A stretch of DNA of 63,216 nucleotides from Clostridiales bacterium. GTDB lineage: Bacteria > Bacillota > Clostridia > Lachnospirales > Lachnospiraceae. The translations under genes were made by a program, and so were the position numbers. A model generated the notes under the pieces. That model had not been told where the DNA came from. It did no database searches and worked only from the letters and a program-made list of their open reading frames with translations. Below, one piece after another: positions 1 to 63,216 of this stretch. The first letter of the stretch is position 1. Every line of letters begins with the position of its first letter. The DNA lies in assembly GCA_021204085.1 (NCBI GenBank), contig JAJPZY010000075.1, positions 1 to 63,216 of the forward strand. The letters run 5' to 3'.

Positions 1-27
1 AATATTTCTGAAAAGTGACTATTTGTA

Positions 28-56
28 TTGAAATCCTTCCGGATTGATGTTATACT
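28..56 (+). promoter_or_regulatory. sigma-A-type promoter for the NlpC/P60 gene
   Basis: A -35 hexamer TTGAAA (28-33) is separated by 17 bp from a -10 hexamer TATACT (51-56). This leaves an untranslated leader of about 115 nt before the start codon at 178. Read directly from the sequence; transcription is inferred. Confidence 0.65.
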
Positions 57-177
57 GAATCTCGTTAAAGGATGCAGTTCCTTATGAGACAGATAACAGA
101 TCACGTTTATAGCTGTAAGAGTATACATAGTATATACAGTTAGGGCGGTTTTAACATCAGACATGGAAGGATTTTTT

Positions 178-1374
178 ATGAAGAAGAGACTGATCGCACT
201 TGGCCTGGTCGTCGTCATGACGCTCGGGTGCGTACAGGTAGCAGGCGCGACAAGCCTGTCAGAGGCAAAGAGTAAAAAGAGTCAGGCGGAGAGCAATCTC
301 AGTGCAGCGGAGTCACAGATCAGCAGCATTGAGTCCCTGCAGGCGGATCTTCAGGATCAGATTGACGCAATTGATTCCGAACTGGCGGAAGTGCTGCTTG
401 ATCTTGAGACGACGAAAGATGATATTGCAAATAAAGAAGTAGAGCTGGCAGAAGCCGAGGAAGATCTTGCGAAGGCAAAGGAGACTGAGGAAGAGCAGTA
501 CGAATCCATGAAAGAGCGGATTATTTATATGTACGAGAATGGAGATTCCTCTTTCCTCATAGCATTGATGGGTGCGGACAGCTTTGCGGATGTATTAAAT
601 AAGATTGAGAGTTATTCAACCGTTTATGATTATGACAGAAGTCTTCTGGTAGAGTATCAGAATACAAAGACTGAGGTTGAGAATCTGGTTGCTCAGGTTG
701 AAGAGGAAAAAGAGCAACTGGAAGATATGAAAACGACCTACGAAGAGCAGGAAGCAGAGCTTGAGGAAGTAAAGGCGGAGAAGAGCAGTGAGCTGGAGGA
801 TTATGATGCCAAGCTTGCGGAAGTAGAGAGCCTTGTTGAACAGTATAAGGAGACGATTCAGGAGCAAAACGCAATTATTGCGGAAGCACAGGCAGCTGCG
901 GCCACGACGACAGTCGGTTCGGTTACCAGCGGATCTTCCGGCAGTACAAGCAGTTCGAGTTCAAGCAGCTCCAGCAGTACAAGCAGTTCAAGTTCCAGCA
1001 GTTCGAGCAGCTCCAGCAGTTCAAGTGCCAGCGGCAGCGGCAGCGCGGTTGCGAATTATGCCTGCCAGTTCATAGGGAATCCTTATGTATGGGGCGGCAC
1101 CAGCCTGACGAACGGATGTGACTGTTCCGGATTTGTGATGGCTGTATACGCACATTTTGGGGTATCTCTTCCGCACAGTTCCAGTGCCCTTCGGTCTGTG
1201 GGTTATGGCGTTTCCGTATCGGACATGCAGCCGGGAGATATCGTATGCTACAGCGGCCATGTAGGCATCTATGTAGGAAATAATACGATTGTAAATGCCT
1301 CGAATGCGAAGAGCGGTATTAAATATACAACTGCTACTTACAGGTCGATTCTTGCGGTTCGAAGAATTTTCTAA
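178..1374 (+). CDS. Secreted coiled-coil NlpC/P60 peptidoglycan hydrolase
   Basis: Probable cell-wall endopeptidase acting outside the membrane. The protein starts with a Sec signal peptide (KKR followed by a hydrophobic stretch, cleavage near the AGA-T region). Two long Glu/Lys/Gln-rich coiled coils follow (about residues 30-115 and 155-245), then a Ser-rich linker of roughly 35 residues. The C-terminal NlpC/P60 domain shows the catalytic Cys in NGCDCSGFV (about residue 313) and the His in SGHVGIYVG. The layout resembles PcsB/CwlO-type proteins, where the coiled coil receives FtsEX control; that link is inference. I use ATG 178 rather than the in-frame ATG 163 because GGAAGG (165-170) sits 7 nt upstream of it. 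It is monocistronic between its own promoter and terminator. Confidence 0.9.
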   Translation: MKKRLIALGLVVVMTLGCVQVAGATSLSEAKSKKSQAESNLSAAESQISSIESLQADLQDQIDAIDSELAEVLLDLETTKDDIANKEVELAEAEEDLAKAKETEEEQYESMKERIIYMYENGDSSFLIALMGADSFADVLNKIESYSTVYDYDRSLLVEYQNTKTEVENLVAQVEEEKEQLEDMKTTYEEQEAELEEVKAEKSSELEDYDAKLAEVESLVEQYKETIQEQNAIIAEAQAAAATTTVGSVTSGSSGSTSSSSSSSSSSTSSSSSSSSSSSSSSSASGSGSAVANYACQFIGNPYVWGGTSLTNGCDCSGFVMAVYAHFGVSLPHSSSALRSVGYGVSVSDMQPGDIVCYSGHVGIYVGNNTIVNASNAKSGIKYTTATYRSILAVRRIF

Positions 1375-1397
1375 AAGTGAAACAGACAGAATTACGG

Positions 1398-1424
1398 CGG
1401 TGCAGCGAAAAGCTGCACCGCTTT
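1398..1424 (+). terminator. Rho-independent terminator after the NlpC/P60 gene
   Basis: A perfect 9-bp stem (CGGTGCAGC with GCTGCACCG, 1398-1406 and 1412-1420) has a GAAAA loop and is followed by CTTTT. Confidence 0.85.
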
Positions 1425-1541
1425 TCAATTTCCTCTTCCTTTTTTATGATAAGTGTGTTATGATAATCGTTGGATTTGCCGCGCTAAAGCGTTAATGCGT
1501 TTGGGCGGCAAATTGGCAAGAACATAGTGGAGGAGAAGGAT

Positions 1542-2726
1542 ATGATAGCAAAACGTCTGCGGAGATCTCTGGATACGTCCGTTTGCATCCGCGATATTTT
1601 TGAGGAAGGAAAGAAGCTGGCCGCAATTTATGGCCAGGAGAACATTTTTAATTTTACGATTGGGAATCCAAGCATAGAGCCGCCGGCGATTGTAAACGAG
1701 GCGATGAAAGAAATTCTTGATAATGAGAATTCCTTATCGTTGCATGGTTATCCTGCAAATGTAGGCCATCCGGAGGTTCGGGCGCATATTGCGAAGTATT
1801 TAAATGAGACATATGACTGCAACTATGATGAGAACGGCATTATTATGACGGTGGGCGCTGCGGCAGCCATTGTTGTCATCGCAAACGCATTGCTGGATCA
1901 GGGAGATGAGGTTGTAACCTTCGCCCCCTATTTCTGGGAATATAAGAGTTACGTGGAATCCCTTTACGGGAAGCTGGTTCCGGCGCGGTGTAATATGGAG
2001 ACCCTGCAGCCGGATCCGGAAACTTTTGAGGCGGCTTTGAGTCCCCGCACCCGGTTTGTGATCATCAACACGCCGAACAATCCGACGGGTGCCGTTTATA
2101 CGGAGGAATCCATCATCGCTGTTACTGATATTATGAAGAAAAAGCAGGAGGAATATGGCCATCCGATTTACCTGGTGGCGGATGAACCATATCGGAAACT
2201 TGCATATGATATCGAGGTTCCGTATCTGACACATTATTATCAGAATACGATTGTTGTTTACTCATACAGCAAGGCGCTTTCCATTCCCGGTGAGCGGATC
2301 GGTTATCTGGCTATGGAGCCCTGTGTACAGGATATGCAGGATCTTTATGCGGGCATGACTGCGTCCATGCGTTACCTCGGATATGTAAACGCGCCGTCTC
2401 TCCAGCAGAAGATGCTGCTGAAGTGTGTGGACGCTTCTGTGGATATCAATATTTATAAGAAAACCAGAGACATTTTATATCAGGGGTTGGTGGATATCGG
2501 GTATACCTGTATTCACCCGGACGGAGCATTTTATCTGTTTATGAAGGCGTTGGAGCCGGATGATTTCCGGTTTTGTGAGGAAGCAAAGAAGGAAAAAATC
2601 CTGATGGCGCCGGGTGCGGCATTTTCCGGTCCGGGCTGGGTGCGGATCTCCTACTGTGTGCCGGATGAGGTGGCGAGACGAAGTCTGCCGGCATTCAAGA
2701 GGCTGTACGAACGCTATCAGAAGTGA
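1542..2726 (+). CDS. Class I/II pyridoxal-phosphate aminotransferase
   Basis: Fold-type I aminotransferase of the aspartate aminotransferase superfamily, about 394 residues (normal length). Visible landmarks are GNPSIEPP near the N-terminus, NTPNNPTGAVY (substrate/cofactor contact), ADEPYRKLAY with the cofactor Asp, the Schiff-base lysine in YSYSKALSIPGER, and a C-terminal RISYC with the carboxylate-binding Arg. The amino donor and product cannot be told from sequence alone. The frame is open from GTG 1527, but AGGAG at 1531-1535 positions ATG 1542 best. No biosynthetic partner lies beside it. Its stop codon falls inside the first unit of a 35-bp tandem repeat. Confidence 0.88.
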   Translation: MIAKRLRRSLDTSVCIRDIFEEGKKLAAIYGQENIFNFTIGNPSIEPPAIVNEAMKEILDNENSLSLHGYPANVGHPEVRAHIAKYLNETYDCNYDENGIIMTVGAAAAIVVIANALLDQGDEVVTFAPYFWEYKSYVESLYGKLVPARCNMETLQPDPETFEAALSPRTRFVIINTPNNPTGAVYTEESIIAVTDIMKKKQEEYGHPIYLVADEPYRKLAYDIEVPYLTHYYQNTIVVYSYSKALSIPGERIGYLAMEPCVQDMQDLYAGMTASMRYLGYVNAPSLQQKMLLKCVDASVDINIYKKTRDILYQGLVDIGYTCIHPDGAFYLFMKALEPDDFRFCEEAKKEKILMAPGAAFSGPGWVRISYCVPDEVARRSLPAFKRLYERYQK

Positions 2727-2825
2727 TGGTGTCATATATGGACAGATGCGATTGGAAGTGACGGTATCGTATATGAGTAGATGCGATCGGAAGTGATAGT
2801 GTCATATATGAACAAATGCGACAGA
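2721..2825. repeat. Three tandem 35-bp repeats
   Basis: Three imperfect 35-bp units start at 2721, 2756 and 2791. Each begins AAGTGAYRGT, contains a TCATATATG-like core and ends in AGATGCGAYYGG or a variant. The first unit overlaps the stop codon of the aminotransferase; the last runs into the inverted-repeat element at 2819. Function unknown. Confidence 0.8.
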
Positions 2826-2952
2826 TGCCATTGATATTTTTTCAGGCAAACGGAGCTGCGCTTCGACAGATGAGTCGTTAAGCGATGGATTTTGTCTCAG
2901 CTAAAAGCGCCCCTGCAAAGTTGCCGTGAAAATATATCAATGGCATCTGTCG
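2819..2952. repeat. MITE-like element with about 32-bp terminal inverted repeats
   Basis: The left arm (2819-2849) and right arm (2921-2952) are near-perfect reverse complements of about 31-32 bp, both ending in the outer sequence CGACAGATGCCATTGATAT. The 70-bp centre holds a segment (2882-2926) that recurs in inverted orientation at 8086-8130. There is no coding capacity. Size and symmetry fit a non-autonomous miniature element or a structured intergenic repeat. Confidence 0.7.
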
Positions 2953-3008
2953 TAGTCTGACTCTACATTAGATAAAGTAGTGGAATGTCATTAAAAATGT
3001 GTTGCCAT

Positions 3009-3180
3009 GAGAAAAAACGTGTTGCGGGAAGGATAAATGACCCGAAAACAAAGGGAAACTGAGAAAAAACGTGTTGCGGGATGGATAAATGACCCGAAAA
3101 CGAAGGAAAGCAGTGAAAAAGCGTGTCAGGAAGGAAGATAGCAGCCTGAAAAAAAATAAAACCCATGAAAAAACGTGTTT
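3009..3180. repeat. Tandem 52-bp repeats, about 3.3 units
   Basis: Units begin at 3009 and 3061 (GAGAAAAAACGTGTTGCGGG, then GATAAATGACCCGAAAAC). A more diverged unit begins at 3113 and a partial one (GAAAAAACGTGTT) near 3167. The first two differ at only a few positions. The array sits directly upstream of the phosphopantetheinyl transferase. Together with the two preceding repeats it fills the 490-bp gap after the aminotransferase. Confidence 0.75.
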
Positions 3181-3276
3181 TACGTGTATATATAATTGTA
3201 ACATTAGTCACTAAAAATGATCTTTGCACAAAGCGATAAATTTTTCCTCGGTTTATCCGGGTTAGGATATGAAAAT

Positions 3277-3822
3277 ATGAGTTCAGGAAAAAAAGAAAAA
3301 TCGGATGTATGTATATATATATACTCCTGGAGCAGTGAAAAAGAGATTCCCAGCCATGAACTGCTTCGGCGGGCGCTCGGACGTTATCTTGAAAGAAAAG
3401 TGGAAGCGATAACGGTCTGCCGGGACGATGAGTTTGGAAAGCCGTATATCGCGGAACTGCCGGATGTTCATTTCTCCATTTCCCACAGCGGAGGTTTCTG
3501 GGCTTGCGCGGTCAGTGACGTGGAGGTCGGCCTTGACCTTCAGGAGGTGAAAACCGCCCGGGAGGAGAAGCTTGCCAGACGTTTTTTTCACCCTTCTGAA
3601 ATTGCGTGGCTTGAGGGACACGGATTCAATGAGTTTTTCAGACTCTGGGCTTATAAAGAGAGTTATGTAAAATACACGGGAGCCGGCCTGCGGGACGGAC
3701 TGGATTACTTTTCGGTGGTGGATGGTGATTTACCGGTCTGTCAGCAGGAGGTTCCATTTCGTGAAGGTTTTTATATGGTAGTGACGGCGGAGAAGGGCAC
3801 ATCGGTGATGCTGCAGGATTAA
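3277..3822 (+). CDS. 4'-phosphopantetheinyl transferase (Sfp superfamily)
   Basis: Would transfer the phosphopantetheine arm of CoA to a carrier-protein serine. Diagnostic motifs are VGLDLQEV (Mg-binding Asp region), RFFHPSEIAWL, and WAYKESYVKYTG with the WxxKE signature of the superfamily, in a protein of about 180 residues. The start is uncertain: the frame is open from ATG 3217, but ATG 3277 has a loose AGGA upstream and begins just before the conserved fold. No carrier protein, polyketide or peptide synthetase gene lies in the window, so it may be the housekeeping enzyme for fatty-acid ACP or may serve a distant cluster. Confidence 0.88.
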   Translation: MSSGKKEKSDVCIYIYSWSSEKEIPSHELLRRALGRYLERKVEAITVCRDDEFGKPYIAELPDVHFSISHSGGFWACAVSDVEVGLDLQEVKTAREEKLARRFFHPSEIAWLEGHGFNEFFRLWAYKESYVKYTGAGLRDGLDYFSVVDGDLPVCQQEVPFREGFYMVVTAEKGTSVMLQD

Positions 3823-3824
3823 TG

Positions 3825-3850
3825 AAAAAGGCACTCGTTATTCGAGTGCC
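3825..3850 (-). terminator. Rho-independent terminator of the symporter operon
   Basis: Read on the minus strand, an 8-bp stem GGCACTCG/CGAGTGCC with an AATAA loop is followed by TTTTT. The phosphopantetheinyl transferase converges on it from the other side, where no T-tract is present. Confidence 0.8.
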
Positions 3851-3866
3851 ATGACGTTAAACGAAA

Positions 3867-5402
3867 CTATTCGCTTAAAACCTTGTCGTAATATTTTTCT
3901 TCGCCACTCTTCAGCGCCTCATAGAATTCCCGGGAATCTTCCGGATTCTGCCGGGTGAGGAGGCTGACGACGATCATGCAGACGAGTGATCCCGTGAAAC
4001 CGAAGGCACCGTACCAGGAACCGCCCAGATCCCAGACAAAGTAGGTCATGAGTACCAGAACGGTTCCCACGATGGCAGAGACGACTGCGGCCTGTTTCGT
4101 GGCGCGTTTCCAGTAGATGCCCAGGACCAGAATGGGGAAGAGGGGCATGACGATGGCGATGGCGAACATGATCAGCGTATAGATCAGGTCCGGCGGATTG
4201 ATGGCGAAGATGATGCTGACAATGCCGACTGCCAGGATGACCAGGCGGACGGACAGAAGCTGTTTTTTCTCATCCATGTGAATGCCAAACGTGTGGTGAA
4301 GCAAATCCTCCGAGATGATTGATCCGGTGACCAGAAGGAAAGAATCTGCGGTGGAGATGCCCACGGCGATCGCGCCGACGAAAAAGAAGATCATCAATAC
4401 TACCGCCAGATTCGGATGAATCTGGTTGATGATATTCTGAATCAGATAAGGGATAATATACTCGGTCTCGTCGGTGGAAAGACCCGGCAGCAGGGCGATG
4501 CTGACCATGCCGATGAGCATGGTGCCGGTCCAGACAAATGCCTGGAGGATCGGGGTCAGGAACATCAGCTTTCTCTGGGTGTGCAGATCGGAGCCGGAAT
4601 AGCCGGAGCGGATAAACACATGAGGCAGCATGACGGTCCAACCGATGGCACAGCTGAACGGATAGCCGAAGCGTGCACTGTAAGGTACCCATCCGTCCGG
4701 GCCGGGGTAGGAAAACCATTCGTTTGTATTTTCCCAGATGGCTGAAAATGCTGCCGGAAGGGAGCCGCCGAACGCGCAGTACAGGCAGGCGATGACAATG
4801 ATCCATAATATGGAAATATAAGCAAGTCCCTGAATTGTGTCGGTCAGGGCGATGGATTTTAAGCCGCCGATCATGACGTAGGCGATGATTACAACCCCGA
4901 CGACGATCACTACATTCTGGTAGGCGATGGCACCCCCGGTGGCAATCTCCGCCGCTTTGGAGATGGCGATCAGGACGCTGGCAATGTAGGGAAACGAGGT
5001 GCTAAGGAAAATCAACGCCAGAATCACGCGCAGCAGGGGACTTTTAAAACGATCATAGTAAAAGTCCGCAGGCGTGGTGTAATGCCGGGAACTGTTGATA
5101 ATCCAGACTTTGTTCATAACAAAGTGGACGATAATCGGGAAAAGGCAGATATAACTCAGTTCGGACGCCCAGTATCCGATACCTCCCCGGTAGTAAGCGC
5201 CGGGTCCGGCAAAAAAGACCCAGGTACTCATCAGGGAAGCAAGATAAGTCATAACCAGAAACGGCCACTTGATGCTGCCGCCCGCTGTGGCAAAGCCCCG
5301 GGCGCTTTTTTGTTTTGATCGGATGTTCTCAATCAGGGCAACGATCAGCAGAAATGCGAGATATAGTATAAAAGCAAGCCATATGGCGGTGCTGCTTAAC
5401 AT
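3867..5402 (-). CDS. Sodium:solute symporter family permease (SSS)
   Basis: A 511-residue polytopic membrane protein with at least 12 hydrophobic segments, typical of the SSS (PutP/PanF-like) family. The N-terminal part carries ARGFATAGGSIKW and TYLASLMSTWVFFAGPGAYY; the mid part has MIGGLKSIALTDTIQ, a hallmark of the family; VGAIAVGISTADSFLLV near residue 345 matches the SSS sodium-site helix. Start ATG 5402 has AAGGAGG well placed upstream. It is the last gene of a minus-strand operon, 33 bp after a small membrane protein and downstream of an MttB-family methyltransferase. This suggests uptake of the methylated substrate; that assignment is inference. Confidence 0.9.
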   Translation of the reverse strand: MLSSTAIWLAFILYLAFLLIVALIENIRSKQKSARGFATAGGSIKWPFLVMTYLASLMSTWVFFAGPGAYYRGGIGYWASELSYICLFPIIVHFVMNKVWIINSSRHYTTPADFYYDRFKSPLLRVILALIFLSTSFPYIASVLIAISKAAEIATGGAIAYQNVVIVVGVVIIAYVMIGGLKSIALTDTIQGLAYISILWIIVIACLYCAFGGSLPAAFSAIWENTNEWFSYPGPDGWVPYSARFGYPFSCAIGWTVMLPHVFIRSGYSGSDLHTQRKLMFLTPILQAFVWTGTMLIGMVSIALLPGLSTDETEYIIPYLIQNIINQIHPNLAVVLMIFFFVGAIAVGISTADSFLLVTGSIISEDLLHHTFGIHMDEKKQLLSVRLVILAVGIVSIIFAINPPDLIYTLIMFAIAIVMPLFPILVLGIYWKRATKQAAVVSAIVGTVLVLMTYFVWDLGGSWYGAFGFTGSLVCMIVVSLLTRQNPEDSREFYEALKSGEEKYYDKVLSE

Positions 5403-5435
5403 GCGGTATCCTCCTTAGCACGGTTCATTAAGCTG

Positions 5436-5714
5436 TTACAATGTCGTTTGTCCGGGTGGTTCAGAGCCCGGCAGTGTCTTATCGGAATCGGTGTTTTCCT
5501 GTTTCTCAGAGGATTTCGGGTCACGGATGCGATAAATCCGACAGACCTTTACCAGACCGACATAGATGGCGATCCACAGCGGAACCAGCGTGATGAGAGC
5601 GTGAACCAGCGTTGCTTTTGCGTAGCCGTAGGGCGGGACAAAAGGCAGGTTGTAGCAGATATAGAAAATGATTACGGCAGCGAGCCAGATTTTTTCTGTT
5701 TTCGTAATTTTCAT
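5436..5714 (-). CDS. Small two-helix membrane protein, putative symporter partner
   Basis: A 92-residue protein with two hydrophobic helices (about residues 9-27 and 35-56), a PPYGYA loop between them and a charged Ser/Glu-rich tail. Small proteins of this shape (DUF3311 and related families) often precede SSS symporters and are thought to be accessory subunits; membership of a specific family was judged by eye only. The start has AAGGGG upstream. It lies 41 bp after the methyltransferase and 33 bp before the symporter, consistent with one transcript. Confidence 0.7.
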   Translation of the reverse strand: MKITKTEKIWLAAVIIFYICYNLPFVPPYGYAKATLVHALITLVPLWIAIYVGLVKVCRIYRIRDPKSSEKQENTDSDKTLPGSEPPGQTTL

Positions 5715-5755
5715 AAATGTGTTCCCCTTTTTATATTCAGAAATAAATGGGTTAC

Positions 5756-7189
5756 TTACGACAGTTCCTCCGCTGCACGCAGCACGATGCCATGCAGTTT
5801 CTCCTCTGTTTCAGAATCCAGCATATGCGGAGTTTCCTTTTGCATGATTGCATCGTATTTTTCCCGCGCACGATCCAGGAGCGTTCTTTCTTCATCATTT
5901 TTTTCCCGAAGAAAGCCTTTATAAAAAAGATCCGGGCGGTGGGCGTCATGGAGATGATCCAGCGTGTGATCACTCATGAGATACCCGTCCTCGTCGTCGC
6001 CTTCAAGCAACTCGTCAAAGTCCAATGTCTCGTCGTCGACGGCAAGACCTGCACGGAGGCGCCGGGCAATGCCGAAGATTTCGTTGTCAATGATCAGAGC
6101 CAGCGGGTTGATGGTCTTGGCGGTTTCCATCTGCCCTGCGCCGCCGAGGACGCTGGCGTCCGACATGGCCATCATGTGAATAAGGGATGTGCGCTCGACC
6201 ATGTTTTGCCCGTCAAGCGTCATGCTGTCCGTACCGGTGCCGTAGGAATGGCAGGGAATACCATAGCCTTCTTCGAAAGCCTGCATACAGATGAGGCGTC
6301 CGAAGGTGATTTCCGTGTTGGACTGGAGCGTGTAAGTGGTCTGCATATCCATGGAAAACAAAAGCGGCGTCGCGATGACCGGAAGTCCGGGGCATAAAAG
6401 CTCGAGCATGACAATCTGTGCCAGCACATCTGCGCAGGCGGCAAGGGCCGTCCCCTGAGCGGTCACCGGTGTGTTGGCTCCCGCGGTCGGAAGTGCACAG
6501 GGCTGAACCGGGATGCCGGCTTTTGCGCATTCATATAAAATCTCCGCGTCCATAAATTTAAATTTCAGCACCGGAACACTGCAGGAAATAAAACTGCAGA
6601 TCGGGCGTTTCCGCAACTGCTCCATTCCGCCGGCGGCAGCCGCACACATTTCAATCAGGTAGCGGGTATTGTCTGCTTCATAGGGCTGAATCCAGATATG
6701 TTTTTTTGAAATCCGAAGTGCCTGTTCCAGTGTGAAGACGTCGATCGCCTTGCCCGGAACAGTTTCGTCACAGGTCGACGGCAGCGCCACATAATCGACC
6801 TGATCCATCTCGTTGACCAGATGAAACCACTCAGCGGTATCATTCAGCGTAATGTAATGCTTTTCTCCCTCAACCGGAAGATAATTGGGCGCGCCGGTGC
6901 AGGTCCGTGTATAGAAGCTTCCCTGTGGATGCGGGAAAACCATATCGTAACGTTCATCCGGAGCATAGAGCGTAAACTTCCTCGGGACAGAGGCGAGCGC
7001 CCGGTCAATGACGTTTTTGGGAAAACGGATTCGATCACCGCTTATTTCACATCCTGCTGCAGACAGTTCCTCTTTCATCTGCGGGTGATCCATGGTAATT
7101 CCGCGTTCGGTTAAAAGCCGCTCCATTCGATTTTTAAAAAGCGTCAGCTCGTCCAGAGACATGACGCTGTATTTGATTCTTCCGTTCAT
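5756..7189 (-). CDS. MttB-superfamily (trimethylamine methyltransferase-like) corrinoid methyltransferase
   Basis: About 477 residues matching the trimethylamine/glycine-betaine methyltransferase family by its N-terminal layout (LLTERGITMDHPQM, then FPKNVIDRALASVP and FTLYAPDE) and a C-terminal HMLDSETEEKLHGIV. It is open without an internal UAG, so it belongs to the non-pyrrolysine branch. Characterised members move a methyl group from a quaternary amine (glycine betaine, proline betaine, carnitine, gamma-butyrobetaine) to a corrinoid protein. No corrinoid protein or MtqA/MtvA-like partner is in the window. The frame extends to 7321; I chose ATG 7189 because homology-like sequence begins there, but no good ribosome binding site is visible, so the start is uncertain. 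The gene is driven by a strong promoter with NiaR-like operators. Confidence 0.85.
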   Translation of the reverse strand: MNGRIKYSVMSLDELTLFKNRMERLLTERGITMDHPQMKEELSAAGCEISGDRIRFPKNVIDRALASVPRKFTLYAPDERYDMVFPHPQGSFYTRTCTGAPNYLPVEGEKHYITLNDTAEWFHLVNEMDQVDYVALPSTCDETVPGKAIDVFTLEQALRISKKHIWIQPYEADNTRYLIEMCAAAAGGMEQLRKRPICSFISCSVPVLKFKFMDAEILYECAKAGIPVQPCALPTAGANTPVTAQGTALAACADVLAQIVMLELLCPGLPVIATPLLFSMDMQTTYTLQSNTEITFGRLICMQAFEEGYGIPCHSYGTGTDSMTLDGQNMVERTSLIHMMAMSDASVLGGAGQMETAKTINPLALIIDNEIFGIARRLRAGLAVDDETLDFDELLEGDDEDGYLMSDHTLDHLHDAHRPDLFYKGFLREKNDEERTLLDRAREKYDAIMQKETPHMLDSETEEKLHGIVLRAAEELS

Positions 7190-7296
7190 AGTTTCATATT
7201 TGCGCAGATGCGCGTTTCCTTTCTTCGGTTGGTTTTGTTTTAACGACTGGTATGATTCACAATTCTCCGGTATAGACAATTCCGTGGCTTGCGCGG

Positions 7297-7312
7297 AGGT
7301 GTCAAGACACCT
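7297..7312. promoter_or_regulatory. Candidate NiaR operator
   Basis: A perfect palindrome AGGTGT-CAAG-ACACCT lies about 16-31 nt downstream of the predicted start of the methyltransferase transcript, a position where a repressor would block initiation or elongation. On the minus strand it reads ACAGGTGTCTTGACACCT including flanking bases. From memory, operators described for NiaR in Firmicutes contain GTGTC/GACAC half-sites of this kind; the match was not computed. A NiaR-type gene lies divergently 200 bp away. Confidence 0.55.
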
Positions 7313-7334
7313 GTAAAACACACATGTAAATGTA

Positions 7335-7362
7335 ATTATATATCTTTTGACAGAGATGTCAA
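7335..7362 (-). promoter_or_regulatory. Consensus sigma-A promoter of the methyltransferase operon
   Basis: On the minus strand, TTGACA (7362-7357) and TATAAT (7340-7335) are separated by 16 bp, so both hexamers are perfect. The -35 element is one arm of a second perfect palindrome, TTGACA-GAGA-TGTCAA (7347-7362), which could also bind a regulator. Transcription would start near 7328. Confidence 0.75.
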
Positions 7363-7383
7363 TTGAAAAATGAAAAATAGTGT

Positions 7384-7487
7384 GTTACCATTCCAACATA
7401 AGTAAAAAGATGAGCAGTGTTTTTGTTGCGTAGGTCGCGTAAGCGGCTGCTTTTGCGCATGTGAGATGAAGATTTGTGAATCATAGC
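7384..7487 (-). repeat. Short copy of a dispersed structured repeat
   Basis: Its reverse complement closely matches 12603-12705: it contains TCACATGCGCAAAAGCAG, a GC-rich hairpin, then CACTGCTCATCTTTTT and CTTATGT. Imperfect terminal inverted sequences (GTTACCATTCC at one end, GCTATGATTCAC read from the other) flank it. It lies in the leader between the methyltransferase promoter and the NiaR-type gene. It lacks the second hairpin of the larger copy. Confidence 0.75.
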
Positions 7488-7504
7488 ATTGAAGGAGCGG
7501 CAAA

Positions 7505-8020
7505 ATGAAATCAGAGGAGAGAAGAGCACAGATTCTGGAATACCTGAGAGATAAAAACGCGCCGGTCAGCGCTTCCGTTCTGGCGGCGGAGTTTTCTGTC
7601 AGCCGACAGATTATCGTAGGGGATGTGGCAATTTTAAGAGCCGGCGGCGCAAATATTGCGGCGACGCCCCGGGGATATTTGCTGCAGGAGCAGGAACCCG
7701 GAGGGCTGATCCGAAGAATTGCGTGCATTCATGACATGAATGGAATGGAGGAGGAGCTGAACCTGTGCGTGGACTACGGCTGCAGTGTCCTTGACGTGAT
7801 CGTTGAGCACCCGGTATATGGTCAGCTGGTCGGTCAGTTGCGGCTATCCTCCCGTTACGACGTCTCCGGTTTCATGAAAAAAGCCCGGCAGGAGGGCACG
7901 CATGCTCTTTCGGAACTGACCGACGGAATCCACCTGCATACCCTGCGCTGCCCATCGGAAGAAACCTATTCCAAATTGTGCGAAGCCTTGCGTAAAGTGG
8001 GCGTATTATATGAGCAGTGA
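7505..8020 (+). CDS. niaR: NiaR-type niacin-responsive transcriptional repressor (HTH plus 3H domain)
   Basis: A 171-residue protein with an N-terminal winged helix-turn-helix (SSEERRAQILEYL-like start, PVSASVLAAEFSVSRQIIVGDV) and a C-terminal 3H domain named for conserved histidines (seen in CIHDMNG, VIVEHPVYG, DGIHLHTLRCPS). The family (YrxA/NiaR) binds nicotinate and represses NAD biosynthesis or niacin uptake genes. GAAGGAG precedes ATG 7505. No nad or niacin-transporter gene lies nearby; the divergent neighbour is instead an MttB-family methyltransferase preceded by NiaR-like palindromes, which makes that operon its likely target. Confidence 0.87.
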   Translation: MKSEERRAQILEYLRDKNAPVSASVLAAEFSVSRQIIVGDVAILRAGGANIAATPRGYLLQEQEPGGLIRRIACIHDMNGMEEELNLCVDYGCSVLDVIVEHPVYGQLVGQLRLSSRYDVSGFMKKARQEGTHALSELTDGIHLHTLRCPSEETYSKLCEALRKVGVLYEQ

Positions 8021-8064
8021 GGGCTTTTCAATAGCTGCCAGTTATGTAGAGGCAGGATGCGGGA

Positions 8065-8130
8065 GATGGCGGAGATATCATTTTAGGCAACTTTGCAGGG
8101 GCGGTTTTAGCTGAGACACAATCCATCACG
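8065..8130 (-). repeat. Partial copy of the 2819-2952 repeat element
   Basis: 8086-8130 read in reverse complement matches 2882-2926 with only a few differences (core TGTCTCAGCTAAAA and CCCCTGCAAAGTTGCC). The similarity weakens through 8065-8085, where only a trace of the terminal arm remains. It lies between niaR and the ABC transporter promoter. No other feature was seen in 8021-8168. Confidence 0.75.
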
Positions 8131-8168
8131 CATTATTTATAAAAACTCTGTGAATTTCCCGGCAAATA

Positions 8169-8197
8169 ATGACATTTTTCGATTTTTATTCTATATT
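8169..8197 (+). promoter_or_regulatory. Promoter for the ABC/FtsX operon
   Basis: ATGACA (8169-8174), a 17-bp spacer and TATATT (8192-8197) lie upstream of the ATPase gene, within an A/T-rich stretch. Confidence 0.5.
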
Positions 8198-8260
8198 AAT
8201 AAGAGGAGGCGAATGGAATCGTTAAATCGCTGCTGAATATTCAACCGGGAGGGATTTCCC

Positions 8261-8962
8261 ATGTCATACATAGAATTTGATCATATTACAAAGAGATATG
8301 AGGTCGGCGAACACCCGATTCTGGCGGTGGACGAGGCCTCTTTTGTTGTGGAAAAAGGAGAATTTGCCATTATTCTCGGCGCGTCGGGCGCGGGAAAGAC
8401 GACAGCCTTAAATATTCTGGGAGGGATGGATGAAGCGACCTCCGGAAGGCTGGTTGTAGACGGAAATGATATTACGAAATATGACAAGAACAAGCTGGTC
8501 GGTTACCGCCGCACGGATATCGGTTTTGTTTTTCAGTTTTATAATCTGGTGCCGAATCTGACGGCGCTGGAAAATGTGGAGCTGGCTGCGCAGATCTGTA
8601 AGAATTCTCTGGATGCGGCGGAGACATTGGAAAAAGTCGGTTTGGGAGATCGAAAGGATAATTTCCCGGCGCAGCTTTCCGGCGGAGAACAGCAGCGGGT
8701 GTCCATTGCCCGCGCTTTAGCGAAGAATCCGAAGCTTTTGCTCTGTGATGAGCCGACCGGTGCGTTGGACTACAATACCGGACGGCAGATTTTGAAGCTT
8801 CTGCAGGATACCTGTCGGAAAGATGGCGTGACGCTGATTCTGATCACGCACAATTCTGCGCTTGCGCCGATGGCGGATCGGCTGATTCGTTTCCGCAGCG
8901 GAAAAGTGGTGGAGATGACCGTGAGTACAAATCCGGTCTCCGTGGATGAGATTGAGTGGTAG
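8261..8962 (+). CDS. ABC transporter ATP-binding protein (MacB/LolD/FtsE class)
   Basis: A single-domain ATPase of 233 residues. It has Walker [10 protein letters not shown] (about residue 40), signature [15 protein letters not shown], Walker [13 protein letters not shown] with the class-typical TGALD, and a switch histidine in LILITHN. Proteins of this class pair with FtsX-like permeases and work as mechanotransducers rather than classical importers. GGGAGGGAT precedes ATG 8261. It is 24 bp upstream of its permease partner and certainly cotranscribed. Substrate unknown. Confidence 0.93.
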
Positions 8963-8986
8963 GGGTATGTGTCTTAAGAAGATGAA

Positions 8987-11900
8987 GTGGTAAAGACGAT
9001 GAACAACAATGCACTGAGAAAAGATATTTTTCGGACAATCAGAAAAGAAAAAAAGCGATTTTTCTCAATCCTGATGATCACGGCGCTGGGTGTGGCCATG
9101 ATGACCGGCCTTACTGCGGCCTGCAATGATCTTCGCTGGTCGGCGGACGCGCTTTATGATGAGCAGGGGCTTTTTGATATACAGATTTCTTCCACGTTGG
9201 GACTGGATGAAGACGATATTGCGGCACTGTCGGCGCTGGATGAGGTGGCTGCAGTTGAGGGCGAATATTCGGAGACCGTTTATGTGGAGGTCGAAGGGGT
9301 ACATGAGGAGGCGAAGGTTCGGACACTCGGGGAAGAGATCAATGTTCCGACGGTGATTGAGGGAACCCTTCCGAAGGCGGCGGATGAAATTGCGGTTACG
9401 GAGAGCTATCTTCTTGATACCGGGAAGCAGGTTGGCGATACACTGACATTTACGGTGACAGAGACGGATGAGGACGAAGATCCGGTCTTTGCGGATGTTG
9501 AATATACGATCACGGCGAAAGTACTGGATCCGTTTGATGTAAATAACAGGGAGGGAAGTGTATCTTTCCGCGCTTCTGCTTCCGAAGAATATACTTTTTT
9601 TGTCCCGGCTTCGGCAGCGGACACTGAAATCTACACCGCAGTCTATCTGAGTGTGGAGGGCGCCGATGCCCTGATGTGCTATTCGGATGAGTACGTTCAG
9701 CTGATATCCGATGTAAAAACAAAGATTAATTCGACTTTGAAAGAAGAACAGCAGCAGAACCGCTATGACACAGTCTATGGCGAGGCGCTGGCTGAGTATA
9801 ATGACGCGTTGGAGGAGGTCCTTGACGAACTGGCGGACGTACAGACGGAGATTGATGACGGCTGGGCGGAGCTGCAGGATGGACTTAAAGAGCTGAATGA
9901 CGGAAAAACTGAATTGGAGGAACAGGAAGCCAGCGCCCATGAACAGATTGCAGACGGCCTGGCGCAGATTCAATCCGGATATGAAAGTCTGGCAGAAGCA
10001 AAGAAGCAGTTGGACGCATCCGCACAGGAGCTGGCGGATGGGGCGGATCAGTTATCAGAAGGAAAAGATGAACTGGAACGGACAAAGACGAAGACACTGG
10101 CTCAGATTGATGACGGGCTTTCACAGTATGAAGAGGGGATTGCTTCGGCAAAAGAGCAACGGGAAACTCTGATTGAACAACAGGAGGAGCTGACGGCTCA
10201 GAAGGCTGCATTGGAATCACAAAAAGCGGAGCTGACGGCGCAACTGGAAGAGCTTGTAGAACAGAAAGAGGCATTGGATGAGCAGAAAGAGGCGTTGGCT
10301 GCACAGGAGGAAGCTCTTGCTGTTCAGAAAGAGATGCTGACGGAGCAGGGAGAGGATACCTCGGAAGTGGAGGCGTCTCTTGCGGCCGTAGAGGCGGGCC
10401 TGGTTGAGATTGAGGCGGGTCTGGAAGAACTGGAAGCAGGAATTTCGCAGGTGGAAGCCGGCATTTCACAGTTGGAAGCGGGGATTGTACAGCTGGAAGA
10501 TGCTCTTTCGCAGATTGAGGAGGGGTTGTCCGTTCTGGAAGAAGGGCTTGCAGAAGCAGAGGCCGGTCTCGCTGCGCTACAGGCGCAGCGAGAAGCAGCG
10601 GCGGAGCAGTTTGCAACGGCGGAGGCGGAGATCGCCGCGCAGGAAGAAATACTTGCCGATGGGCAGGCGCAATATGAGTCCGGCCTGAGCCAGTGGCAGG
10701 AAAGCAAGGATACGCTGGACGAGAGTCAGGCTGCACTGGAGGAGCAGGCGGCAGAGGCGGAAGAACAGTTTGCGGATGCCTGGGCGGAAATTGAGGAGAA
10801 CGAACAGAAGCTGGCGGACGCCGAGCAGGAGCTGATAGACGGACAGGCAGAACTGGACGAGAGCACGGAAGAGGCGATGGAAGAACTGGCGGATGCCAAA
10901 GAGGAGATCGATGAGATTGAGATGACGAAGTGGTATATCCAATCGCGGGATTCCTTAAGCGGCTATTCCAACGTGGACAGCGATGCGACGGCGATCGAGG
11001 GTATTGCTACCTTTTTGCCGTTCATTTTCTTTGTTGTTGCGATACTGATCAGTCTGACGACCATCACACGGATGGTGGAAGAAGACCGGGGGCTGATCGG
11101 TACGTATAAGGCGCTGGGTTTTAAAAATGGTGAGATTCGGAGAAAATATGTGATCTATGATGCAGGAGCATGTCTGGCAGGCGGACTGGTCGGCGATTTC
11201 TGCGGGTTTATCGTGCTGCCGAAGATTATATTCACGTTTTTCAGGGTTATGTATACAATACCGGATTATCTGCTTCGTTTCCAGATTTCTTCAGGCATTG
11301 CAAGTATTGTGTTGTTTATGGCGGGAATTCTGGCGGCTGTCTGCGTGGCAGTGAAGGGAGAACTGGTTCAGGTACCGGCAGCGCTGATGCGGCCGTTGGT
11401 TCCGAAGAGCGGTTCGCGGATTATTCTGGAGCGGATTCGGTCCATCTGGACCCGGATGTCTTTCCTGAATAAAGTTACCGCGCGAAATCTGTTCCGCTAT
11501 AAAAAACGGTTGGTGATGACGGTTGTCGGAATTATGGGATGCACCGGGTTGCTGATCTGCGGATTTGCGATCAAAAATACGGTCACTGATCTGATGTCTC
11601 TTCAGTATGAGAATGTCAACCGTTATGATATTCTGGCTGTTGTGCAGGCGGAAGATAATGATACACTTCTGTCCTATATGGAAGATGAAGAAAACATTGC
11701 CTCGTACCTCAATCTTCAGGTGGAGACGGTTTCCATAGAGAATGAGGAGGGGGAGTCGGAGTCCGTGCAGATTTTTGTCTTCCCGGATGATGCCGCAATT
11801 TCTGATTTTATAAAGATTGCGGATACAGACGGCAATGAGACGGCACTTACGGACGACGGTATTTTTGTTACGCACAGTGCGGCGGATGTACTGGGGCTTT

Positions 11901-12592
11901 CCGTTGGCGATACAGTCGTGATACAGGATCTCTCCCTGAACGAGGCGGAGTTTGCTGTTGCCATGGTCACTGAAAATTATCTCGGCGATATGATTTATGT
12001 CAGCGAAAGCTGCTATGAGACGTATTTCGACAGTGTTTATGAACCGAATGCGGTTCTGGTGAACCTGACGGAGAGCTGCAAAGCCGATGATCCCATTGCG
12101 TATGCCAAAGATCTGGGCGCAAAGGACGGGCTGCTTTCGACAACCAGTACGGAAAGCCTGAAAGCCGAGTTTTCCAAGGCGTTCCGACTGATCAATCTGG
12201 TGGTCTACGTCATACTGGTTATGGCGGCGGCGCTGGCTTTTGTGGTGCTTTTTACCTTGTCAACGACCAATATTTCCGAGCGGGAAAGGGAGTTGGCGAC
12301 GATCAAGGTTCTCGGATTTTTTGACCGGGAGGTTCATTCTTATGTGAACAAGGAAACGCTGATCCTGACAGCCATCGGAATTGTCCTTGGTCTGCCGGCG
12401 GGGCGAGTCATCAGTATGTGCATGTGCTGGGTGCTGAAAATCCCCGGACTGTATTTTGCGGTCAGCATTCATCCGATTACCTATGTGATCTGTGCGGCGA
12501 TTTCCTTCGTGTTTGCACTGATCGTCAATCAGATTACCAATCGGTTGTTGAATGCGATCGATCCGGTGGAAGCGTTAAAGAGTATTGAATAG
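8987..12592 (+). CDS. Giant FtsX-like ABC permease with long extracellular coiled coil
   Basis: A 1201-residue membrane protein, partner of the ATPase just upstream. An N-terminal transmembrane helix (about residues 20-42) is followed by a periplasm-side-like MacB_PCD domain. Residues 255-645 are almost continuous Glu/Gln/Leu heptads with repeated EAGL-type units (coiled coil). Then come a first FtsX cluster of three or four helices (about 665-800), a second extracellular domain (about 890-1060) and the final FtsX cluster (about 1065-1200). The family is common in Clostridia; roles in envelope stress, peptide resistance or lipid handling are guesses. Start GTG 8987 or ATG 8999; neither has a strong binding site. 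Confidence 0.88.
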   Translation: MVKTMNNNALRKDIFRTIRKEKKRFFSILMITALGVAMMTGLTAACNDLRWSADALYDEQGLFDIQISSTLGLDEDDIAALSALDEVAAVEGEYSETVYVEVEGVHEEAKVRTLGEEINVPTVIEGTLPKAADEIAVTESYLLDTGKQVGDTLTFTVTETDEDEDPVFADVEYTITAKVLDPFDVNNREGSVSFRASASEEYTFFVPASAADTEIYTAVYLSVEGADALMCYSDEYVQLISDVKTKINSTLKEEQQQNRYDTVYGEALAEYNDALEEVLDELADVQTEIDDGWAELQDGLKELNDGKTELEEQEASAHEQIADGLAQIQSGYESLAEAKKQLDASAQELADGADQLSEGKDELERTKTKTLAQIDDGLSQYEEGIASAKEQRETLIEQQEELTAQKAALESQKAELTAQLEELVEQKEALDEQKEALAAQEEALAVQKEMLTEQGEDTSEVEASLAAVEAGLVEIEAGLEELEAGISQVEAGISQLEAGIVQLEDALSQIEEGLSVLEEGLAEAEAGLAALQAQREAAAEQFATAEAEIAAQEEILADGQAQYESGLSQWQESKDTLDESQAALEEQAAEAEEQFADAWAEIEENEQKLADAEQELIDGQAELDESTEEAMEELADAKEEIDEIEMTKWYIQSRDSLSGYSNVDSDATAIEGIATFLPFIFFVVAILISLTTITRMVEEDRGLIGTYKALGFKNGEIRRKYVIYDAGACLAGGLVGDFCGFIVLPKIIFTFFRVMYTIPDYLLRFQISSGIASIVLFMAGILAAVCVAVKGELVQVPAALMRPLVPKSGSRIILERIRSIWTRMSFLNKVTARNLFRYKKRLVMTVVGIMGCTGLLICGFAIKNTVTDLMSLQYENVNRYDILAVVQAEDNDTLLSYMEDEENIASYLNLQVETVSIENEEGESESVQIFVFPDDAAISDFIKIADTDGNETALTDDGIFVTHSAADVLGLSVGDTVVIQDLSLNEAEFAVAMVTENYLGDMIYVSESCYETYFDSVYEPNAVLVNLTESCKADDPIAYAKDLGAKDGLLSTTSTESLKAEFSKAFRLINLVVYVILVMAAALAFVVLFTLSTTNISERERELATIKVLGFFDREVHSYVNKETLILTAIGIVLGLPAGRVISMCMCWVLKIPGLYFAVSIHPITYVICAAISFVFALIVNQITNRLLNAIDPVEALKSIE

Positions 12593-12602
12593 TGAAGGTA
12601 CG

Positions 12603-12799
12603 GTTACTATTCACAGTTCTCTACCTCACATGCGCAAAAGCAGTTGCTTCGCGTCTGGCGCAGCAAAAATCACTGCTCATCTTTTTGCTTATGTGGGTGG
12701 AGTTCCTGCTTCACAAGCTCGATGGAGACATAATCGCAGCCTCTTACGTGCCAGCACGACGAGTCTGTGCTTATGTCTCCATCGGCTGTGAATAGTAAC
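12603..12799. repeat. MITE-like element with perfect 14-bp terminal inverted repeats
   Basis: The 197-bp element is bounded by GTTACTATTCACAG (12603-12616) and its exact reverse complement (12786-12799). Inside are an imperfect hairpin (about 12625-12705) shared with the 7384-7487 copy, and a second hairpin with perfect 14-bp arms CGATGGAGACATAA/TTATGTCTCCATCG (12720-12733 and 12771-12784). No transposase is encoded. It occupies most of the gap between the FtsX permease and thrH, and could act as a terminator or as a structured RNA. Confidence 0.8.
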
Positions 12800-12805
12800 A
12801 AAGTA

Positions 12806-12833
12806 TGGACAAATAAAAGAAATATGCTATACT
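12806..12833 (+). promoter_or_regulatory. Promoter for the thrH gene
   Basis: TGGACA (12806-12811), a 16-bp spacer and TATACT (12828-12833) lie immediately after the repeat element. Confidence 0.6.
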
Positions 12834-12865
12834 TACGTAAGATCAGTCAACAGGAGGATTTTAAG

Positions 12866-13468
12866 ATGTATATTACATGTTTGGATATGGAAGGCGTACT
12901 GGTACCGGAGATTTGGATCGCGTTTGCTGAGGCCAGCGGTATCCCGGAGTTAAAAAGGACGACGCGCGATGAGCCGGATTACGATAAGCTGATGCAGTAC
13001 CGCCTGAATATTTTAAAGGAACACGGACTGGGCCTGAAGGAAATTCAGGAGACCATCGAGACCATCGATCCCATGCCGGGCGCGAAGGAATTTCTGGATG
13101 AACTGCGCAGCTGCTGTCAGGTTATTATCTTGAGCGATACATTTGAACAGTTTGCCGCGCCGCTGATGAAGAAGCTGGGCTGGCCGACCATTTTCTGCAA
13201 TTCACTGGAAGTGGCGGATGACGGCTCCATTACCGGCTATCAGATGCGCTGTGAGAAGTCGAAATATACAACAGTGAAAGCATTGCAGTCCATCGGATTT
13301 GAGACCATTGCCAGCGGCGACAGCTTTAATGATCTGGGAATGATTCAGGCGAGCAAGGCGGGATTTTTATTTAAGAGCACGGATCAGATCAAAAAGGATT
13401 ATCCGCAGATTCCGGCGTTTGAGGAGTATGATGAGCTCCTGGCGGCGATTAAGGATGCGATTAAATAA
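12866..13468 (+). CDS. thrH: ThrH-type phosphoserine phosphatase / homoserine phosphotransferase
   Basis: A HAD-superfamily enzyme of 200 residues, the usual ThrH length. Motif I is LDMEGVLVPE: the nucleophile Asp is followed by M-E, as in ThrH, instead of the common DxD. Motif II is ILSDTFEQF, and motif III/IV is ASGDSFNDLGMIQ. ThrH of Pseudomonas dephosphorylates phosphoserine and can pass the phosphate to homoserine. Start ATG 12866 has AGGAGG 8 nt upstream; the longer frame back to 12767 runs into the repeat and is rejected. The downstream yoaK-like gene is 11 bp away and probably cotranscribed. Confidence 0.88.
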   Translation: MYITCLDMEGVLVPEIWIAFAEASGIPELKRTTRDEPDYDKLMQYRLNILKEHGLGLKEIQETIETIDPMPGAKEFLDELRSCCQVIILSDTFEQFAAPLMKKLGWPTIFCNSLEVADDGSITGYQMRCEKSKYTTVKALQSIGFETIASGDSFNDLGMIQASKAGFLFKSTDQIKKDYPQIPAFEEYDELLAAIKDAIK

Positions 13469-13479
13469 GGATGGTTGAG

Positions 13480-14187
13480 ATGATATTCAAACAGGAGCAT
13501 CGTGCCACCATCGCACATCACAGTATGGCGATGGTGGGCGGCTTTTTTGGCGTTTACGCACTTTTAAACAGAGGAGATACCTTCGGCTCTTCCGCTACGG
13601 CCAATTTGATCTACCTGTTTGTGGCGGGGCTGGAGGGTTCGCGGCAGGAGTTCTGCATCCGCTTGGGCGCGGCTGCTGTTTATATCAGCGGTGTTGTTTT
13701 TGCTACCTGGATTTCCCGCTATTTTAAGGAGCGGGATTTTCGCTATCTGGCGATTCTGGTGGACGTGATCGCCTGCTTGATACTGACGCAGATTTCGGCT
13801 GATACAGATGCGGTGCTGGCACTTTATCCGATGTTTTTCGCGGCGGCTGTACAGTGGCTGGCTTATACGAATGCTGCCGGTTATAACAGTGCTACGGTTT
13901 TTTCTACCAACAATACGCGGCAATGCTTTGCCGGTCTGACGGAATACCTTTGCGACCACGACCCGGCACAGCTTTCCCGTTTCCGGTTTTTCGGCGGGAC
14001 GATTCTCTGTTTTCACGCAGGGGTCATTTACGCCTGGTTCTGTATCAAAGCGTGGGAGCTAAAGGGGATTTACGCCTGTATTCCTCTGCTTGTCTGGGTA
14101 GCCGTTGCCACTGGGATGGACCGCCGCGGAGGGCATAAGGTGGCGGAACACGTACATAAGGAGAGGTCAAAATATGAGCTGACCTGA
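13480..14187 (+). CDS. YoaK/DUF1275-family membrane protein
   Basis: About 235 residues with six hydrophobic segments, matching the YoaK (DUF1275) family: SMAMVGGFFGVYALL at the N-terminus, GSSATANLIYLFVAG, and QWLAYTNAAGYNSATVFSTNNTR, which resembles the family's central conserved segment. Function is unknown in the family. Two in-frame ATGs exist (13471, 13480); AAGGA at 13467-13471 suits 13480. It follows thrH closely and converges on argC. Confidence 0.8.
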   Translation: MIFKQEHRATIAHHSMAMVGGFFGVYALLNRGDTFGSSATANLIYLFVAGLEGSRQEFCIRLGAAAVYISGVVFATWISRYFKERDFRYLAILVDVIACLILTQISADTDAVLALYPMFFAAAVQWLAYTNAAGYNSATVFSTNNTRQCFAGLTEYLCDHDPAQLSRFRFFGGTILCFHAGVIYAWFCIKAWELKGIYACIPLLVWVAVATGMDRRGGHKVAEHVHKERSKYELT

Positions 14188-14315
14188 TTGGATGGGAGAT
14201 TTTTCTGATAAAAATTCATGGTAATGTTGCTTTCGTGTATGCATGAATGCTTAACGAAATGGAGCCATAGGCGAACATTGAGTTTAGCATAGTAGTTTAG
14301 CATCAGAAATAATTT

Positions 14316-14346
14316 TGCCGGCTATAGTATTCAGCTATAGCCGGCA
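14316..14346. terminator. Inverted repeat between convergent genes, probable weak bidirectional terminator
   Basis: TGCCGGCTATAG and CTATAGCCGGCA form a perfect 12-bp stem (14316-14327 and 14335-14346) with a TATTCAG loop. T-tracts on either side are short, so termination is inferred from position between the convergent yoaK-like and argC genes. Confidence 0.5.
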
Positions 14347-14385
14347 GTTTCGTGTCGGAAAAACAGATTTTTTGCATCGGCTGAT

Positions 14386-15342
14386 TTACAGATTCAGCCC
14401 TTTGGCCTCATCGCAGCTAAGCACGATATTCAGGCACTGGATGGCTGCGCCGGAAGCGCCTTTGCCCAGATTGTCAAAACGGGAGGACAAAAGTACGCGC
14501 TCCTCATTTCCGGTGACGAAGATTTCGATGCCGTCCCATCCGGAGCAATTGTTGCTTCCGAGGAAGTTTCCGGATTCCGCTTCCGCGCCGAGGGGCATGA
14601 CTTTTACAAACTTTTCACCTTCATAGTGTTTCTCAAACATGGCGTGAATGGTCTCCGGTGTCTGTTTGCCGTTTAACAGTTCCGTATAAACCGGCACAGA
14701 CACCAGCATTCCGCTGTAATAATCCGCGACGATTGGGGAAAACAGCGGGTTGCGTGCAAGACCGGTGATGGCTTTCATCTCTTTTAAATGCTTGTGCATC
14801 TGGGAAAGTCCGTACTGCCGCGGCGACAGGAGCTCCTCGCGGCGGTTTTCGCCCTCATATTCTGCGATCATTTTCTTTCCGCCGCCGCTGTAGCCGGTCA
14901 GGGAAAAAGCGGAGATCGGATAATCCGCCGGGAGAATCCCGTTGGCAATCATCGGATAAACCAGTGTAATAAAGCCGGTCGCGTGACAGCCGGGAACCGC
15001 AATTCGTTTGCCGTTTCGGATCGCCGCCCGATGCGCAGGGGAAAGCTCCGGGTATCCGTATGCCCACCCCGCTTCCGTCCGGTGCGCGGTGGAGGTGTCG
15101 ATCAGAATGACATCCTCATCTTCCGCCAGTGCGACAGCTTCTCTTGCCGCCGCGTCCGGCAGGCACAGGAATGTAATATCCGAATCGTGGATAAACTGTT
15201 TGATTACTGCCGGATCCTTTCGGAACTCCGAGGGGATTTTTAACAGCTCAATGTCGTCTCTTTTCTCAAAACGTTCAAAAATGCGCAGGCCGGTGGTGCC
15301 TTCGCTGCCGTCGATGAATATCTTCTTTTTCTGATTGTTCAT
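14386..15342 (-). CDS. argC: N-acetyl-gamma-glutamyl-phosphate reductase, type 2 (ArgC)
   Basis: NADPH-dependent reduction of N-acetylglutamyl phosphate in arginine synthesis. At 318 residues it matches the short type-2 ArgC. It shows the N-terminal DGSEGTTGLRIFER nucleotide loop, the catalytic cysteine in VPGCHATGF, TGYSGGGKKMIAEYE, and SRFDNLGKGASGAAIQ at the C-terminus. No other arg gene is nearby, so it is an orphan of the pathway. AGAGG precedes ATG 15342 at a long spacing, and a promoter lies about 50 bp upstream. Confidence 0.93.
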   Translation of the reverse strand: MNNQKKKIFIDGSEGTTGLRIFERFEKRDDIELLKIPSEFRKDPAVIKQFIHDSDITFLCLPDAAAREAVALAEDEDVILIDTSTAHRTEAGWAYGYPELSPAHRAAIRNGKRIAVPGCHATGFITLVYPMIANGILPADYPISAFSLTGYSGGGKKMIAEYEGENRREELLSPRQYGLSQMHKHLKEMKAITGLARNPLFSPIVADYYSGMLVSVPVYTELLNGKQTPETIHAMFEKHYEGEKFVKVMPLGAEAESGNFLGSNNCSGWDGIEIFVTGNEERVLLSSRFDNLGKGASGAAIQCLNIVLSCDEAKGLNL

Positions 15343-15390
15343 GGTGTATGTACCTCTTTTTGAATTTTACCTTAATTACAGACAGTTCTA

Positions 15391-15419
15391 TTTATAGCAT
15401 AAAAAAAGGATACTGGCAA
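15391..15419 (-). promoter_or_regulatory. Promoter of argC
   Basis: On the minus strand TTGCCA (15419-15414), a 17-bp spacer and TATAAA (15396-15391) lie 50 bp before the argC start. Confidence 0.55.
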
Positions 15420-15476
15420 TAAAATACGGTGATTCTGTCGGCGCATCTCTTTAATCCTTGTTATTTCATGGGATAA

Positions 15477-15698
15477 GTGCGGAATAGCGAGACAGTTGAC
15501 AACACGAAAGACAACAATGTCGGTGACAACACAACGGATACTGCTGACAGCAACACCGACACAACGGCTAATACTGACAGCACGACCGATTCCTCCTCTT
15601 CCACCACAACATCGACAAGCACGACCGCGACGGGCGATTATAATACGACCGGTTTGCGGGTTCTTTCTTGCCAGACAAGTTGGCTCGTGTTAGAATGA
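15477..15698 (+). pseudogene. Low-complexity Thr/Ser/Asp-rich fragment, probable gene remnant
   Basis: Between about 15490 and 15645 the frame encodes only Asp, Asn, Thr and Ser (units such as DTTANTDSTTDSSSSTTT). This is typical of the linker behind a lipoprotein or wall-protein signal. There is no signal peptide, no ribosome binding site and no folded domain, and the frame ends 74 codons after a GTG. I read it as the leftover linker of a deleted secreted-protein gene. The rest of 15343-15745 holds two promoters and nothing else I can identify. Confidence 0.45.
15668..15696 (+). promoter_or_regulatory. Promoter of the AAA-ATPase gene
   Basis: TTGCCA (15668-15673), a 17-bp spacer and TAGAAT (15691-15696) lie inside the tail of the low-complexity fragment, 49 bp before the ATPase start. 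Confidence 0.55.
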
Positions 15699-15745
15699 AC
15701 GCAGGTGAGTTGATACGTTTGACAAACGGAAGGGGGTGTTGATAG

Positions 15746-17335
15746 ATGGCAAAAGTTTTTAATGTAAGCGGAGCTTGCAGACCGTCCAAACATTACATGG
15801 TAGATCTTAAACCGAGGCTGAAGAAGACCAGAGTTATGATAGAAGCCGGGGAATATTTTACGATTAATAAAGCCCGGCAATATGGAAAAACCACTCTCCT
15901 TCGGGCGCTTGCGGATGATTTACAAGATGGCTATATAGTTATAAGCTTGGATTTTCAGAAAATGAGTTCCATGGATTTCGCCGGAGAGTCTGCTTTTGTC
16001 AATGGGTTAGCAAGGGAGGTAAACGGAGCCATTAAAAACACATCCGGTGTGCCGGAAGAAACCAGGGAATCACTGCAGAAACTTGCAGGTGTGAAAGATG
16101 GTACTGTCAGACTGGCTGATCTATTTGAGTGTTTTAGTGAATGGTGTTCTGTCTCAGAAAAACCAGTGGTCTTAATGATAGATGAGGTTGATACGGCAGC
16201 GGATAATCAGGTTTTTCTGGATTTTCTTGCTCAGCTCAGGGCGTATTATTTATATAGTGATGTGACACCGACTTTTCAGTCTGTGATTTTGGCAAGTCTT
16301 TATGATATAAGAAATGTAAAAAGAAAAATACGTTCGGAAAAGGAGCATAAGACAAATAGTCCGTGGAATATTGCTGCAGATTTTCTTGTAGACATGAGCT
16401 TTTCAAAATCAGATATTGCCGGGATGCTTAATGAATATGATAATGATTATCATATCCACATGGATATTAATGAAATATCTTCGTTACTTTACGATTATAC
16501 GTCTGGGTATCCTTATCTCGTGTCACGGTTGTGCAAGTTCCTTGATGAGCGAATCGCGGGAAATGGCAGATTTAAAGACAGAAAAGATGCGTGGACAAAA
16601 GCTGGTTTTTTGGATGCGGTGAAGCTGTTGATAAATGAAATGAACCCATTGTATCAATCTCTTAAAGGGAAATTGGAGGATTATCCCGAACTGCGCACGG
16701 TTTTATATGAGCTTCTTTTTACCGGCAAACCGATTCCGTATTCTGCTATGAATGATTATATTGAGATGGCAGCGATGTTCGGGTTTGTCAAAAATGAGAA
16801 TGGAACAGCGGTTGTGTCTAATCGTATTTTTGAGACGGTTCTTTATAATTGGTTTATGTCTGAGGAATATGTAGATAGCAAAATATATGAAGCGGGGCTG
16901 CAGGAAAAAAACCAGTTTGTTACTGGCGGGCACTTGAATATTCGCCGGGTGTTGGAAAAATTTGTGGAGAGTTTTCACTATTTATATGGGGATCAGAACG
17001 AAACTTTTCTTGAGGACGTTGGCAGGAGATATTTTATGTTATTCCTCAAGCCGATTATTAATGGTGTGGGGAACAGTTATGTGGAAGCGGAAACGCGAAA
17101 TAGAGAGAGAATGGATTTGGTCATCGACTATCATGGTGAGCGATTTATAATTGAGATGAAGGTGTGGCGTGGCAATGCATATAATGAGCGGGGAGAGAAT
17201 CAGCTCGTAAACTATTTGAATTATTTTGGCTTAAATAAAGGATATATGGTCAGTTTTGATTTTAATAAAAAGAAAGAAATTGGCGTAAAGGATGTTGTTA
17301 TTGGTGATAAATTACTGATAGAAGCAGTTGTTTAA
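15746..17335 (+). CDS. AAA-ATPase-like protein with C-terminal PD-(D/E)XK nuclease-like domain
   Basis: A 529-residue protein of the clostridial/Bacteroides type joining an AAA-ATPase-like domain (PF09820-like) to a DUF1703/PD-(D/E)XK domain. The N-terminal part has a shortened P-loop, ARQYGKTTLL (about residue 50), and a Walker-B-like VVLMIDEVDTA (about 150). The C-terminus has RMDLVIDYHGERFIIEMKVW, which supplies the D...ExK nuclease signature, followed by QLVNYLNYFGL. The physiological role of the family is unknown; DNA processing or defence is a guess. GGGGGTG precedes ATG 15746. Base composition is more A/T-rich than the neighbours, which would fit horizontal arrival. Confidence 0.85.
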   Translation: MAKVFNVSGACRPSKHYMVDLKPRLKKTRVMIEAGEYFTINKARQYGKTTLLRALADDLQDGYIVISLDFQKMSSMDFAGESAFVNGLAREVNGAIKNTSGVPEETRESLQKLAGVKDGTVRLADLFECFSEWCSVSEKPVVLMIDEVDTAADNQVFLDFLAQLRAYYLYSDVTPTFQSVILASLYDIRNVKRKIRSEKEHKTNSPWNIAADFLVDMSFSKSDIAGMLNEYDNDYHIHMDINEISSLLYDYTSGYPYLVSRLCKFLDERIAGNGRFKDRKDAWTKAGFLDAVKLLINEMNPLYQSLKGKLEDYPELRTVLYELLFTGKPIPYSAMNDYIEMAAMFGFVKNENGTAVVSNRIFETVLYNWFMSEEYVDSKIYEAGLQEKNQFVTGGHLNIRRVLEKFVESFHYLYGDQNETFLEDVGRRYFMLFLKPIINGVGNSYVEAETRNRERMDLVIDYHGERFIIEMKVWRGNAYNERGENQLVNYLNYFGLNKGYMVSFDFNKKKEIGVKDVVIGDKLLIEAVV

Positions 17336-17359
17336 AAAGGATTTTGGCGGGAAATATAT

Positions 17360-17863
17360 ATGGAATACTGGGATATTTATGATAAAAATAAGAGTAAAAC
17401 CGGGCGCACAATGAAGCGCAACGACTGGTGTCTGGCGGACGATGAGTATCATCTGACCGTGCTCGGCGTGATCATGCGGCCGGACGGCAGGTTCCTGATC
17501 ACAAAACGTGTGATGACCAAGGCCTGGGCGGCCGGTTGGTGGGAAGTCCCCGGCGGAGGAGTCAAGGCAGGGGAGGAATCCCGCGAGGCGGTAAACCGTG
17601 AAGTATTGGAGGAGACCGGCCTAGATGTTTCCGGGTGTGAAGACGGATATCTGTTTACTTATCATCGAGAGAACCCCGGCGAGGGAGACAACTACTTTGT
17701 GGATGTTTACCGGTTTGTTCTTGAGTTTGAGGAGTCGGATGTGCATTGTCAGGAGTCAGAGACGGATGGATTTCTTCTGGCGGATATTGATCAGATCCGT
17801 GAATTTGCTGCACAGGGGATTTTTCTTCATTATGACAGTATAAAGAAAGCATTTGAGTTATAA
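17360..17863 (+). CDS. NUDIX hydrolase
   Basis: A 167-residue protein with a complete Nudix box, GGGVKAGEESREAV then NREVLEETGL (GX5EX7REUXEEXGU). The start WDIYDKNKSKTG resembles the IPP-isomerase-like/YfcD-type Nudix proteins. It would hydrolyse a nucleoside-diphosphate-linked substrate, which cannot be named. It lies 24 bp after the AAA-ATPase gene and may share its transcript, with no functional link evident. Confidence 0.88.
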   Translation: MEYWDIYDKNKSKTGRTMKRNDWCLADDEYHLTVLGVIMRPDGRFLITKRVMTKAWAAGWWEVPGGGVKAGEESREAVNREVLEETGLDVSGCEDGYLFTYHRENPGEGDNYFVDVYRFVLEFEESDVHCQESETDGFLLADIDQIREFAAQGIFLHYDSIKKAFEL

Positions 17864-17950
17864 GATATTTTTTCTTGCAATCTCAATTTTGATGTGCTAT
17901 TATAGCTGTCAGATTCGGTTGTTTTACAGCCGATATTATGATTAATATAT

Positions 17951-18314
17951 ATGAAAGTCGTCGAATATCCAGCCATCTGGCCATGCAAGCATGCCCATCT
18001 GCCTGTCTATTGACGACGCTTTCATAGAAAAATGCTGAGAAGGAGACTCTGATCTTCAGAGGCCGACAGGAATACAGCGTCACCGACTGAGAGCGCTGTT
18101 TGGCGGAGGAGATACGGGGAACACTCCGGAGCAGCCGGGCTGAATGCGGGGATGCCGGATGAGAAGATTCGATAGCCGTCATTTTCAGTAGGTTCGGACG
18201 GGGTCGCGCACGTTACGCGCCAGAGTGGGGAGCAAGGGAGTTCCCAATGCGGGTGGTACCGCGGAACAGATGATTTCGCCCTGAGATGTCATATGGCATT
18301 TCAGGGCGTTTTTT
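17951..18314 (+). ncRNA. T-box riboswitch leader of the aspS-gatCAB operon
   Basis: The antiterminator T-box AATGCGGGTGGTACCGCGG is at 18246-18264. A competing terminator follows at 18277-18314. Upstream, 17951-17967 pairs with 18009-18025 through a stem of about 14 bp with a 2-nt bulge, and further hairpins include GGGTCGCGCACGTTACGCGCC just before the antiterminator. T-boxes sense uncharged tRNA; tRNA(Asn) is the expected ligand here, and a two-codon T-box reading tRNA(Asn) and tRNA(Glu) has been reported, as I recall, for the equivalent operon of Clostridium acetobutylicum. I could not place the specifier codon with confidence. Confidence 0.88.
18277..18314 (+). terminator. Regulatory terminator of the T-box leader
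   Basis: CGCCCTGAGATG pairs with CATTTCAGGGCG (18277-18288 and 18296-18308, allowing a bulge) and is followed by TTTTTT (18309-18314). It is mutually exclusive with the antiterminator at 18246-18285. Confidence 0.85.
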
Positions 18315-18391
18315 GTGTTTCGCCCCGCAGAAAAAGCGTTTGCTTTCGGACTTGTTTCGGAAGTACACAAAAAGAAAAGGAGTACAGTGCT

Positions 18392-19723
18392 ATGAAAGTA
18401 ATCACAGGAGTTACACCAAAGGAGACGCTGGAGATCAGTGAGATTCTGGCGCGGGATCTGACCGGCTGTGAGGTGCGGGTCAACGGCGCGGTGCACACCA
18501 TCCGGGACATGGGCGAGGTGGCCTTTATCGTCCTGCGAAAGCGGGAGGGGCTGCTGCAGTGTGTCTATGAGGAGGGCGTTTCTGCTTTTGACCTGAAGGA
18601 AATTAAAGAGGCGGCGACCGTTGAGTTTTCGGGAATCGTAAAGCAGGAGGAGCGCGCACCCTTAGGATTTGAGATTCGTGTCCGTACGGTGCGGATTTTG
18701 TCGGAGCCGGCAGAGCCAATGCCGCTGCAGATTTCGAAATGGAAACTGAATACATCGCTGGAGGCGAAACTGAATAATCGGGCGATTTCTTTGCGAAATG
18801 TTCAGGAGCGCGCAAAGTTTCGTCTGCAGGAGGGCATTACCCGCGGCTTTCGGGATTTTCTCTACGGACAGGGTTTTACTGAAGTTCACACGCCGAAGCT
18901 GGGAGCGAAGAGCGCAGAGGGCGGAGCGAATTTGTTTAAGCTGGAGTATTTTCATCGGCCTGCAATCCTGCAGCAGAGCCCGCAGTTTTATAAACAGATG
19001 ATGGTGGGGGTTTTTGACCGTGTGTTTGAGACCGGACCGGTGTTTCGCGCGGAGAAGCATAACACAAAACGCCATCTGAATGAATATACGTCTCTGGATT
19101 TTGAGATGGGATATATTGACAGCTTTGAAGATATCATGGCAATGGAAACCGGATTTCTGCAGTATACCATGGATTTGCTGAACCGTGAGTATGCAGGTGA
19201 ACTGGAGATCCTTGGTATCATAACGCCGCGGACGGATGAGATTCCGCAGGTTCGTTTTGATGAGGCGAAGCGGATGGTGGCGGAAAAGTATGACCGCCAG
19301 TTCCGGAATCCGTTTGATCTGGAGCCGGAGGAAGAGCAGCTGATCGGAAAGCTCTTTAAGGAAGATTACGGTGCGGATTTCGTATTTGTCACGCATTACC
19401 CTTCGAAAAAACGTCCGTTTTACGCGATGGACGACCCGGCGGATCCGACGTATACCTTAAGCTTTGACCTGTTGTTCCGCGGCCTGGAGATTACCACAGG
19501 AGGGCAGCGGATTCACAATTATCAGGAACTGTTGGATAAGATCGCGGCGCGCGGTATGGAGACTGAAGGAATGGAGCATTACCTGGCTGCTTTTAAACAC
19601 GGTATGCCGCCTCACGGGGGCCTGGGTATCGGCCTGGAGCGTCTGACGATGCATCTGATCGGAGAAGAAAATGTGCGGGAGGCAACGCTTTTCCCGCGGG
19701 ATTTGAACAGGCTTGAGCCCTAG
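18392..19723 (+). CDS. aspS: Non-discriminating aspartyl-tRNA synthetase (archaeal type)
   Basis: A class II synthetase of 443 residues, the short archaeal/AsnRS-like form without the bacterial GAD insertion. An OB-fold tRNA-binding domain (residues 15-115) precedes the catalytic core. Motif 2 is seen as FRAEKHNTKRHLNEYTSLD and motif 3 as GIGLERLTMHLIG. Placement directly before gatC, gatA and gatB indicates that it charges both tRNA(Asp) and tRNA(Asn) with Asp, the latter being repaired to Asn-tRNA by GatCAB. Start ATG 18392 follows AAAGGAG; the longer frame to 18293 lies within the T-box terminator. Expression is under T-box control. Confidence 0.92.
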   Translation: MKVITGVTPKETLEISEILARDLTGCEVRVNGAVHTIRDMGEVAFIVLRKREGLLQCVYEEGVSAFDLKEIKEAATVEFSGIVKQEERAPLGFEIRVRTVRILSEPAEPMPLQISKWKLNTSLEAKLNNRAISLRNVQERAKFRLQEGITRGFRDFLYGQGFTEVHTPKLGAKSAEGGANLFKLEYFHRPAILQQSPQFYKQMMVGVFDRVFETGPVFRAEKHNTKRHLNEYTSLDFEMGYIDSFEDIMAMETGFLQYTMDLLNREYAGELEILGIITPRTDEIPQVRFDEAKRMVAEKYDRQFRNPFDLEPEEEQLIGKLFKEDYGADFVFVTHYPSKKRPFYAMDDPADPTYTLSFDLLFRGLEITTGGQRIHNYQELLDKIAARGMETEGMEHYLAAFKHGMPPHGGLGIGLERLTMHLIGEENVREATLFPRDLNRLEP

Positions 19724-19738
19724 AAAGGAGAATCATAT

Positions 19739-20656
19739 ATGAAACATTTGGGTACACAAATGCTGGCGACCGAGCGTCTGACCCTTCGAAGGTTCACCGT
19801 TGAGGATGCTGAGAGCATGTTTTACAATTGGTCCAATGATCCGGAAGTAACCAAATATCTTACCTGGGAGCCTCAGGAGAGTGTGGAGACGACGGCTGCA
19901 TTTCTGGAAAAATGGGAACAGGAATATGAAAATGATGATATTTATCGCTGGGCGATCGAGCTCAATGATATTGAACAGCCGATCGGCGCGATTGAGGTGA
20001 TTTCTGTACAGGAGCGGACGAACAGCCTGGAACTTGATTTTCGCGTCGGCAAGGAATACTGGCATCACGGATATACATCAGAAGCGCTTACGGAAGTGCT
20101 GCGTTTCCTGATGGGAGAGGTAGGAGCCGGACGCGTCTGGGCGAAATATGACGTGCAGAATACCAATGCCGGAAAGGTGATGGAAAAGTGCGGGATGCAG
20201 AGAGAGGGAATCTTAAAGAGAGCCGGGTGGAACAATACCGGTATTGTGGATCTGGGCATTTCCGCAAAAGTAGTAAGTGCGGCGGTGATGACAGAAGATC
20301 CTGAGCCGGAGGAGGAGATTTCCAATCATGTGATGAAAGTTATGGGTTCGGACGGAAAACTCCGCAATGTGATTTCCGATGAAACGATGGAATATGTGGG
20401 TATCCTTGCGAAACTGGAGCTTTCTCCCGAGGAGGCCGAGGCTGCGAAGAAAGATATGGCGGATATGCTGGATTACATCGATGAACTCAATGAACTGGAT
20501 ACCACGGGAATTGAGCCGATGTCCCATGTTTTCCCGGTTCACAATGTATTTCGTGAGGATGTGGTAACGAACGGGGACGGCAGTGAGGCGACCCTTGCCA
20601 ATGCACCTGTGAAAAAAGACGGCGGATTCAAAGTGCCGAAGACCATCGGCGAGTAG
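19739..20656 (+). CDS. gatC: GNAT acetyltransferase-GatC fusion protein
   Basis: One uninterrupted 305-residue frame. Residues 1-185 are a RimJ/RimL-like GNAT domain: [18 protein letters not shown], the acetyl-CoA loop region in [15 protein letters not shown], and [17 protein letters not shown]. After a Glu-rich linker (about 188-200), residues 205-305 are a full Gat[32 protein letters not shown], and [11 protein letters not shown]. GatC alone is about 95-100 residues. AGAAAGGAG precedes ATG 19739, 15 bp after aspS. A GGAGGAGGAG stretch at 20308-20317 precedes GTG 20330/ATG 20333 at rather long spacing, so a separate GatC product from internal initiation is conceivable. No stop or frameshift separates the domains. 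Confidence 0.88.
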
Positions 20657-20670
20657 TGGGAGGTGTGAAG

Positions 20671-22173
20671 ATGAGCGAAGAAAGAAAAAACAGATGCGGG
20701 AATGCTTCAGAAAATAACCTCATGAGTCTGACGGCGGTAGAACTGGGAAAGAAGATAAAAAATAAAGAGGTGACTGCAGTTGACGCTGCGAAAGCAGCTC
20801 TCGCGGCCATACAGAAACAGGAAGAAAAAGTCAACAGCTTTATCACGGTGCTTGATGACGAAGCGATTCTGGCGCGCGCGGATGCAGTGCAGCGTCAGAT
20901 TGACGCCGGAGAACTGACCGGACCGCTGGCGGGCGTGCCGGTGGCAATCAAGGATAATATGTGCACGAAGGGAACCCTGACCACCTGTGCCTCGAAGATT
21001 TTGTATAATTTTATCCCGACTTACACGGCAACTGCCGTTGAAAACCTTGAAAAGGCCGGAGCTGTAATAATCGGAAAGACGAATATGGATGAATTTGCCA
21101 TGGGAAGTACGACGGAGACCTCCGCGTTCGGGGAGACAAAAAACCCGTGGAATACGGAGCATGTACCCGGCGGTTCCTCCGGCGGTTCCTGTGCGACGGT
21201 GGCTGCGGAGGAGATTCCCTATGCGCTTGGTTCGGATACCGGCGGTTCCATCCGCCAGCCCAGCGCCTTCTGCGGCGTTACCGGTATCAAGCCGACCTAC
21301 GGCACGGTATCCCGATATGGATTGATTGCTTACGGTTCTTCCCTGGATCAGATCGGGCCGATCGCAAAAGATGTTACAGACTGTGCGACAATCCTGGAGA
21401 TTATTGCTTCCCATGACACGAAAGATTCTACGTCGGTTCCCCGGGATGACCGGAAGTTTACAGAAGCTCTGGTCGATGATGTGAAAGGGTTAAAGATCGG
21501 CATTCCGCGGGACTATTTCGGCGAAGGCCTGGACGAGGAAGTAAAGAGCGCACTTCTCGCGGCGGCAAAAACGTTGGAAGAGAAGGGAGCTATCGTTGAA
21601 GAATTTGACCTGGGGTTAGTAAAGTATGCCATTCCCGCTTACTATGTGATTGCCTGTGCGGAAGCCAGTTCCAACCTTTCCCGGTTTGACGGCGTGAAAT
21701 ACGGCTACCGCACGGCGGAGTACGACGGCCTTCATAATATGTATAAAAAATCCCGCTCTGAGGGATTCGGACCGGAGGTAAAGCGGCGGATTATGCTTGG
21801 CTCCTTTGTCTTAAGCTCCGGTTACTATGACGCATATTATCTGAAAGCGCTTCGTGTGAAAGCATTAATTAAAAAGGCTTTTGATGAGGCATTTGCCAAA
21901 TATGATGTGATCCTGGGACCGGCGGCGCCGACCACGGCACCAAAGCTGGGCGAGTCTTTAAGTGACCCGATCCGTATGTACCTGGGAGACATTTATACGA
22001 TTTCCGTGAACCTGGCGGGATTGCCGGGGATTTCGCTCCCGTGCGGTGTTGACAGCCAGGGGCTGCCCATCGGCATGCAGCTTCTCGGTGATTGCTTTAA
22101 AGAGAAAAATATCATTCGCGCGGCTTACAGCTTTGAGCAGACCAGAGCGTATCAGCATGCGCCATTATCTTAA
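20671..22173 (+). CDS. gatA: Asp-tRNA(Asn)/Glu-tRNA(Gln) amidotransferase subunit A
   Basis: Glutaminase subunit of GatCAB, an amidase-signature enzyme of about 500 residues. The Ser-cisSer-Lys triad is visible: Lys in VAIKDNMCTKG, serines in GGSSGGSCATV and GSDTGGSIRQPS. Ammonia released from glutamine passes to GatB. Start ATG 20671 has GGAGGTG 6 nt upstream; GTG 20656 overlaps the stop of the upstream gene and is less likely. There is an unusual N-terminal extension of about 15 polar residues before the first conserved helix. Confidence 0.95.
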   Translation: MSEERKNRCGNASENNLMSLTAVELGKKIKNKEVTAVDAAKAALAAIQKQEEKVNSFITVLDDEAILARADAVQRQIDAGELTGPLAGVPVAIKDNMCTKGTLTTCASKILYNFIPTYTATAVENLEKAGAVIIGKTNMDEFAMGSTTETSAFGETKNPWNTEHVPGGSSGGSCATVAAEEIPYALGSDTGGSIRQPSAFCGVTGIKPTYGTVSRYGLIAYGSSLDQIGPIAKDVTDCATILEIIASHDTKDSTSVPRDDRKFTEALVDDVKGLKIGIPRDYFGEGLDEEVKSALLAAAKTLEEKGAIVEEFDLGLVKYAIPAYYVIACAEASSNLSRFDGVKYGYRTAEYDGLHNMYKKSRSEGFGPEVKRRIMLGSFVLSSGYYDAYYLKALRVKALIKKAFDEAFAKYDVILGPAAPTTAPKLGESLSDPIRMYLGDIYTISVNLAGLPGISLPCGVDSQGLPIGMQLLGDCFKEKNIIRAAYSFEQTRAYQHAPLS

Positions 22174-22284
22174 GGAAAATGATTGCGGAATAAAATATTT
22201 GAAGAGGCATCCGGAATCTGTTGCCGGACGCTGATGAGAATTTCGCAGTTATTTCGGAGAAAGCAGTAAGAAAAGAGGTTGAAT

Positions 22285-23721
22285 ATGAGTAAAAATTATG
22301 AGACTGTCATCGGCCTGGAAGTCCATGTGGAACTTGCCACGAAGACCAAGATTTTCTGCTCCTGCTCCACGGCTTTCGGAGGAGCGCCCAACACTCATAC
22401 CTGTCCGGTCTGCACCGGGATGCCGGGGTCTTTGCCGGTTTTGAATAAGCAGGTGGTGGAGTATGCGATGGCTGTTGGTTTGGCCACGAATTGCACGATT
22501 ACACAGCACAATAAATTTGACCGGAAAAATTATTTTTATCCGGATAACCCGCAGAATTATCAGATTTCACAGCTTTATCTGCCGATCTGCCGCGACGGGC
22601 GGGTGGAAATCGAGACTGCTGCCGGGAAAAAGGATGTTCGCATCCATGAAATTCATATGGAGGAGGATGCCGGCAAGCTGGTCCATGATGAGTGGGAGGA
22701 CGTTTCCATTGTTGATTTTAACCGCTCCGGCGTGCCTTTGATTGAGATCGTCTCTGAGCCGGATATGCGTTCTGCGGAGGAAGTTATTGCATATTTGGAG
22801 ACGCTGCGCCAGACAATTCAATATCTGGGAGCGTCGGACTGCAAGTTAAACGAAGGATCCATGCGTGCAGACGTTAACCTTTCTGTCCGGGAGGTGGGGT
22901 CGAAGAAGTTCGGTACCCGGACAGAGATGAAAAACCTGAACTCCTTTAAGGCAATTGCTCACGCCATCGAGGGGGAGCGGGAACGCCAGATTGAGCTCCT
23001 GGAGATGGGGAAAAAAGTGATTCAGGAGACCAGACGGTGGGATGACAATAAGGAATCGTCCCATGCCATGCGTTCCAAGGAGGACGCACAGGATTACCGG
23101 TATTTCCCGGATCCGGACCTGGTGCCCGTGGAGATTTCCGACGAGTGGATTGAAAAAGTCCGCGCTGCGCAGCCGGAGCTGCGGCCGCAGAAGCTGGAAC
23201 GTTATAAAAAAGAGTATGATATTCCCGATTATGATGCGCGGATCATTACCGAGAGCAAGCGGATGGCAGACCTGTTCGAGGCGACAGCAGCCCTGTGCGG
23301 CAAGCCGAAGAAGGTCTCTAACTGGCTGATGGGTGAGACGATGCGTTTGCTTAAAGAGACATCTCAGGATGCGGAGGATCTCTCCTTTGCACCGAAGCAT
23401 CTGGCGGCGCTCATTGATCTGGTTGATTCCGGTACAATTACCGGACCGGTAGCGAAGGAAGTGTTTGAAGAGGTCTTTAAAAATGATATTGACCCGGAGA
23501 ATTATGTGAAGGAACATGGCCTCGGTGCGGTCAATGATGAGGATGCGCTTCGCACAACGATTGAGCAGGTGCTTGCCGATAATCCGAAATCTGTGGAGAA
23601 TTACCATAGCGGCAAGAAAAAAGCCATGGGATTCCTTGTCGGCCAGACGATGAAAGCAATGAAGGGGAAGGCGAATCCCGGCATGGTGAACCAGATTGTG
23701 AAAGAGATGCTGGAGCAATAA
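22285..23721 (+). CDS. gatB: Asp-tRNA(Asn)/Glu-tRNA(Gln) amidotransferase subunit B
   Basis: Kinase/amidotransferase subunit of GatCAB, 478 residues. The start YETVIGLEVHVELATKTKIFC, zinc-site cysteines (CSCST and CPVCTGMPG), the phosphorylation-domain segment NFNRSGVPLIEIVSEPD-like (VDFNRSGVPLIEI here) and the C-terminal YqeY-like tRNA-binding tail (GKKKAMGFLVGQTMKA) are all present. AGAGG is 6 nt before ATG 22285. Last gene of the T-box operon; 23722-23840 has an imperfect ACCGGTTC/GAACCGGT inverted repeat that may end the transcript. Confidence 0.95.
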   Translation: MSKNYETVIGLEVHVELATKTKIFCSCSTAFGGAPNTHTCPVCTGMPGSLPVLNKQVVEYAMAVGLATNCTITQHNKFDRKNYFYPDNPQNYQISQLYLPICRDGRVEIETAAGKKDVRIHEIHMEEDAGKLVHDEWEDVSIVDFNRSGVPLIEIVSEPDMRSAEEVIAYLETLRQTIQYLGASDCKLNEGSMRADVNLSVREVGSKKFGTRTEMKNLNSFKAIAHAIEGERERQIELLEMGKKVIQETRRWDDNKESSHAMRSKEDAQDYRYFPDPDLVPVEISDEWIEKVRAAQPELRPQKLERYKKEYDIPDYDARIITESKRMADLFEATAALCGKPKKVSNWLMGETMRLLKETSQDAEDLSFAPKHLAALIDLVDSGTITGPVAKEVFEEVFKNDIDPENYVKEHGLGAVNDEDALRTTIEQVLADNPKSVENYHSGKKKAMGFLVGQTMKAMKGKANPGMVNQIVKEMLEQ

Positions 23722-23840
23722 ATATGAATGGGGATACCGGTTCTGTTTTGAGAAAGAAACTCTTTTTCAGATTGAACCGGTTCTTTATGCGTTTCTTTCA
23801 GAAACTGTCGGTTTTGCGAAAAAACACACGGCTAAATGGA

Positions 23841-23869
23841 TTGTCTGAGGCATTAACTTTTGGTATAGT
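23841..23869 (+). promoter_or_regulatory. Promoter of thiE-thiD
   Basis: TTGTCT (23841-23846), a 17-bp spacer and TATAGT (23864-23869) lie 23 bp before the thiE start. There is no room for, and no sign of, a TPP riboswitch between promoter and gene. Confidence 0.55.
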
Positions 23870-23892
23870 AGAAAAACAGGAGGAAGATACCG

Positions 23893-24534
23893 GTGAAATT
23901 AAAAAGAGAAAATATGCTGCTTTATGCGGTGACAGACCGTTCCTGGATCGGAGACGGTACTTTATATGAGCAGGTGGAGCAGGCGCTGCGCGGCGGCGTT
24001 ACGCTGCTGCAGCTCCGTGAGAAGACGCTTGATGAGGAGGCCTTTTTGCGGGAAGCTGTGCAGATCAAATCCCTTTGCGACAGGTACGGCGTACCGCTGA
24101 TTATTAATGACAATGTGGCGCTTGCAAAGGAAATTGATGCGGCGGGCGTTCATGTGGGGCAGAGTGATATGGAAGCCGGGGATGTCCGTGCCGTCTTAGG
24201 ACCGGAAAAGATCATCGGCGTGTCTGCGCGAACTGTAGAGCAGGCAGTTCTTGCCGAGCAGCACGGCGCGGATTATCTGGGCGTCGGCGCGGTGTTCTCC
24301 ACCGGGACCAAGAAAGATGCGAAAAACATCAGTTATGAGACCTTGCGGGATATCTGTCAGGCAGTTTCCGTTCCCGCGGTTGCTATCGGAGGGATCACGG
24401 CGGAGAATATGCTTCAGCTTACAGGGAGCGGTATTGCGGGAATTGCGGTTGTAAGCGCGGTTTTTGCGCAGAAGGATGTTGAGGCGGCTGCGCGGGAACT
24501 GAAAAAGCGGGCGGTCGGGATGGTTGCGGAATGA
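23893..24534 (+). CDS. thiE: Thiamine-phosphate synthase
   Basis: Joins HMP diphosphate and thiazole phosphate to thiamine phosphate. A TIM-barrel protein of 213 residues with the typical LYAVTDRSW start, GGVTLLQLREKTL, LIINDNVALA, GVHVGQSDM and VAIGGITAENM. The start codon is GTG 23893, with AGGAGG 8 nt upstream. It is followed 13 bp later by thiD. Without thiM, tenA or thiC in the window the pair could serve either salvage or synthesis. Confidence 0.94.
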   Translation: MKLKRENMLLYAVTDRSWIGDGTLYEQVEQALRGGVTLLQLREKTLDEEAFLREAVQIKSLCDRYGVPLIINDNVALAKEIDAAGVHVGQSDMEAGDVRAVLGPEKIIGVSARTVEQAVLAEQHGADYLGVGAVFSTGTKKDAKNISYETLRDICQAVSVPAVAIGGITAENMLQLTGSGIAGIAVVSAVFAQKDVEAAARELKKRAVGMVAE

Positions 24535-24547
24535 AGGGAGGAAAATC

Positions 24548-25366
24548 ATGCGAAAAACAGCGTTAACAATCGCCGGCAGTGACTGCAGCGGCGGCGCCGG
24601 CATTCAGGCGGACATAAAAACGATGATGGCAAACGGGGTTTACGCCATGAGTGCGGTCACGGCGCTGACGGCTCAGAATACCACGGGGGTAGCCGCGATT
24701 CAGGAGTCTGCGCCGGAGTTTCTGGCGCAGCAGCTGGACTGTATTTTTACGGATATCTATCCGGACGCGGTGAAGATCGGCATGGTTTCCTCCGCGGAAT
24801 TGATTCGTGTGATCGCGGAAAAACTGGAGTTTTATCAGGCGAAAAATATTGTGGTGGACCCGGTGATGGTGGCGACCAGCGGTTCCCGCCTGATCGATGA
24901 GAAGGCGCTGGATATCCTGGAAACCAGGCTGCTTCCCCTCGCTGCTGTTGTAACGCCGAACATTCCGGAGGCAGAGATTCTGTCCGGGCAGCAGATTGCG
25001 TCTGCTGAGGATATGATCGCTGCGGCGGCAAAAATCAGCGAGACCCGGGGCTGCGCGGTTTTGCTGAAAGGCGGGCACAGTCTGAATGACGCGAACGATT
25101 TGCTTTATCGGGCGAAAGAGACTAATTCCGGCGATTGGGGGACAAAAGAGAAATATGTCTGGTTCTACGGACGGCGCATAGATAATCCCAATACGCACGG
25201 AACCGGCTGTACGCTCTCTAGCGCCATTGCCGCCAACCTTGCGAAGGGATATAATTTGGAAGCTTCTATCCGACGGGCGAAGAATTATCTTTCCGGAGCT
25301 TTGTCGGCCATGCTGAATCTCGGGCATGGAAGCGGGCCGATGGATCACGGGTTCATGATCAACTGA
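24548..25366 (+). CDS. thiD: Hydroxymethylpyrimidine/phosphomethylpyrimidine kinase
   Basis: Ribokinase-fold kinase of 272 residues that phosphorylates HMP and HMP-P for ThiE. It shows LTIAGSDCSGGAGIQADIK, VVDPVMVATSGSRL, LLKGGHS and the anion-hole/catalytic segment THGTGCTLSSAIAA. GGGAGG precedes ATG 24548. It probably shares the thiE transcript. The family also contains pyridoxal kinases, but the neighbouring thiE supports ThiD. Confidence 0.93.
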   Translation: MRKTALTIAGSDCSGGAGIQADIKTMMANGVYAMSAVTALTAQNTTGVAAIQESAPEFLAQQLDCIFTDIYPDAVKIGMVSSAELIRVIAEKLEFYQAKNIVVDPVMVATSGSRLIDEKALDILETRLLPLAAVVTPNIPEAEILSGQQIASAEDMIAAAAKISETRGCAVLLKGGHSLNDANDLLYRAKETNSGDWGTKEKYVWFYGRRIDNPNTHGTGCTLSSAIAANLAKGYNLEASIRRAKNYLSGALSAMLNLGHGSGPMDHGFMIN

Positions 25367-25536
25367 CAGAGATTTATAAAAAGTTTATAACAGAATAAAT
25401 AGTCATCTTTTTATTTGTATGATATACTAATCAGGATTTTGCGGGTGAGTGTGGACATATTTATTACATGATAACCTGAAAATGATAGAGACGACACACT
25501 GGTTTACGGATTATACACAGAAAAATGGAGATAATT

Positions 25537-27258
25537 ATGTTTGATGATCAGGATTTCAGAGAAGTAAATGAGGATGGTTCCGATATCAGGGAGACGTCCG
25601 GAAGCGGCAATGATAGCGGCAGTGCTGCGGGAGATGTCATTTCCGGGTCTGAGGACAGAAAAGATGACCGAAGTGAGTATGAGGAATACTGTTCCCTCTG
25701 TCATCGTCCGGCGAGCCGGTGCGGGCGGCTGATTCACGTGCCGAACAATATGAATATCTGTCAGGACTGCATGCAGAAGACGTTCGACAGTATGGCGAAT
25801 ATGGGGTTCCCGGGTTTTCAGGGAATGGATATCGATCTCGGCAGCTTGTTCGGAAATCCCGGCAATTTTGATGGCAGTAACCTTTTCGGGGGAGCCGGCG
25901 GCAGCAGGAATAGCGGAGATGGAAATAAATCTGGCAACCGCAGCGGGACAGGCAGTGCAGGCAACGGCGGTAAAGAGAATGGCGAAACCCCGGACGAAAA
26001 TTCCGGGACGGATGACAACCGCCGTGTCAACAACAATGTCCGTATTCCGAATATCAGCTTTGTCAATATGTCTGACCTTCAGGGGCTTTTCGGTCACCAG
26101 CAGAAGGTGAAGGCAAAGCAGAAAAAGCCGGAGAAGAAGCCGGAAGCAGTATTGGACATCAAGCAGATTCCGGCACCGCACAAGATCAAGGCGAGCCTCG
26201 ATGAGTATGTGGTAGGGCAGGAGTATGCGAAAAAAGTGATGTCCGTTGCGGTATATAACCACTATAAGCGTGTGGCGTCCCAGACGAACCTTGTGGACGA
26301 TGGGATAGAGATTGAGAAGTCCAATATGCTCATGGTCGGACCGACGGGTTCCGGAAAAACCTATCTGGTGAAAACGCTGGCGAGACTGCTGAATGTGCCG
26401 TTGGCGATTGCGGATGCGACGTCTCTGACAGAGGCAGGATACATCGGCGATGATATTGAGAGCATTCTTTCGAAGCTTCTTGCCGCGGCGGACAATGATG
26501 TGGAACGGGCGGAGCATGGCATCGTATTTGTCGACGAGATTGATAAACTGGCCAGAAAGAAAAATGCGACGCAGCGCGATGTCAGCGGTGAATCCGTTCA
26601 ACAGGGGATGCTGCGTCTGTTGGAAGGTTCTGAGGTGGAAGTGCCTGTCGGGGCGACAAATAAGAACGCCATGGTGCCGATGACTACGATCGATACAAAG
26701 AATATTCTTTTTATCTGCGGCGGCGCGTTTCCCGGACTGGAGGATATCATCAAAGAGCGTTTGAATGAACACGCGGCGATCGGTTTCCGTGCGGATCTGA
26801 AGGATAAGTATGATGAGGAGGAAAATATTTTGCGGCATGTCACCACGGAAGATGTCCGCAAATTCGGCATGATTCCGGAGTTTATCGGCCGTTTGCCGAT
26901 CCTTTTCTCACTCGATGCTTTGACAGAGGATATGTTGGTACAGATTTTAAAAGAGCCGAAGAACGCCATCATTAAGCAGTATCAGAAGCTGCTGGCGATG
27001 GACGAGGTGCAGCTGGAGTTTGAGGAGGATGCCCTGCGGGCCATCGCAAAGAAGGCAAAAGAGAAAAAAGTGGGTGCCCGTGCGCTGCGCTCAATCATTG
27101 AAGAGTTTATGTTGGATATCATGTATGAGATACCGAAGGATGAAAACATCGGTAAAGTAACAATCACAAGGGAGTACATAGAAAAAACGGGTGGCCCGCT
27201 GATTCAGATGCGGGGCATCCCAAGCCTGGAGGACAAACAAAGTGGGAGTCAGAGTTGA
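25537..27258 (+). CDS. clpX: ClpX-type AAA+ unfoldase with expanded zinc-domain linker
   Basis: Unfoldase of the ClpXP protease, 573 residues against about 420 in typical ClpX. An acidic, Ser/Gly-rich head (1-45) precedes a four-cysteine zinc finger (CSLC about residue 52, CQDC about 75). An Asn/Gly/Ser-rich stretch of about 100 residues follows, and only then the AAA+ core: Walker A GPTGSGKTY, pore loop AGYIGDD, Walker B FVDEIDKLA, the ClpP-docking IGF loop in HAAIGFRADL, and FIGRLPI. All catalytic and docking elements are intact. ATG 25537 has GGAG upstream; ATG 25525 does not. There is no clpP or tig gene nearby, so it may be a second ClpX. It overlaps the following gene by 17 bp. Confidence 0.9.
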   Translation: MFDDQDFREVNEDGSDIRETSGSGNDSGSAAGDVISGSEDRKDDRSEYEEYCSLCHRPASRCGRLIHVPNNMNICQDCMQKTFDSMANMGFPGFQGMDIDLGSLFGNPGNFDGSNLFGGAGGSRNSGDGNKSGNRSGTGSAGNGGKENGETPDENSGTDDNRRVNNNVRIPNISFVNMSDLQGLFGHQQKVKAKQKKPEKKPEAVLDIKQIPAPHKIKASLDEYVVGQEYAKKVMSVAVYNHYKRVASQTNLVDDGIEIEKSNMLMVGPTGSGKTYLVKTLARLLNVPLAIADATSLTEAGYIGDDIESILSKLLAAADNDVERAEHGIVFVDEIDKLARKKNATQRDVSGESVQQGMLRLLEGSEVEVPVGATNKNAMVPMTTIDTKNILFICGGAFPGLEDIIKERLNEHAAIGFRADLKDKYDEEENILRHVTTEDVRKFGMIPEFIGRLPILFSLDALTEDMLVQILKEPKNAIIKQYQKLLAMDEVQLEFEEDALRAIAKKAKEKKVGARALRSIIEEFMLDIMYEIPKDENIGKVTITREYIEKTGGPLIQMRGIPSLEDKQSGSQS

Positions 27259-29428
27259 TGGAAGAACGTTTTATCTGGAGACGGCGAATACGCTTTACCA
27301 GATGAAGGCGGATGAGTATGGAGTTTTGAAACACCTGTGGTATGGTGCAAAAACCGGCCAGGACATGGAATATCTTCTGGATTACCCGGATGTGGGATTT
27401 TCCGGAAATATTTATGACGCGGAGAACAATCGAAACTATTCACTGGATACCCTGCCGCTTGAGTATGCGACGGAAGGAATTGGGGATTTTCGTATCCCGG
27501 CGGTAGGCGTGCGGTATCCGAACGGGGCTTCCGCCTTGGATTTGCGGTATGAGAGCTATCGGATTGAGCCCGGAAAGTACTCGATTCCGGGGCTACCGGC
27601 AGTTTACGCGGAAGAATATGAGGCGGAGACGGTGGCGATTACGTTAAAAGACACCGCCTCAGATATTCGCGTTGTTTTAAAATACGGTGTACTGCCGGCG
27701 TTTGACGTGATTACCCGCAGCGCCGTGATCATCAATGACGGCACACAGGCAGTCATGGTCAATAAGGCGCACAGTCTCTGTCTGGATATCCCGTACGGAC
27801 ACTGGGAATGGGTACATTTCCATGGGAGGTGGACGAAGGAGCGCGAGCCGGAGCGCAGGCCGCTTCTTCACGGAATCCAGCAGAGCTCCAGTAAAAGGGG
27901 CACCAGCAGCCACCAGCAGAATCCGGTGGTTTTGCTTTGCCGGGAGGGCTGCACGGAGACCAGCGGAACCTGTATCGGCGCGGTGCTGATGTACAGCGGC
28001 TGTTTTCAGACGCAGATCGAGTATGATCAGCTGAATCAGACCCGGGTGGTCATGGGGATGAATACACATACCTTCAGCTGGGAGCTGAAACCCGGGAACT
28101 CTTTTTACACGCCGGAGGTGATCCTGTCACAGTCTACCACCGGCTTTGAGACGCTGTCCCACCAGTTTCACCGGGTCATCCGGGAGCACGTCTGCCGGGG
28201 CAAGTATAAAATGATCGAACGGCCGGTGCTGATTAATAACTGGGAAGCGACCTATTTTGATTTTAATGAGGACAAACTGGTAGAGATCGCGAAGGGCGCG
28301 GCAGAACTCGGCGTGGATATGCTGGTTATGGATGATGGATGGTTCGGAAAGCGCGACAGCGACAGCAAGGGGCTGGGCGACTGGTACGTGAATCAGGAGA
28401 AGCTACCGAACGGTCTGGAGGGCCTGGTAAAGAAAGTCAATGATCTGGGATTGCAGTTCGGCATCTGGGTGGAGCCGGAGATGGTTTCTGAGGACAGTGA
28501 CCTCTTCCGCGCGCATCCGGAGTGGGCGATTCAGATTCCCGGACGCAAGCCGACGCGGAGTCGTTTTCAGCTGGTGCTGGATATGAGCAGAAAGGATGTG
28601 CAGGATTACCTGTTTGACGCTTTGAGCCGTATCTTAAGTTCCGCGAACATTTCCTATGTGAAGTGGGATTTTAACCGCAGTGTCAGCGACTGGTATTCGG
28701 AGGCGCTGCCTGCTGCCCGGCAAAAGGAAATGTCCCACCGCTTTGTACTTGAACTCTATGATCTGCTGGAGCGTCTGACGTCGGCTTTCCCTAATGTGCT
28801 TTTTGAGGGGTGCTGCGGCGGAGGCGGAAGATTTGACGCCGGGATATTGTATTACTGTCCGCAGATCTGGTGCAGTGATGATACGGATGCTTTTGAACGG
28901 ACGCAGATTCAGTACGGAACCTCATTTTTCTATCCGATTTCTGCCATGGGATCTCATGTATCGGCGGTGCCGAACCATCAGACCGGCCGCGTGACGCCGC
29001 TCAAATCCAGAGGAATTACGGCTATGTCGGGAAGCTTTGGATTTGAACTGGATTTAAATAAGTTGACAGATGAGGAAAAAGAGGAAGTCAAACTCCAGAT
29101 CGCGCTGTTTAAAGAGTACGGGCCGCTGATTCACAACGGAAAATATTATCGCCTGAGCGATCCGTTCCGGGAAAAGTATGCAATCTGGGAGTATGTGTCT
29201 AGGGATGCGAAAAAGGTGCTTGTCCATGCGCTGATCTTCCGGACGGAGCCGAATATGCTTCGGTATCCGATTCGTTTGCGCGGTCTGGATCCGGATAAAA
29301 AGTACCGCCTGCGCGAGGACGGGGTGATCTATTCCGGGAATGCGCTGATGAACGGCGGAATTTTGATTCCGAAAGTATGGGGCGACTATGTGCCTGTGGA
29401 GATGTATCTGGAAGCGATTGATGCGTAA
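27242..29428 (+). CDS. Alpha-galactosidase, glycoside hydrolase family 36
   Basis: Cytoplasmic-type GH36 enzyme of 728 residues, no signal peptide. N-terminal beta-supersandwich, then the barrel with MDDGWFGKRDSD, IWVEPEMVSEDSDLF, the nucleophile Asp in YVKWDFNRSVSD (about residue 477), FEGCCGGGGRFD and the acid/base Asp in WCSDDTDA (about 545). It would release terminal alpha-galactose from raffinose-type sugars. Start GTG 27242 has GGAGGA 8 nt upstream within the clpX coding region, so the genes overlap by 17 bp and are translationally linked. No sugar transporter lies beside it. Confidence 0.93.
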   Translation: MGVRVDGRTFYLETANTLYQMKADEYGVLKHLWYGAKTGQDMEYLLDYPDVGFSGNIYDAENNRNYSLDTLPLEYATEGIGDFRIPAVGVRYPNGASALDLRYESYRIEPGKYSIPGLPAVYAEEYEAETVAITLKDTASDIRVVLKYGVLPAFDVITRSAVIINDGTQAVMVNKAHSLCLDIPYGHWEWVHFHGRWTKEREPERRPLLHGIQQSSSKRGTSSHQQNPVVLLCREGCTETSGTCIGAVLMYSGCFQTQIEYDQLNQTRVVMGMNTHTFSWELKPGNSFYTPEVILSQSTTGFETLSHQFHRVIREHVCRGKYKMIERPVLINNWEATYFDFNEDKLVEIAKGAAELGVDMLVMDDGWFGKRDSDSKGLGDWYVNQEKLPNGLEGLVKKVNDLGLQFGIWVEPEMVSEDSDLFRAHPEWAIQIPGRKPTRSRFQLVLDMSRKDVQDYLFDALSRILSSANISYVKWDFNRSVSDWYSEALPAARQKEMSHRFVLELYDLLERLTSAFPNVLFEGCCGGGGRFDAGILYYCPQIWCSDDTDAFERTQIQYGTSFFYPISAMGSHVSAVPNHQTGRVTPLKSRGITAMSGSFGFELDLNKLTDEEKEEVKLQIALFKEYGPLIHNGKYYRLSDPFREKYAIWEYVSRDAKKVLVHALIFRTEPNMLRYPIRLRGLDPDKKYRLREDGVIYSGNALMNGGILIPKVWGDYVPVEMYLEAIDA

Positions 29429-29571
29429 GAAGGAGATCATTTGGTCTGGATTTACATATAATAGAGTAAATAAATATAGGAATGCCGAGGGCCGGAAGAG
29501 GATAATACATAACCGGTTTTGATGACTTGGTTTATCTATATATGAGCTATCGGTATTTTCCTGAATGATAT

Positions 29572-31266
29572 ATGACGGATTCGAATTCTTTCCCCTGCCG
29601 CGATGCGATTTACTCTGATGACTATTATGATTTTATCATCGATTATTTTGCGGATTTCCCCATGGAGGAAGCGGCCTGTTTTCAGAAGGTGAGCAACCGA
29701 TTTGATATAGCCTATTATCCTCGGTCGGAGATGCCGGATCTGAGTCCGGAGGAGTATCCTTATTCGTCGATTCCGAAGTGTTTTGCCCTGATGAATGAGA
29801 CGGCGTTGGAGGACAGCGGCATTCTGCGGCTGCAGAATCCGGCGGGCCTGGATCTTACCGGGCAGGGGATTCTGGTTGGTTTTCTGGATACCGGAATCGA
29901 GTATACCCATCCGGCGTTCTATTATTCGGATGGGATGACGCGGATTGCCGCGATCTGGGATCAGACGGCGGAGGACGGCGTGCCGCCGGAAGGTTTTTCT
30001 TACGGCGCCTTTTATGACAGGGATGCGGTTAATGCGGCGCTTTTGTCGGAGAATCCATTGGAGGTTGTACCGGTTACGGATGAGCATGGGCACGGGACGT
30101 TTCTGGCAGGGGTTGCCTGCGGGAGCACAAATGCGGCGGCGGATTTTACCGGAGCCGCTCCACTGTCAGAAATTCTGGTGGTAAAATGTAAGGAAGCGAA
30201 GCCTTATCTGAGAGAGTATTATTATGTCCCGGATGGCGTGCCGGTGTTTCAGGAGAATGATCTGATGCTGGCACTGTCATGGCTGATCCGCATGGCGGAG
30301 AGGCTTCAGAAACCGCTGGTTATCTGCATCGGGATGGGGACTGCCATAGGCAGTCATGCCGGTGAGGATGCGATTTCGATTTTTTGTGATGAAATCGGGC
30401 GGCTTCGGCAGCAGTGTATTGTGACCTGTGCCGGAAATGAGGCAAACGCGCGTCATCATTATTATAAATCCGGCATGAGAGAAAACGAAACAGATGCGAT
30501 TGAGATTTCGGTCGGAGATGGTGTGCCGGGTTTTTTTATGGAGTGCTGGGCGGCAGTGCCGGAGATTTACCGCGTGGCCATTGTGTCCCCGTCAGGAGAG
30601 CGGTTTGTGGGAAGCGGAAGCCTGATCGGCAGACAGACGCATGAATTTCTTTTTGAAAAGACGATGCTGACGGTGGATTATGCGGTGACGGGAGAAAACA
30701 TGAGGAACCAGTTGATTCGGCTCGCCTTTTTTGCTCCTTATTCCGGAGTCTGGACGGTGCAGCTGACATCTGTGTTGGTTCTGGAGGGAGCTTTTCATTG
30801 CTGGCTGCCGTTAACGGATTTGCTAAAGGGAGAGGTTGTGTTTCTGCGGTCGGATCCGGATACGACGATTCTTTCGCCGGGAATGTCCGCAGCGGCGGTT
30901 TGTGTCGGTGCATATCAGACAAACGGTGATGCAATCTGGCCGGCTTCCGGAAGAGGATACAGTGTGTCCGGAACAGTAAAGCCGGATGTTCTTGCACCCG
31001 GAGTGAACGTATATGGACCGGGGCTTCGGGACAGTTATACCGTGCGGACAGGAACCAGTATCGGAGCAGCTGTGACTGCCGGTGCGTGTGCGCAGCTTTT
31101 CCAGTGGGGAATTCTGCAGCTGGGAGCCTCCTGGCTGAATTCTGTGAGTCTGTCAAATTTTCTGATCCGGGGCGCGCGGCGCAATGATGGGCGTGCATAT
31201 CCGAATCATGCGTATGGGTATGGATTCTTGGATGCGTATGGGGCGCTTGAGGTGCTTCGGGTATGA
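29572..31266 (+). CDS. S8 (subtilisin-like) serine peptidase, Csp-related
   Basis: A 564-residue protein with all three catalytic residues: Asp in VGFLDTGIEYTHP (about residue 106), His in DEHGHGTFLAG (about 173) and Ser in GTSIGAAVTAG (about 497). A large jelly-roll-like insertion sits between His and Ser, as in the CspABC germination proteases of clostridia. There is no signal peptide. The short N-terminal segment (1-75) may be a prodomain. A role in spore cortex-hydrolase activation is the family precedent; no germination gene is adjacent. No convincing ribosome binding site is seen for ATG 29572. The preceding 29429-29571 has no feature I can support. Confidence 0.87.
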   Translation: MTDSNSFPCRDAIYSDDYYDFIIDYFADFPMEEAACFQKVSNRFDIAYYPRSEMPDLSPEEYPYSSIPKCFALMNETALEDSGILRLQNPAGLDLTGQGILVGFLDTGIEYTHPAFYYSDGMTRIAAIWDQTAEDGVPPEGFSYGAFYDRDAVNAALLSENPLEVVPVTDEHGHGTFLAGVACGSTNAAADFTGAAPLSEILVVKCKEAKPYLREYYYVPDGVPVFQENDLMLALSWLIRMAERLQKPLVICIGMGTAIGSHAGEDAISIFCDEIGRLRQQCIVTCAGNEANARHHYYKSGMRENETDAIEISVGDGVPGFFMECWAAVPEIYRVAIVSPSGERFVGSGSLIGRQTHEFLFEKTMLTVDYAVTGENMRNQLIRLAFFAPYSGVWTVQLTSVLVLEGAFHCWLPLTDLLKGEVVFLRSDPDTTILSPGMSAAAVCVGAYQTNGDAIWPASGRGYSVSGTVKPDVLAPGVNVYGPGLRDSYTVRTGTSIGAAVTAGACAQLFQWGILQLGASWLNSVSLSNFLIRGARRNDGRAYPNHAYGYGFLDAYGALEVLRV

Positions 31267-31352
31267 GAAAGGTGCGGATAGGATTTTTTTGCTTTGCAAC
31301 CGTTCGCTCGCGAAGTGTCGCAGGGCGACAATTTATTTGATAAAGAAAAAGA

Positions 31353-31378
31353 ACAGCAGATAAATCTGCTGTCCTTTT
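31353..31378 (+). terminator. Rho-independent terminator after the S8 peptidase
   Basis: A perfect 8-bp stem ACAGCAGA/TCTGCTGT (31353-31360, 31365-31372) with a TAAA loop is followed by CCTTTT. A smaller TGTCGC-AGG-GCGACA hairpin precedes it at about 31316-31330. Confidence 0.75.
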
Positions 31379-31518
31379 CAAGGAGAAGGTATTTTTTACT
31401 ATGGGGGTAGCAAAAAATTATAATGTATTGGGGGTTTACGTATATTATAATACCAGAAAATAAAAATAAGTGTTCACAATCATTTCATTTAAATAAAATA
31501 TTTTTTGGCGATTTTGTC

Positions 31519-31536
31519 AATTACCGAACGGTAATT
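31519..31536. promoter_or_regulatory. Perfect palindrome upstream of larC, candidate operator
   Basis: AATTACCG-AA-CGGTAATT, 8-bp arms, lies 70 bp before the larC start in an A/T-rich region. A partial half-site (AATTACC) recurs at about 31566. The regulator is unknown. The remainder of the 340-bp gap 31267-31606 holds the terminator above and no gene. Confidence 0.45.
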
Positions 31537-31606
31537 CCGGCGATTTCGAAACGATTTTTGTGGAATAATTACCAAAAACATACGACTTTGAGAAAGAGAG
31601 AATACT

Positions 31607-32926
31607 ATGAAGAAGCAATTATATCTTGAATGCTATGCCGGAATCAGCGGTGATATGACAGTAGCAGCCCTGCTGGATTTGGGGGCAGATGAGAAAAGAT
31701 TGCGCCGGGATCTTGAAAGCCTGAGACTGGATGGATATACGGTGGAGGTTTCCCGGGTAAAAAAGAGCGGACTGGATGTCTGTGATTTTGCGGTGAAGCT
31801 GGACGAAGCACATGAGAATCACGATCATGATATGCAGTATCTGCACGGAGAACTGCCGGAGCATGGGCACGCCCCTTCGCATGAACATCTGCATGATCAT
31901 GACCATGGGCATATGCATCATCATGGACATTCCCACCGCGGGCTTCCGGAAATCAAGGGGATTATCGAACATTCTGCCATGACATCCCGAGCGAAAAAGA
32001 CGGCTCTTCGGATTTTTGATATTCTGGCTCATGCGGAGGCGAAGGCACATGGTGTTCCATTGGAAGAAGTACATTTTCATGAGGTGGGAGCTGTCGATTC
32101 GGTTGTCGATATTGCGGCGGCAGCGATCTGTCTGGATGATCTGGGGATAGAGGATGTCATCGTGCCTGTCCTTTATGAGGGCAGAGGATATGTTCGGTGT
32201 CAGCACGGAGTCATTCCGGTTCCGGTCCCGGCTACGCTGAATATTGTTGCTGAGCATCATCTGCTTCTACATCAGACAGAGACCGAAGGAGAATTTGTGA
32301 CGCCCACGGGAGCGGCGATCGCAGCGGCGATTCGTACCGGTGAGAGACTTCCGGATGCATATCGGGTGGAAAAAATCGGACTTGGCGGAGGCAAGCGAAA
32401 CTATGAGCGGCCGAGCATCCTCCGTGCCATGCTGATTGCAACGGGGGAAGGAACCGGTTCTGAACAAAGCACATGCCTAAACGCTGGTCAATCTGACAGA
32501 ATTATGAAAATGGAATGTAATATTGACGATTGCAGCGGAGAGGCTCTGGGATATGCGATGGAGCGGTTATTTCAGGCAGGAGCAAGGGATGTTTATTACA
32601 CACCGATTTTTATGAAGAAAAACCGTCCTGCTTATTTGCTTACGCTGATTTGCGAGCCGGAATTGCAGAAAATCATGGAAAAAATCCTGTTTGCGGAGAC
32701 AACAACAATCGGAATCAGGCGGCAATTGATGAACCGTACGATTTTGCCGCGGCAGAGCCGGGTGATGGAGACATCGTTCGGGAAAGTTGAAGTCAAAGTA
32801 TTGGATACGGACGGTCAAAGCGAGTTTGTGCCGGAATTTGAGAGTGCGGCCCGTATTGCCAGAGAAGAAAATCTGCCGTTTCGGAAGGTATATCAGCAGA
32901 TTATGAAGGAATTGTCTGAGAAATAG
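31607..32926 (+). CDS. larC: Nickel pincer cofactor biosynthesis protein LarC (single frame)
   Basis: CTP-dependent nickel insertase for the nickel-pincer nucleotide cofactor of lactate racemase-type enzymes. It has 439 residues: the conserved LYLECYAGISGDM start, a His-rich metal-binding stretch (about residues 70-112, over a dozen His), LEEVHFHEVGAVDSVVDI, TPTGAAI, and a C-terminal LarC2-type region with MECNIDDCSGE and RPAYLL. In Lactobacillus plantarum the protein arises by frameshifting between larC1 and larC2; here it is one continuous frame. larA, larB and larE are absent from the window. GAAAGAGAG precedes ATG 31607. Confidence 0.92.
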   Translation: MKKQLYLECYAGISGDMTVAALLDLGADEKRLRRDLESLRLDGYTVEVSRVKKSGLDVCDFAVKLDEAHENHDHDMQYLHGELPEHGHAPSHEHLHDHDHGHMHHHGHSHRGLPEIKGIIEHSAMTSRAKKTALRIFDILAHAEAKAHGVPLEEVHFHEVGAVDSVVDIAAAAICLDDLGIEDVIVPVLYEGRGYVRCQHGVIPVPVPATLNIVAEHHLLLHQTETEGEFVTPTGAAIAAAIRTGERLPDAYRVEKIGLGGGKRNYERPSILRAMLIATGEGTGSEQSTCLNAGQSDRIMKMECNIDDCSGEALGYAMERLFQAGARDVYYTPIFMKKNRPAYLLTLICEPELQKIMEKILFAETTTIGIRRQLMNRTILPRQSRVMETSFGKVEVKVLDTDGQSEFVPEFESAARIAREENLPFRKVYQQIMKELSEK

Positions 32927-32986
32927 TGCCATCAGCTGTATGGTGTTTGATGTAAATGATTTGCCGAAACAGCTACGTCTGCGTAT

Positions 32987-33490
32987 TTATAGTTTGCTGA
33001 CAGCGATACCGTGTTTTTTGAAAAAAATCGCGGCCTGGCGGTCCCATTCATTTTCCAGTGATTTGTCCGGGGAAAAGATTTTGTAAGAGATGCCCGTTGT
33101 GCACACCAATGCGTCATTTTTATAATTAAGATTCAGAAACAGTCCGGTAATATCTTCGTTTTGGAAGCTGCTGCCGGACTGTTCAACTGTCTTTTTCTGA
33201 TTCTGCGGAGAAAGCAGAAACTGGAACTGAAAGGCAGTCGGCTTTCGGTTTCCCCTGATCAGGTTCAGGCAGATTGGGCGGACAAAGGAAAAAGGAATGT
33301 AAGAAAGACCGGCCAGAGCGAACTTCTCCAGATCTTCTTCTGAAAAAAAAGATTCGGAGATCATGCCGTCGATGGCAGTGGTAAATGCAGCGGAAACGGA
33401 AGCTTCCTTCAGGAGAAAGCGATCAAACATATCCCCTTTCAACATCTCGTTCAGCAGCGGGCCGATATCTGTTATTTGCAGTGCTGTCAT
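32987..33490 (-). CDS. Conserved protein of unknown function (possibly DUF5721)
   Basis: A 167-residue soluble protein without signal peptide or membrane helix. Visible segments are MTALQITDIGPLLNEML at the N-terminus, FDRFLLKEASVSAAFTT, and PFSFVRPICLNLIRG. It resembles, from memory, the Lachnospiraceae-wide DUF5721 family; that was not searched. AGGAG lies 6 nt upstream of ATG 33490. It converges on larC and diverges from the transglutaminase-like lipoprotein gene. Confidence 0.65.
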   Translation of the reverse strand: MTALQITDIGPLLNEMLKGDMFDRFLLKEASVSAAFTTAIDGMISESFFSEEDLEKFALAGLSYIPFSFVRPICLNLIRGNRKPTAFQFQFLLSPQNQKKTVEQSGSSFQNEDITGLFLNLNYKNDALVCTTGISYKIFSPDKSLENEWDRQAAIFFKKHGIAVSKL

Positions 33491-33501
33491 AAAAACTCCT
33501 G

Positions 33502-33530
33502 TTCACAAAAGAAATAATCTGTGGTATTAT
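33502..33530 (+). promoter_or_regulatory. Promoter of the transglutaminase-like lipoprotein gene
   Basis: TTCACA (33502-33507), a 17-bp spacer and TATTAT (33525-33530). The leader of about 130 nt contains small hairpins (GGG-TAAA-CCC and AATCAG-GTTC-CTGATT) that may attenuate transcription or stabilise the RNA. Confidence 0.5.
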
Positions 33531-33669
33531 ACATGATATATTGCAATTGCATGGGATCACAGGCAACCTATATGTGGGTAAACCCGGGTGGAAATCAGGT
33601 TCCTGATTTTAATTATAGAAGTATCCTCGTGGAAAAGCAATAGCCAAACATATTTGGGAGATACCAATT

Positions 33670-34911
33670 TTGCTTATAGATAGAAAAAAGAAAATAGGCC
33701 TGCTTATACTGGCAATGTCAGTCTTTTTGCCTTTATATGGGTGCGGCGGCGGAGCGGAGGATGCGGAGTCCGCATTGAGTTCTACGGTACAGAATGTTGT
33801 TGAGAATGTCTCAGAGTCTTTGTCCGAAGCTGGATTGTCCGGCGGAGAAAGTTCCGGAAGCGGCGGGCGCACAGTGGAAATCGAGAGTGTTTCAGAAGAT
33901 AAATATGCCTGGCAGGTGTTGGATGACGAGGAGCAGACCGTTTATGATGAAATTGTCTATGCAATCTCGAACCGGGTAGAGGAACTGGAACTTTCCACTA
34001 CAGATGTTGATGTAATGGGACGGGCATATCAGGCAGTCCGCTATGATTACTGTGAATTTTTCTGGCTGGATCAGCTGGCTTATGTGACAAACAGCAGAAA
34101 CGGAGAAATTGTCTCGATTACGCTTACCCCCACGTATACGGTTACAGAAGAAGAGCAGGAAGCGCTGCAGGAACAGATTGATTCGGAAGCAACGCGGATG
34201 CTGGCGGATGCCCCTGTGGATGGCAGCGATTATGACAAAGCGCTCTATGTTTATGAGACGTTGATCCGTGAAGTCGATTATGTGACGGATTCAGAGAACA
34301 ATCAGAACATCATCAGTGTGTTTATCAATCATGAGACGATTTGTCAGGGGTATGCTTATGCGACGCAGTATTTGTTGGAGCAGCTGGGTATTCCGTGTAC
34401 GACGGTGATCGGCACGGCAAATGGCGCGGCACATGCCTGGAACCTGGTTGTCCTTGACGGAGAGTATTATTATATTGATACGACCTGGGGCAATGCCCGG
34501 TTCGTATATCTCAATGAAAATGGGGAAGACTTTTCCGCAGGAGATGCAGTCAGTACCGGGTATCTGAATTATGATTATTTTGGTGTGACGACGGAGACTC
34601 TTCTGATGACGCACGAGCCGGATTCGGAGATACCGCTGCCGGATTGTACAGCTACGGCGGATAATTATTATATTCATGAGGGGCTTTATGTCGAGGCCTG
34701 GGATGTTGACGTGATTGGAGGCATTATTCGGGACGCTTATGAGAGCGGACAGCAGGCGGCCCGCATTCGTTTTGTAAATGCAGAGATGTGTGAGCAGGCG
34801 CTGCAGTATTTCGTGGAAGACAGCAGGCTGTTTGATTATTGCAGCGGTTTAAAGTCCGTGCAGTATCTGGAGAATGCGGATTCTGCTGTTATGGTTATTC
34901 TGTTTACATAA
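33670..34911 (+). CDS. Lipoprotein with transglutaminase-like domain
   Basis: A 413-residue lipoprotein: N-terminal RKKK, hydrophobic helix and a lipobox ending in YGC (Cys about residue 25), then a Ser/Gly/Glu-rich linker (30-70). The transglutaminase-like (papain-fold) domain has the complete triad: Cys in ETICQGYAYATQ, His in AAHAWNLV and Asp in YYIDTTWGN. Such surface proteins may act as proteases or crosslinkers; the substrate is unknown. The start codon is probably TTG 33670, with GGGAG about 9 nt upstream; no ATG fits before the signal peptide. Confidence 0.85.
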   Translation: MLIDRKKKIGLLILAMSVFLPLYGCGGGAEDAESALSSTVQNVVENVSESLSEAGLSGGESSGSGGRTVEIESVSEDKYAWQVLDDEEQTVYDEIVYAISNRVEELELSTTDVDVMGRAYQAVRYDYCEFFWLDQLAYVTNSRNGEIVSITLTPTYTVTEEEQEALQEQIDSEATRMLADAPVDGSDYDKALYVYETLIREVDYVTDSENNQNIISVFINHETICQGYAYATQYLLEQLGIPCTTVIGTANGAAHAWNLVVLDGEYYYIDTTWGNARFVYLNENGEDFSAGDAVSTGYLNYDYFGVTTETLLMTHEPDSEIPLPDCTATADNYYIHEGLYVEAWDVDVIGGIIRDAYESGQQAARIRFVNAEMCEQALQYFVEDSRLFDYCSGLKSVQYLENADSAVMVILFT

Positions 34912-35019
34912 ATGAACGGATACCACATGATTAAGGAAACAAAAGGGTATGGTAATATGCTGCATTGGCTGCTGACCGGCTGCCCTTTTAAAATTACATA
35001 AGAGAATGGATATAAGATT

Positions 35020-36123
35020 ATGGCTAAAATTAATTTATCACATAATTTACTCGGATGCAGGTTTGACAACTGGCTGCGCCTAAAGCGTACGAATCCCATT
35101 ACGAATAAGACGCAGCAGCGTTTTATTACGGTGGTTACGTTTGTTCTGGGACTGCCGGCCCTGTTGGAGTGGCTGATTTTTTATATTCCGATTCACAGAA
35201 CAAAAGTAAAGGAGGGACCGGTCTATATCGTGGGATACTGGCGGTCCGGTACTACTTTTTTGCAGAATCTCCTTACGCGGGATCCGCAGTTCGGTTGGTT
35301 TGATCCGGTCAAAACGATTACGTTTAATAACTGTATCCTCTTAAAGCACATGTTGGCCAGCATACAGAAGCGCCTGTTGAAGAATGCACGCCCTATGGAT
35401 AACATGAATTATGAATTGGATCTTCCCATGGAGGAGGTTTTTGCGCAGGCGACGATTTCCACTCAGGCAATCAGCCATATGCTGGTTTTCCCGGATGGCG
35501 GCAGGGGTGCAAAGTATATTGAGACTGCTTTTATTGACGAGCAGGACGAAAAGCGCCAGCGGGAGTGGCGCAAGGCATATGATTATATTCTGAAGAAAGT
35601 GACCTGGCTGGATAAGGGAAAGCCGCTCCTTCTGAAAAGTCCGGAGAATACCTGCAGAATCGGGGAATTGAAGCGGTGTTATCCTGATGCAAAGTTTATC
35701 AATATTTACCGCAATCCATATAAGGTAATTATGTCCACGATCAACATGTTTACGAAAGAGATGGATTTGCTTTGCCTGAATACGCCGGCTCCCAGAGAAG
35801 TCATCGAGGATATTTCCATCAGTCTTTTTGAACGTATCTATAAAAAGGCGTTTGTCGAGCTGGACCGCATGTCTGCGGAGGATCGCATTGATATCAAATA
35901 TGAAGATTTCTGCAAGGAACCGTTGACCTATGTGAAAAATATCTACGATCAGCTCGGCATTGGCGGATTCGAGGAGGCAAAGCCGTATTTTGAGGCATAT
36001 CTGGAGAGCCAGAAGGATTATCAGAAGAATGTATTTTCTCTTGACCCTGTGCTGAGAGACAAGATTAACAGCAGGCTCGGATTTTATTTTGAGCAATACG
36101 GGTATGAGATGATAACAGAGTAG
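35020..36123 (+). CDS. PAPS-dependent sulfotransferase family protein
   Basis: A 367-residue protein with the sulfotransferase nucleotide loop VGYWRSGTTFLQNLL (about residue 70, 5'-phosphosulfate binding) and the 3'-phosphate site NIYRNPYKVIMST (about 230). ESPENT-like LLKSPENTCRIGELK lies between them. The N-terminal 65 residues include one hydrophobic helix. It would transfer sulfate from PAPS to a small molecule or glycolipid; the acceptor cannot be predicted. No PAPS-synthesis gene is in the window. The binding site before ATG 35020 is weak. Unusual for this type of gut Firmicute. Confidence 0.85.
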   Translation: MAKINLSHNLLGCRFDNWLRLKRTNPITNKTQQRFITVVTFVLGLPALLEWLIFYIPIHRTKVKEGPVYIVGYWRSGTTFLQNLLTRDPQFGWFDPVKTITFNNCILLKHMLASIQKRLLKNARPMDNMNYELDLPMEEVFAQATISTQAISHMLVFPDGGRGAKYIETAFIDEQDEKRQREWRKAYDYILKKVTWLDKGKPLLLKSPENTCRIGELKRCYPDAKFINIYRNPYKVIMSTINMFTKEMDLLCLNTPAPREVIEDISISLFERIYKKAFVELDRMSAEDRIDIKYEDFCKEPLTYVKNIYDQLGIGGFEEAKPYFEAYLESQKDYQKNVFSLDPVLRDKINSRLGFYFEQYGYEMITE

Positions 36124-36218
36124 TTGCGGGAATTGTTGTGAAAGGAATCTGTCTCCCTGATTTTATAACAGGGAATCTCGCAACTGCCCGGAAGCAGTAT
36201 TGAAAAAGGAGGTATCAT

Positions 36219-37604
36219 ATGGCAACAGAGACTAATGAGATGATCAGTGTGGAAGAGATGGGTGATCTTTGCAATAATATGGCTTTGCTGGAACAGGAAT
36301 TGATGAAAAACCATGGCATTGATCCGAATTTATATATCGAATATGATGTAAAGCGCGGACTCCGTGACTCATCCGGAAAAGGCGTTCTGACGGGTTTGAC
36401 GGAGATTTCCGATGCCTGCGCGTATAATCTGGTTCACGGACGCAGCATTCCGGCGGATGGTCAGCTGTATTATCAGGGCGTAAATGTAACGGATATTGTG
36501 AATGGGTTGGGCGGCCGGAAGTATGGTTTTGAGGAGGTTATCTACCTGTTGATGTTCGGAAAGCTGCCGAGTCAGCGTGAGCTGGACCTCTTTTTCCCGG
36601 TGATGGCTCAGATGGAAGATTTAAGCCAGCGGTTTGTCCGTGATGTAGTGATGAAGGCTTCGAATCCGAATATTATGAATGCGATGCAGAGATGTGTCCT
36701 GACATTGTATACATACGATAGGAACCCGGAAGATATTTCTCCGGGAAATGTGCTGCGGCAGACGATGGAGCTGACCGCAAAGCTGCCGCTGATTGCAATT
36801 TTTTCCTACCATTCATATCGTCATTTCCGGAAAGGTGAGACACTGTTCATTCGCAATCCGGAGAGGCATCTTTCCCTGGCGGAAAATTTCCTCCTTATGC
36901 TGCGTCCCAGCGGCAAATATACAGAGTTGGAGGCAAAGGTTCTGGATGTGGCGCTTATTCTCCATGCAGAGCACGGCGGCGGTAATAACTCTACTTTTAC
37001 GACACATGTGGTGACCTCTACCGGGACGGACACGTATTCTTCTATCGCGGCTTCTCTGGGTTCGCTGAAGGGACCCCGGCACGGCGGAGCGAATCTGAAA
37101 GTGCAGTATATGTTTGCAGATATCATGGAGCATGTGGAGGATTGGACCGATGAAAAGGCGGTGAGTGAATATCTGGAGAAGATTCTGGACAAGAAGGCTT
37201 TTGACCATTCCGGCCTGATTTACGGTATGGGTCACGCGGTTTATACCCTTTCTGACCCCCGTGAAGTGATTCTTAAGAAGTATGCGAAAAAGCTGGCGGA
37301 AGAAAAGGATATGATGAAAGAGTTCGCTCTCTATGATCTGGTGGAGCGGCTGGCCGGCAGATTGATCATGGAACGGAGAAACATGCAGAAGAATGTCTGC
37401 GCGAATGTGGACTTTTACAGCGGTTTTGTGTACAGCATGCTCGGAATTCCGGAGGAACTGTTCACGCCGCTCTTTGCGATCGCGCGTATGCCCGGATGGA
37501 GTGCGCATCGGCTGGAAGAGCTGATCAATACCAGTAAGATTATCCGTCCGGCGTATAAATATGTCGGGGTGCATACAGGGTATATACCAATCGAGGAACG
37601 ATAG
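36219..37604 (+). CDS. gltA: Citrate synthase
   Basis: Condenses acetyl-CoA and oxaloacetate; 461 residues. The catalytic triad is visible: His in LHAEHGGGNNS (about 250), His in GPRHGGAN (about 286) and Asp in CANVDFYSG (about 397). The N-terminal 70 residues are longer than in short archaeal-type enzymes and typical of clostridial copies. A 2-methylcitrate synthase activity cannot be excluded. AAGGAGG precedes ATG 36219. No aconitase or isocitrate dehydrogenase is adjacent. A 25-bp-arm hairpin follows the stop codon. Confidence 0.94.
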   Translation: MATETNEMISVEEMGDLCNNMALLEQELMKNHGIDPNLYIEYDVKRGLRDSSGKGVLTGLTEISDACAYNLVHGRSIPADGQLYYQGVNVTDIVNGLGGRKYGFEEVIYLLMFGKLPSQRELDLFFPVMAQMEDLSQRFVRDVVMKASNPNIMNAMQRCVLTLYTYDRNPEDISPGNVLRQTMELTAKLPLIAIFSYHSYRHFRKGETLFIRNPERHLSLAENFLLMLRPSGKYTELEAKVLDVALILHAEHGGGNNSTFTTHVVTSTGTDTYSSIAASLGSLKGPRHGGANLKVQYMFADIMEHVEDWTDEKAVSEYLEKILDKKAFDHSGLIYGMGHAVYTLSDPREVILKKYAKKLAEEKDMMKEFALYDLVERLAGRLIMERRNMQKNVCANVDFYSGFVYSMLGIPEELFTPLFAIARMPGWSAHRLEELINTSKIIRPAYKYVGVHTGYIPIEER

Positions 37605-37620
37605 CCTTTTCGTATATGAG

Positions 37621-37696
37621 GGGAGGACGCCCGAAAATGATTTCAACGAGGGCACATGAGAGCGCCCTCTTATGAAATATTTTCGGGCGCCCTCCC
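37621..37696. repeat. Long inverted repeat after citrate synthase
   Basis: The arms 37621-37645 and 37673-37696 pair over about 24 bp with one bulge and one mismatch (GGGAGGACGCCCGAAAAT against ATTTTCGGGCGCCCTCCC). Inside, GAGGGC and GCCCTC form a second hairpin. There is no T-tract, so it may be a REP-like or mRNA-stabilising structure rather than a classical terminator. Confidence 0.7.
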
Positions 37697-37780
37697 ATTT
37701 ACGGTATGAATTGATATAGTGAAAAAATTAGTGCAGGGATATGATTTTAGAAAAGAACAGAGAATAGGAGAATATGGATT

Positions 37781-39067
37781 ATGAGTGAGTACAGAATAGA
37801 TACGAAGTGTGTGCAGTCCGGCTACCGGCCGGGCAACGGGGAGCCGAGGCAGATCCCGATTATTCAGTCTACAACGTTTCGTTATGATACGAGCGAGGCG
37901 ATGGGACGTCTGTTTGATCTGGAGGATGCCGGATATTTTTATACCAGACTGCAGAACCCGACAAATGACATGGTAGCCGCGAAGATCGCGGATATGGAGG
38001 GCGGTACGGCCGGAATGCTGACGTCATCCGGACAGGCGGCGAATTTCTTCGCACTTTTTAACATCTGTGAGTGCGGCAGTCATATTGTGGCTTCTTCTTC
38101 CATTTACGGCGGAACGTTCAACCTGATTTCCGTCACGATGGCGAAGATGGGGATTGAGGCGACGTTTGTGGCGCCGGATTGTTCTGAGGAGGAATTAAAT
38201 GCGGCGTTTCGTGAGAATACGAGGGCTGTCTTCGGGGAGACGATTGCGAACCCGGCGCTGACGGTTCTGGATATTGAGAAGTTTGCGAAGGCAGCGCATG
38301 CGCATGGCGTGCCGCTGATTGTGGATAACACCTTCCCGACGCCGGTGCTGTGCCGGCCGATTGAGTGGGGCGCGGATATTGTGACACACTCTACGACGAA
38401 ATACATGGACGGTCACGGCGTAGCGGTTGGCGGCGCGATCGTTGACGGCGGAAAGTTTGACTGGTTTGCCCATGCGGATAAATTCCCGGGGCTGACGACG
38501 CCGGACGAGTCTTACCACGGTGTGGTTTTCGCCGAGAGATTTGGGCTGGAGGGAGCTTTTATTACAAAATGTACGACGACGCTGATGCGCGATCTGGGAA
38601 GCATTCAGGCACCTCAGAATGCGTTTTACCTGAATCTGGGTCTGGAGTCCCTGCATGTGCGTATGCCACGCCATGTGGAGAATGCCCGTGCGGTTGCGGA
38701 GTATCTGCAGGCACAGCCGCAGGTTGCTTCCATAACCTGCCCGGAGTTGCCGGGGGATGCGTATTATGAGACCGCGCAGAAGTATCTGCCGGACGGCGGC
38801 TGCGGAGTGATTTCTTTTGAGCTGAAGGGCGGACGCCCGGCTGCGGAGAAGTTTATGATGGCACTGAAGCTGGCGGCGATCGAGACCCATGTGGCGGATG
38901 CGCGCACCTGCTGTCTGAATCCGGCGACATCCACGCATCGTCAGATGACCGATGAGCAGCTTGCGGAGGCGGGTATTCCGGCAGGGATGATCCGCATGTC
39001 CTGCGGATTAGAAGATAAGGAAGATTTGATCGCGGATGTGGCGCAGGCGCTGGCGGCGATCGGGTAA
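37781..39067 (+). CDS. metY: O-acetylhomoserine sulfhydrylase (MetY type)
   Basis: PLP enzyme of the Cys/Met metabolism family, 428 residues. It makes homocysteine from O-acetylhomoserine and sulfide. Landmarks: the start YRIDTKCVQSGYRPGNGEP, YFYTRLQNPTNDM, LIVDNTFPTPVLCRP and the Schiff-base lysine in THSTTKYMDGHG. The C-terminal VADARTCCLNPATSTHRQM replaces the more common SLG-type motif, within family variation. AGGAG is 10 nt before ATG 37781. Monocistronic as far as visible; no SAM riboswitch was seen in 37697-37780. Confidence 0.92.
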   Translation: MSEYRIDTKCVQSGYRPGNGEPRQIPIIQSTTFRYDTSEAMGRLFDLEDAGYFYTRLQNPTNDMVAAKIADMEGGTAGMLTSSGQAANFFALFNICECGSHIVASSSIYGGTFNLISVTMAKMGIEATFVAPDCSEEELNAAFRENTRAVFGETIANPALTVLDIEKFAKAAHAHGVPLIVDNTFPTPVLCRPIEWGADIVTHSTTKYMDGHGVAVGGAIVDGGKFDWFAHADKFPGLTTPDESYHGVVFAERFGLEGAFITKCTTTLMRDLGSIQAPQNAFYLNLGLESLHVRMPRHVENARAVAEYLQAQPQVASITCPELPGDAYYETAQKYLPDGGCGVISFELKGGRPAAEKFMMALKLAAIETHVADARTCCLNPATSTHRQMTDEQLAEAGIPAGMIRMSCGLEDKEDLIADVAQALAAIG

Positions 39068-39103
39068 GACAGATATACAGAAAATTGAATCTACATCGAG
39101 AAA

Positions 39104-39158
39104 ACCCTCAAAATAAGGACAAAAACGGCTTGATTTACCCTTATTTTGAGGGTATACT
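39104..39158 (+). promoter_or_regulatory. Promoter embedded in a large inverted repeat, candidate autoregulatory operator
   Basis: ACCCTCAAAATAAGG (39104-39118) and its exact reverse complement (39139-39153) form 15-bp arms 20 bp apart. A promoter TTGATT (39130-39135), 17-bp spacer, TATACT (39153-39158) overlaps the second arm. It lies 95 bp upstream of an HTH gene that begins a HipA-like module, so autorepression by that protein is plausible. The structure could alternatively be the metY terminator. Confidence 0.6.
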
Positions 39159-39252
39159 ATTTGTTGGGGTTAAAAAATGCAAGAAGATTTTTAATAATAG
39201 CTTGTGATATGTAAACTAATTTAAAGGATGGATTAAAAGGAAAGAGATATTC

Positions 39253-39801
39253 ATGAATCGGGAAGCGTATGTTTTGCCTGATGCGGTTACACCTGAGCAA
39301 ATCAAGGCAATTCGAAAAAAATTAAAATTGACACAGGCCGGGTTTGCAGATTTCATTTGTGTATCAAAGAAAACCGTAGAGCGATGGGAAACGGGAAAAG
39401 AGTCAGTATCAGGACCCATCGTTCCATTGATTTCTATGCTGGGCGAATATCCGGACTTTGAACAGAAAATGAGGGTTCCGAAAAAGGAGTTCTCTTTGCG
39501 TTTGTGGTATATGTATCAAAATGAGGTTTGTACAATCATTGACGTAGAGGAACGTTTGCGTAAAGTAAAAATGTATAATTTTACAAATGATTTAATAAAG
39601 AGAGCTTTTGGGAGAGTGGAGGAGCCTTCTTTTGAGCAGTACGAGGAGTTCCTGGAGAGTCGGTGTTTTCCGCCGGAAAGAGATAAGATGAAATTGCAAC
39701 TGGAGCACCTCGGTTTACCGTTTTATGATCCGATTCTGATAATCGAAAAGACACAGGGGCGGATGGCAGAGGATTTTTTTTGGATCAGGATTGAAAGATA
39801 G
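39253..39801 (+). CDS. HTH DNA-binding protein fused to a conserved C-terminal domain (HipB-like)
   Basis: A 182-residue protein. Residues 12-66 form an XRE/MqsA-type helix-turn-helix (AIRKKLKLTQAGFADFICVS, then KKTVERWETGK). Residues 80-182 are a separate domain (RLWYMYQNEVCTIIDVEER, RCFPPERDKMKLQLEHLGLPF, ending GRMAEDFFWIRIER) that I do not recognise with certainty. It is reminiscent of the small N-subdomain 1 of HipA, supplied as a separate piece in HipBST systems. It precedes a HipA-like kinase by 86 bp. An operator-like inverted repeat lies over its promoter. Confidence 0.75.
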   Translation: MNREAYVLPDAVTPEQIKAIRKKLKLTQAGFADFICVSKKTVERWETGKESVSGPIVPLISMLGEYPDFEQKMRVPKKEFSLRLWYMYQNEVCTIIDVEERLRKVKMYNFTNDLIKRAFGRVEEPSFEQYEEFLESRCFPPERDKMKLQLEHLGLPFYDPILIIEKTQGRMAEDFFWIRIER

Positions 39802-39887
39802 TTGCAACAGTATAAAGAGCGAATTTGTGATGCCTGTTGGCTGTTTTATAGATGATGATATTAAGTAATGTGCGGTAGGGGATTGCA

Positions 39888-40721
39888 ATGGTCGAAGTAT
39901 TTGAAAACGAAAGAATGGGTGAAAACCGTCAGTCTTCGAAAGGGAACCAATTGAAATGGAAAAACGGGAATCTCTGGTATAAAGCAGATTATACAGGATA
40001 TGAGGGGCTGGCAGAATATATGGTATCGTCCCTGCTCGCGTATTCTGATTTGGGCAGAGAGGAATATATTGCTTACCGAACGGAAAAAATCAGATATCGG
40101 CAGGCAACATATCTGGGGTGCGTAAGTGAGAATTTTCTTCCGGAGGGCTGTCAGCTTCTGACGTTGGAGAGATTGTTTCACAATTGTTACGGAGAGAGTC
40201 TGGCTAAAAGGATTTACAATCTGACAGATGTAAAAGAAAGAGTACGATTTCTGGTGGATCAGACGGAGCGCATAACGGGACTGCATGATTTTGGAGTGTA
40301 TATTTGTAAAATGCTTACGTTGGATGCGTTTTTTCTTAATGAAGATCGGCATACGCATAATATAGCTGTATTGATGGACGCAGCAGGCGATTTTCACTAT
40401 TGTCCGTTTTTTGATCACGGAGCCGCTCTTCTTGCAGATACAACGATGGATTATCCTCTTACGGTTGATATGTATGATTGTATACAGAGTGTAAAAGCGA
40501 AGACTTTTTGCCGGGATTTTGAGGAACAGCTGGATGCTGCGGAAGAATTGTATGGACGGCATATACTTTTTTCTTTTACATGGAAAGATGTTGCCGACCT
40601 TTTGGAAAAAGAAAAATATTATTCGAAGGAAATTAAGGATCGTGTGGAACGTGTGCTGATGGAACAAAGGAGAAGATATTCGTACTTATTTTATCATGGG
40701 ATTGCGGAAAACAAGTGGTAA
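39888..40721 (+). CDS. HipA-like serine/threonine kinase
   Basis: A 277-residue protein with HipA/CtkA-type kinase signatures: catalytic LNEDRHTHNIAVL (about residue 150, NxDRHxxN pattern), metal-binding FFDHGAAL (about 178), and an N-terminal nucleotide-site region WKNGNLWYKADYTGYEGLAEY. It lacks the full HipA N-terminal subdomain, like the short HipT or CtkA forms. GGGGATTGCA precedes ATG 39888. Its stop overlaps the start of the next kinase gene by one base (TAATG), so the two kinases are translationally coupled. Targets unknown. Confidence 0.78.
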   Translation: MVEVFENERMGENRQSSKGNQLKWKNGNLWYKADYTGYEGLAEYMVSSLLAYSDLGREEYIAYRTEKIRYRQATYLGCVSENFLPEGCQLLTLERLFHNCYGESLAKRIYNLTDVKERVRFLVDQTERITGLHDFGVYICKMLTLDAFFLNEDRHTHNIAVLMDAAGDFHYCPFFDHGAALLADTTMDYPLTVDMYDCIQSVKAKTFCRDFEEQLDAAEELYGRHILFSFTWKDVADLLEKEKYYSKEIKDRVERVLMEQRRRYSYLFYHGIAENKW

Positions 40722-41959
40722 TGAACGAGCGGGAAGGACATCAGTTAAAAGAAATGACACTACAGGAGGAAAGCCGGCTTTCTTTTTACAGAAAAATTGC
40801 CGAGATCAGTACACATAAGAACGTTGTGCTTGTGCAGCATGCGGAGACGAAAAAGATTTATGTGAGGAAAGAATTGACTGTATATGACAAAAATATATAT
40901 CAGGATTTACAGTCGACTGTTTCCCGATTTTTTCCTCATATATATGAATGTGTAGAATCCGACGGCAAGCTGGTGCTGATCGAGGAGTATATTCAGGGAC
41001 AGTCTCTCGAAGAATATTTTGAAGAAAAGGGTGTGCTTTGTGAGAAAGAGGTGCGGCGTCTGGCTTCAGAAATCTGTGAAGCACTGCGCGCCCTTCATGA
41101 GCGCCCAGCGCCGGTGATTCACAGAGATTTAAAGCCGTCCAACATTCTGCTGACGCCGGAACGGCAGGTGAAGATCATCGATTTTAATATTGCCAGAAGC
41201 TATGATGACGGACAGGATAATGATACCGTAGTTATGGGAACCAGAAAATACGCGGCTCCGGAGCAGTACGGCTATGCTCAGACAGACGCGCGGACGGACA
41301 TCTATGCGGTGGGCGTGCTGATGAATTACCTCCTGACCGGGAAGTATCCTTCGGAGGACATCTATGCGGGCAGCCTGAGTCCCGTGATTCGAAAGTGTAT
41401 CGAGTTTGATCCGGACAGACGGTATCAGACTGCCGCCGGGCTGCAGAGAGATTTGTATGCAGCAGGTCGCGAGCAGAAGTCATCGACCTCAAACCGGGAT
41501 ACCTGCCAGGAGGAACAGCTGCAGAAAGATCGAGGCAGCTGTTTTGCGGAACGAAATCGAAATGATTATCCCGGAATGTCGGATAAGAGCAATCATATAA
41601 AGAAATCCATTTGGCGAAAAAGACATCCCCTCCTCCCGCCGGGATTTCGCACAGGCATCATCTGGAAAATGATTTTGTCTGCGTTTGTATATGTACAGAT
41701 GTGGTATTTTGTCCTGACAACGGACTTTAACGATGGCAATGGAGTTCCCCTTTCCGGAAAACTGCTTCTGGCGAACCGAGCCAGCTTTATCGGCATGGGA
41801 ATGCTGTGGATTCTGTTCTGGTTTAATTATCTGGATATTCATCGTTTCCTGCCGCTGATGAAAAAGAAGGGGCGGAGGATTTTCGGATATATACTATATA
41901 CCTTTTTGATCATGTTTGTGATTGTGTCTGTATTGACCGGAGTGGAAAACGCTTTCTGA
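40721..41959 (+). CDS. Membrane-anchored Hanks-type serine/threonine kinase
   Basis: About 412 residues. The kinase domain (residues 20-255) has VRKELTV (likely ATP-site Lys), VIHRDLKPSNILL (catalytic loop, about 134), IIDFNIARS (DFN in place of DFG) and GTRKYAAPEQYGYA (APE). No Gly-rich loop is obvious. A basic linker (255-310) leads to three predicted transmembrane helices (about 323-345, 360-378, 388-407), so the kinase faces the cytoplasm and the C-terminus lies in the membrane without a PASTA or sensor domain. ATG 40721 overlaps the upstream stop. The nearest gene downstream is a convergent HTH gene. Confidence 0.87.
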   Translation: MNEREGHQLKEMTLQEESRLSFYRKIAEISTHKNVVLVQHAETKKIYVRKELTVYDKNIYQDLQSTVSRFFPHIYECVESDGKLVLIEEYIQGQSLEEYFEEKGVLCEKEVRRLASEICEALRALHERPAPVIHRDLKPSNILLTPERQVKIIDFNIARSYDDGQDNDTVVMGTRKYAAPEQYGYAQTDARTDIYAVGVLMNYLLTGKYPSEDIYAGSLSPVIRKCIEFDPDRRYQTAAGLQRDLYAAGREQKSSTSNRDTCQEEQLQKDRGSCFAERNRNDYPGMSDKSNHIKKSIWRKRHPLLPPGFRTGIIWKMILSAFVYVQMWYFVLTTDFNDGNGVPLSGKLLLANRASFIGMGMLWILFWFNYLDIHRFLPLMKKKGRRIFGYILYTFLIMFVIVSVLTGVENAF

Positions 41960-41994
41960 GCATATCTCTTTGCTGATGCAGCTTTGCAATGAGT

Positions 41995-42438
41995 TCAAAG
42001 CGGCGCCAGCCCGTTTGCTGTCAGGAATTCATTGACGGAAATCATGTCCGTGTATTCATGGTTGATGCAGATGATCAGCGCCGCGTCCAGATTTTCCGTG
42101 GGAGCAAGCGCAGGCTGTCCTGCCATAAAAAGCGCTCGATTGGTCTCTTTGACAGTCATTTTCATAGCAATGCAAAGCGGAATCAGCTTGTATTTGTCGG
42201 GATGCTTTTTCCGGCCGTTAAAAATCTGGTAGGAGTAATTTTTGTCGGTATTGGAACGCTTGATCACATCCGCAATGTGGAGTTCCGGATTCCTGGAAAT
42301 GTAATCGTTCAGGTAGTCTGCCAGTGTGCGGAAGGTCTTGGCGGAAGCATGCCGTTCCATGAAGGCCTGAAAAGATTCCGGTTTGTCATCCATATTGTTT
42401 AGTTCATTTAAGAGATCTGTTGTTCGTTCATCATTCAT
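41995..42438 (-). CDS. XRE-like HTH protein typically paired with Ser/Thr kinases
   Basis: A 147-residue soluble protein. Residues 35-105 form a helix-turn-helix of the type seen beside kinases in many gut Clostridia (LADYLNDYISRNPEL, VIKRSNTDKNYSYQIFNGRKK, CIAMKMTVKETNRALFMAG). The tail ends ISVNEFLTANGLAPL. I infer a functional pair with the DFN-type kinase because such genes recur together. It is convergent with that gene, 35 bp apart, with no terminator visible between them. Confidence 0.78.
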   Translation of the reverse strand: MNDERTTDLLNELNNMDDKPESFQAFMERHASAKTFRTLADYLNDYISRNPELHIADVIKRSNTDKNYSYQIFNGRKKHPDKYKLIPLCIAMKMTVKETNRALFMAGQPALAPTENLDAALIICINHEYTDMISVNEFLTANGLAPL

Positions 42439-42639
42439 GTATGTCTGTTCCGCTTCTTCTGATATTTGTCTTGATTCATAGTGAAATCCTGAATAAATAC
42501 ATAATAATGGTTTGATTTTAAAAAATCAACGTTTCCAGGCGGTATGAAAAGAGAAGTGTGCTGTCAGCACACCGCAGTCTTGCCTTTCTGTTTCGGCCAG
42601 TTTCTAAAGAAACGGACGTTTTTTCACAAAAAAGAACAT

Positions 42640-42667
42640 TTGAATCCTCCTTTGATTGTACTAAGAT
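42640..42667 (+). promoter_or_regulatory. Promoter of the sugar ABC transporter operon
   Basis: TTGAAT (42640-42645), a 16-bp spacer and TAAGAT (42662-42667). A small GTGTGCT-GTC-AGCACAC hairpin at 42556-42572 lies further upstream; nothing else is recognisable in 42439-42705. Confidence 0.45.
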
Positions 42668-42705
42668 AAATACAACCCAAAATATTTTATAAAAAGGAGG
42701 CAACT

Positions 42706-43953
42706 ATGAAAGCAAAGAGAATTTTGGCACTGGCTCTTGCAGGAGCAATGGTATTCTCTCTGGCAGCATGCGGAAGCTCATCAAGTTCTTCTGACACGAC
42801 GGAAGATACAGAGGAAAGCGCAGCGGCAGAGACAACGGAAGAGGCAGACGACACAGAGGAAGCGGAAGCTACTTCAAGCGATTTTGTATGGAACGAGCAG
42901 TATGAGGTATGGTGCATCCTGCCGACGACAGGTGTTCCGGGACTTCTGATTCATGCAGATTCCCTGGGCTATGTTATGGAGCAGTACGGATTTAATTATG
43001 TTGTAAAAGATGCCAGCACTTCTTCTGAGCTGCAGCTGATCGAGGATGCGATTGCAGCAGGCAACGTAGGAGCCCTGATGATCGCATCACAGGATACGGT
43101 TGCGATTGAGGATGCATGTGCGGATGCGGAAGCAGCAGGTATTGCAGTTGCAATGCTTGGTGCAGAGCCGGATTACACGATCGCCGGCTATATCGCAACG
43201 GCTTATTCGATCACCGGTATGGCTGCTGTTCAGGCTGCTGAGGACTGGGTAACGAACCGCATCGCAGAGGGCGGCGATATCCCCACACTCGATGATGGTA
43301 CCTATGCGATTGCTCTTGATACCTACTATGGCATTAAGGATGGTGTGTATCGTTCCAACGCAATGTACGGCACCGCAGAAGAGTCTGAGATGTTTACGGT
43401 AGTTTCTTCTACACAGTCTTATGGTGACGCTGCTCAGACAGACGCATATAACAATGCTTCTTCCGTACTTGGCGCGAACCCGGATTGCCGTGTATTTATC
43501 GCATATGAGCCGGATGAGGCGATGGGTATTGCTCAGTACATTGAGACTTACGCAGCAGATAACGGACTTGATCTTGCAGACTTCTGTGTAATCCCCTGCT
43601 ACTCTGTAGACGATACGTTCCTGGCTCTGTATGATGATGCTCTGGCAGATGCTTCTTCTACAGTAATCAAGGGTTATGCTACATATGGTGCTGAGCCCGA
43701 TGCTGACCTTGCGGCAGAGTTTGAGGCGGCAGGTTATACGAATACAGGCATGACCTTCTCTGAGACCGGCAACAGACTGGCTTCTATTCTTCTCGGCGTA
43801 ACAGGCTGCACGGATGATTATACATGGACATACGGAGATGCTTTCTATGATGATATTTCCGCAACCAACATTTATGATTATTCTTACAGCTGGGTACAGG
43901 GCGATGATAACCCGTGCACAGAGTACGAGACAGAATCAGCAATGTATGAATAA
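42706..43953 (+). CDS. Sugar ABC transporter substrate-binding lipoprotein
   Basis: A 415-residue lipoprotein: signal peptide with lipobox SLAACG (Cys about 22), a Ser/Thr/Glu linker to residue 57, then a periplasmic-binding-protein fold of the ribose/galactose class (Peripla_BP_4-like). Segments such as IEDAIAAGNVGALMIASQD, AGIAVAMLGAEPDYTIAGY and MGIAQYIETYAADNG are typical. The ligand cannot be named. AAAAAGGAGG precedes ATG 42706. A strong hairpin after the gene probably lowers transcription into the ATPase and permease genes. Confidence 0.92.
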   Translation: MKAKRILALALAGAMVFSLAACGSSSSSSDTTEDTEESAAAETTEEADDTEEAEATSSDFVWNEQYEVWCILPTTGVPGLLIHADSLGYVMEQYGFNYVVKDASTSSELQLIEDAIAAGNVGALMIASQDTVAIEDACADAEAAGIAVAMLGAEPDYTIAGYIATAYSITGMAAVQAAEDWVTNRIAEGGDIPTLDDGTYAIALDTYYGIKDGVYRSNAMYGTAEESEMFTVVSSTQSYGDAAQTDAYNNASSVLGANPDCRVFIAYEPDEAMGIAQYIETYAADNGLDLADFCVIPCYSVDDTFLALYDDALADASSTVIKGYATYGAEPDADLAAEFEAAGYTNTGMTFSETGNRLASILLGVTGCTDDYTWTYGDAFYDDISATNIYDYSYSWVQGDDNPCTEYETESAMYE

Positions 43954-43997
43954 GATTTTCTATACCGAATAGAGATGAGTTCGGTTATAGATGTTGT

Positions 43998-44026
43998 GTG
44001 GCGCGGATTCAAAGTCCGCGCCACAT
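43998..44026 (+). terminator. Intra-operon hairpin after the binding-protein gene
   Basis: A perfect 11-bp stem TGTGGCGCGGA/TCCGCGCCACA (43998-44008, 44016-44026) with a TTCAAAG loop. The T-tract is weak (TATTT), so it likely attenuates or stabilises the mRNA rather than ending it. Confidence 0.7.
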
Positions 44027-44068
44027 ATTTAAGAACAGGTAAAAGCATTTTAGGATAAGGAGAATGTT

Positions 44069-45574
44069 ATGGAAGGAAAACAACCGGCATTATCATTAAA
44101 AGGGATTCGGAAAGTGTTTCCCGGTGTCGTCGCGCTGAATAACGTTTCCATAGACTTTTATCCCGGGGAAGTGCATGCGCTGATCGGAGAAAACGGGGCG
44201 GGGAAGTCCACTTTTATTAAGACGATCACCGGCGCGCATGCGCCGGACGGCGGCACCATTTCAATCGACGGGAAGACTTATGAAGCAATGACGCCTGCGA
44301 TTGCAAGATCCCACGGAATAGAGTGTATTTATCAGGAATTCAATCTGATTGATATCCTGTCTGCAGCGGAAAATATCTATTATGGGGAAAAGACTACCGG
44401 CAGATTCGTCAATCAGAAGAAGATGAACGAGGGCGCAAAAAAAATATTCGATGACTTTGGGGTAGATATCAATCCGGCGACACTGGTAAGGGATCTTACG
44501 CCCGGACATATGCAGATCGTTGAGATTGCGAAGTCCGTTTCAAAGGAATGTAAAGTGTTGATCCTCGATGAGCCGACTGCTCCGCTTTCGGTGGCTGAGG
44601 TGGAGATTTTATTCCGTATCGTGAACCAGCTGCGGGATAAGGGCGTGGCAATCATTTTCATTTCCCACAGGCTGGATGAAGTGTTTGAGCTGACGGATCG
44701 GGTATCGATTCTCCGCGATGGTGAGTATATTACAACGCTCAAGACGAAAGAAACAAACCGGGCTGAACTGATCAAATATATGGTTGGCCGTGAGATGACA
44801 GCGACATTCCCGGAGCGCCATGCGAAGATCGGCGATGTTGCGCTGGAACTTAAGAATCTGACTGGAAATGGTGTAAAAAATATTTCTTTCAAAGCCCGCA
44901 AGGGAGAAGTCCTTGGCGTATCGGGACTGGTCGGAGCCGGACGTACTGAGATCATGAAGGTGGTTTATGGAGCTGAGAAAAAGCAGTGGGGTGAGGTTTA
45001 CATAAACGGAAAACTCGCCAATATTAAAAACCCGAACGAGGCAATGCATAAGTATGGCGTCTGTCTGATTCCGGAGGACAGAAAGCGAGAGGGATGCTTC
45101 CTCTCAGAGACGATTTCGTGGAATATCGTGTACAATATTCTGGGGAAAATATCCAGAGGCGGTTTTATTAACGGTAAGAAAGAAGCGGAAATTGCCGATT
45201 ATTACGGAAAGGCAATGCGAATCAAGGCGCCGAACCTTGATAAGACGAAGGTAATGACGCTGTCCGGCGGAAACCAGCAGAAAGTTGTTATCGGAAAGGC
45301 ACTCGCGACGCAGTCAGAGATTGTCATCTTCGATGAGCCGACTCGAGGCATTGATGTCGGAGCAAAGTATGAGATTTATGAATTGATGAACCAGATGTGC
45401 GAGGATGGCAAGTGCGTGATTATGATCACGTCCGACATGGAGGAGCTGCTCGGAATGTCGGATCGGATTGTTGTATTCGGCGAAAGATGTCTTGCAGGGG
45501 AGCTTGAGAAGGAAGAGTTTAGTCAGGAAAAGATTCTTGATATGGCTTCCACCGGCGGTCCTGCGGGTGAATAA
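44069..45574 (+). CDS. Sugar ABC transporter ATP-binding protein (RbsA/MglA class)
   Basis: A 501-residue tandem ATPase. The first domain has GENGAGKSTFIK and LILDEPTAPLS. The second has a degenerate P-loop (VSGLVGAGRTEIMK), an intact signature LSGGNQQKVVIGKAL and IVIFDEPTRGIDVGAK. This asymmetry is normal for the ribose/galactose importer class. AAGGAG precedes ATG 44069; the permease gene starts 17 bp after the stop. Confidence 0.95.
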   Translation: MEGKQPALSLKGIRKVFPGVVALNNVSIDFYPGEVHALIGENGAGKSTFIKTITGAHAPDGGTISIDGKTYEAMTPAIARSHGIECIYQEFNLIDILSAAENIYYGEKTTGRFVNQKKMNEGAKKIFDDFGVDINPATLVRDLTPGHMQIVEIAKSVSKECKVLILDEPTAPLSVAEVEILFRIVNQLRDKGVAIIFISHRLDEVFELTDRVSILRDGEYITTLKTKETNRAELIKYMVGREMTATFPERHAKIGDVALELKNLTGNGVKNISFKARKGEVLGVSGLVGAGRTEIMKVVYGAEKKQWGEVYINGKLANIKNPNEAMHKYGVCLIPEDRKREGCFLSETISWNIVYNILGKISRGGFINGKKEAEIADYYGKAMRIKAPNLDKTKVMTLSGGNQQKVVIGKALATQSEIVIFDEPTRGIDVGAKYEIYELMNQMCEDGKCVIMITSDMEELLGMSDRIVVFGERCLAGELEKEEFSQEKILDMASTGGPAGE

Positions 45575-45591
45575 GCGGAGGTATAAAATTT

Positions 45592-46632
45592 ATGAAGAAG
45601 AAATTTGATATGTCAGGGCTGCTCCAAAAGTACATGATGTATATTGTACTTATTGTGTTGTTGGTTATATTTGAGGTTCTGTGCAAAACAATGACCGGAC
45701 GTGATTTCCTTTCCATGGCGAATATCATGAATATCCTGGGGAACTATTCCTACCAGATTATTGTCGGTATTGGCATTACCTTTATTATGCTGGGCGGCGC
45801 GATGGATTTATCCACCGGTTATATCCTGTCCAGTGTCGGTATTGCGATGTCGCTGGTTGATATTAATACCGGAAGTTGGATTCTGGCAATCGGTGTCGGT
45901 ATCATTCTGGGTGTGGTTTTCTCCGGGTTTAACGGTGTTATGTATGCGTGGTTGAAAGTATTTCCGTTCATCATCACTCTTGCCATGCAGTATATCCTGA
46001 ATGGTACGACGTATCTGCTGACCGGCGGTGCTCAGAAAACCTTCCGGGGATCAGAATTGTCCGGCGTGTACAAAGTTCTGGGCGGCTACAATATCCCGTT
46101 TATTGGCGGATCGAGCCTGAAATCCGGTGTCGTTGTAATGATAATCCTTGTTATTATCGGCTCTTTGATTTTGAACAAGACGCATTTCGGACGTAATGTC
46201 TACGCTCTCGGTTCCAATCCGGATGCGGTTGCCCTTTCCGGTGTCAGCGTGGCGAAAATGCGTATCGCAATCTTTGCACTGGCAGGTCTGTTCTTTGCAC
46301 TGGCACAGATCGTAAATATCGGACGTATGGGAAGTGCTTCCCAGTCCATGGGTGTCGGCGATGAGTTCACGGTTATGGCCGGTGCGATGCTCGGCGGCAT
46401 CAAAATGGGCGGCGGCGGCGGAAAGATGAACAACATGGTAGTCGGTGTACTCATTATCTCCGTGCTGAATCAGGGCTTTAACTTCCTGAACATCAATACA
46501 TACTGGCAGTATGTTGCGCTTGGCTGTGTTCTTCTGTTTGCGGTTGCGCTTGATACTCTGCAGACGAGAGCTGTAATCAATGCGGCGAAGAAAGTCAGCG
46601 GCACGGCTCCGGCAGCATCCACACAGGCGTAA
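45592..46632 (+). CDS. Sugar ABC transporter permease (RbsC class)
   Basis: A 346-residue membrane protein with about 8-10 hydrophobic segments, of the RbsC/MglC/XylH class. It shows GGAMDLSTGYILSSVG, LTGGAQKTF, FGRNVYALGSNPDAVALSGV and the Gly-rich MLGGIKMGGGGGK loop. It forms the importer with the upstream ATPase and binding protein. Probably the last gene of the operon; no terminator is evident in 46633-46716. Confidence 0.94.
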   Translation: MKKKFDMSGLLQKYMMYIVLIVLLVIFEVLCKTMTGRDFLSMANIMNILGNYSYQIIVGIGITFIMLGGAMDLSTGYILSSVGIAMSLVDINTGSWILAIGVGIILGVVFSGFNGVMYAWLKVFPFIITLAMQYILNGTTYLLTGGAQKTFRGSELSGVYKVLGGYNIPFIGGSSLKSGVVVMIILVIIGSLILNKTHFGRNVYALGSNPDAVALSGVSVAKMRIAIFALAGLFFALAQIVNIGRMGSASQSMGVGDEFTVMAGAMLGGIKMGGGGGKMNNMVVGVLIISVLNQGFNFLNINTYWQYVALGCVLLFAVALDTLQTRAVINAAKKVSGTAPAASTQA

Positions 46633-46716
46633 ACAGTTACGAATGATTATCATCAGGCGGACATACCGGCTTGCCGCGCAGCAAATTCTGTTTTATAATG
46701 TGACGGTGGAGGCATC

Positions 46717-47226
46717 ATGAGTATAACGCAGATTATAGACAGATATATTGAGGATATGCAGGCGCTGATATATGAAAAATATACCGCGCGGGATTCGGTA
46801 AGTACCTGGCTGGGTATGGGAAAAACGCAGAAAGCCCCCTGTCATGAGCAGCTGTATAAGGATATGGAGAAAGAAGTATCGCTGGTTGTGCAGCAGCTTG
46901 AGGATAAGCCGGATGAAGCGTCAGCGGCGTGTGCGGCGCGTGAGGTGATCCTGTATGGGCGCAGAGATTTTACCGGTGTGGAGGACAGTATTCGCCTGGG
47001 CTTGCTTTCTATTGAAGCATTGGCGATACCGTTACTTGATTACATGAGTACGGCAGACATATCTGCTCTCCGTGATGAGTATGCATCCGGATGTCCGCTA
47101 AAGGATATGCTGCCGCGGCAAAAGGAGTTGTATCGGCGTATGTGTGAGCTTTCCGGTGAGGAGGAAAAGAGACCGGTCCGGAAGCCCGGTTTCCTGCAGC
47201 GCTCTGGTCAGAAGCGTCGGAAATGA
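46717..47226 (+). CDS. Protein of unknown function
   Basis: A 169-residue protein, helical and charged, without signal peptide or membrane helix. It begins MSITQIIDRYIEDMQALIYE and ends in a basic KRPVRKPGF tail. A CHEQLYKDMEKEV segment and several Ala/Glu-rich helices are visible; I recognise no family. GGAGGC precedes ATG 46717 and a terminator follows, so it is a real gene. It could be cotranscribed with the sugar transporter or stand alone. Confidence 0.6.
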   Translation: MSITQIIDRYIEDMQALIYEKYTARDSVSTWLGMGKTQKAPCHEQLYKDMEKEVSLVVQQLEDKPDEASAACAAREVILYGRRDFTGVEDSIRLGLLSIEALAIPLLDYMSTADISALRDEYASGCPLKDMLPRQKELYRRMCELSGEEEKRPVRKPGFLQRSGQKRRK

Positions 47227-47249
47227 TAAATTTAAGAATATTTGCAAAC

Positions 47250-47271
47250 GGGCGGCTTTGGCCGCCCATTT
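47250..47271. terminator. Terminator between convergent genes
   Basis: GGGCGGC-TTTG-GCCGCCC (47250-47256, 47261-47267), flanked by AAA and ATTT, sits between the unknown gene and proC and can serve both. Confidence 0.7.
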
Positions 47272-47288
47272 GTCAATGTGAAAAAAGT

Positions 47289-48107
47289 TCAGTTTTTTCC
47301 CAGATCCGCGTTTTTGCGGTAAGCATCCATAATCGCTTCAATCGCGGCGGAACGGAATCCGTTGCGCTCCAGTGCGGCGACTCCGGCGATGGTGGAACCG
47401 GCTGGGGAGCAGACAGCGTCCTTTAATTCTCCCGGGTGCTGACCGGTCTCAAGGACCATAGCTGCCGAACCCATAACGGATTGTGCGGCGTAAGTGATGG
47501 CGTCCTGTCTGGGGATACCGGCCATGACAGCGCCGTCTGCTAAAGCTTCAATGAAGATATAGACGAAAGCCGGGGAGCAGCTGCTTACGGCGGAGAAAGC
47601 GTCCATCAGGTGCTCCGGCAAGCGCATGACGCGGCCGGCGCCGGAAAGGATATCCATGACCGTTTCCGCAGCCTCATCGGAGACATCGCTGCCGCATGCG
47701 AGGGCGATCATTCCCATCCCGATGGCAGCAGGGGTGTTCGGCATCAGCCGGATGAATGGAAGAGCCTGACAGGGACCGACCAGGCGGGCGCGAAGCGTCT
47801 CAAGTTTCATGCCTGCGGCGATGGAGATGAGAACTTTCAGCTCCCCTTTTTCTATGGCGGCATTTAATGTCGGGGAGATTTCTTCCAGCACGCTTCCGAT
47901 CACCTGCGGTTTGACGCAGAGAAAGATATACTCGCCGAGTTCTACCGCCGCTGTGTTGTTTGCTGCGGTCTTGCAGCCCACCTCAGCGGCCAGTTCTTCT
48001 GCTTTATCCATATTGTAATCCGTGATATAAACCTGCCCGGATTTTAAAGAGCGGATCAGAGCGCCGCCCATGTTGCCGGTTCCGATAAAAGAGATTGTTT
48101 TGTTCAT
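47289..48107 (-). CDS. proC: Pyrroline-5-carboxylate reductase
   Basis: Last step of proline synthesis, 272 residues. Rossmann start ISFIGTGNMGGALIRSL, FLCVKPQVIG, RLMPNTPAAIGMGM, and the C-terminal signature segment DAVCSPAGSTIAGVAALE are all present. The longer open frame to 48227 is rejected; ATG 48107 has AGGAGG 8 nt upstream. proA and proB are not in the window. Confidence 0.95.
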   Translation of the reverse strand: MNKTISFIGTGNMGGALIRSLKSGQVYITDYNMDKAEELAAEVGCKTAANNTAAVELGEYIFLCVKPQVIGSVLEEISPTLNAAIEKGELKVLISIAAGMKLETLRARLVGPCQALPFIRLMPNTPAAIGMGMIALACGSDVSDEAAETVMDILSGAGRVMRLPEHLMDAFSAVSSCSPAFVYIFIEALADGAVMAGIPRQDAITYAAQSVMGSAAMVLETGQHPGELKDAVCSPAGSTIAGVAALERNGFRSAAIEAIMDAYRKNADLGKN

Positions 48108-48321
48108 GTGAAAGTCCTCCTGTATATTGTGTGAAATGGTTTTTTTGATTTTCCTGAAACTTCTGTCGAATGCAAATCGTGATTTCGGCATGTGCCGATC
48201 CGGTATCGACTGCTTCCGTACTATCATAATCTCTTCTCCATAAAAAAGAAAGCGCAGATTTAAATTTTCGGGAACAATTTGTGAAGATTTGGTAAAATGG
48301 GGAATATTGCAGGGGAATCTA

Positions 48322-48330
48322 TGTTATAAT
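48322..48330 (+). promoter_or_regulatory. Extended -10 promoter of the SGNH hydrolase/P-type ATPase genes
   Basis: TGT-TATAAT (48322-48330) is a perfect extended -10 element. The -35 region is poor, which is normal for this promoter class. It lies 40 bp before the gene start. Confidence 0.55.
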
Positions 48331-48371
48331 GCGGACATGAGACGCATGAATGCAGAAAGGACTATAAGTTG

Positions 48372-48995
48372 ATGGCGGGTACGATCATATGCTTTGGCGA
48401 TTCGAATACTTACGGATATGATCCGCGGTCATTCTTAGGCGGACGCTATGAAGAGGAAAAGCGCTGGCCGGAGATTTTGAACGCGAAGACGGAGTGGACC
48501 GTTCAAAATTTCGGAAAAAACGGGCGGTGTGTGCCGTATTTTCTACCGGAGATTACGTATGTCTGTAATCGGCTGGAAGAGTGGAAAAATGAGACGGCGC
48601 CGGTCTGGCTCTGGATTATGCTGGGAACGAACGATATCCTTCACAATCCGATGATGACGGCGGAATCGGTGACAGACCGGATGGAGCGGTTTTTGAAAAA
48701 GCTGCAGGAATGTGAGGAAGTCAAAGACGGATGGATCCGTCTGCGCCTGATCTCACCGGTGCACCTTCGGCGCGGCCAGTGGGTGGAGATTGACGAGCGG
48801 TGCCGGGAGTCGGAACGGCTGGATGATTGTTATCGGGAAATGGCAGAGCGGTTAGGCATTGCATTTACCTGCGCAGGCGACTGGGAGATTCCGGTACTTT
48901 TCGACGGCGTGCATTTCTCTGAGCAAGGAAATTATAAGTTCGCGGAGTGTGCGATGCGGGAGATGTTTGAATCAGATCAGGAAGAGGACAGATAA
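48372..48995 (+). CDS. SGNH/GDSL-type esterase
   Basis: A cytoplasmic hydrolase of about 207 residues with the four SGNH blocks: block I FGDSNTYGYDPR (nucleophile Ser), Gly in NFGKNGRC, block III MLGTNDIL and block V FDGVHFSEQGN (Asp-His). It resembles arylesterase/acetylhydrolase members. The start is ATG 48372 or TTG 48369; GAAAGG at 48355-48360 suits either. The P-type ATPase gene begins one base after its stop, so both are likely coupled. Confidence 0.88.
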   Translation: MAGTIICFGDSNTYGYDPRSFLGGRYEEEKRWPEILNAKTEWTVQNFGKNGRCVPYFLPEITYVCNRLEEWKNETAPVWLWIMLGTNDILHNPMMTAESVTDRMERFLKKLQECEEVKDGWIRLRLISPVHLRRGQWVEIDERCRESERLDDCYREMAERLGIAFTCAGDWEIPVLFDGVHFSEQGNYKFAECAMREMFESDQEEDR

Positions 48996-48996
48996 T

Positions 48997-51315
48997 TTGA
49001 ATCAGGACGTATTAAGAGGACTTACCGCACAGGAAGCGGCTGAGCAGGAGCGGCATGGCAATGTCAATGTGATGCCGGAGCATTCGGGAAAAAGTGTAAA
49101 ACAGATTATCCTTGGGAATGTCGTTACTTATTTTAATGCGATTTTCTGTATGATTGCGGTACTTTTGATTATCGTAGGGTCTTATAACAGTCTTACGTTT
49201 CTTCCGCTGATTGTGGCGAACACGGTAATCGGTATCATTCAGCAGCTGCAGGCGAAAAAGGTATTGGATAAGCTGTCGCTTTTAGATGTCGCTTTTTATC
49301 GGGTGATTCGGGACGGAGAGGAGCGGGAGATTCCCTCTGACCGGTTGGTGCTGGGAGATGTGATCCGGCTTTCCGGCGGACAGCAGATTCCGGCGGACGC
49401 GCAGGTGGTTGCCGGGAAGGTTATGGTCAATGAGTCACTGCTTACCGGTGAGGCGGATGAGATTGAAAAGCCGGTCGGTGCGCAGCTGATGTCCGGCAGT
49501 TTTGTCGTTTCGGGCAATTGTTATGCCGAGCTGACAAGTGTGGGTGCGCATTCTTATGCGGCAAAGCTGACCGCAAAGGCGAAGGTGATCCGGGAGAAAC
49601 CGTCTCAGATGATCGCGGATATTAATTTGATCGTCCGTATCGCCGGTATTTTGATTATTCCCATCGGCATCGGCCTGTTTTATCAGGGCATGTTTGTGAA
49701 TGGAAATGATTTTTCGGAGGCGGTCGTCTCTATGGTGGGCGCTGTCATCGGGATGATTCCGGAAGGACTTTATCTGTTGGTGACGGTAGCGCTGGCTTTG
49801 AGTGCGATGCGTCTTGGGCAGCAGCATGTGCTGCTTCACGACATGCGCAGTACGGAGGCGCTGGCTCGCGTAGATGTCCTCTGTGTGGATAAGACCGGCA
49901 CCATCACGGACAACCGGATGGAGGTTACTGCTGTATGCGCACCGATGGGATGTGATGAGGTTGCGTGTGCGGACGCGGAGGAGATTCTGGGAGCTTATGT
50001 CCATACGATTCAGGATTCCAATAGTACGGCGCAGGCTCTTTGCGAATACTATAAAGAGGGTCGGACACTGTCTGCCGTCTCTATGCAGCCCTTCAGCTCG
50101 AAAGAAAAATATTCAGAGATTGCAACTGCTGCGGAGGTTTACCGCCTGGGCGCGCCGGAGCTTCTTCTGGACGAGACGGCGCTTAAGGAAAACCAGGAGA
50201 CTCTCCGTGAACATATGGAAAAAGGAGAGCGTTTGCTGGCTTTTGTCAGTATCCGCGGCGACACGGTAAAACCGCTGCTGTTTGTCTGCCTTGTAAATGG
50301 TCTTCGTCCGCACGTCAAAGAGACGTTTGCATATCTTGCCGAGCAGGAGATGTCGGTGAAAGTCATATCCGGTGATAATCCTGTGACTGTATCGCGGATT
50401 GCTGCGATGGTGGATATCCCGAATGCAGATCGGTATGTTGACGCTTCCACGCTGAAGACGAAAAGTGATTATATGGAGGCGGTACAGAAATATACGGTTT
50501 TCGGGCGGGTAAAGCCGGAGCAGAAAAAGCATCTGGTCGTTGCCCTTAAGAAAAGCGGACAGAAGGTTGCCATGACCGGCGACGGCGTAAATGATATCCT
50601 GGCTATGAAGGAAGCGGATTGCTCTATCGCCATGGGTGCCGGCAGCGACGCGGCCCGGCAGGCTGCGCAGGTCGTGTTGATGGATTCCGATTTTTCCCAT
50701 ATGCGAGAGATTATTTATGAGGGGCGGCGCAACATCAACAACATCACGCGTTCAGCTACGCTTTTCCTCTATAAAAACCTGTTCTCCATGCTGCTGGCGA
50801 TTTTCTCCATTATCAATATGTTTACGTATCCGCTGCAGCCGACGCAGGTTTCGCTGATCTCCATGTTCAACATCGGGGTACCGGCGTTCCTTCTGGCGTT
50901 TGAGTCCAGTGAGAAGAAGCAGAACATCCGATTCCTGCTCGACGTTCTATTGCGGTCGCTGCCGGCGGCATTGACTTCATTTTTCTCCATTGCGGCCATG
51001 GTTATGCTGGGAAATGTGTTCAATCTGCCCGCGGAGGATGTAAGCGTCGCCAGTACATTCCTCCTGTCTGTCGTAGGTTTCCTGATCCTGTATCGGATCT
51101 GCGAGCCGCTGAATAAGTACCGCGCCTGCGTACTGTTTGGATGCATCGCGGCCATGATCTTCTTTGCACTGTTTTTCAATGAGCTTTTTGCGATCAGCGG
51201 AATCTCCATGAGATGTGCCCTGCTGGCGGCGGTTTTCGCTTTTGAAGAGGAGTCCGTGATGCGTCATTTGACGAAATGGTTTGAGTTTTTGCGGAGAAGG
51301 GCGCAGAAGAGGTAA
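48997..51315 (+). CDS. Cation-translocating P-type ATPase (Exp7/CtpE-like)
   Basis: A 772-residue P-type ATPase with about ten membrane segments. Actuator motif NESLLTGEADEI; the phosphorylated Asp in CVDKTGTITDNRM (about residue 298); hinge AMTGDGVNDILAMKEADCS; ion-site helix GMIPEGLYLLV, with the PEGL of P2-type pumps. The general shape is like Exp7/CtpE, for which Ca2+ or cation uptake roles are proposed. The start is taken as TTG 48997: GAAGAGGA lies 8 nt upstream and the stop of the esterase gene is directly before it. The open frame to 48859 overlaps that gene and is rejected. Confidence 0.9.
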   Translation: MNQDVLRGLTAQEAAEQERHGNVNVMPEHSGKSVKQIILGNVVTYFNAIFCMIAVLLIIVGSYNSLTFLPLIVANTVIGIIQQLQAKKVLDKLSLLDVAFYRVIRDGEEREIPSDRLVLGDVIRLSGGQQIPADAQVVAGKVMVNESLLTGEADEIEKPVGAQLMSGSFVVSGNCYAELTSVGAHSYAAKLTAKAKVIREKPSQMIADINLIVRIAGILIIPIGIGLFYQGMFVNGNDFSEAVVSMVGAVIGMIPEGLYLLVTVALALSAMRLGQQHVLLHDMRSTEALARVDVLCVDKTGTITDNRMEVTAVCAPMGCDEVACADAEEILGAYVHTIQDSNSTAQALCEYYKEGRTLSAVSMQPFSSKEKYSEIATAAEVYRLGAPELLLDETALKENQETLREHMEKGERLLAFVSIRGDTVKPLLFVCLVNGLRPHVKETFAYLAEQEMSVKVISGDNPVTVSRIAAMVDIPNADRYVDASTLKTKSDYMEAVQKYTVFGRVKPEQKKHLVVALKKSGQKVAMTGDGVNDILAMKEADCSIAMGAGSDAARQAAQVVLMDSDFSHMREIIYEGRRNINNITRSATLFLYKNLFSMLLAIFSIINMFTYPLQPTQVSLISMFNIGVPAFLLAFESSEKKQNIRFLLDVLLRSLPAALTSFFSIAAMVMLGNVFNLPAEDVSVASTFLLSVVGFLILYRICEPLNKYRACVLFGCIAAMIFFALFFNELFAISGISMRCALLAAVFAFEEESVMRHLTKWFEFLRRRAQKR

Positions 51316-51369
51316 GGGTTTAAGACGCTTTTCCTGTTTTTTTGTGTGGATTTTCAGTCATTTTATTAC

Positions 51370-51446
51370 TTGATATGAAAAGTATTTCTGGGGTACAATA
51401 GGAAAGACGAAGAGGTTGCACCGATGATGGTTGCGCCTCTTTTTTC
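51370..51446 (+). promoter_or_regulatory. Promoter with immediately following attenuator-like terminator, upstream of sdaAB
   Basis: TTGATA (51370-51375), an 18-bp spacer and TACAAT (51394-51399) predict transcription from about 51406. A hairpin (GAGGT 51412 with GCCTC 51439, plus inner ACC/GGT) and six T's follow at once, 60 bp before sdaAB. A nine-codon frame ATG 51424 to TAG 51453 overlaps the hairpin. Alternatively the hairpin just terminates the upstream ATPase transcript. Confidence 0.5.
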
Positions 51447-51504
51447 GATTTAGGAAACAATTCTGTTGAAGAATGCGGAAATACATAAGCATACGGAGGA
51501 AAAA

Positions 51505-52167
51505 ATGAATCTGTTGGATATTATAGGGCCGGTAATGGTAGGGCCTTCAAGCTCTCACACGGCGGGTGCGGTAAAAATCGGACGGGCCAGCCGAAAACTT
51601 CTGGCGGAGGAAGTGGCGAATGCGGAGATATTTTTTCATGGTTCGTTTCTGGCGACCGGAAAGGGGCATGGCACCGATAAAGCGCTGATTGCCGGACTTC
51701 TCGGAATGGAGGTGGATGACCCTGATATTCCGAACAGTTATGTGCTGGCAAAGGAGAGAGGTTTGAATTTTACTTTTGCCGGTATTGACCTTGGGGACGT
51801 ACATCCCAATTCGGTAAAAATGAACCTGACCGGGGTGACAGGGAGAAATCTGGAAATTGTGGCTTCATCGACGGGCGGGGGTCAGATTCTGATCTGCGAA
51901 CTGGATGGGCTGACGGTGAATTTCAGCGGCGAATATCCCACACTGATTGTACACAATCTGGATCAGCCGGGGCATGTGACGGAGGTAACGTCTATGCTGG
52001 CGCACAAATCCGTTAATATCGCAACAATACAGCTTTACCGTGAGAGCCGCGGCGGGAATGCGGTTATGGTTCTGGAGTGTGACCAGGAAATCCCGAAGGC
52101 GTCCGTAAAGTGGCTGGAACATCTGGAAGGGGTTCTGAAGGTGACGTACTATAGCCTGGCGGAGTAG
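51505..52167 (+). CDS. sdaAB: L-serine dehydratase, beta subunit
   Basis: Beta subunit of the Fe-S serine dehydratase (serine to pyruvate and ammonia), 220 residues. N-terminal LDIIGPVMVGPSSSHTAGAV and FFHGSFLATGKGHGTDKAL; the C-terminus is an ACT domain (LIVHNLDQPGHVTEVTSML), a likely amino-acid-sensing unit. ATG 51505 has GGAGG upstream; the frame from 51466 is less likely. The alpha subunit gene follows after 60 bp. Confidence 0.94.
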   Translation: MNLLDIIGPVMVGPSSSHTAGAVKIGRASRKLLAEEVANAEIFFHGSFLATGKGHGTDKALIAGLLGMEVDDPDIPNSYVLAKERGLNFTFAGIDLGDVHPNSVKMNLTGVTGRNLEIVASSTGGGQILICELDGLTVNFSGEYPTLIVHNLDQPGHVTEVTSMLAHKSVNIATIQLYRESRGGNAVMVLECDQEIPKASVKWLEHLEGVLKVTYYSLAE

Positions 52168-52227
52168 GCGATTACGGAAGAATTTCGCAATCAGGAATTT
52201 GTTATAAGACCGGAAAGGAGTGCGAAT

Positions 52228-53100
52228 ATGTACACATCTCTGGAAGAGTTATGTGAGATGGAAAGAAAAACAAAGAGATCGTTCTGGAAGCTTGTTCAGG
52301 AAGACGACTGCAGGGAGCGCGCGATTACGGAGGAGGAATCCTTTGCACAGATGCGCGCCATGTATCAGGCAATGCATCAGGCGGATGAACAGTATGACGG
52401 AACCTTGCATTCCGCCAGCGGTCTGGTAGGAACGGAGGGTGCCAAAATGGCGGCTGCCCGAAAAGAGGGAAAGCTTCTCTGCGGAGATTTTATCGGAAAA
52501 GTGATGGAGAAGGCGTTAAAAACCAGTGAATCCAATGCCTGTATGAAGCGCATCGTGGCGGCGCCGACCGCGGGTTCCTGCGGCGTGGTACCTGCTGTGT
52601 TCCTGACGATGCAGGAGGAGATGGAGTTTACAGAAGATGTGATGGTGGAGGCGCTATATGTTGCGGCTGGCATCGGCGGCGTGATTGCGAGCCGTGCGTT
52701 TTTGTCGGGAGCAGCCGGCGGATGTCAGGCGGAGGTCGGTTCCGCTTCCGCAATGGCAGCCGGAGGAGCCGTTTATCTGCAGGGTGGCAGTGCGGGCGAG
52801 ATCGTGAATGCCGCGGCGCTGGCATTGAAGAATCTGCTCGGTCTCGCGTGTGATCCGGTGGCGGGGCTTGTGGAAGTACCCTGCGTGAAGCGAAATGTAC
52901 TGGGAGCGGTCAATGCAATGACTTCAGCTGATATGACGATGGCAGGAATCTGTACGAAAATACCACCGGATGAAGTGATTGATGCAATGCGCAGTATCGG
53001 CAGGAGCATGCATGAAGATATCCGGGAAACCGGAAAGGGCGGTCTGGCGGGGACTTCGACCGGGACTTGGATCCGGGAAAGGATGAGCGGAGAGATGTAA
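52228..53100 (+). CDS. sdaAA: L-serine dehydratase, alpha subunit
   Basis: Catalytic subunit holding the 4Fe-4S cluster, 290 residues. The cluster cysteines appear in AGSCGVVPA, GGCQAEVGSA and CDPVAGLVEVPC. The C-terminus is GLAGTSTGTWIRERM-like. It works with the ACT-domain beta subunit just upstream. CCGGAAAGGAG precedes ATG 52228. Serine degradation here would feed pyruvate. Confidence 0.95.
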   Translation: MYTSLEELCEMERKTKRSFWKLVQEDDCRERAITEEESFAQMRAMYQAMHQADEQYDGTLHSASGLVGTEGAKMAAARKEGKLLCGDFIGKVMEKALKTSESNACMKRIVAAPTAGSCGVVPAVFLTMQEEMEFTEDVMVEALYVAAGIGGVIASRAFLSGAAGGCQAEVGSASAMAAGGAVYLQGGSAGEIVNAAALALKNLLGLACDPVAGLVEVPCVKRNVLGAVNAMTSADMTMAGICTKIPPDEVIDAMRSIGRSMHEDIRETGKGGLAGTSTGTWIRERMSGEM

Positions 53101-53189
53101 ATTCGGGAACAGAAAGAATGACTGCATTTGTGTATGCAGGGCTGCCATAGGCTAATAATGAGCTGGCATAATCGTTTGGGAGGAAAACG

Positions 53190-54737
53190 ATGGGAACTAC
53201 AACGTCGAATGAGAACAGATTTTCAGATGATAAAGCAGCGAGTGAAAAAATGTCTGCTGCTTCGGATATATATGAGGCAGATGCCGTAATTGTCGGCGCC
53301 GGTGCGGCCGGCCTGATGGCCGCGTATTTCCTGTGCCGAAATGGCCGGAAGGTAATTGTTTTGGAAAAGGGCGTTTCCGCTGCTGTTTCAAATTTTGCCC
53401 GATGCGGAGGACCCGCTGCCTGTGAGACCAGACTGCAGGAGGAAACGGGTGCGGAGGTTACGCTTGAACGGATGTATCGACATATGTACGAATATTCCCG
53501 TGGGAGTGTAAACGGAAAATTACTCAGGAGTGTGCTCGCCTGCACGGGAACAGCAGTCAATGCGATGCTTGATCTGGGCATTGGTATGTCTCTGATGGAA
53601 GATACGTATGGGGTCGGGTTTCGCGGCCGCCATTTTTTCGAAGCGAGCGGATTAAACCGGACACGGCCGATTGTGTCTGCTGTCGAGAAAAACGGAGGCG
53701 TTTTTCTGTATAAGACGGAGGGAAAGGAAGTTGTTTTGTCAGAGACGGGCTGCGTGGCCGGTCTTAGAGTTTTGCGGAGGACCGGAGAAGAGATTTTTAT
53801 CCGAACCCGGAGCGTTCTTGTCTGTACGGGAGGGTTTTTGGGCAGCAGCGAGATGCAGATGGAACATTTTAATACGAAGGTTTTTCCGCTGGGTAATACG
53901 CTGAGCGACGGCAGCGGAATCCGTATGGTTCAGGCGGCAGGCGGAACAATGGACCGTAATTTCGCAGTCGCCGGTAATGAGTGCGGTGCAGTATCTGCGG
54001 CCACGGCGGGATGGCCGTTTACCGCTGCGTGGAAAAACAGGAACGAACATTACGGTTACTGGCTGTTTGGCGGCCTTTTTGTTGACCGGAACGGGGAGCG
54101 TTTTATCGATGAAGGGGAAATTGCCCGGTATCCTCTGGCTGTCGGCGGGGAGGCTCTGACCCGGGTCGGGAAAGCGTATGCAATCATGGATTCATGTTAT
54201 TATAACGCATGCTATACGGAGGGAATCAGATCGTATCTGGGATTTCCGGAAGAATGGACATCTGGGGAATCGGCGGAGTATTATAATCCGACTCCGGGAA
54301 ATCAGGCGATGCATCTGGAAAAGGCGATCGCAGAGGGTTGGGCCTGCAGGGCAGATACGATGGATGAGCTGGTTGATTATTTCGGACTGGTTCACCTGAA
54401 CGCGACAGTCGAGAAGTATAATCAGTATTGTACATATGGCGCGGATGGGGAGTTTGGCAAGGATGCCTGTTTCTTAAAACCGGTGACAATTCCGCCGTTT
54501 TACGCTTTTGAATATGTTCCGAGCGGTTGGTGTACATTGGGAGGCTTGAAGACAGACAGTCATTTGCGTGCGGTAAAGGCGGACAATGAACCGATTCCCG
54601 GGCTGTATGCCGCGGGCAATGATATCGGAAGTATGTACAGTGTTCCGTATTATGACAATGAAGGAGCCAGTGTCGGACTGGCGCTCGGTTCCGGTGTGCT
54701 GGCTGCGAGGGAGATGTCAGAGTACCTGAAGAAATAG
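53190..54737 (+). CDS. Soluble FAD-dependent oxidoreductase (fumarate reductase-like flavoprotein)
   Basis: A 515-residue flavoprotein of the succinate dehydrogenase/fumarate reductase family. FAD loop DAVIVGAGAAGLMAAYFL (about residue 31), VLEKG, VLVCTGGFLG, and a C-terminal PIPGLYAAGNDIGSMYS typical of the second FAD contact. There is no signal peptide, heme motif or FMN-binding domain, unlike flavocytochrome c reductases, so it is cytoplasmic and needs an external electron donor. Its substrate is unknown. GGGAGGAAAACG precedes ATG 53190. It sits behind the serine dehydratase genes and ends in its own terminator. Confidence 0.87.
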   Translation: MGTTTSNENRFSDDKAASEKMSAASDIYEADAVIVGAGAAGLMAAYFLCRNGRKVIVLEKGVSAAVSNFARCGGPAACETRLQEETGAEVTLERMYRHMYEYSRGSVNGKLLRSVLACTGTAVNAMLDLGIGMSLMEDTYGVGFRGRHFFEASGLNRTRPIVSAVEKNGGVFLYKTEGKEVVLSETGCVAGLRVLRRTGEEIFIRTRSVLVCTGGFLGSSEMQMEHFNTKVFPLGNTLSDGSGIRMVQAAGGTMDRNFAVAGNECGAVSAATAGWPFTAAWKNRNEHYGYWLFGGLFVDRNGERFIDEGEIARYPLAVGGEALTRVGKAYAIMDSCYYNACYTEGIRSYLGFPEEWTSGESAEYYNPTPGNQAMHLEKAIAEGWACRADTMDELVDYFGLVHLNATVEKYNQYCTYGADGEFGKDACFLKPVTIPPFYAFEYVPSGWCTLGGLKTDSHLRAVKADNEPIPGLYAAGNDIGSMYSVPYYDNEGASVGLALGSGVLAAREMSEYLKK

Positions 54738-54762
54738 TAACGGGAAATAAAGAGAAAACGAC

Positions 54763-54798
54763 AAGGAAGTCATTGATAGTTCAGTGGCTTCTTTTTTT
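54763..54798 (+). terminator. Rho-independent terminator after the flavoprotein gene
   Basis: AAGGAAGTCA pairs with TGGCTTCTT (one G-T and one T-G wobble) around a 12-nt loop and is followed by a run of seven T's (to 54798). The remaining bases to 54993 contain only an A/T-rich leader. Confidence 0.75.
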
Positions 54799-54993
54799 GT
54801 AAATTGTCAACAATCCGTTCGTTCTTTGTCATCGTTTTCAAAATGGCCGAATGATAAAATCGATAGCATCAAAAGTATTTGGCATACCGGTTGAACAGGT
54901 ACTTTTGAGAAAGGTAAAAAGATATTACAAACCTGTGGTTATGACAAAAAGATGGCAATTATGCCAGACAGACAAGACGGGAGGAATGATTAC

Positions 54994-56649
54994 ATGAAAA
55001 AGAAAATTCTGGCGATGACATTGATTGCAGTATGCGCCACCGCCCTTTGGGGCTGCAGCAATACCGATACAGGAAGTGATTCAACATCTGCTGCTGCCGC
55101 ATCGGAGGCCGAGACGGATGAAACTGCTTCCGACGGGACAGTGAAAATGACAGTCGGGGCAGTGGTGGAACAAACCAGTCTGGATCCTGCACAGATTTCT
55201 GATTTCGGATCCTATCAGGTTACGGCACAGATCTGTGACCAGATTTTGGGCGTGGATAAGGACGGAAATGTAGTGGATGGACTGGTTTCGTGTGAGACGG
55301 AAGACTATATGACGTATACCCTGAAAGTGAAGGAAGGTGTGCTTTTTTCAGATGGTACGGAGTTAACCGCGGAGGATGTGGCTTTTTCCATTGAACATCT
55401 GATGGATCTGGAAACGGCGTCCAGTTATGCGGCGCTTTTTGCAAGCGTAGAGTCTGTGGAAGCGACAGATACTTATGAAGTAACCATTACGCTTTCACAG
55501 CCGGATACCGCATTCGAAATCAGCCTGACGTACTGCTATGTATTCAGCAAGGCGGCTTATGAGGAGGCCGGAGATGCGTTTGGAAGCGCGGAAGGCGGAG
55601 TGATCGGAACCGGAGCCTATCAGTTAGAAGCCTGGGATCAGGGCGTAAGCACGACTCTGGTGAAGAACGAGTATTATGACGGCATTGACAATGTGGATAT
55701 TGATGAAGTGGAAGTGATGTATTTTTCTGATACCAGCTCCCTGCTTCTGGCTCTCAAATCCGGTCAGGTGGATTTCTGGATTGAACCGGATTCCGGCATG
55801 AACGGTGATATTTCGGCACTGGATAATGTTACCCTGAATATGGTGGAAGACCGGACTACCGCAACTCAGCTGGTGTGCTTTAACACAGAAACCGGACCGT
55901 TTTCAGATGTGAATGTACGAAAGGCAGTTTCTGCAATGCTGGATACTTCCGTTATGATGGAAAGCCAATACGGAGAAGGTTATTATACGGAAGCGGCAAA
56001 TCTGCTGGTTTCTCCCGGCTCTTACGGATACGCGGAAGACGGGCTGGCTGAATTGGCGGCTGAGACTACCGGGTATGAGTATGATGTGGAAGCCGCACAG
56101 GAATATCTGGCACAGTCTGATTACCCGGATGGTTTTTCCTGTAATGTGATGTGCTGGGGTGATTCGGCCAGCTACAATATGTGCATTGCCATTCAGGACG
56201 CGCTGAAGGCCTTGAATATTGAAGTGGAAGTGGTGCAGCAGACGGCAGAGGAGGCAGTTGCCGCAAGCTATGGGTTCTCTACGGATGAAAATGGTTACCG
56301 GACTTATGATATGTTTGTATGTCTCTGGTCCTCCAGCTATAATGAGCCGCTTGATTTTTATGAACCGCTTGTTGCTACTTCAAGCTGCGGGATGGGCGGA
56401 TGCAATATTGCGTGCTATTCCAATACTGCGGTGGACGAACTGCTTGCAGCGGCAAAGATGGAGGCGGATGAGAGTGTAAAGGCTGAGGAAGTCACGGAGA
56501 TGTGCAGCCTGGTTATGGATGATGCTCCGTATCTGATTGTCGGATATAAAAACGTGACGCTGGCTTTAAACAACCGGTTCGTTTATGAGGATTTCTCCGC
56601 ATCGTGGGTCAGCAATTTATCCTATGCGGAAATTGAACTGGCAGAGTAA
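54994..56649 (+). CDS. Peptide/nickel-type ABC transporter substrate-binding lipoprotein
   Basis: A family 5 extracellular solute-binding lipoprotein (DppA/OppA/NikA-like), about 551 residues. Signal peptide with lipobox ALWGCS (Cys about 21), a Thr/Ser/Glu linker, then VVEQTSLDPAQISDF, the family segment FSDGTELTAEDVAFSI, TGAYQLEAWDQG and DVNVRKAVSAMLD. The ligand is not determinable; the operon's amidohydrolase suggests an amide-containing compound. ATG 54994 with GGGAGG upstream is preferred over ATG 54952. First gene of an eight-gene operon. Confidence 0.92.
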   Translation: MKKKILAMTLIAVCATALWGCSNTDTGSDSTSAAAASEAETDETASDGTVKMTVGAVVEQTSLDPAQISDFGSYQVTAQICDQILGVDKDGNVVDGLVSCETEDYMTYTLKVKEGVLFSDGTELTAEDVAFSIEHLMDLETASSYAALFASVESVEATDTYEVTITLSQPDTAFEISLTYCYVFSKAAYEEAGDAFGSAEGGVIGTGAYQLEAWDQGVSTTLVKNEYYDGIDNVDIDEVEVMYFSDTSSLLLALKSGQVDFWIEPDSGMNGDISALDNVTLNMVEDRTTATQLVCFNTETGPFSDVNVRKAVSAMLDTSVMMESQYGEGYYTEAANLLVSPGSYGYAEDGLAELAAETTGYEYDVEAAQEYLAQSDYPDGFSCNVMCWGDSASYNMCIAIQDALKALNIEVEVVQQTAEEAVAASYGFSTDENGYRTYDMFVCLWSSSYNEPLDFYEPLVATSSCGMGGCNIACYSNTAVDELLAAAKMEADESVKAEEVTEMCSLVMDDAPYLIVGYKNVTLALNNRFVYEDFSASWVSNLSYAEIELAE

Positions 56650-56663
56650 GCACTGTCATGAAA

Positions 56664-56696
56664 GCCGGTGCAGGCTGCAGGAAGGGCCTGCCCGGC
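56664..56696 (+). terminator. Intra-operon hairpin after the binding-protein gene
   Basis: GCCGG-T-GCAGGC pairs with GCCTGC-CCGGC (11 bp, one bulge, 10-nt loop) without a T-tract. As in the sugar operon it probably attenuates or protects the upstream message. Confidence 0.65.
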
Positions 56697-56739
56697 AAAC
56701 TGATTTGAGATAATAAAACAATCGGAAAGGAACTGCATA

Positions 56740-58449
56740 ATGGAGAAAGCATCACTGATTTTAAAAAACGGCGATATCAAAACCTGTGATTTGAGCGGGA
56801 AGCTGATTGAGTATGAGGCGATGGCTGTTGCGGGAGAGAAAATCCTTGCAGTGGGTTCGACACAGGATATAGAAAAATACGCAGATCCTGAAACGGAGAT
56901 TCTGGATCTTCATGGAAAAACCGTGTTTCCGGGACTCTGCGACGCGCATCTTCACGCCTCCAGCACACGGGAGATTCTCGGGAAATACAACCTCTATGCT
57001 ACCGTAGAGGAAGAGCATACCCGGGCCGAGACAATTGAGATTGTGCAGGATACGATCCGGAAGTTTATGGAAACGGAAGACATCTCCAGAGGAATCCGGC
57101 TGACCGGATGGAATCCGGTTGTATTCTGTAACAGCGCGGAGGGGTTTCCCACCGCGAAAGATCTGGATGAAGCGTGCGATGAGGTTCCGGTGGTGCTTCG
57201 CTCTGTCTGCCAGCATTATATCTGGCTGAATTCGTGTGCGTTGGAAAAGGCCGGCATCGGTAAGGGTTTTCCGGATATAAAGGATGGCGTGGTTTACCGT
57301 GATGACGAAGGCGTGCCGACCGGGATTTTTCAGGAGATTTCCGCGGTAAACTACATTAAGGAGATCCTGCCGGAGGCCGACCATACGGTGGAGGAATATA
57401 AGGAGAGCATTCTGCAGTTTCAGAATATGTTTGCGCTGCCTATGGGCATCACTATGATCTGTGACGCGCTGGCGACGCCGAACGCAATGGAAGCCTACCG
57501 GGAGCTGGCGTTGTCCGGGGAACTTAAAGTTCGGGTCAGCGGCGTCTACTCTTTTACACCGGATCGTCTGGACGAGATCCTGAAGACGGTGATTGAACGG
57601 AAAAACAGCGGAGTGGATACGGCTGGGGATATGTATCATGTTCCCACCGCGAAATTTTTTGAGGATGGCGTGGAGTTTATGTTTTACATGCGGGAGCCCT
57701 TTGAGGCGGATGCTTTGAAAAAAGCGGGATATCCGTCGGACTACCGCGGTGTTCCTCAGTGGAGACCTGAGAAACTGAAGGAATTGTTTACCGCACTTGA
57801 CCGGGAAGGTTTTCAGATTCATGTCCACGCGATGGGAGACGGGGCGGCCCGTGATACGCTGGACGCAATAGAGTATGCGAGAGAAAAAAATCCCGGCGCG
57901 GATCATCGCCACGCCATCGCTCATGTCATGAATATCAGTGATGCGGACATCGAACGGATGGCTGCCCTGCATGTGATCGGATCCGTCCAGCCCTGCTGGG
58001 GAATTTTTGACAGCTTCGAGCAGGGAAACATTTCGCTGATGGGTGAAAAGCGGATTGAGGAGGGGTATCCGTATGGGAAATTATATCGCCGCGGCGTTCG
58101 TCTGGCGTCGGGCACGGATTTCCCGATTGTTCCGATTTTAAATCCTTATCAGGGGATGCAGATCGGGATGACGCGGCAGGTGCCGAAGACGCATCCGGAT
58201 TATGAAGAATATCATGATTGTATCCGGGGCGGGGAGGAATGCCGGGTCGATTTTGCGGGGATGCTGGCCAGTTACACCGTCAACGGGGCGTATGAAATGT
58301 TTTATGAGGATATTACCGGAAGTCTGGAAGCAGGGAAATCCGCGGATTTTGTCATACTTCCCACTGCGATTTCTGAGGTGGATGTCTATGATTACGAGTT
58401 TATCCGCCCGGAATCTGTGTATTTTAAAGGGAAAAAAGTGATCGGATAA
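56740..58449 (+). CDS. YtcJ-like amidohydrolase
   Basis: A metal-dependent hydrolase of the amidohydrolase superfamily, 569 residues, no signal peptide. Metal ligands: HxH in FPGLCDAHLHAS (about residue 70), FQIHVHAMGDGAARD (about 365), RHAIAHV, and the late Asp in LASGTDFPIVP. YtcJ-type enzymes hydrolyse N-acyl or formamide-like substrates. It lies between the binding protein and permease genes of an ABC importer, implying that the imported compound is its substrate. GGAAAGGAAC precedes ATG 56740. Confidence 0.9.
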   Translation: MEKASLILKNGDIKTCDLSGKLIEYEAMAVAGEKILAVGSTQDIEKYADPETEILDLHGKTVFPGLCDAHLHASSTREILGKYNLYATVEEEHTRAETIEIVQDTIRKFMETEDISRGIRLTGWNPVVFCNSAEGFPTAKDLDEACDEVPVVLRSVCQHYIWLNSCALEKAGIGKGFPDIKDGVVYRDDEGVPTGIFQEISAVNYIKEILPEADHTVEEYKESILQFQNMFALPMGITMICDALATPNAMEAYRELALSGELKVRVSGVYSFTPDRLDEILKTVIERKNSGVDTAGDMYHVPTAKFFEDGVEFMFYMREPFEADALKKAGYPSDYRGVPQWRPEKLKELFTALDREGFQIHVHAMGDGAARDTLDAIEYAREKNPGADHRHAIAHVMNISDADIERMAALHVIGSVQPCWGIFDSFEQGNISLMGEKRIEEGYPYGKLYRRGVRLASGTDFPIVPILNPYQGMQIGMTRQVPKTHPDYEEYHDCIRGGEECRVDFAGMLASYTVNGAYEMFYEDITGSLEAGKSADFVILPTAISEVDVYDYEFIRPESVYFKGKKVIG

Positions 58450-58513
58450 ACGTCATCTGCTTTTGTGCAAGGTGATTGAGGACAGAAAAATATTTTTGAC
58501 AGGAGGGGATGAC

Positions 58514-59461
58514 GTGAAGAATAATCTGCTCTACATACTGAAAAAATTCCTGATCATGATTCTGATTATGTTTCTGGCGTCTTTTCTCATATTTGTCGCT
58601 ATGCGGCTGAATAATGTCGATGAGGTTTCGCTGGTGGGTTCCGCGAAGCGGATGACGGAGGAGAACCGGATTGCGCTGACGGAGGAATATAATCTGGATA
58701 AACCGCTTGTGCAGCGATATTTTCTATGGCTGGGCGACGCTTTGCACGGCGACTTTGGCGTAGATTATGAGACAAAGACGGATGTGAAGGCGATTGTGGC
58801 ATCGAAAATCCCGATTACGGCAGGACTTGTAATCATGAGTATGGTAATCAGTATTGTTGTTGCAATTCCGTTGGGTATTCTCTGCGCGGTAAAGAGGAAC
58901 AGCCGGACAGATACGCTGCTGTCGACAGTTATGCTGATACTGACGTCCATTCCGAGTTTTCTGGCAGGGCTGATTGTTCTTGTGATCATTACCGTCGCGG
59001 TTCCGGGATATCAGATTGTGGGAACTTATTCCAACCTGTCGGAATATTTTGCGCGAATCTCGGTGCCGTCCGTTGTGCTGGCGCTCGGATTGCTGGCGTC
59101 TTTTGCACGGATTACCCGCAGCAGTATGATTGAGCAGCTGAAGTCGGAGTATGTGACCGCGGCGGAGGCGAAAGGCATGGGACGGCTGAATGTGGTTATA
59201 ACGCATGCGTTCCACAACGGATGTCTGCCGGTACTGACAACGATTTCACTGACGGTGGGTCTGATGATTTCCGGAACGGTGATGATTGAGGAAGTGTTTA
59301 CGCTGCCAGGGATCGGCAGCTGCCTGGTGGACGCGGTCCAGACATATAACTATCCGTTGGTACAGTTCCTTACGCTGATTATGCTCGGAGTATTTCTGCT
59401 GATCAGTTTTCTGGTGGATATTATTTATTCCATCGTAGACCCTCGAATTACAAGGCGGTAA
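58514..59461 (+). CDS. ABC transporter permease, DppB/OppB class
   Basis: A 316-residue inner-membrane permease with six hydrophobic helices and the family pattern LTEEYNLDKPLVQRYFLWLG (first loop), plus the ATPase-contact (EAA) motif EYVTAAEAKGMG. GTG 58514 has AGGAGG 7 nt upstream and is preferred over the ATG 58463 that opens the frame. It pairs with the DppC-like permease that starts 4 bp after its stop. Confidence 0.93.
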   Translation: MKNNLLYILKKFLIMILIMFLASFLIFVAMRLNNVDEVSLVGSAKRMTEENRIALTEEYNLDKPLVQRYFLWLGDALHGDFGVDYETKTDVKAIVASKIPITAGLVIMSMVISIVVAIPLGILCAVKRNSRTDTLLSTVMLILTSIPSFLAGLIVLVIITVAVPGYQIVGTYSNLSEYFARISVPSVVLALGLLASFARITRSSMIEQLKSEYVTAAEAKGMGRLNVVITHAFHNGCLPVLTTISLTVGLMISGTVMIEEVFTLPGIGSCLVDAVQTYNYPLVQFLTLIMLGVFLLISFLVDIIYSIVDPRITRR

Positions 59462-59465
59462 CGTT

Positions 59466-60338
59466 ATGAAGAAAAGTAAATTTCGTGAAATTTTTACGAT
59501 ACCGATGATTGTGACACTTGCGATCCTGATAGCTATTATCCTGATGTCTCTTCTGGCGCCGGTTCTCACAAAATACGACCCTGACGCCGTGGATCTGATG
59601 AATATACATCTGAGACCGAGTGCTGCGCACCTTCTCGGCACCGATGATCTGGGGAGGGATCAGTTCACGCGTCTTCTCTATGGCGGGCGGACGTCGCTGT
59701 TGAACGCATTGCTGGTTATGCTGCTGGCTATGGTAGTCGGGATCCCCATGGGGCTGCTTTGCGGTTTTTACGGCGGATGGATTGATACACTGTGGATGCG
59801 GATCTGTGACCTGATTCTGGCGTTTCCCGGACTCCTTCTGGCATTTATTCTGGTCATTATTTTAGGACGGGGCGGATATGTGGCGGTTGTCGCGATCGCA
59901 ATCATGTACATTCCCGGAACCTCGAAGCTGGCCCGCTCTTTAATCCTGACGGAAAAGACAAAAGGGTATGTGGAGACCTGCCGATCAGTATGTTTTTCTG
60001 ACAGGCGGATTATTTTCCGACATATTCTGCCGAATTGCATTCCGACGATGGTGGCGGAGCTGGCATTGGATTTCGGCTATGCGATTACCACATTGACATC
60101 GCTGAGTTTTCTGGGGTTAGGCGTGCAGGCGCCGAAAGCCGACTGGGGATGTATGCTCAGCGATGCACTTTCATCTATCTTCAGCTATCCGAATCTGATT
60201 CTGGGTCCGGCGGTGGTGATTGTCCTGATCACCGTTTCGCTGAATATTTTAAGCGACGGGATTTTGCGGTATCTGGATCCGGATCAGAGAAAAGTCCCCT
60301 CCATCAAAAAATATCTGAAGAGACTTCGGTCGGAATAG
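59466..60338 (+). CDS. ABC transporter permease, DppC/OppC class
   Basis: A 290-residue permease with an N-terminal helix and the typical HLLGTDDLGRDQFTRLLYGG segment of DppC-like proteins. The EAA-type loop is seen as GYVETCRSVCFSDRR. It carries LSFLGLGVQAPKADWG at the C-terminal part, a strong family hallmark. Translated directly after the DppB-like gene. Confidence 0.94.
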   Translation: MKKSKFREIFTIPMIVTLAILIAIILMSLLAPVLTKYDPDAVDLMNIHLRPSAAHLLGTDDLGRDQFTRLLYGGRTSLLNALLVMLLAMVVGIPMGLLCGFYGGWIDTLWMRICDLILAFPGLLLAFILVIILGRGGYVAVVAIAIMYIPGTSKLARSLILTEKTKGYVETCRSVCFSDRRIIFRHILPNCIPTMVAELALDFGYAITTLTSLSFLGLGVQAPKADWGCMLSDALSSIFSYPNLILGPAVVIVLITVSLNILSDGILRYLDPDQRKVPSIKKYLKRLRSE

Positions 60339-60354
60339 AAAGGCGGGTTTGGAT

Positions 60355-61329
60355 ATGAGTGAAAAAATTCTGGAGATACAGAATCTGAAAATGGATCTGA
60401 TGTCAACCCGCGGAATTGTACATACTGTGCGCGGCGTGGATCTGACAATTCACGAGGGCGAAATCCACGGGATTGTCGGGGAGAGCGGATGCGGGAAAAG
60501 TATGATGGTGAAGTCGATCATGCGCCTTCACGATGAAAGCCGCTGCCTTTACAGCGGAGAAATCCTGCTTCACGGAAATGACATTTTAGAGTTTAACCGG
60601 AAAGAGATTATGGATATGAGGGGAAAGGAGATCTCCATGATCTTTCAGGATCCGATGAATTCTCTTGACCCGATTATGAAGGCAGGAAAGCAGATCGCTG
60701 AGATGCTTCGCAAAAAAGAGGGGCTTCGTAAGGCGGAGGCGTGGGCGCGGGCGAAAGTGCTGATGGAGCAGGTTGGACTCGACCCGGTGGATCAGCGGAT
60801 GGAGCAGTATCCGTTTGAGATGAGCGGCGGCATGCTTCAGCGGGTAATGATCGCGATTGCCATGGCCTGCAGGCCAAAGCTTCTGATTGCGGACGAACCG
60901 ACGACAGCATTGGATGTGACCATACAGAAACAGATTTTAAATCTGATGCTGCGAATTCGTGAAAAGTATAACATGGCGATTATTATCGTGACGCATAACC
61001 TTGGCGTTGTAGCTGAAATCTGTGACAGGGTATCCGTTATGTATGCCGGGGAGATCGTGGAGACCGCGGACGTCAGAGAACTTTTTGATCATCCGGTGCA
61101 TCCCTATACGGAAGCGCTGATGCGAAGCCGGCCGTCAGGCAGTAAAAAAGGAGAGCGGATGACGACGATTCCCGGGGAACCGCCAAAGCTTTCCGAGAAA
61201 ATCAGCGGATGCGCGTTTGCACCCCGGTGTCCGTACGCGGATGAGGATTGTAAAAAAAGCGCGCCGGAACTTACCGGAGTCGGCGATCAGCATCTGGCGG
61301 CTTATTTTAAGACAGCACGGAGGAAATGA
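60355..61329 (+). CDS. Oligopeptide-type ABC transporter ATP-binding protein, DppD class
   Basis: A 324-residue ATPase. Walker [25 protein letters not shown] (Q-loop), signature [29 protein letters not shown], switch His in IVTHNLG. The C-terminal oligopeptide/dipeptide domain has [15 protein letters not shown], with cysteines that may bind an Fe-S cluster in this class. ATG 60355 is preferred over TTG 60349. It ends 3 bp before the second ATPase gene. Confidence 0.94.
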
Positions 61330-61332
61330 CGG

Positions 61333-62352
61333 ATGGCGTTAGAAAAAGAAATCATCATTGAAGCGCGGGATATAAGGAAATATTTTTTCCTTGGAAAAGA
61401 TCGGATAACGAAGGAGGAACAGTACCTTCACGCTGTAGATCATGTGAGTCTTACGATTCACAGGGGAGAGATCTACGGGGTTGTGGGAGAGAGCGGTTCC
61501 GGGAAGTCCACATTGGGTCGGTGTCTGCTGAAATTGCTGGATATTGATGATGGCGTCATCACTTTTAAAGGACAGCGTATCGATGATATTCCCACGCGGA
61601 AACTGATGAATTTACGAAAGAATATGCAGATGGTTTTCCAGAACCCGTTTTCATCCTTTAATCCCCGGCAGCGCCTCGGCGACGCGGTGATGGAGATTGC
61701 GAATGTGCATATCAGGGATAAAACGCGCAGGGAAAAGAGGGAACGGCTGGAAGAACTCCTGGAGCAGGTAAACCTGCCGAAAAACATTATCAACCGTTAT
61801 CCGCGGGAACTTTCAGGCGGGCAGCTGCAGCGGTTTGCAATTTTGCGGGCGCTGTATCTGAATCCGGAATTTATCATTGCAGATGAAGCGGTATCGGCGC
61901 TGGACGTGTCGGTTCAGGCGCAGATCCTGAATCTGCTGATGGATTTGCGGGATAATCTGGATTTAACGATTCTGTTTATTTCCCATGAGTTGACGGTTGT
62001 GGAGCATGTGTGTGATAAAGTTCTGGTTCTGTATCTCGGAGCGGTGATGGAAAACGCGCCGGCAGATAAGCTTTTTTCCAATGTCCTCCACCCCTATTCG
62101 CTGGCTCTTCTGGCTTCAAAACCGAAGGAACATCCGGCGGAGGCGGACAGCCGTCTGGTTCTGGAGGGAACAGCATCCGGCGCAGTCAATGTGCCGCAGG
62201 GATGCCGCTTCTGTGAAAGGTGTTTTAAAGTAAAACGAGGGGTCTGTGATCAGATAACGCCGGAGCTGAGGGAAGCGGAGCCGGAGCATTTTGTAGCCTG
62301 CCATTTCCCATTGACGGAAGAAGAACGGCGGAAAGTATATGAATTGATATAA
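61333..62352 (+). CDS. Oligopeptide-type ABC transporter ATP-binding protein, DppF class
   Basis: A 339-residue ATPase completing the importer. Walker A GESGSGKSTLGR, MVFQNPFSSFNPR, signature LSGGQLQRFAILRAL, FIIADEAVSALDVS (the common DEP is DEA here, as in some DppF) and FISHELTVVEHV. The C-terminal domain has GCRFCERCFKVKRGVC. It is followed 11 bp later by a PII gene, an unusual companion for such an operon. Confidence 0.94.
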   Translation: MALEKEIIIEARDIRKYFFLGKDRITKEEQYLHAVDHVSLTIHRGEIYGVVGESGSGKSTLGRCLLKLLDIDDGVITFKGQRIDDIPTRKLMNLRKNMQMVFQNPFSSFNPRQRLGDAVMEIANVHIRDKTRREKRERLEELLEQVNLPKNIINRYPRELSGGQLQRFAILRALYLNPEFIIADEAVSALDVSVQAQILNLLMDLRDNLDLTILFISHELTVVEHVCDKVLVLYLGAVMENAPADKLFSNVLHPYSLALLASKPKEHPAEADSRLVLEGTASGAVNVPQGCRFCERCFKVKRGVCDQITPELREAEPEHFVACHFPLTEEERRKVYELI

Positions 62353-62363
62353 GGAGTGTTATC

Positions 62364-62702
62364 ATGAAAAAATTAGAAATTATTACCCGTCCGGAGAATC
62401 TTGACCCGGTGAAAAAAATTCTGGCGAAATATGAATATTCCGGTTTGTCTGTCTCCGCAATCATGGGATGCGGACATCAGCGTGGGATTGTCGAAGAGTT
62501 TGCGCAGTTGAATGAGAATATGAACCTGCTTCCGAAGATCAATATCATGTCTGTAATCTGGGATGAAGATCTCGAGGATATCATCGCGGATATTCAGGAG
62601 ACCATCAGTACGAATACGGTTGGCGACGGAAAAATTTTTGTGTCTACCGTGGATGATGTGATCCGGATCCGTAACAGGGAGCGCGGGGAAAAGATCTTGT
62701 GA
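62364..62702 (+). CDS. PII-family signal transduction protein without the uridylylation tyrosine
   Basis: A 112-residue PII (GlnB/GlnK) protein of full length: start MKKLEIITRPENLDPVKKIL, B-loop TVGDGKIFVSTVDDVIRIRN and C-terminal RERGEKIL. The T-loop (residues 37-56, GCGHQRGIVEEFAQLNEN) lacks the conserved Tyr51 and the LYRGAEY pattern, so covalent control by GlnD is excluded and the partner surface differs. PII proteins sense ATP/ADP and 2-oxoglutarate. It is encoded directly after the peptide-type ABC genes, not near amtB or glnA. GGAG precedes ATG 62364. Confidence 0.88.
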   Translation: MKKLEIITRPENLDPVKKILAKYEYSGLSVSAIMGCGHQRGIVEEFAQLNENMNLLPKINIMSVIWDEDLEDIIADIQETISTNTVGDGKIFVSTVDDVIRIRNRERGEKIL

Positions 62703-62722
62703 TACAGAGGGAGATATCGGCA

Positions 62723-63175
62723 ATGGAAATTTATATTCGCGAAAAAACGGCAGGAGCCCCCGACACAGGCAGAATACCTTTGACAATCTATGAGAATGAA
62801 TTCGTATCTGTCATCGGGGGAGTATATGAGATCACGTTTGAATCCGATAAAATCGCTTTCTATGATACCGGGAACCTGGTTTTGCGGGAATCTGTTGAAA
62901 AAAATGTGTCTCACGGAGAGACGGGCTCCTTTCTCTCAGGAGATCGAAAAATTATTCATAAACGTCATGTGGCAGAGATTATGAAACAGGTCAGACTGGA
63001 GGGAGTCGGTGTGAAGCGCCTGCGGGAGCTTTCGTCTTTTGAAATCTTTAAGACCGAAGTCGCGCATTTGCTAATGTCTGCACCGGAGGTCATTGTTTTT
63101 CAAAATCCGTTTAAAAATCTGGATCTGGATGAGCGGACGAGAATTGTTTATGAAATGGCAAAGTTGAGTGTGTGA
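62723..63175 (+). CDS. Degenerate ABC-ATPase-like protein, probably catalytically inactive
   Basis: About 150 residues, laid out like a shrunken ABC ATPase. LTIYENEFVSVIGG aligns with the strand before the P-loop, but the GxGKS/T itself is missing. LRESVEKNVSHG resembles the Q-loop-to-helix part. RLRELSSFEIFKTEVAHLL replaces the LSGGQ signature. VIVFQNPFKNLDLDER replaces the Walker B LLLDEPFxxLD, with Asp-Glu changed to Gln-Asn. ATP hydrolysis is therefore unlikely. It follows the PII gene without a gap; GTG 62699 overlaps the PII stop, while ATG 62723 has AGGGAG 9 nt upstream and is preferred. The reading ends 41 bp before the window edge. Confidence 0.72.
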   Translation: MEIYIREKTAGAPDTGRIPLTIYENEFVSVIGGVYEITFESDKIAFYDTGNLVLRESVEKNVSHGETGSFLSGDRKIIHKRHVAEIMKQVRLEGVGVKRLRELSSFEIFKTEVAHLLMSAPEVIVFQNPFKNLDLDERTRIVYEMAKLSV

Positions 63176-63216
63176 ATTTATTTCTGTAAATATATCAGAT
63201 CTTCTATGATAAGTTG

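Follow-up and report, generated by a model that had tools for sequence, protein, structure and literature searches.

A putative niacin-controlled operon for trigonelline import and demethylation in a member of the Lachnospiraceae

In Eubacterium limosum, MtpB, MtcB and MtyB work with MtqC-RamQ-MtqA as quaternary amine:THF methyltransferase systems, and the substrates given in the available text are aliphatic or saturated quaternary amines that support methylotrophic growth (PMC8604678). For Desulfitobacterium MtgB, which acts on glycine betaine (2QNE, 9YCE), the contacts Y94, N199, R309, H345 and F353 have been proposed from docking (PMC6855144, excerpted text). NiaR of Bacillus and Clostridium is a 3H-domain repressor with a TGT-N4-ACA operator before NAD-supply genes, and the targets named in the portions of the sources at hand are of the nad, pnc and niacin-transporter type (PMC7713382, PMC5343564). 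According to a 2024 paper, no enzyme is known for the demethylation of trigonelline to niacin, and trigonelline has been suggested as a potential, still unrecognised aromatic methylamine substrate of methylotrophic metabolism (PMC10805028). No enzyme was assigned to trigonelline in the listed records and excerpts covered on its demethylation, on corrinoid/MttB enzymes and on gut bacteria and NAD. The locus described here, which lies in a window of 63,216 nucleotides (the whole stretch of DNA that was analysed), combines an MttB-like gene with a NiaR gene.

Locus layout and control region

The features of the locus are as follows.

3830-3850, minus strand: terminator-like hairpin 3' of the symporter gene (8-bp stem then TTTTT)
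3867-5402, minus strand: sodium:solute symporter (SSF; PF00474, E=4e-35), proposed importer of the N-methylated substrate
5436-5714, minus strand: 92-aa protein between mttB and the symporter, probably membrane, possible small symporter partner
5756-7189, minus strand: mttB-like gene encoding 477 aa, a member of the non-pyrrolysine MttB superfamily (PF06253, E=1e-57), putative N-methylnicotinate:corrinoid-protein methyltransferase
7297-7312, no strand: predicted type I operator for NiaR, AGGTGTCAAGACACCT, located ~23 bp past the -10 in the downstream direction
7335-7362, minus strand (7362 to 7335): sigma-70 promoter of the mttB operon, TTGACA-16-TATAAT, 12/12 matches
7347-7362, no strand: second palindrome TTGACATCTCTGTCAA over the -35 (ACA-N4-TGT), judged no operator
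7505-8020, plus strand: niaR, niacin-responsive repressor, with HTH_11 and 3H domains

The initial annotation had described a NiaR-type gene divergent from an operon of mttB, a small membrane protein and a symporter, and the domain matches, coordinates and strands bore this arrangement out. The symporter gene was found downstream of mttB in 12 of the 14 fetched relatives at 61-97% identity (none was seen at L009, and the L008 locus ends early), and the 92-aa protein was detectable between the two genes, likewise in 12 of 14. No Pfam or NCBIfam family matched the 92-aa protein, whose membrane nature was assigned by eye. Terminator-like hairpins numbered 4 in the region compared with 5.2 in shuffles, and the call at 3830-3850 is weak. 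A long ORF starting at 7321 was rejected as the mttB gene, since the alignments of the relatives begin at the ATG at 7189; both palindromes (7297-7312 and 7347-7362) therefore lie upstream of the mttB coding region. A riboswitch in the mttB leader was rejected, as no Rfam family reached the gathering score at any place in the window.

The consensus promoter described ahead of the operon was confirmed by its full match to sigma-70, and it was the best among 11 promoter-like sites in 3500-8300, where shuffles average 4.7. The palindrome reported near it, at 7297-7312, is real and contains, at 7300-7309, TGTCTTGACA, the core of published type I sites of NiaR with the TGT-N4-ACA architecture. It scored 19.3 bits, compared with 9.2 for the next best place in the 63-kb window and with none as high in 300 shuffles, using a matrix of 12 non-mttB sites that had been selected with a pattern resembling the one before mttB. 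Among the matches listed for the 2.93-Mb assembly, 7297-7312 was the only place matching GGTGTCNNGACACC with 0 mismatches. With 2 mismatches, GGTGTCNNGACACC occurred at 59 genome places compared with 79 for the reversed control, and this loose pattern is thus uninformative. The core TGTCTTGWCA was not over-represented in the genome either (6 matches compared with 8 for the control); only the identity of the genes behind it made it informative. The second palindrome exists, but its proposed role as a NiaR site was rejected, because it has the architecture ACA-N4-TGT whereas type I needs TGT-N4-ACA. Since L002-L004 keep the -35 TTGACA yet lack the second arm, we take 7347-7362 for the -35 combined with an arm that arose by chance.

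Both HTH_11 and 3H of the NiaR protein were above cut-off, placing it in the family, and the assembly yielded no 3H gene other than niaR. The protein matches NiaR structures in the PDB, down to E=1e-34, and H76, E84, H143 and H145, which align with the metal/niacin ligands of TmNiaR, are conserved. Its identity to the NiaRs of the 13 relatives compared was 35-51%. The nearest was that of G012, a Peptococcaceae MAG, and the NiaR of G173, from the same genus, was 43% identical; the NiaR beside mttB differs from the one typical of its genus. The NiaR tree included three nad-operon NiaRs and left out G382, a long branch.

NiaR-like sites and NAD genes among relatives

A NiaR-like site precedes mttB at 9 of the 17 related loci, and six of these nine sites are TGTCTTGTCA, one base away from the published core; none was found at the remaining eight (L005, L006, L007, L011-L014 and L015). 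At 8 loci other than that of the window, the site follows a -10-like box before mttB, and niaR lies on another contig or at another place. The initial annotation had looked to a conserved niaR-mttB neighbourhood, and such a gene pair was rejected: no niaR match adjoined mttB in the 14 fetched relatives, some of whose loci are short, and the adjacency was seen in this genome alone. What is conserved is the site, with niaR encoded elsewhere. At L002-L004, where the ABC and FtsX genes on the flanks are retained, the ABC gene and mttB are just ~330-390 bp apart.

The operator core is the same as that of the sites before nadB in G004, G006, G014 and G173. Furthermore, NiaR-like sites precede pncB in G008 and PTS_EIIC_2 in 5 of the 10 genomes having one (G000, the source genome, with G008, G009, G173 and G382); no TGTCTTGWCA site lay within 300 bp of PTS_EIIC_2 in G007 and G010-G013. 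PTS_EIIC_2 may correspond to the niacin transporter named NiaY. Among 117 core matches in seven genomes, the examination covered 85 (80 fetched stretches), many of which fall within genes, plus 3 others (window mttB, G008 pncB and G009 niaR); the remaining 29 lay outside it, many being contig-end repeats in G001 and G009. The search for 3H proteins gave no match in G005, G010, G011 and G013.

nadA was not detected in any of the nine site-bearing genomes and was present in three of the four close relatives without a site (0/9 vs 3/4, Fisher one-sided 0.014), a correlation that rests on very few independent events, since the site label changes only twice on the MttB tree. Overall, nadA was found in 4 of 14 genomes, and nadC passed the cut-off in 4 of 15, the source genome being in neither group; these absences come from draft assemblies, and the nadC search left out G035, G382 and G173. 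G173 has nadA and no mttB match, and G005 has neither a NiaR-like site nor nadA. Judging by its gene content, the source bacterium seems unable to make niacin. Nicotinate phosphoribosyltransferase (pncB) was above cut-off in its genome, and enamidase had no match there.

Enzyme, proposed route and alternatives

The MTTB domain spans the whole MttB-like protein (residues 6-475), and no further MTTB gene was detected in the assembly. The ORF is open, with no in-frame amber codon at the pyrrolysine position and a glycine aligned with the X of 7xcl, and TIGR02369 gave 252 bits, under its cut-off of 525. The corrinoid protein, which had been expected elsewhere in the genome, was found with an activator on another contig (G000:C146), where genes for a B12-binding protein, RACo, DUF2284, a PocR regulator and URO-D are located; the corrinoid protein is encoded at L203:7384-8022 and RACo at L203:8927-10597.

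We propose the following route, in which the substrate, transport, methyl acceptor and effector response are inferred from the genomes. When nicotinate is scarce, NiaR would leave the operator at 7297-7312, and the symporter, perhaps with the 92-aa partner, would bring in N-methylnicotinate (trigonelline). The MttB-like enzyme may transfer the N-methyl group to the Co(I) corrinoid protein encoded on the other contig beside the RACo-type activator, with nicotinate as the other product; the phosphoribosyltransferase would convert nicotinate towards NAD, and the methyl group would pass to one-carbon metabolism. Nicotinate-loaded NiaR would shut the operon, closing the loop. In the distant relatives, the enzyme-symporter pair with its own corrinoid proteins may feed nicotinate fermentation. 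The operon probably serves niacin-controlled trigonelline import and corrinoid-dependent demethylation, yielding nicotinate that would enter NAD salvage in this bacterium and be fermented in the distant relatives. With slightly more reserve, we favour the view that the enzyme is a corrinoid-dependent trigonelline demethylase acting on an aromatic N-methylpyridinium, used under NiaR control for NAD salvage in niacin auxotrophs and as the entry step of fermentation in distant relatives. Independent genomic evidence supports the core of the initial annotation, a candidate niacin-repressed MttB-type demethylase with a symporter for N-methylnicotinate, because the operator has the core of the nad sites, NiaR-like sites recur before mttB in relatives lacking nadA, and nicotinate fermentation is found alongside the distant orthologues.

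The four distant relatives (G010-G013), with MttB 61-62% identical, form one clade on the MttB tree and have mttB after corrinoid-protein genes. An E. barkeri-type nicotinate fermentation cluster occurs in G010, G012 and G013 and as a fragment in G011, on contigs different from those of mttB. Enamidase, nicotinate dehydrogenase, HgD and Mii of G013 match solved structures, and its cluster also holds reductase-, mutase- and DmdA/B-like genes; the gene order is the same in G010 and G012, enamidase included. Enamidase was found in 1 of 391 Clostridia genomes. Beyond the proteins with PDB matches, the steps and gene names are those of the E. barkeri nicotinate pathway. Another niacin-yielding N-methylpyridinium, chiefly the host excretion product 1-methylnicotinamide, could be demethylated by the same mechanism and under the same regulation, giving nicotinamide for deamidation. 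NiaR control and the missing nad genes would suit any niacin-yielding substrate; the co-occurrence of distant orthologues with nicotinate fermentation genes speaks against 1-methylnicotinamide, though a deamidase would bridge the two, and we consider this substrate unlikely.

Less probable still is an ordinary quaternary-amine methyltransferase for methyl supply, acting on glycine betaine, proline betaine, carnitine or choline, with NiaR control as a side effect of one-carbon metabolism wired to NAD status. Characterised non-pyrrolysine members, in the passages available, do use such amines (PMC8604678, PMC6855144). However, all five proposed MtgB contacts are replaced in the MttB-like protein, by T98, C203, H314, G349 and A357, respectively, and these residues are identical in 17 of 17 members of the mttB set, which disfavours glycine betaine as the substrate in a comparison based on docking-derived residues and no bound structure. 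Furthermore, the co-occurrence with nicotinate fermentation and the missing nadA would be a coincidence. It is very improbable that niaR landed beside mttB by chance and regulates niacin uptake elsewhere, the palindrome being without effect and mttB having an unrelated role, because the operator lies downstream of the mttB promoter and NiaR-like sites stand behind a -10-like box at the 8 other loci, even though the adjacency was seen in this genome alone (0/14 relatives) and its NiaR diverges from the own-genus version.

With trigonelline as the preferred substrate, the locus offers a concrete gene candidate for the missing trigonelline demethylase and for aromatic methylamine methylotrophy. 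If this is true, a corrinoid methyltransferase would be added to the NiaR regulon, and a bacterial route from trigonelline, a coffee and legume compound, to vitamin B3 would be suggested.

Comparison with described systems

Like the E. limosum systems, the present one involves the non-pyrrolysine MttB superfamily, with the genes for the corrinoid protein and its activator apart and a transporter gene adjoining the MttB gene. It differs in the aromatic substrate proposed here and in its regulator: the divergent regulator of MtyB and MtcB is RocR-like, the neighbour of MtyB is an MFS transporter, and the consulted portion of PMC8604678 describes no vitamin repressor, unlike the NiaR found here. 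MtgB is homologous to the MttB-like protein across residues 6-475 and differs from it at the contact positions given above. With the NiaR regulon, the locus shares the 3H-domain repressor and the operator architecture, and the targets named in the available parts of PMC7713382 and PMC5343564 include no operon for a corrinoid methyltransferase. The nicotinate fermentation of E. barkeri has its counterpart in G010, G012 and G013, three of the genomes with a distant MttB orthologue, whereas in the source genome, where enamidase had no match, nicotinate would enter NAD instead.

The mttB operon and its operator

According to the initial annotation, niaR is divergent from an operon of mttB, a small membrane protein gene and a symporter gene, and these genes were found as described on the window contig C137 of the draft assembly (2.93 Mb, 94.7% complete).

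3867-5402, minus strand: SSF symporter
5436-5714, minus strand: probable membrane protein of 92 aa
5756-7189, minus strand: mttB, the only MTTB gene found in the assembly
7297-7312: 16-bp palindrome AGGTGTCAAGACACCT
7505-8020, plus strand: niaR, divergent from the mttB operon; no other gene with a 3H domain was found in the assembly

mttB begins with the ATG at 7189, from which point relatives align. The sigma-70 promoter of the operon (TTGACA-16-TATAAT) is a 12/12 match, and the first base of the palindrome lies approximately 23 bp past the -10, a placement in which a bound repressor could stop mttB transcription. On its minus strand, the palindrome contains exactly the core TGTCTTGACA. Published type I NiaR sites have the form TGT-N4-ACA (PMC7713382, PMC5343564), and TGTCTTGACA occurs within the nifS-nadB site of B. 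halodurans (PMC7713382) and within the pneumococcal nadC R1 site, in a study where mutation of R1 had no effect and the R2 site was functional (PMC5343564). Among the genomes compared (G-numbers), TGTGTCTTGACACC was present upstream of nadB in the sister genomes G004 and G006, and sites with the same core upstream of nadB in G014 and G173 and of nadA in G012. A symmetric NiaR matrix was derived from 12 sites preceding nad, niaR, pncB and PTS_EIIC_2 genes; this matrix, which is not blind, as the pattern used to choose its sites was close to the mttB core, and whose independent part is their location before NAD genes, scored the window site at 19.3 bits, the runner-up in 63 kb reaching 9.2. When the upstream region was dinucleotide-shuffled 300 times, no shuffle scored as high as the window site. 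The palindrome at 7297-7312 is thus, judged by sequence, a NiaR-type site, though as the one operator and not one of the two palindromic operators originally claimed. Sequence tests assigned MttB to the MttB superfamily and its operon to the NiaR regulon.

Conservation of the site and NAD biosynthesis

A genome scan led to 14 relatives, and this MttB was present in 5 of 397 family genomes (E <= 1e-80), namely our own, apparently those of loci L008 and L009, and those of the new loci L201 and L202. A NiaR-like site was found in nine of 17 mttB upstream regions (window, L002, L003, L004, L008, L009, L010, L201 and L202), scoring 12.9-22.5 and lying 6-31 bp downstream of a -10-like box in every case; the score was reached by 0/300 shuffles at eight loci and by 3/300 at L202. 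The upstream regions of L005, L006, L007, L015 and L011-L014 were without such a site (best score 2.8). The site was TGT-N4-ACA in the window, L010 and L201, and the one-base variant TGTCTTGTCA in the six remaining loci; TGTCTTGTCA was also present upstream of PTS_EIIC_2 in G008, G009, G173 and G382, and of pncB in G008. In the L008 leader (genome G007), a long inverted repeat (TCAGGTGTCAAT...ATTGACACCTGA) adjoins the TGTCTTGTCA site, perhaps as a double operator.

Within the locus stretches compared, niaR adjoined mttB in none of the 14 relatives, so the conserved niaR-mttB neighbourhood sought by the initial annotation was not borne out. Each of the nine site-bearing genomes had one NiaR match, and L002-L004 retained the flanking ABC/FtsX genes, the ABC gene being separated from mttB by approximately 330-390 bp. 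The predicted site is kept where the niaR neighbour is not, and regulation of mttB by NiaR would be kept in trans and not by adjacency. The window NiaR shared 35-51% identity with the NiaRs of 13 relatives, being nearest to that of Peptococcaceae G012 (51%; own-genus G173, 43%), which suggests that a foreign copy replaced the original gene and came to lie next to mttB.

A nadC match above the cut-off was found in four of 15 genomes (G004, G006, G012 and G014), and weaker matches in further genomes, that of our own genome being the pncB gene. Four of 14 genomes had nadA (G004, G006, G014 and G173); it matched in none of the nine site-bearing genomes and in three of the four close relatives that lack the site (one-sided Fisher 0.014), a correlation that is suggestive and not a strong statistic because it represents just two label changes on the MttB tree. 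The fourth such relative, G005, has an assembly of 2.2 Mb and likewise yielded no NiaR. The same-genus G173 had nadA and no match to this mttB. Our own genome carries nicotinate phosphoribosyltransferase above the cut-off and a PTS_EIIC_2 gene with a NiaR-like site; given these and the nad findings, it appears unable to make nicotinate, yet equipped for its use.

PTS_EIIC_2 (PF13303) genes were present in 10 of 18 genomes (stretches L088 and L211 of our contig C2, L206, L209, L208, L210 and L223-L229). A TGTCTTGWCA site lay within 300 bp upstream in five of the ten, and none within that distance in G007 and G010-G013. We regard PTS_EIIC_2 as a candidate niacin transporter family. In G008, NiaR-like sites adjoin the starts of two short ORFs (L098:1577, L103:1557), one of them without a Pfam family, which are possible further NiaR targets. 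In our own genome, TGTCTTGTCA lies close to where a membrane protein of 227 aa is predicted to start; by eye, this protein is UPF0016-like (L092:1387, contig C128).

Predicted substrate of MttB

Docking proposed Y94, N199, R309, H345 and F353 as the glycine betaine contacts of MtgB (PMC6855144). These positions, mapped with an offset of one in 9YCE and hand-counted on the alignment, are here T98, C203, H314, G349 and A357. Because the five replaced contacts are invariant in 17 of 17 members, they argue for one common substrate, unlike glycine betaine; Gly and Ala in place of His and Phe would suit a flat ring.

An E. barkeri-type nicotinate fermentation cluster surrounds PTS_EIIC_2 in G010, G012 and G013 (genomes of L011, L013 and L014), and a contig-limited fragment of it, likewise including PTS_EIIC_2, is present in G011 (L012). 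In G013, one protein matched the solved enamidase 2VUN (E=1e-196), and best matches were 3HRD (nicotinate dehydrogenase large and medium subunits), 3G7K (methylitaconate isomerase) and 3CKY (2-hydroxymethylglutarate dehydrogenase); for the lyase, another family member was best and 3FA3 ranked fourth. DmdA/B were assigned from aconitase-family matches. Position and ferredoxin/B12 domains indicated candidates for 6-hydroxynicotinate reductase and 2-methyleneglutarate mutase. The G010 and G012 clusters were recognized by ORF order and start sequences, their enamidases being 97% and 84% identical, respectively, to that of G013. Enamidase was found in one of 391 Clostridia genomes (G667), just part of the first-look candidates being scored in many of them, and none was found among the part scored in our own genome.

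This rare MttB clade thus occurs alongside a nicotinate pathway, itself rare, in one clade, whereas in others it goes with NiaR-like sites and a lack of nad genes. The element common to both is nicotinate. N-methylnicotinate is the N-methyl compound that an MttB enzyme could convert to nicotinate. With the above corrections, NiaR-controlled salvage of N-methylnicotinate (trigonelline) for NAD is the best explanation of the sequence evidence, adding a predicted substrate class to the MttB superfamily and a predicted member to the NiaR regulon.

Corrinoid machinery

The initial annotation reasoned that the corrinoid protein and its reductase/transferase must lie elsewhere, and contig C146 carries a corrinoid protein of 212 aa with B12-binding and B12-binding_2 domains, together with RACo with Fer2, DUF2284, a PocR-AraC regulator and two URO-D genes. 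The sole further B12-binding_2 match in our own genome lies within an 832-aa frame, MetH-like by eye. In L011-L014, mttB comes directly after corrinoid-protein genes; further upstream in L013, a Pfam run identified URO-D, CobW-like, RACo and PocR-AraC genes, and similar ORFs were present in L011 and L014, the L012 stretch ending too early. In the NiaR-site operon of G382, mttB is followed by the genes for the small protein and the symporter and, directly 3' of the latter, by one for a RACo activator of 996 aa (L231:13254-16244). This protein carries a URO-D segment at its C terminus and is possibly an activator and methyltransferase in one chain. In E. limosum, MttB genes lie apart from mtqC/ramQ/mtqA (PMC8604678), and mttB of our own genome is likewise on another contig than the corrinoid protein and RACo genes.
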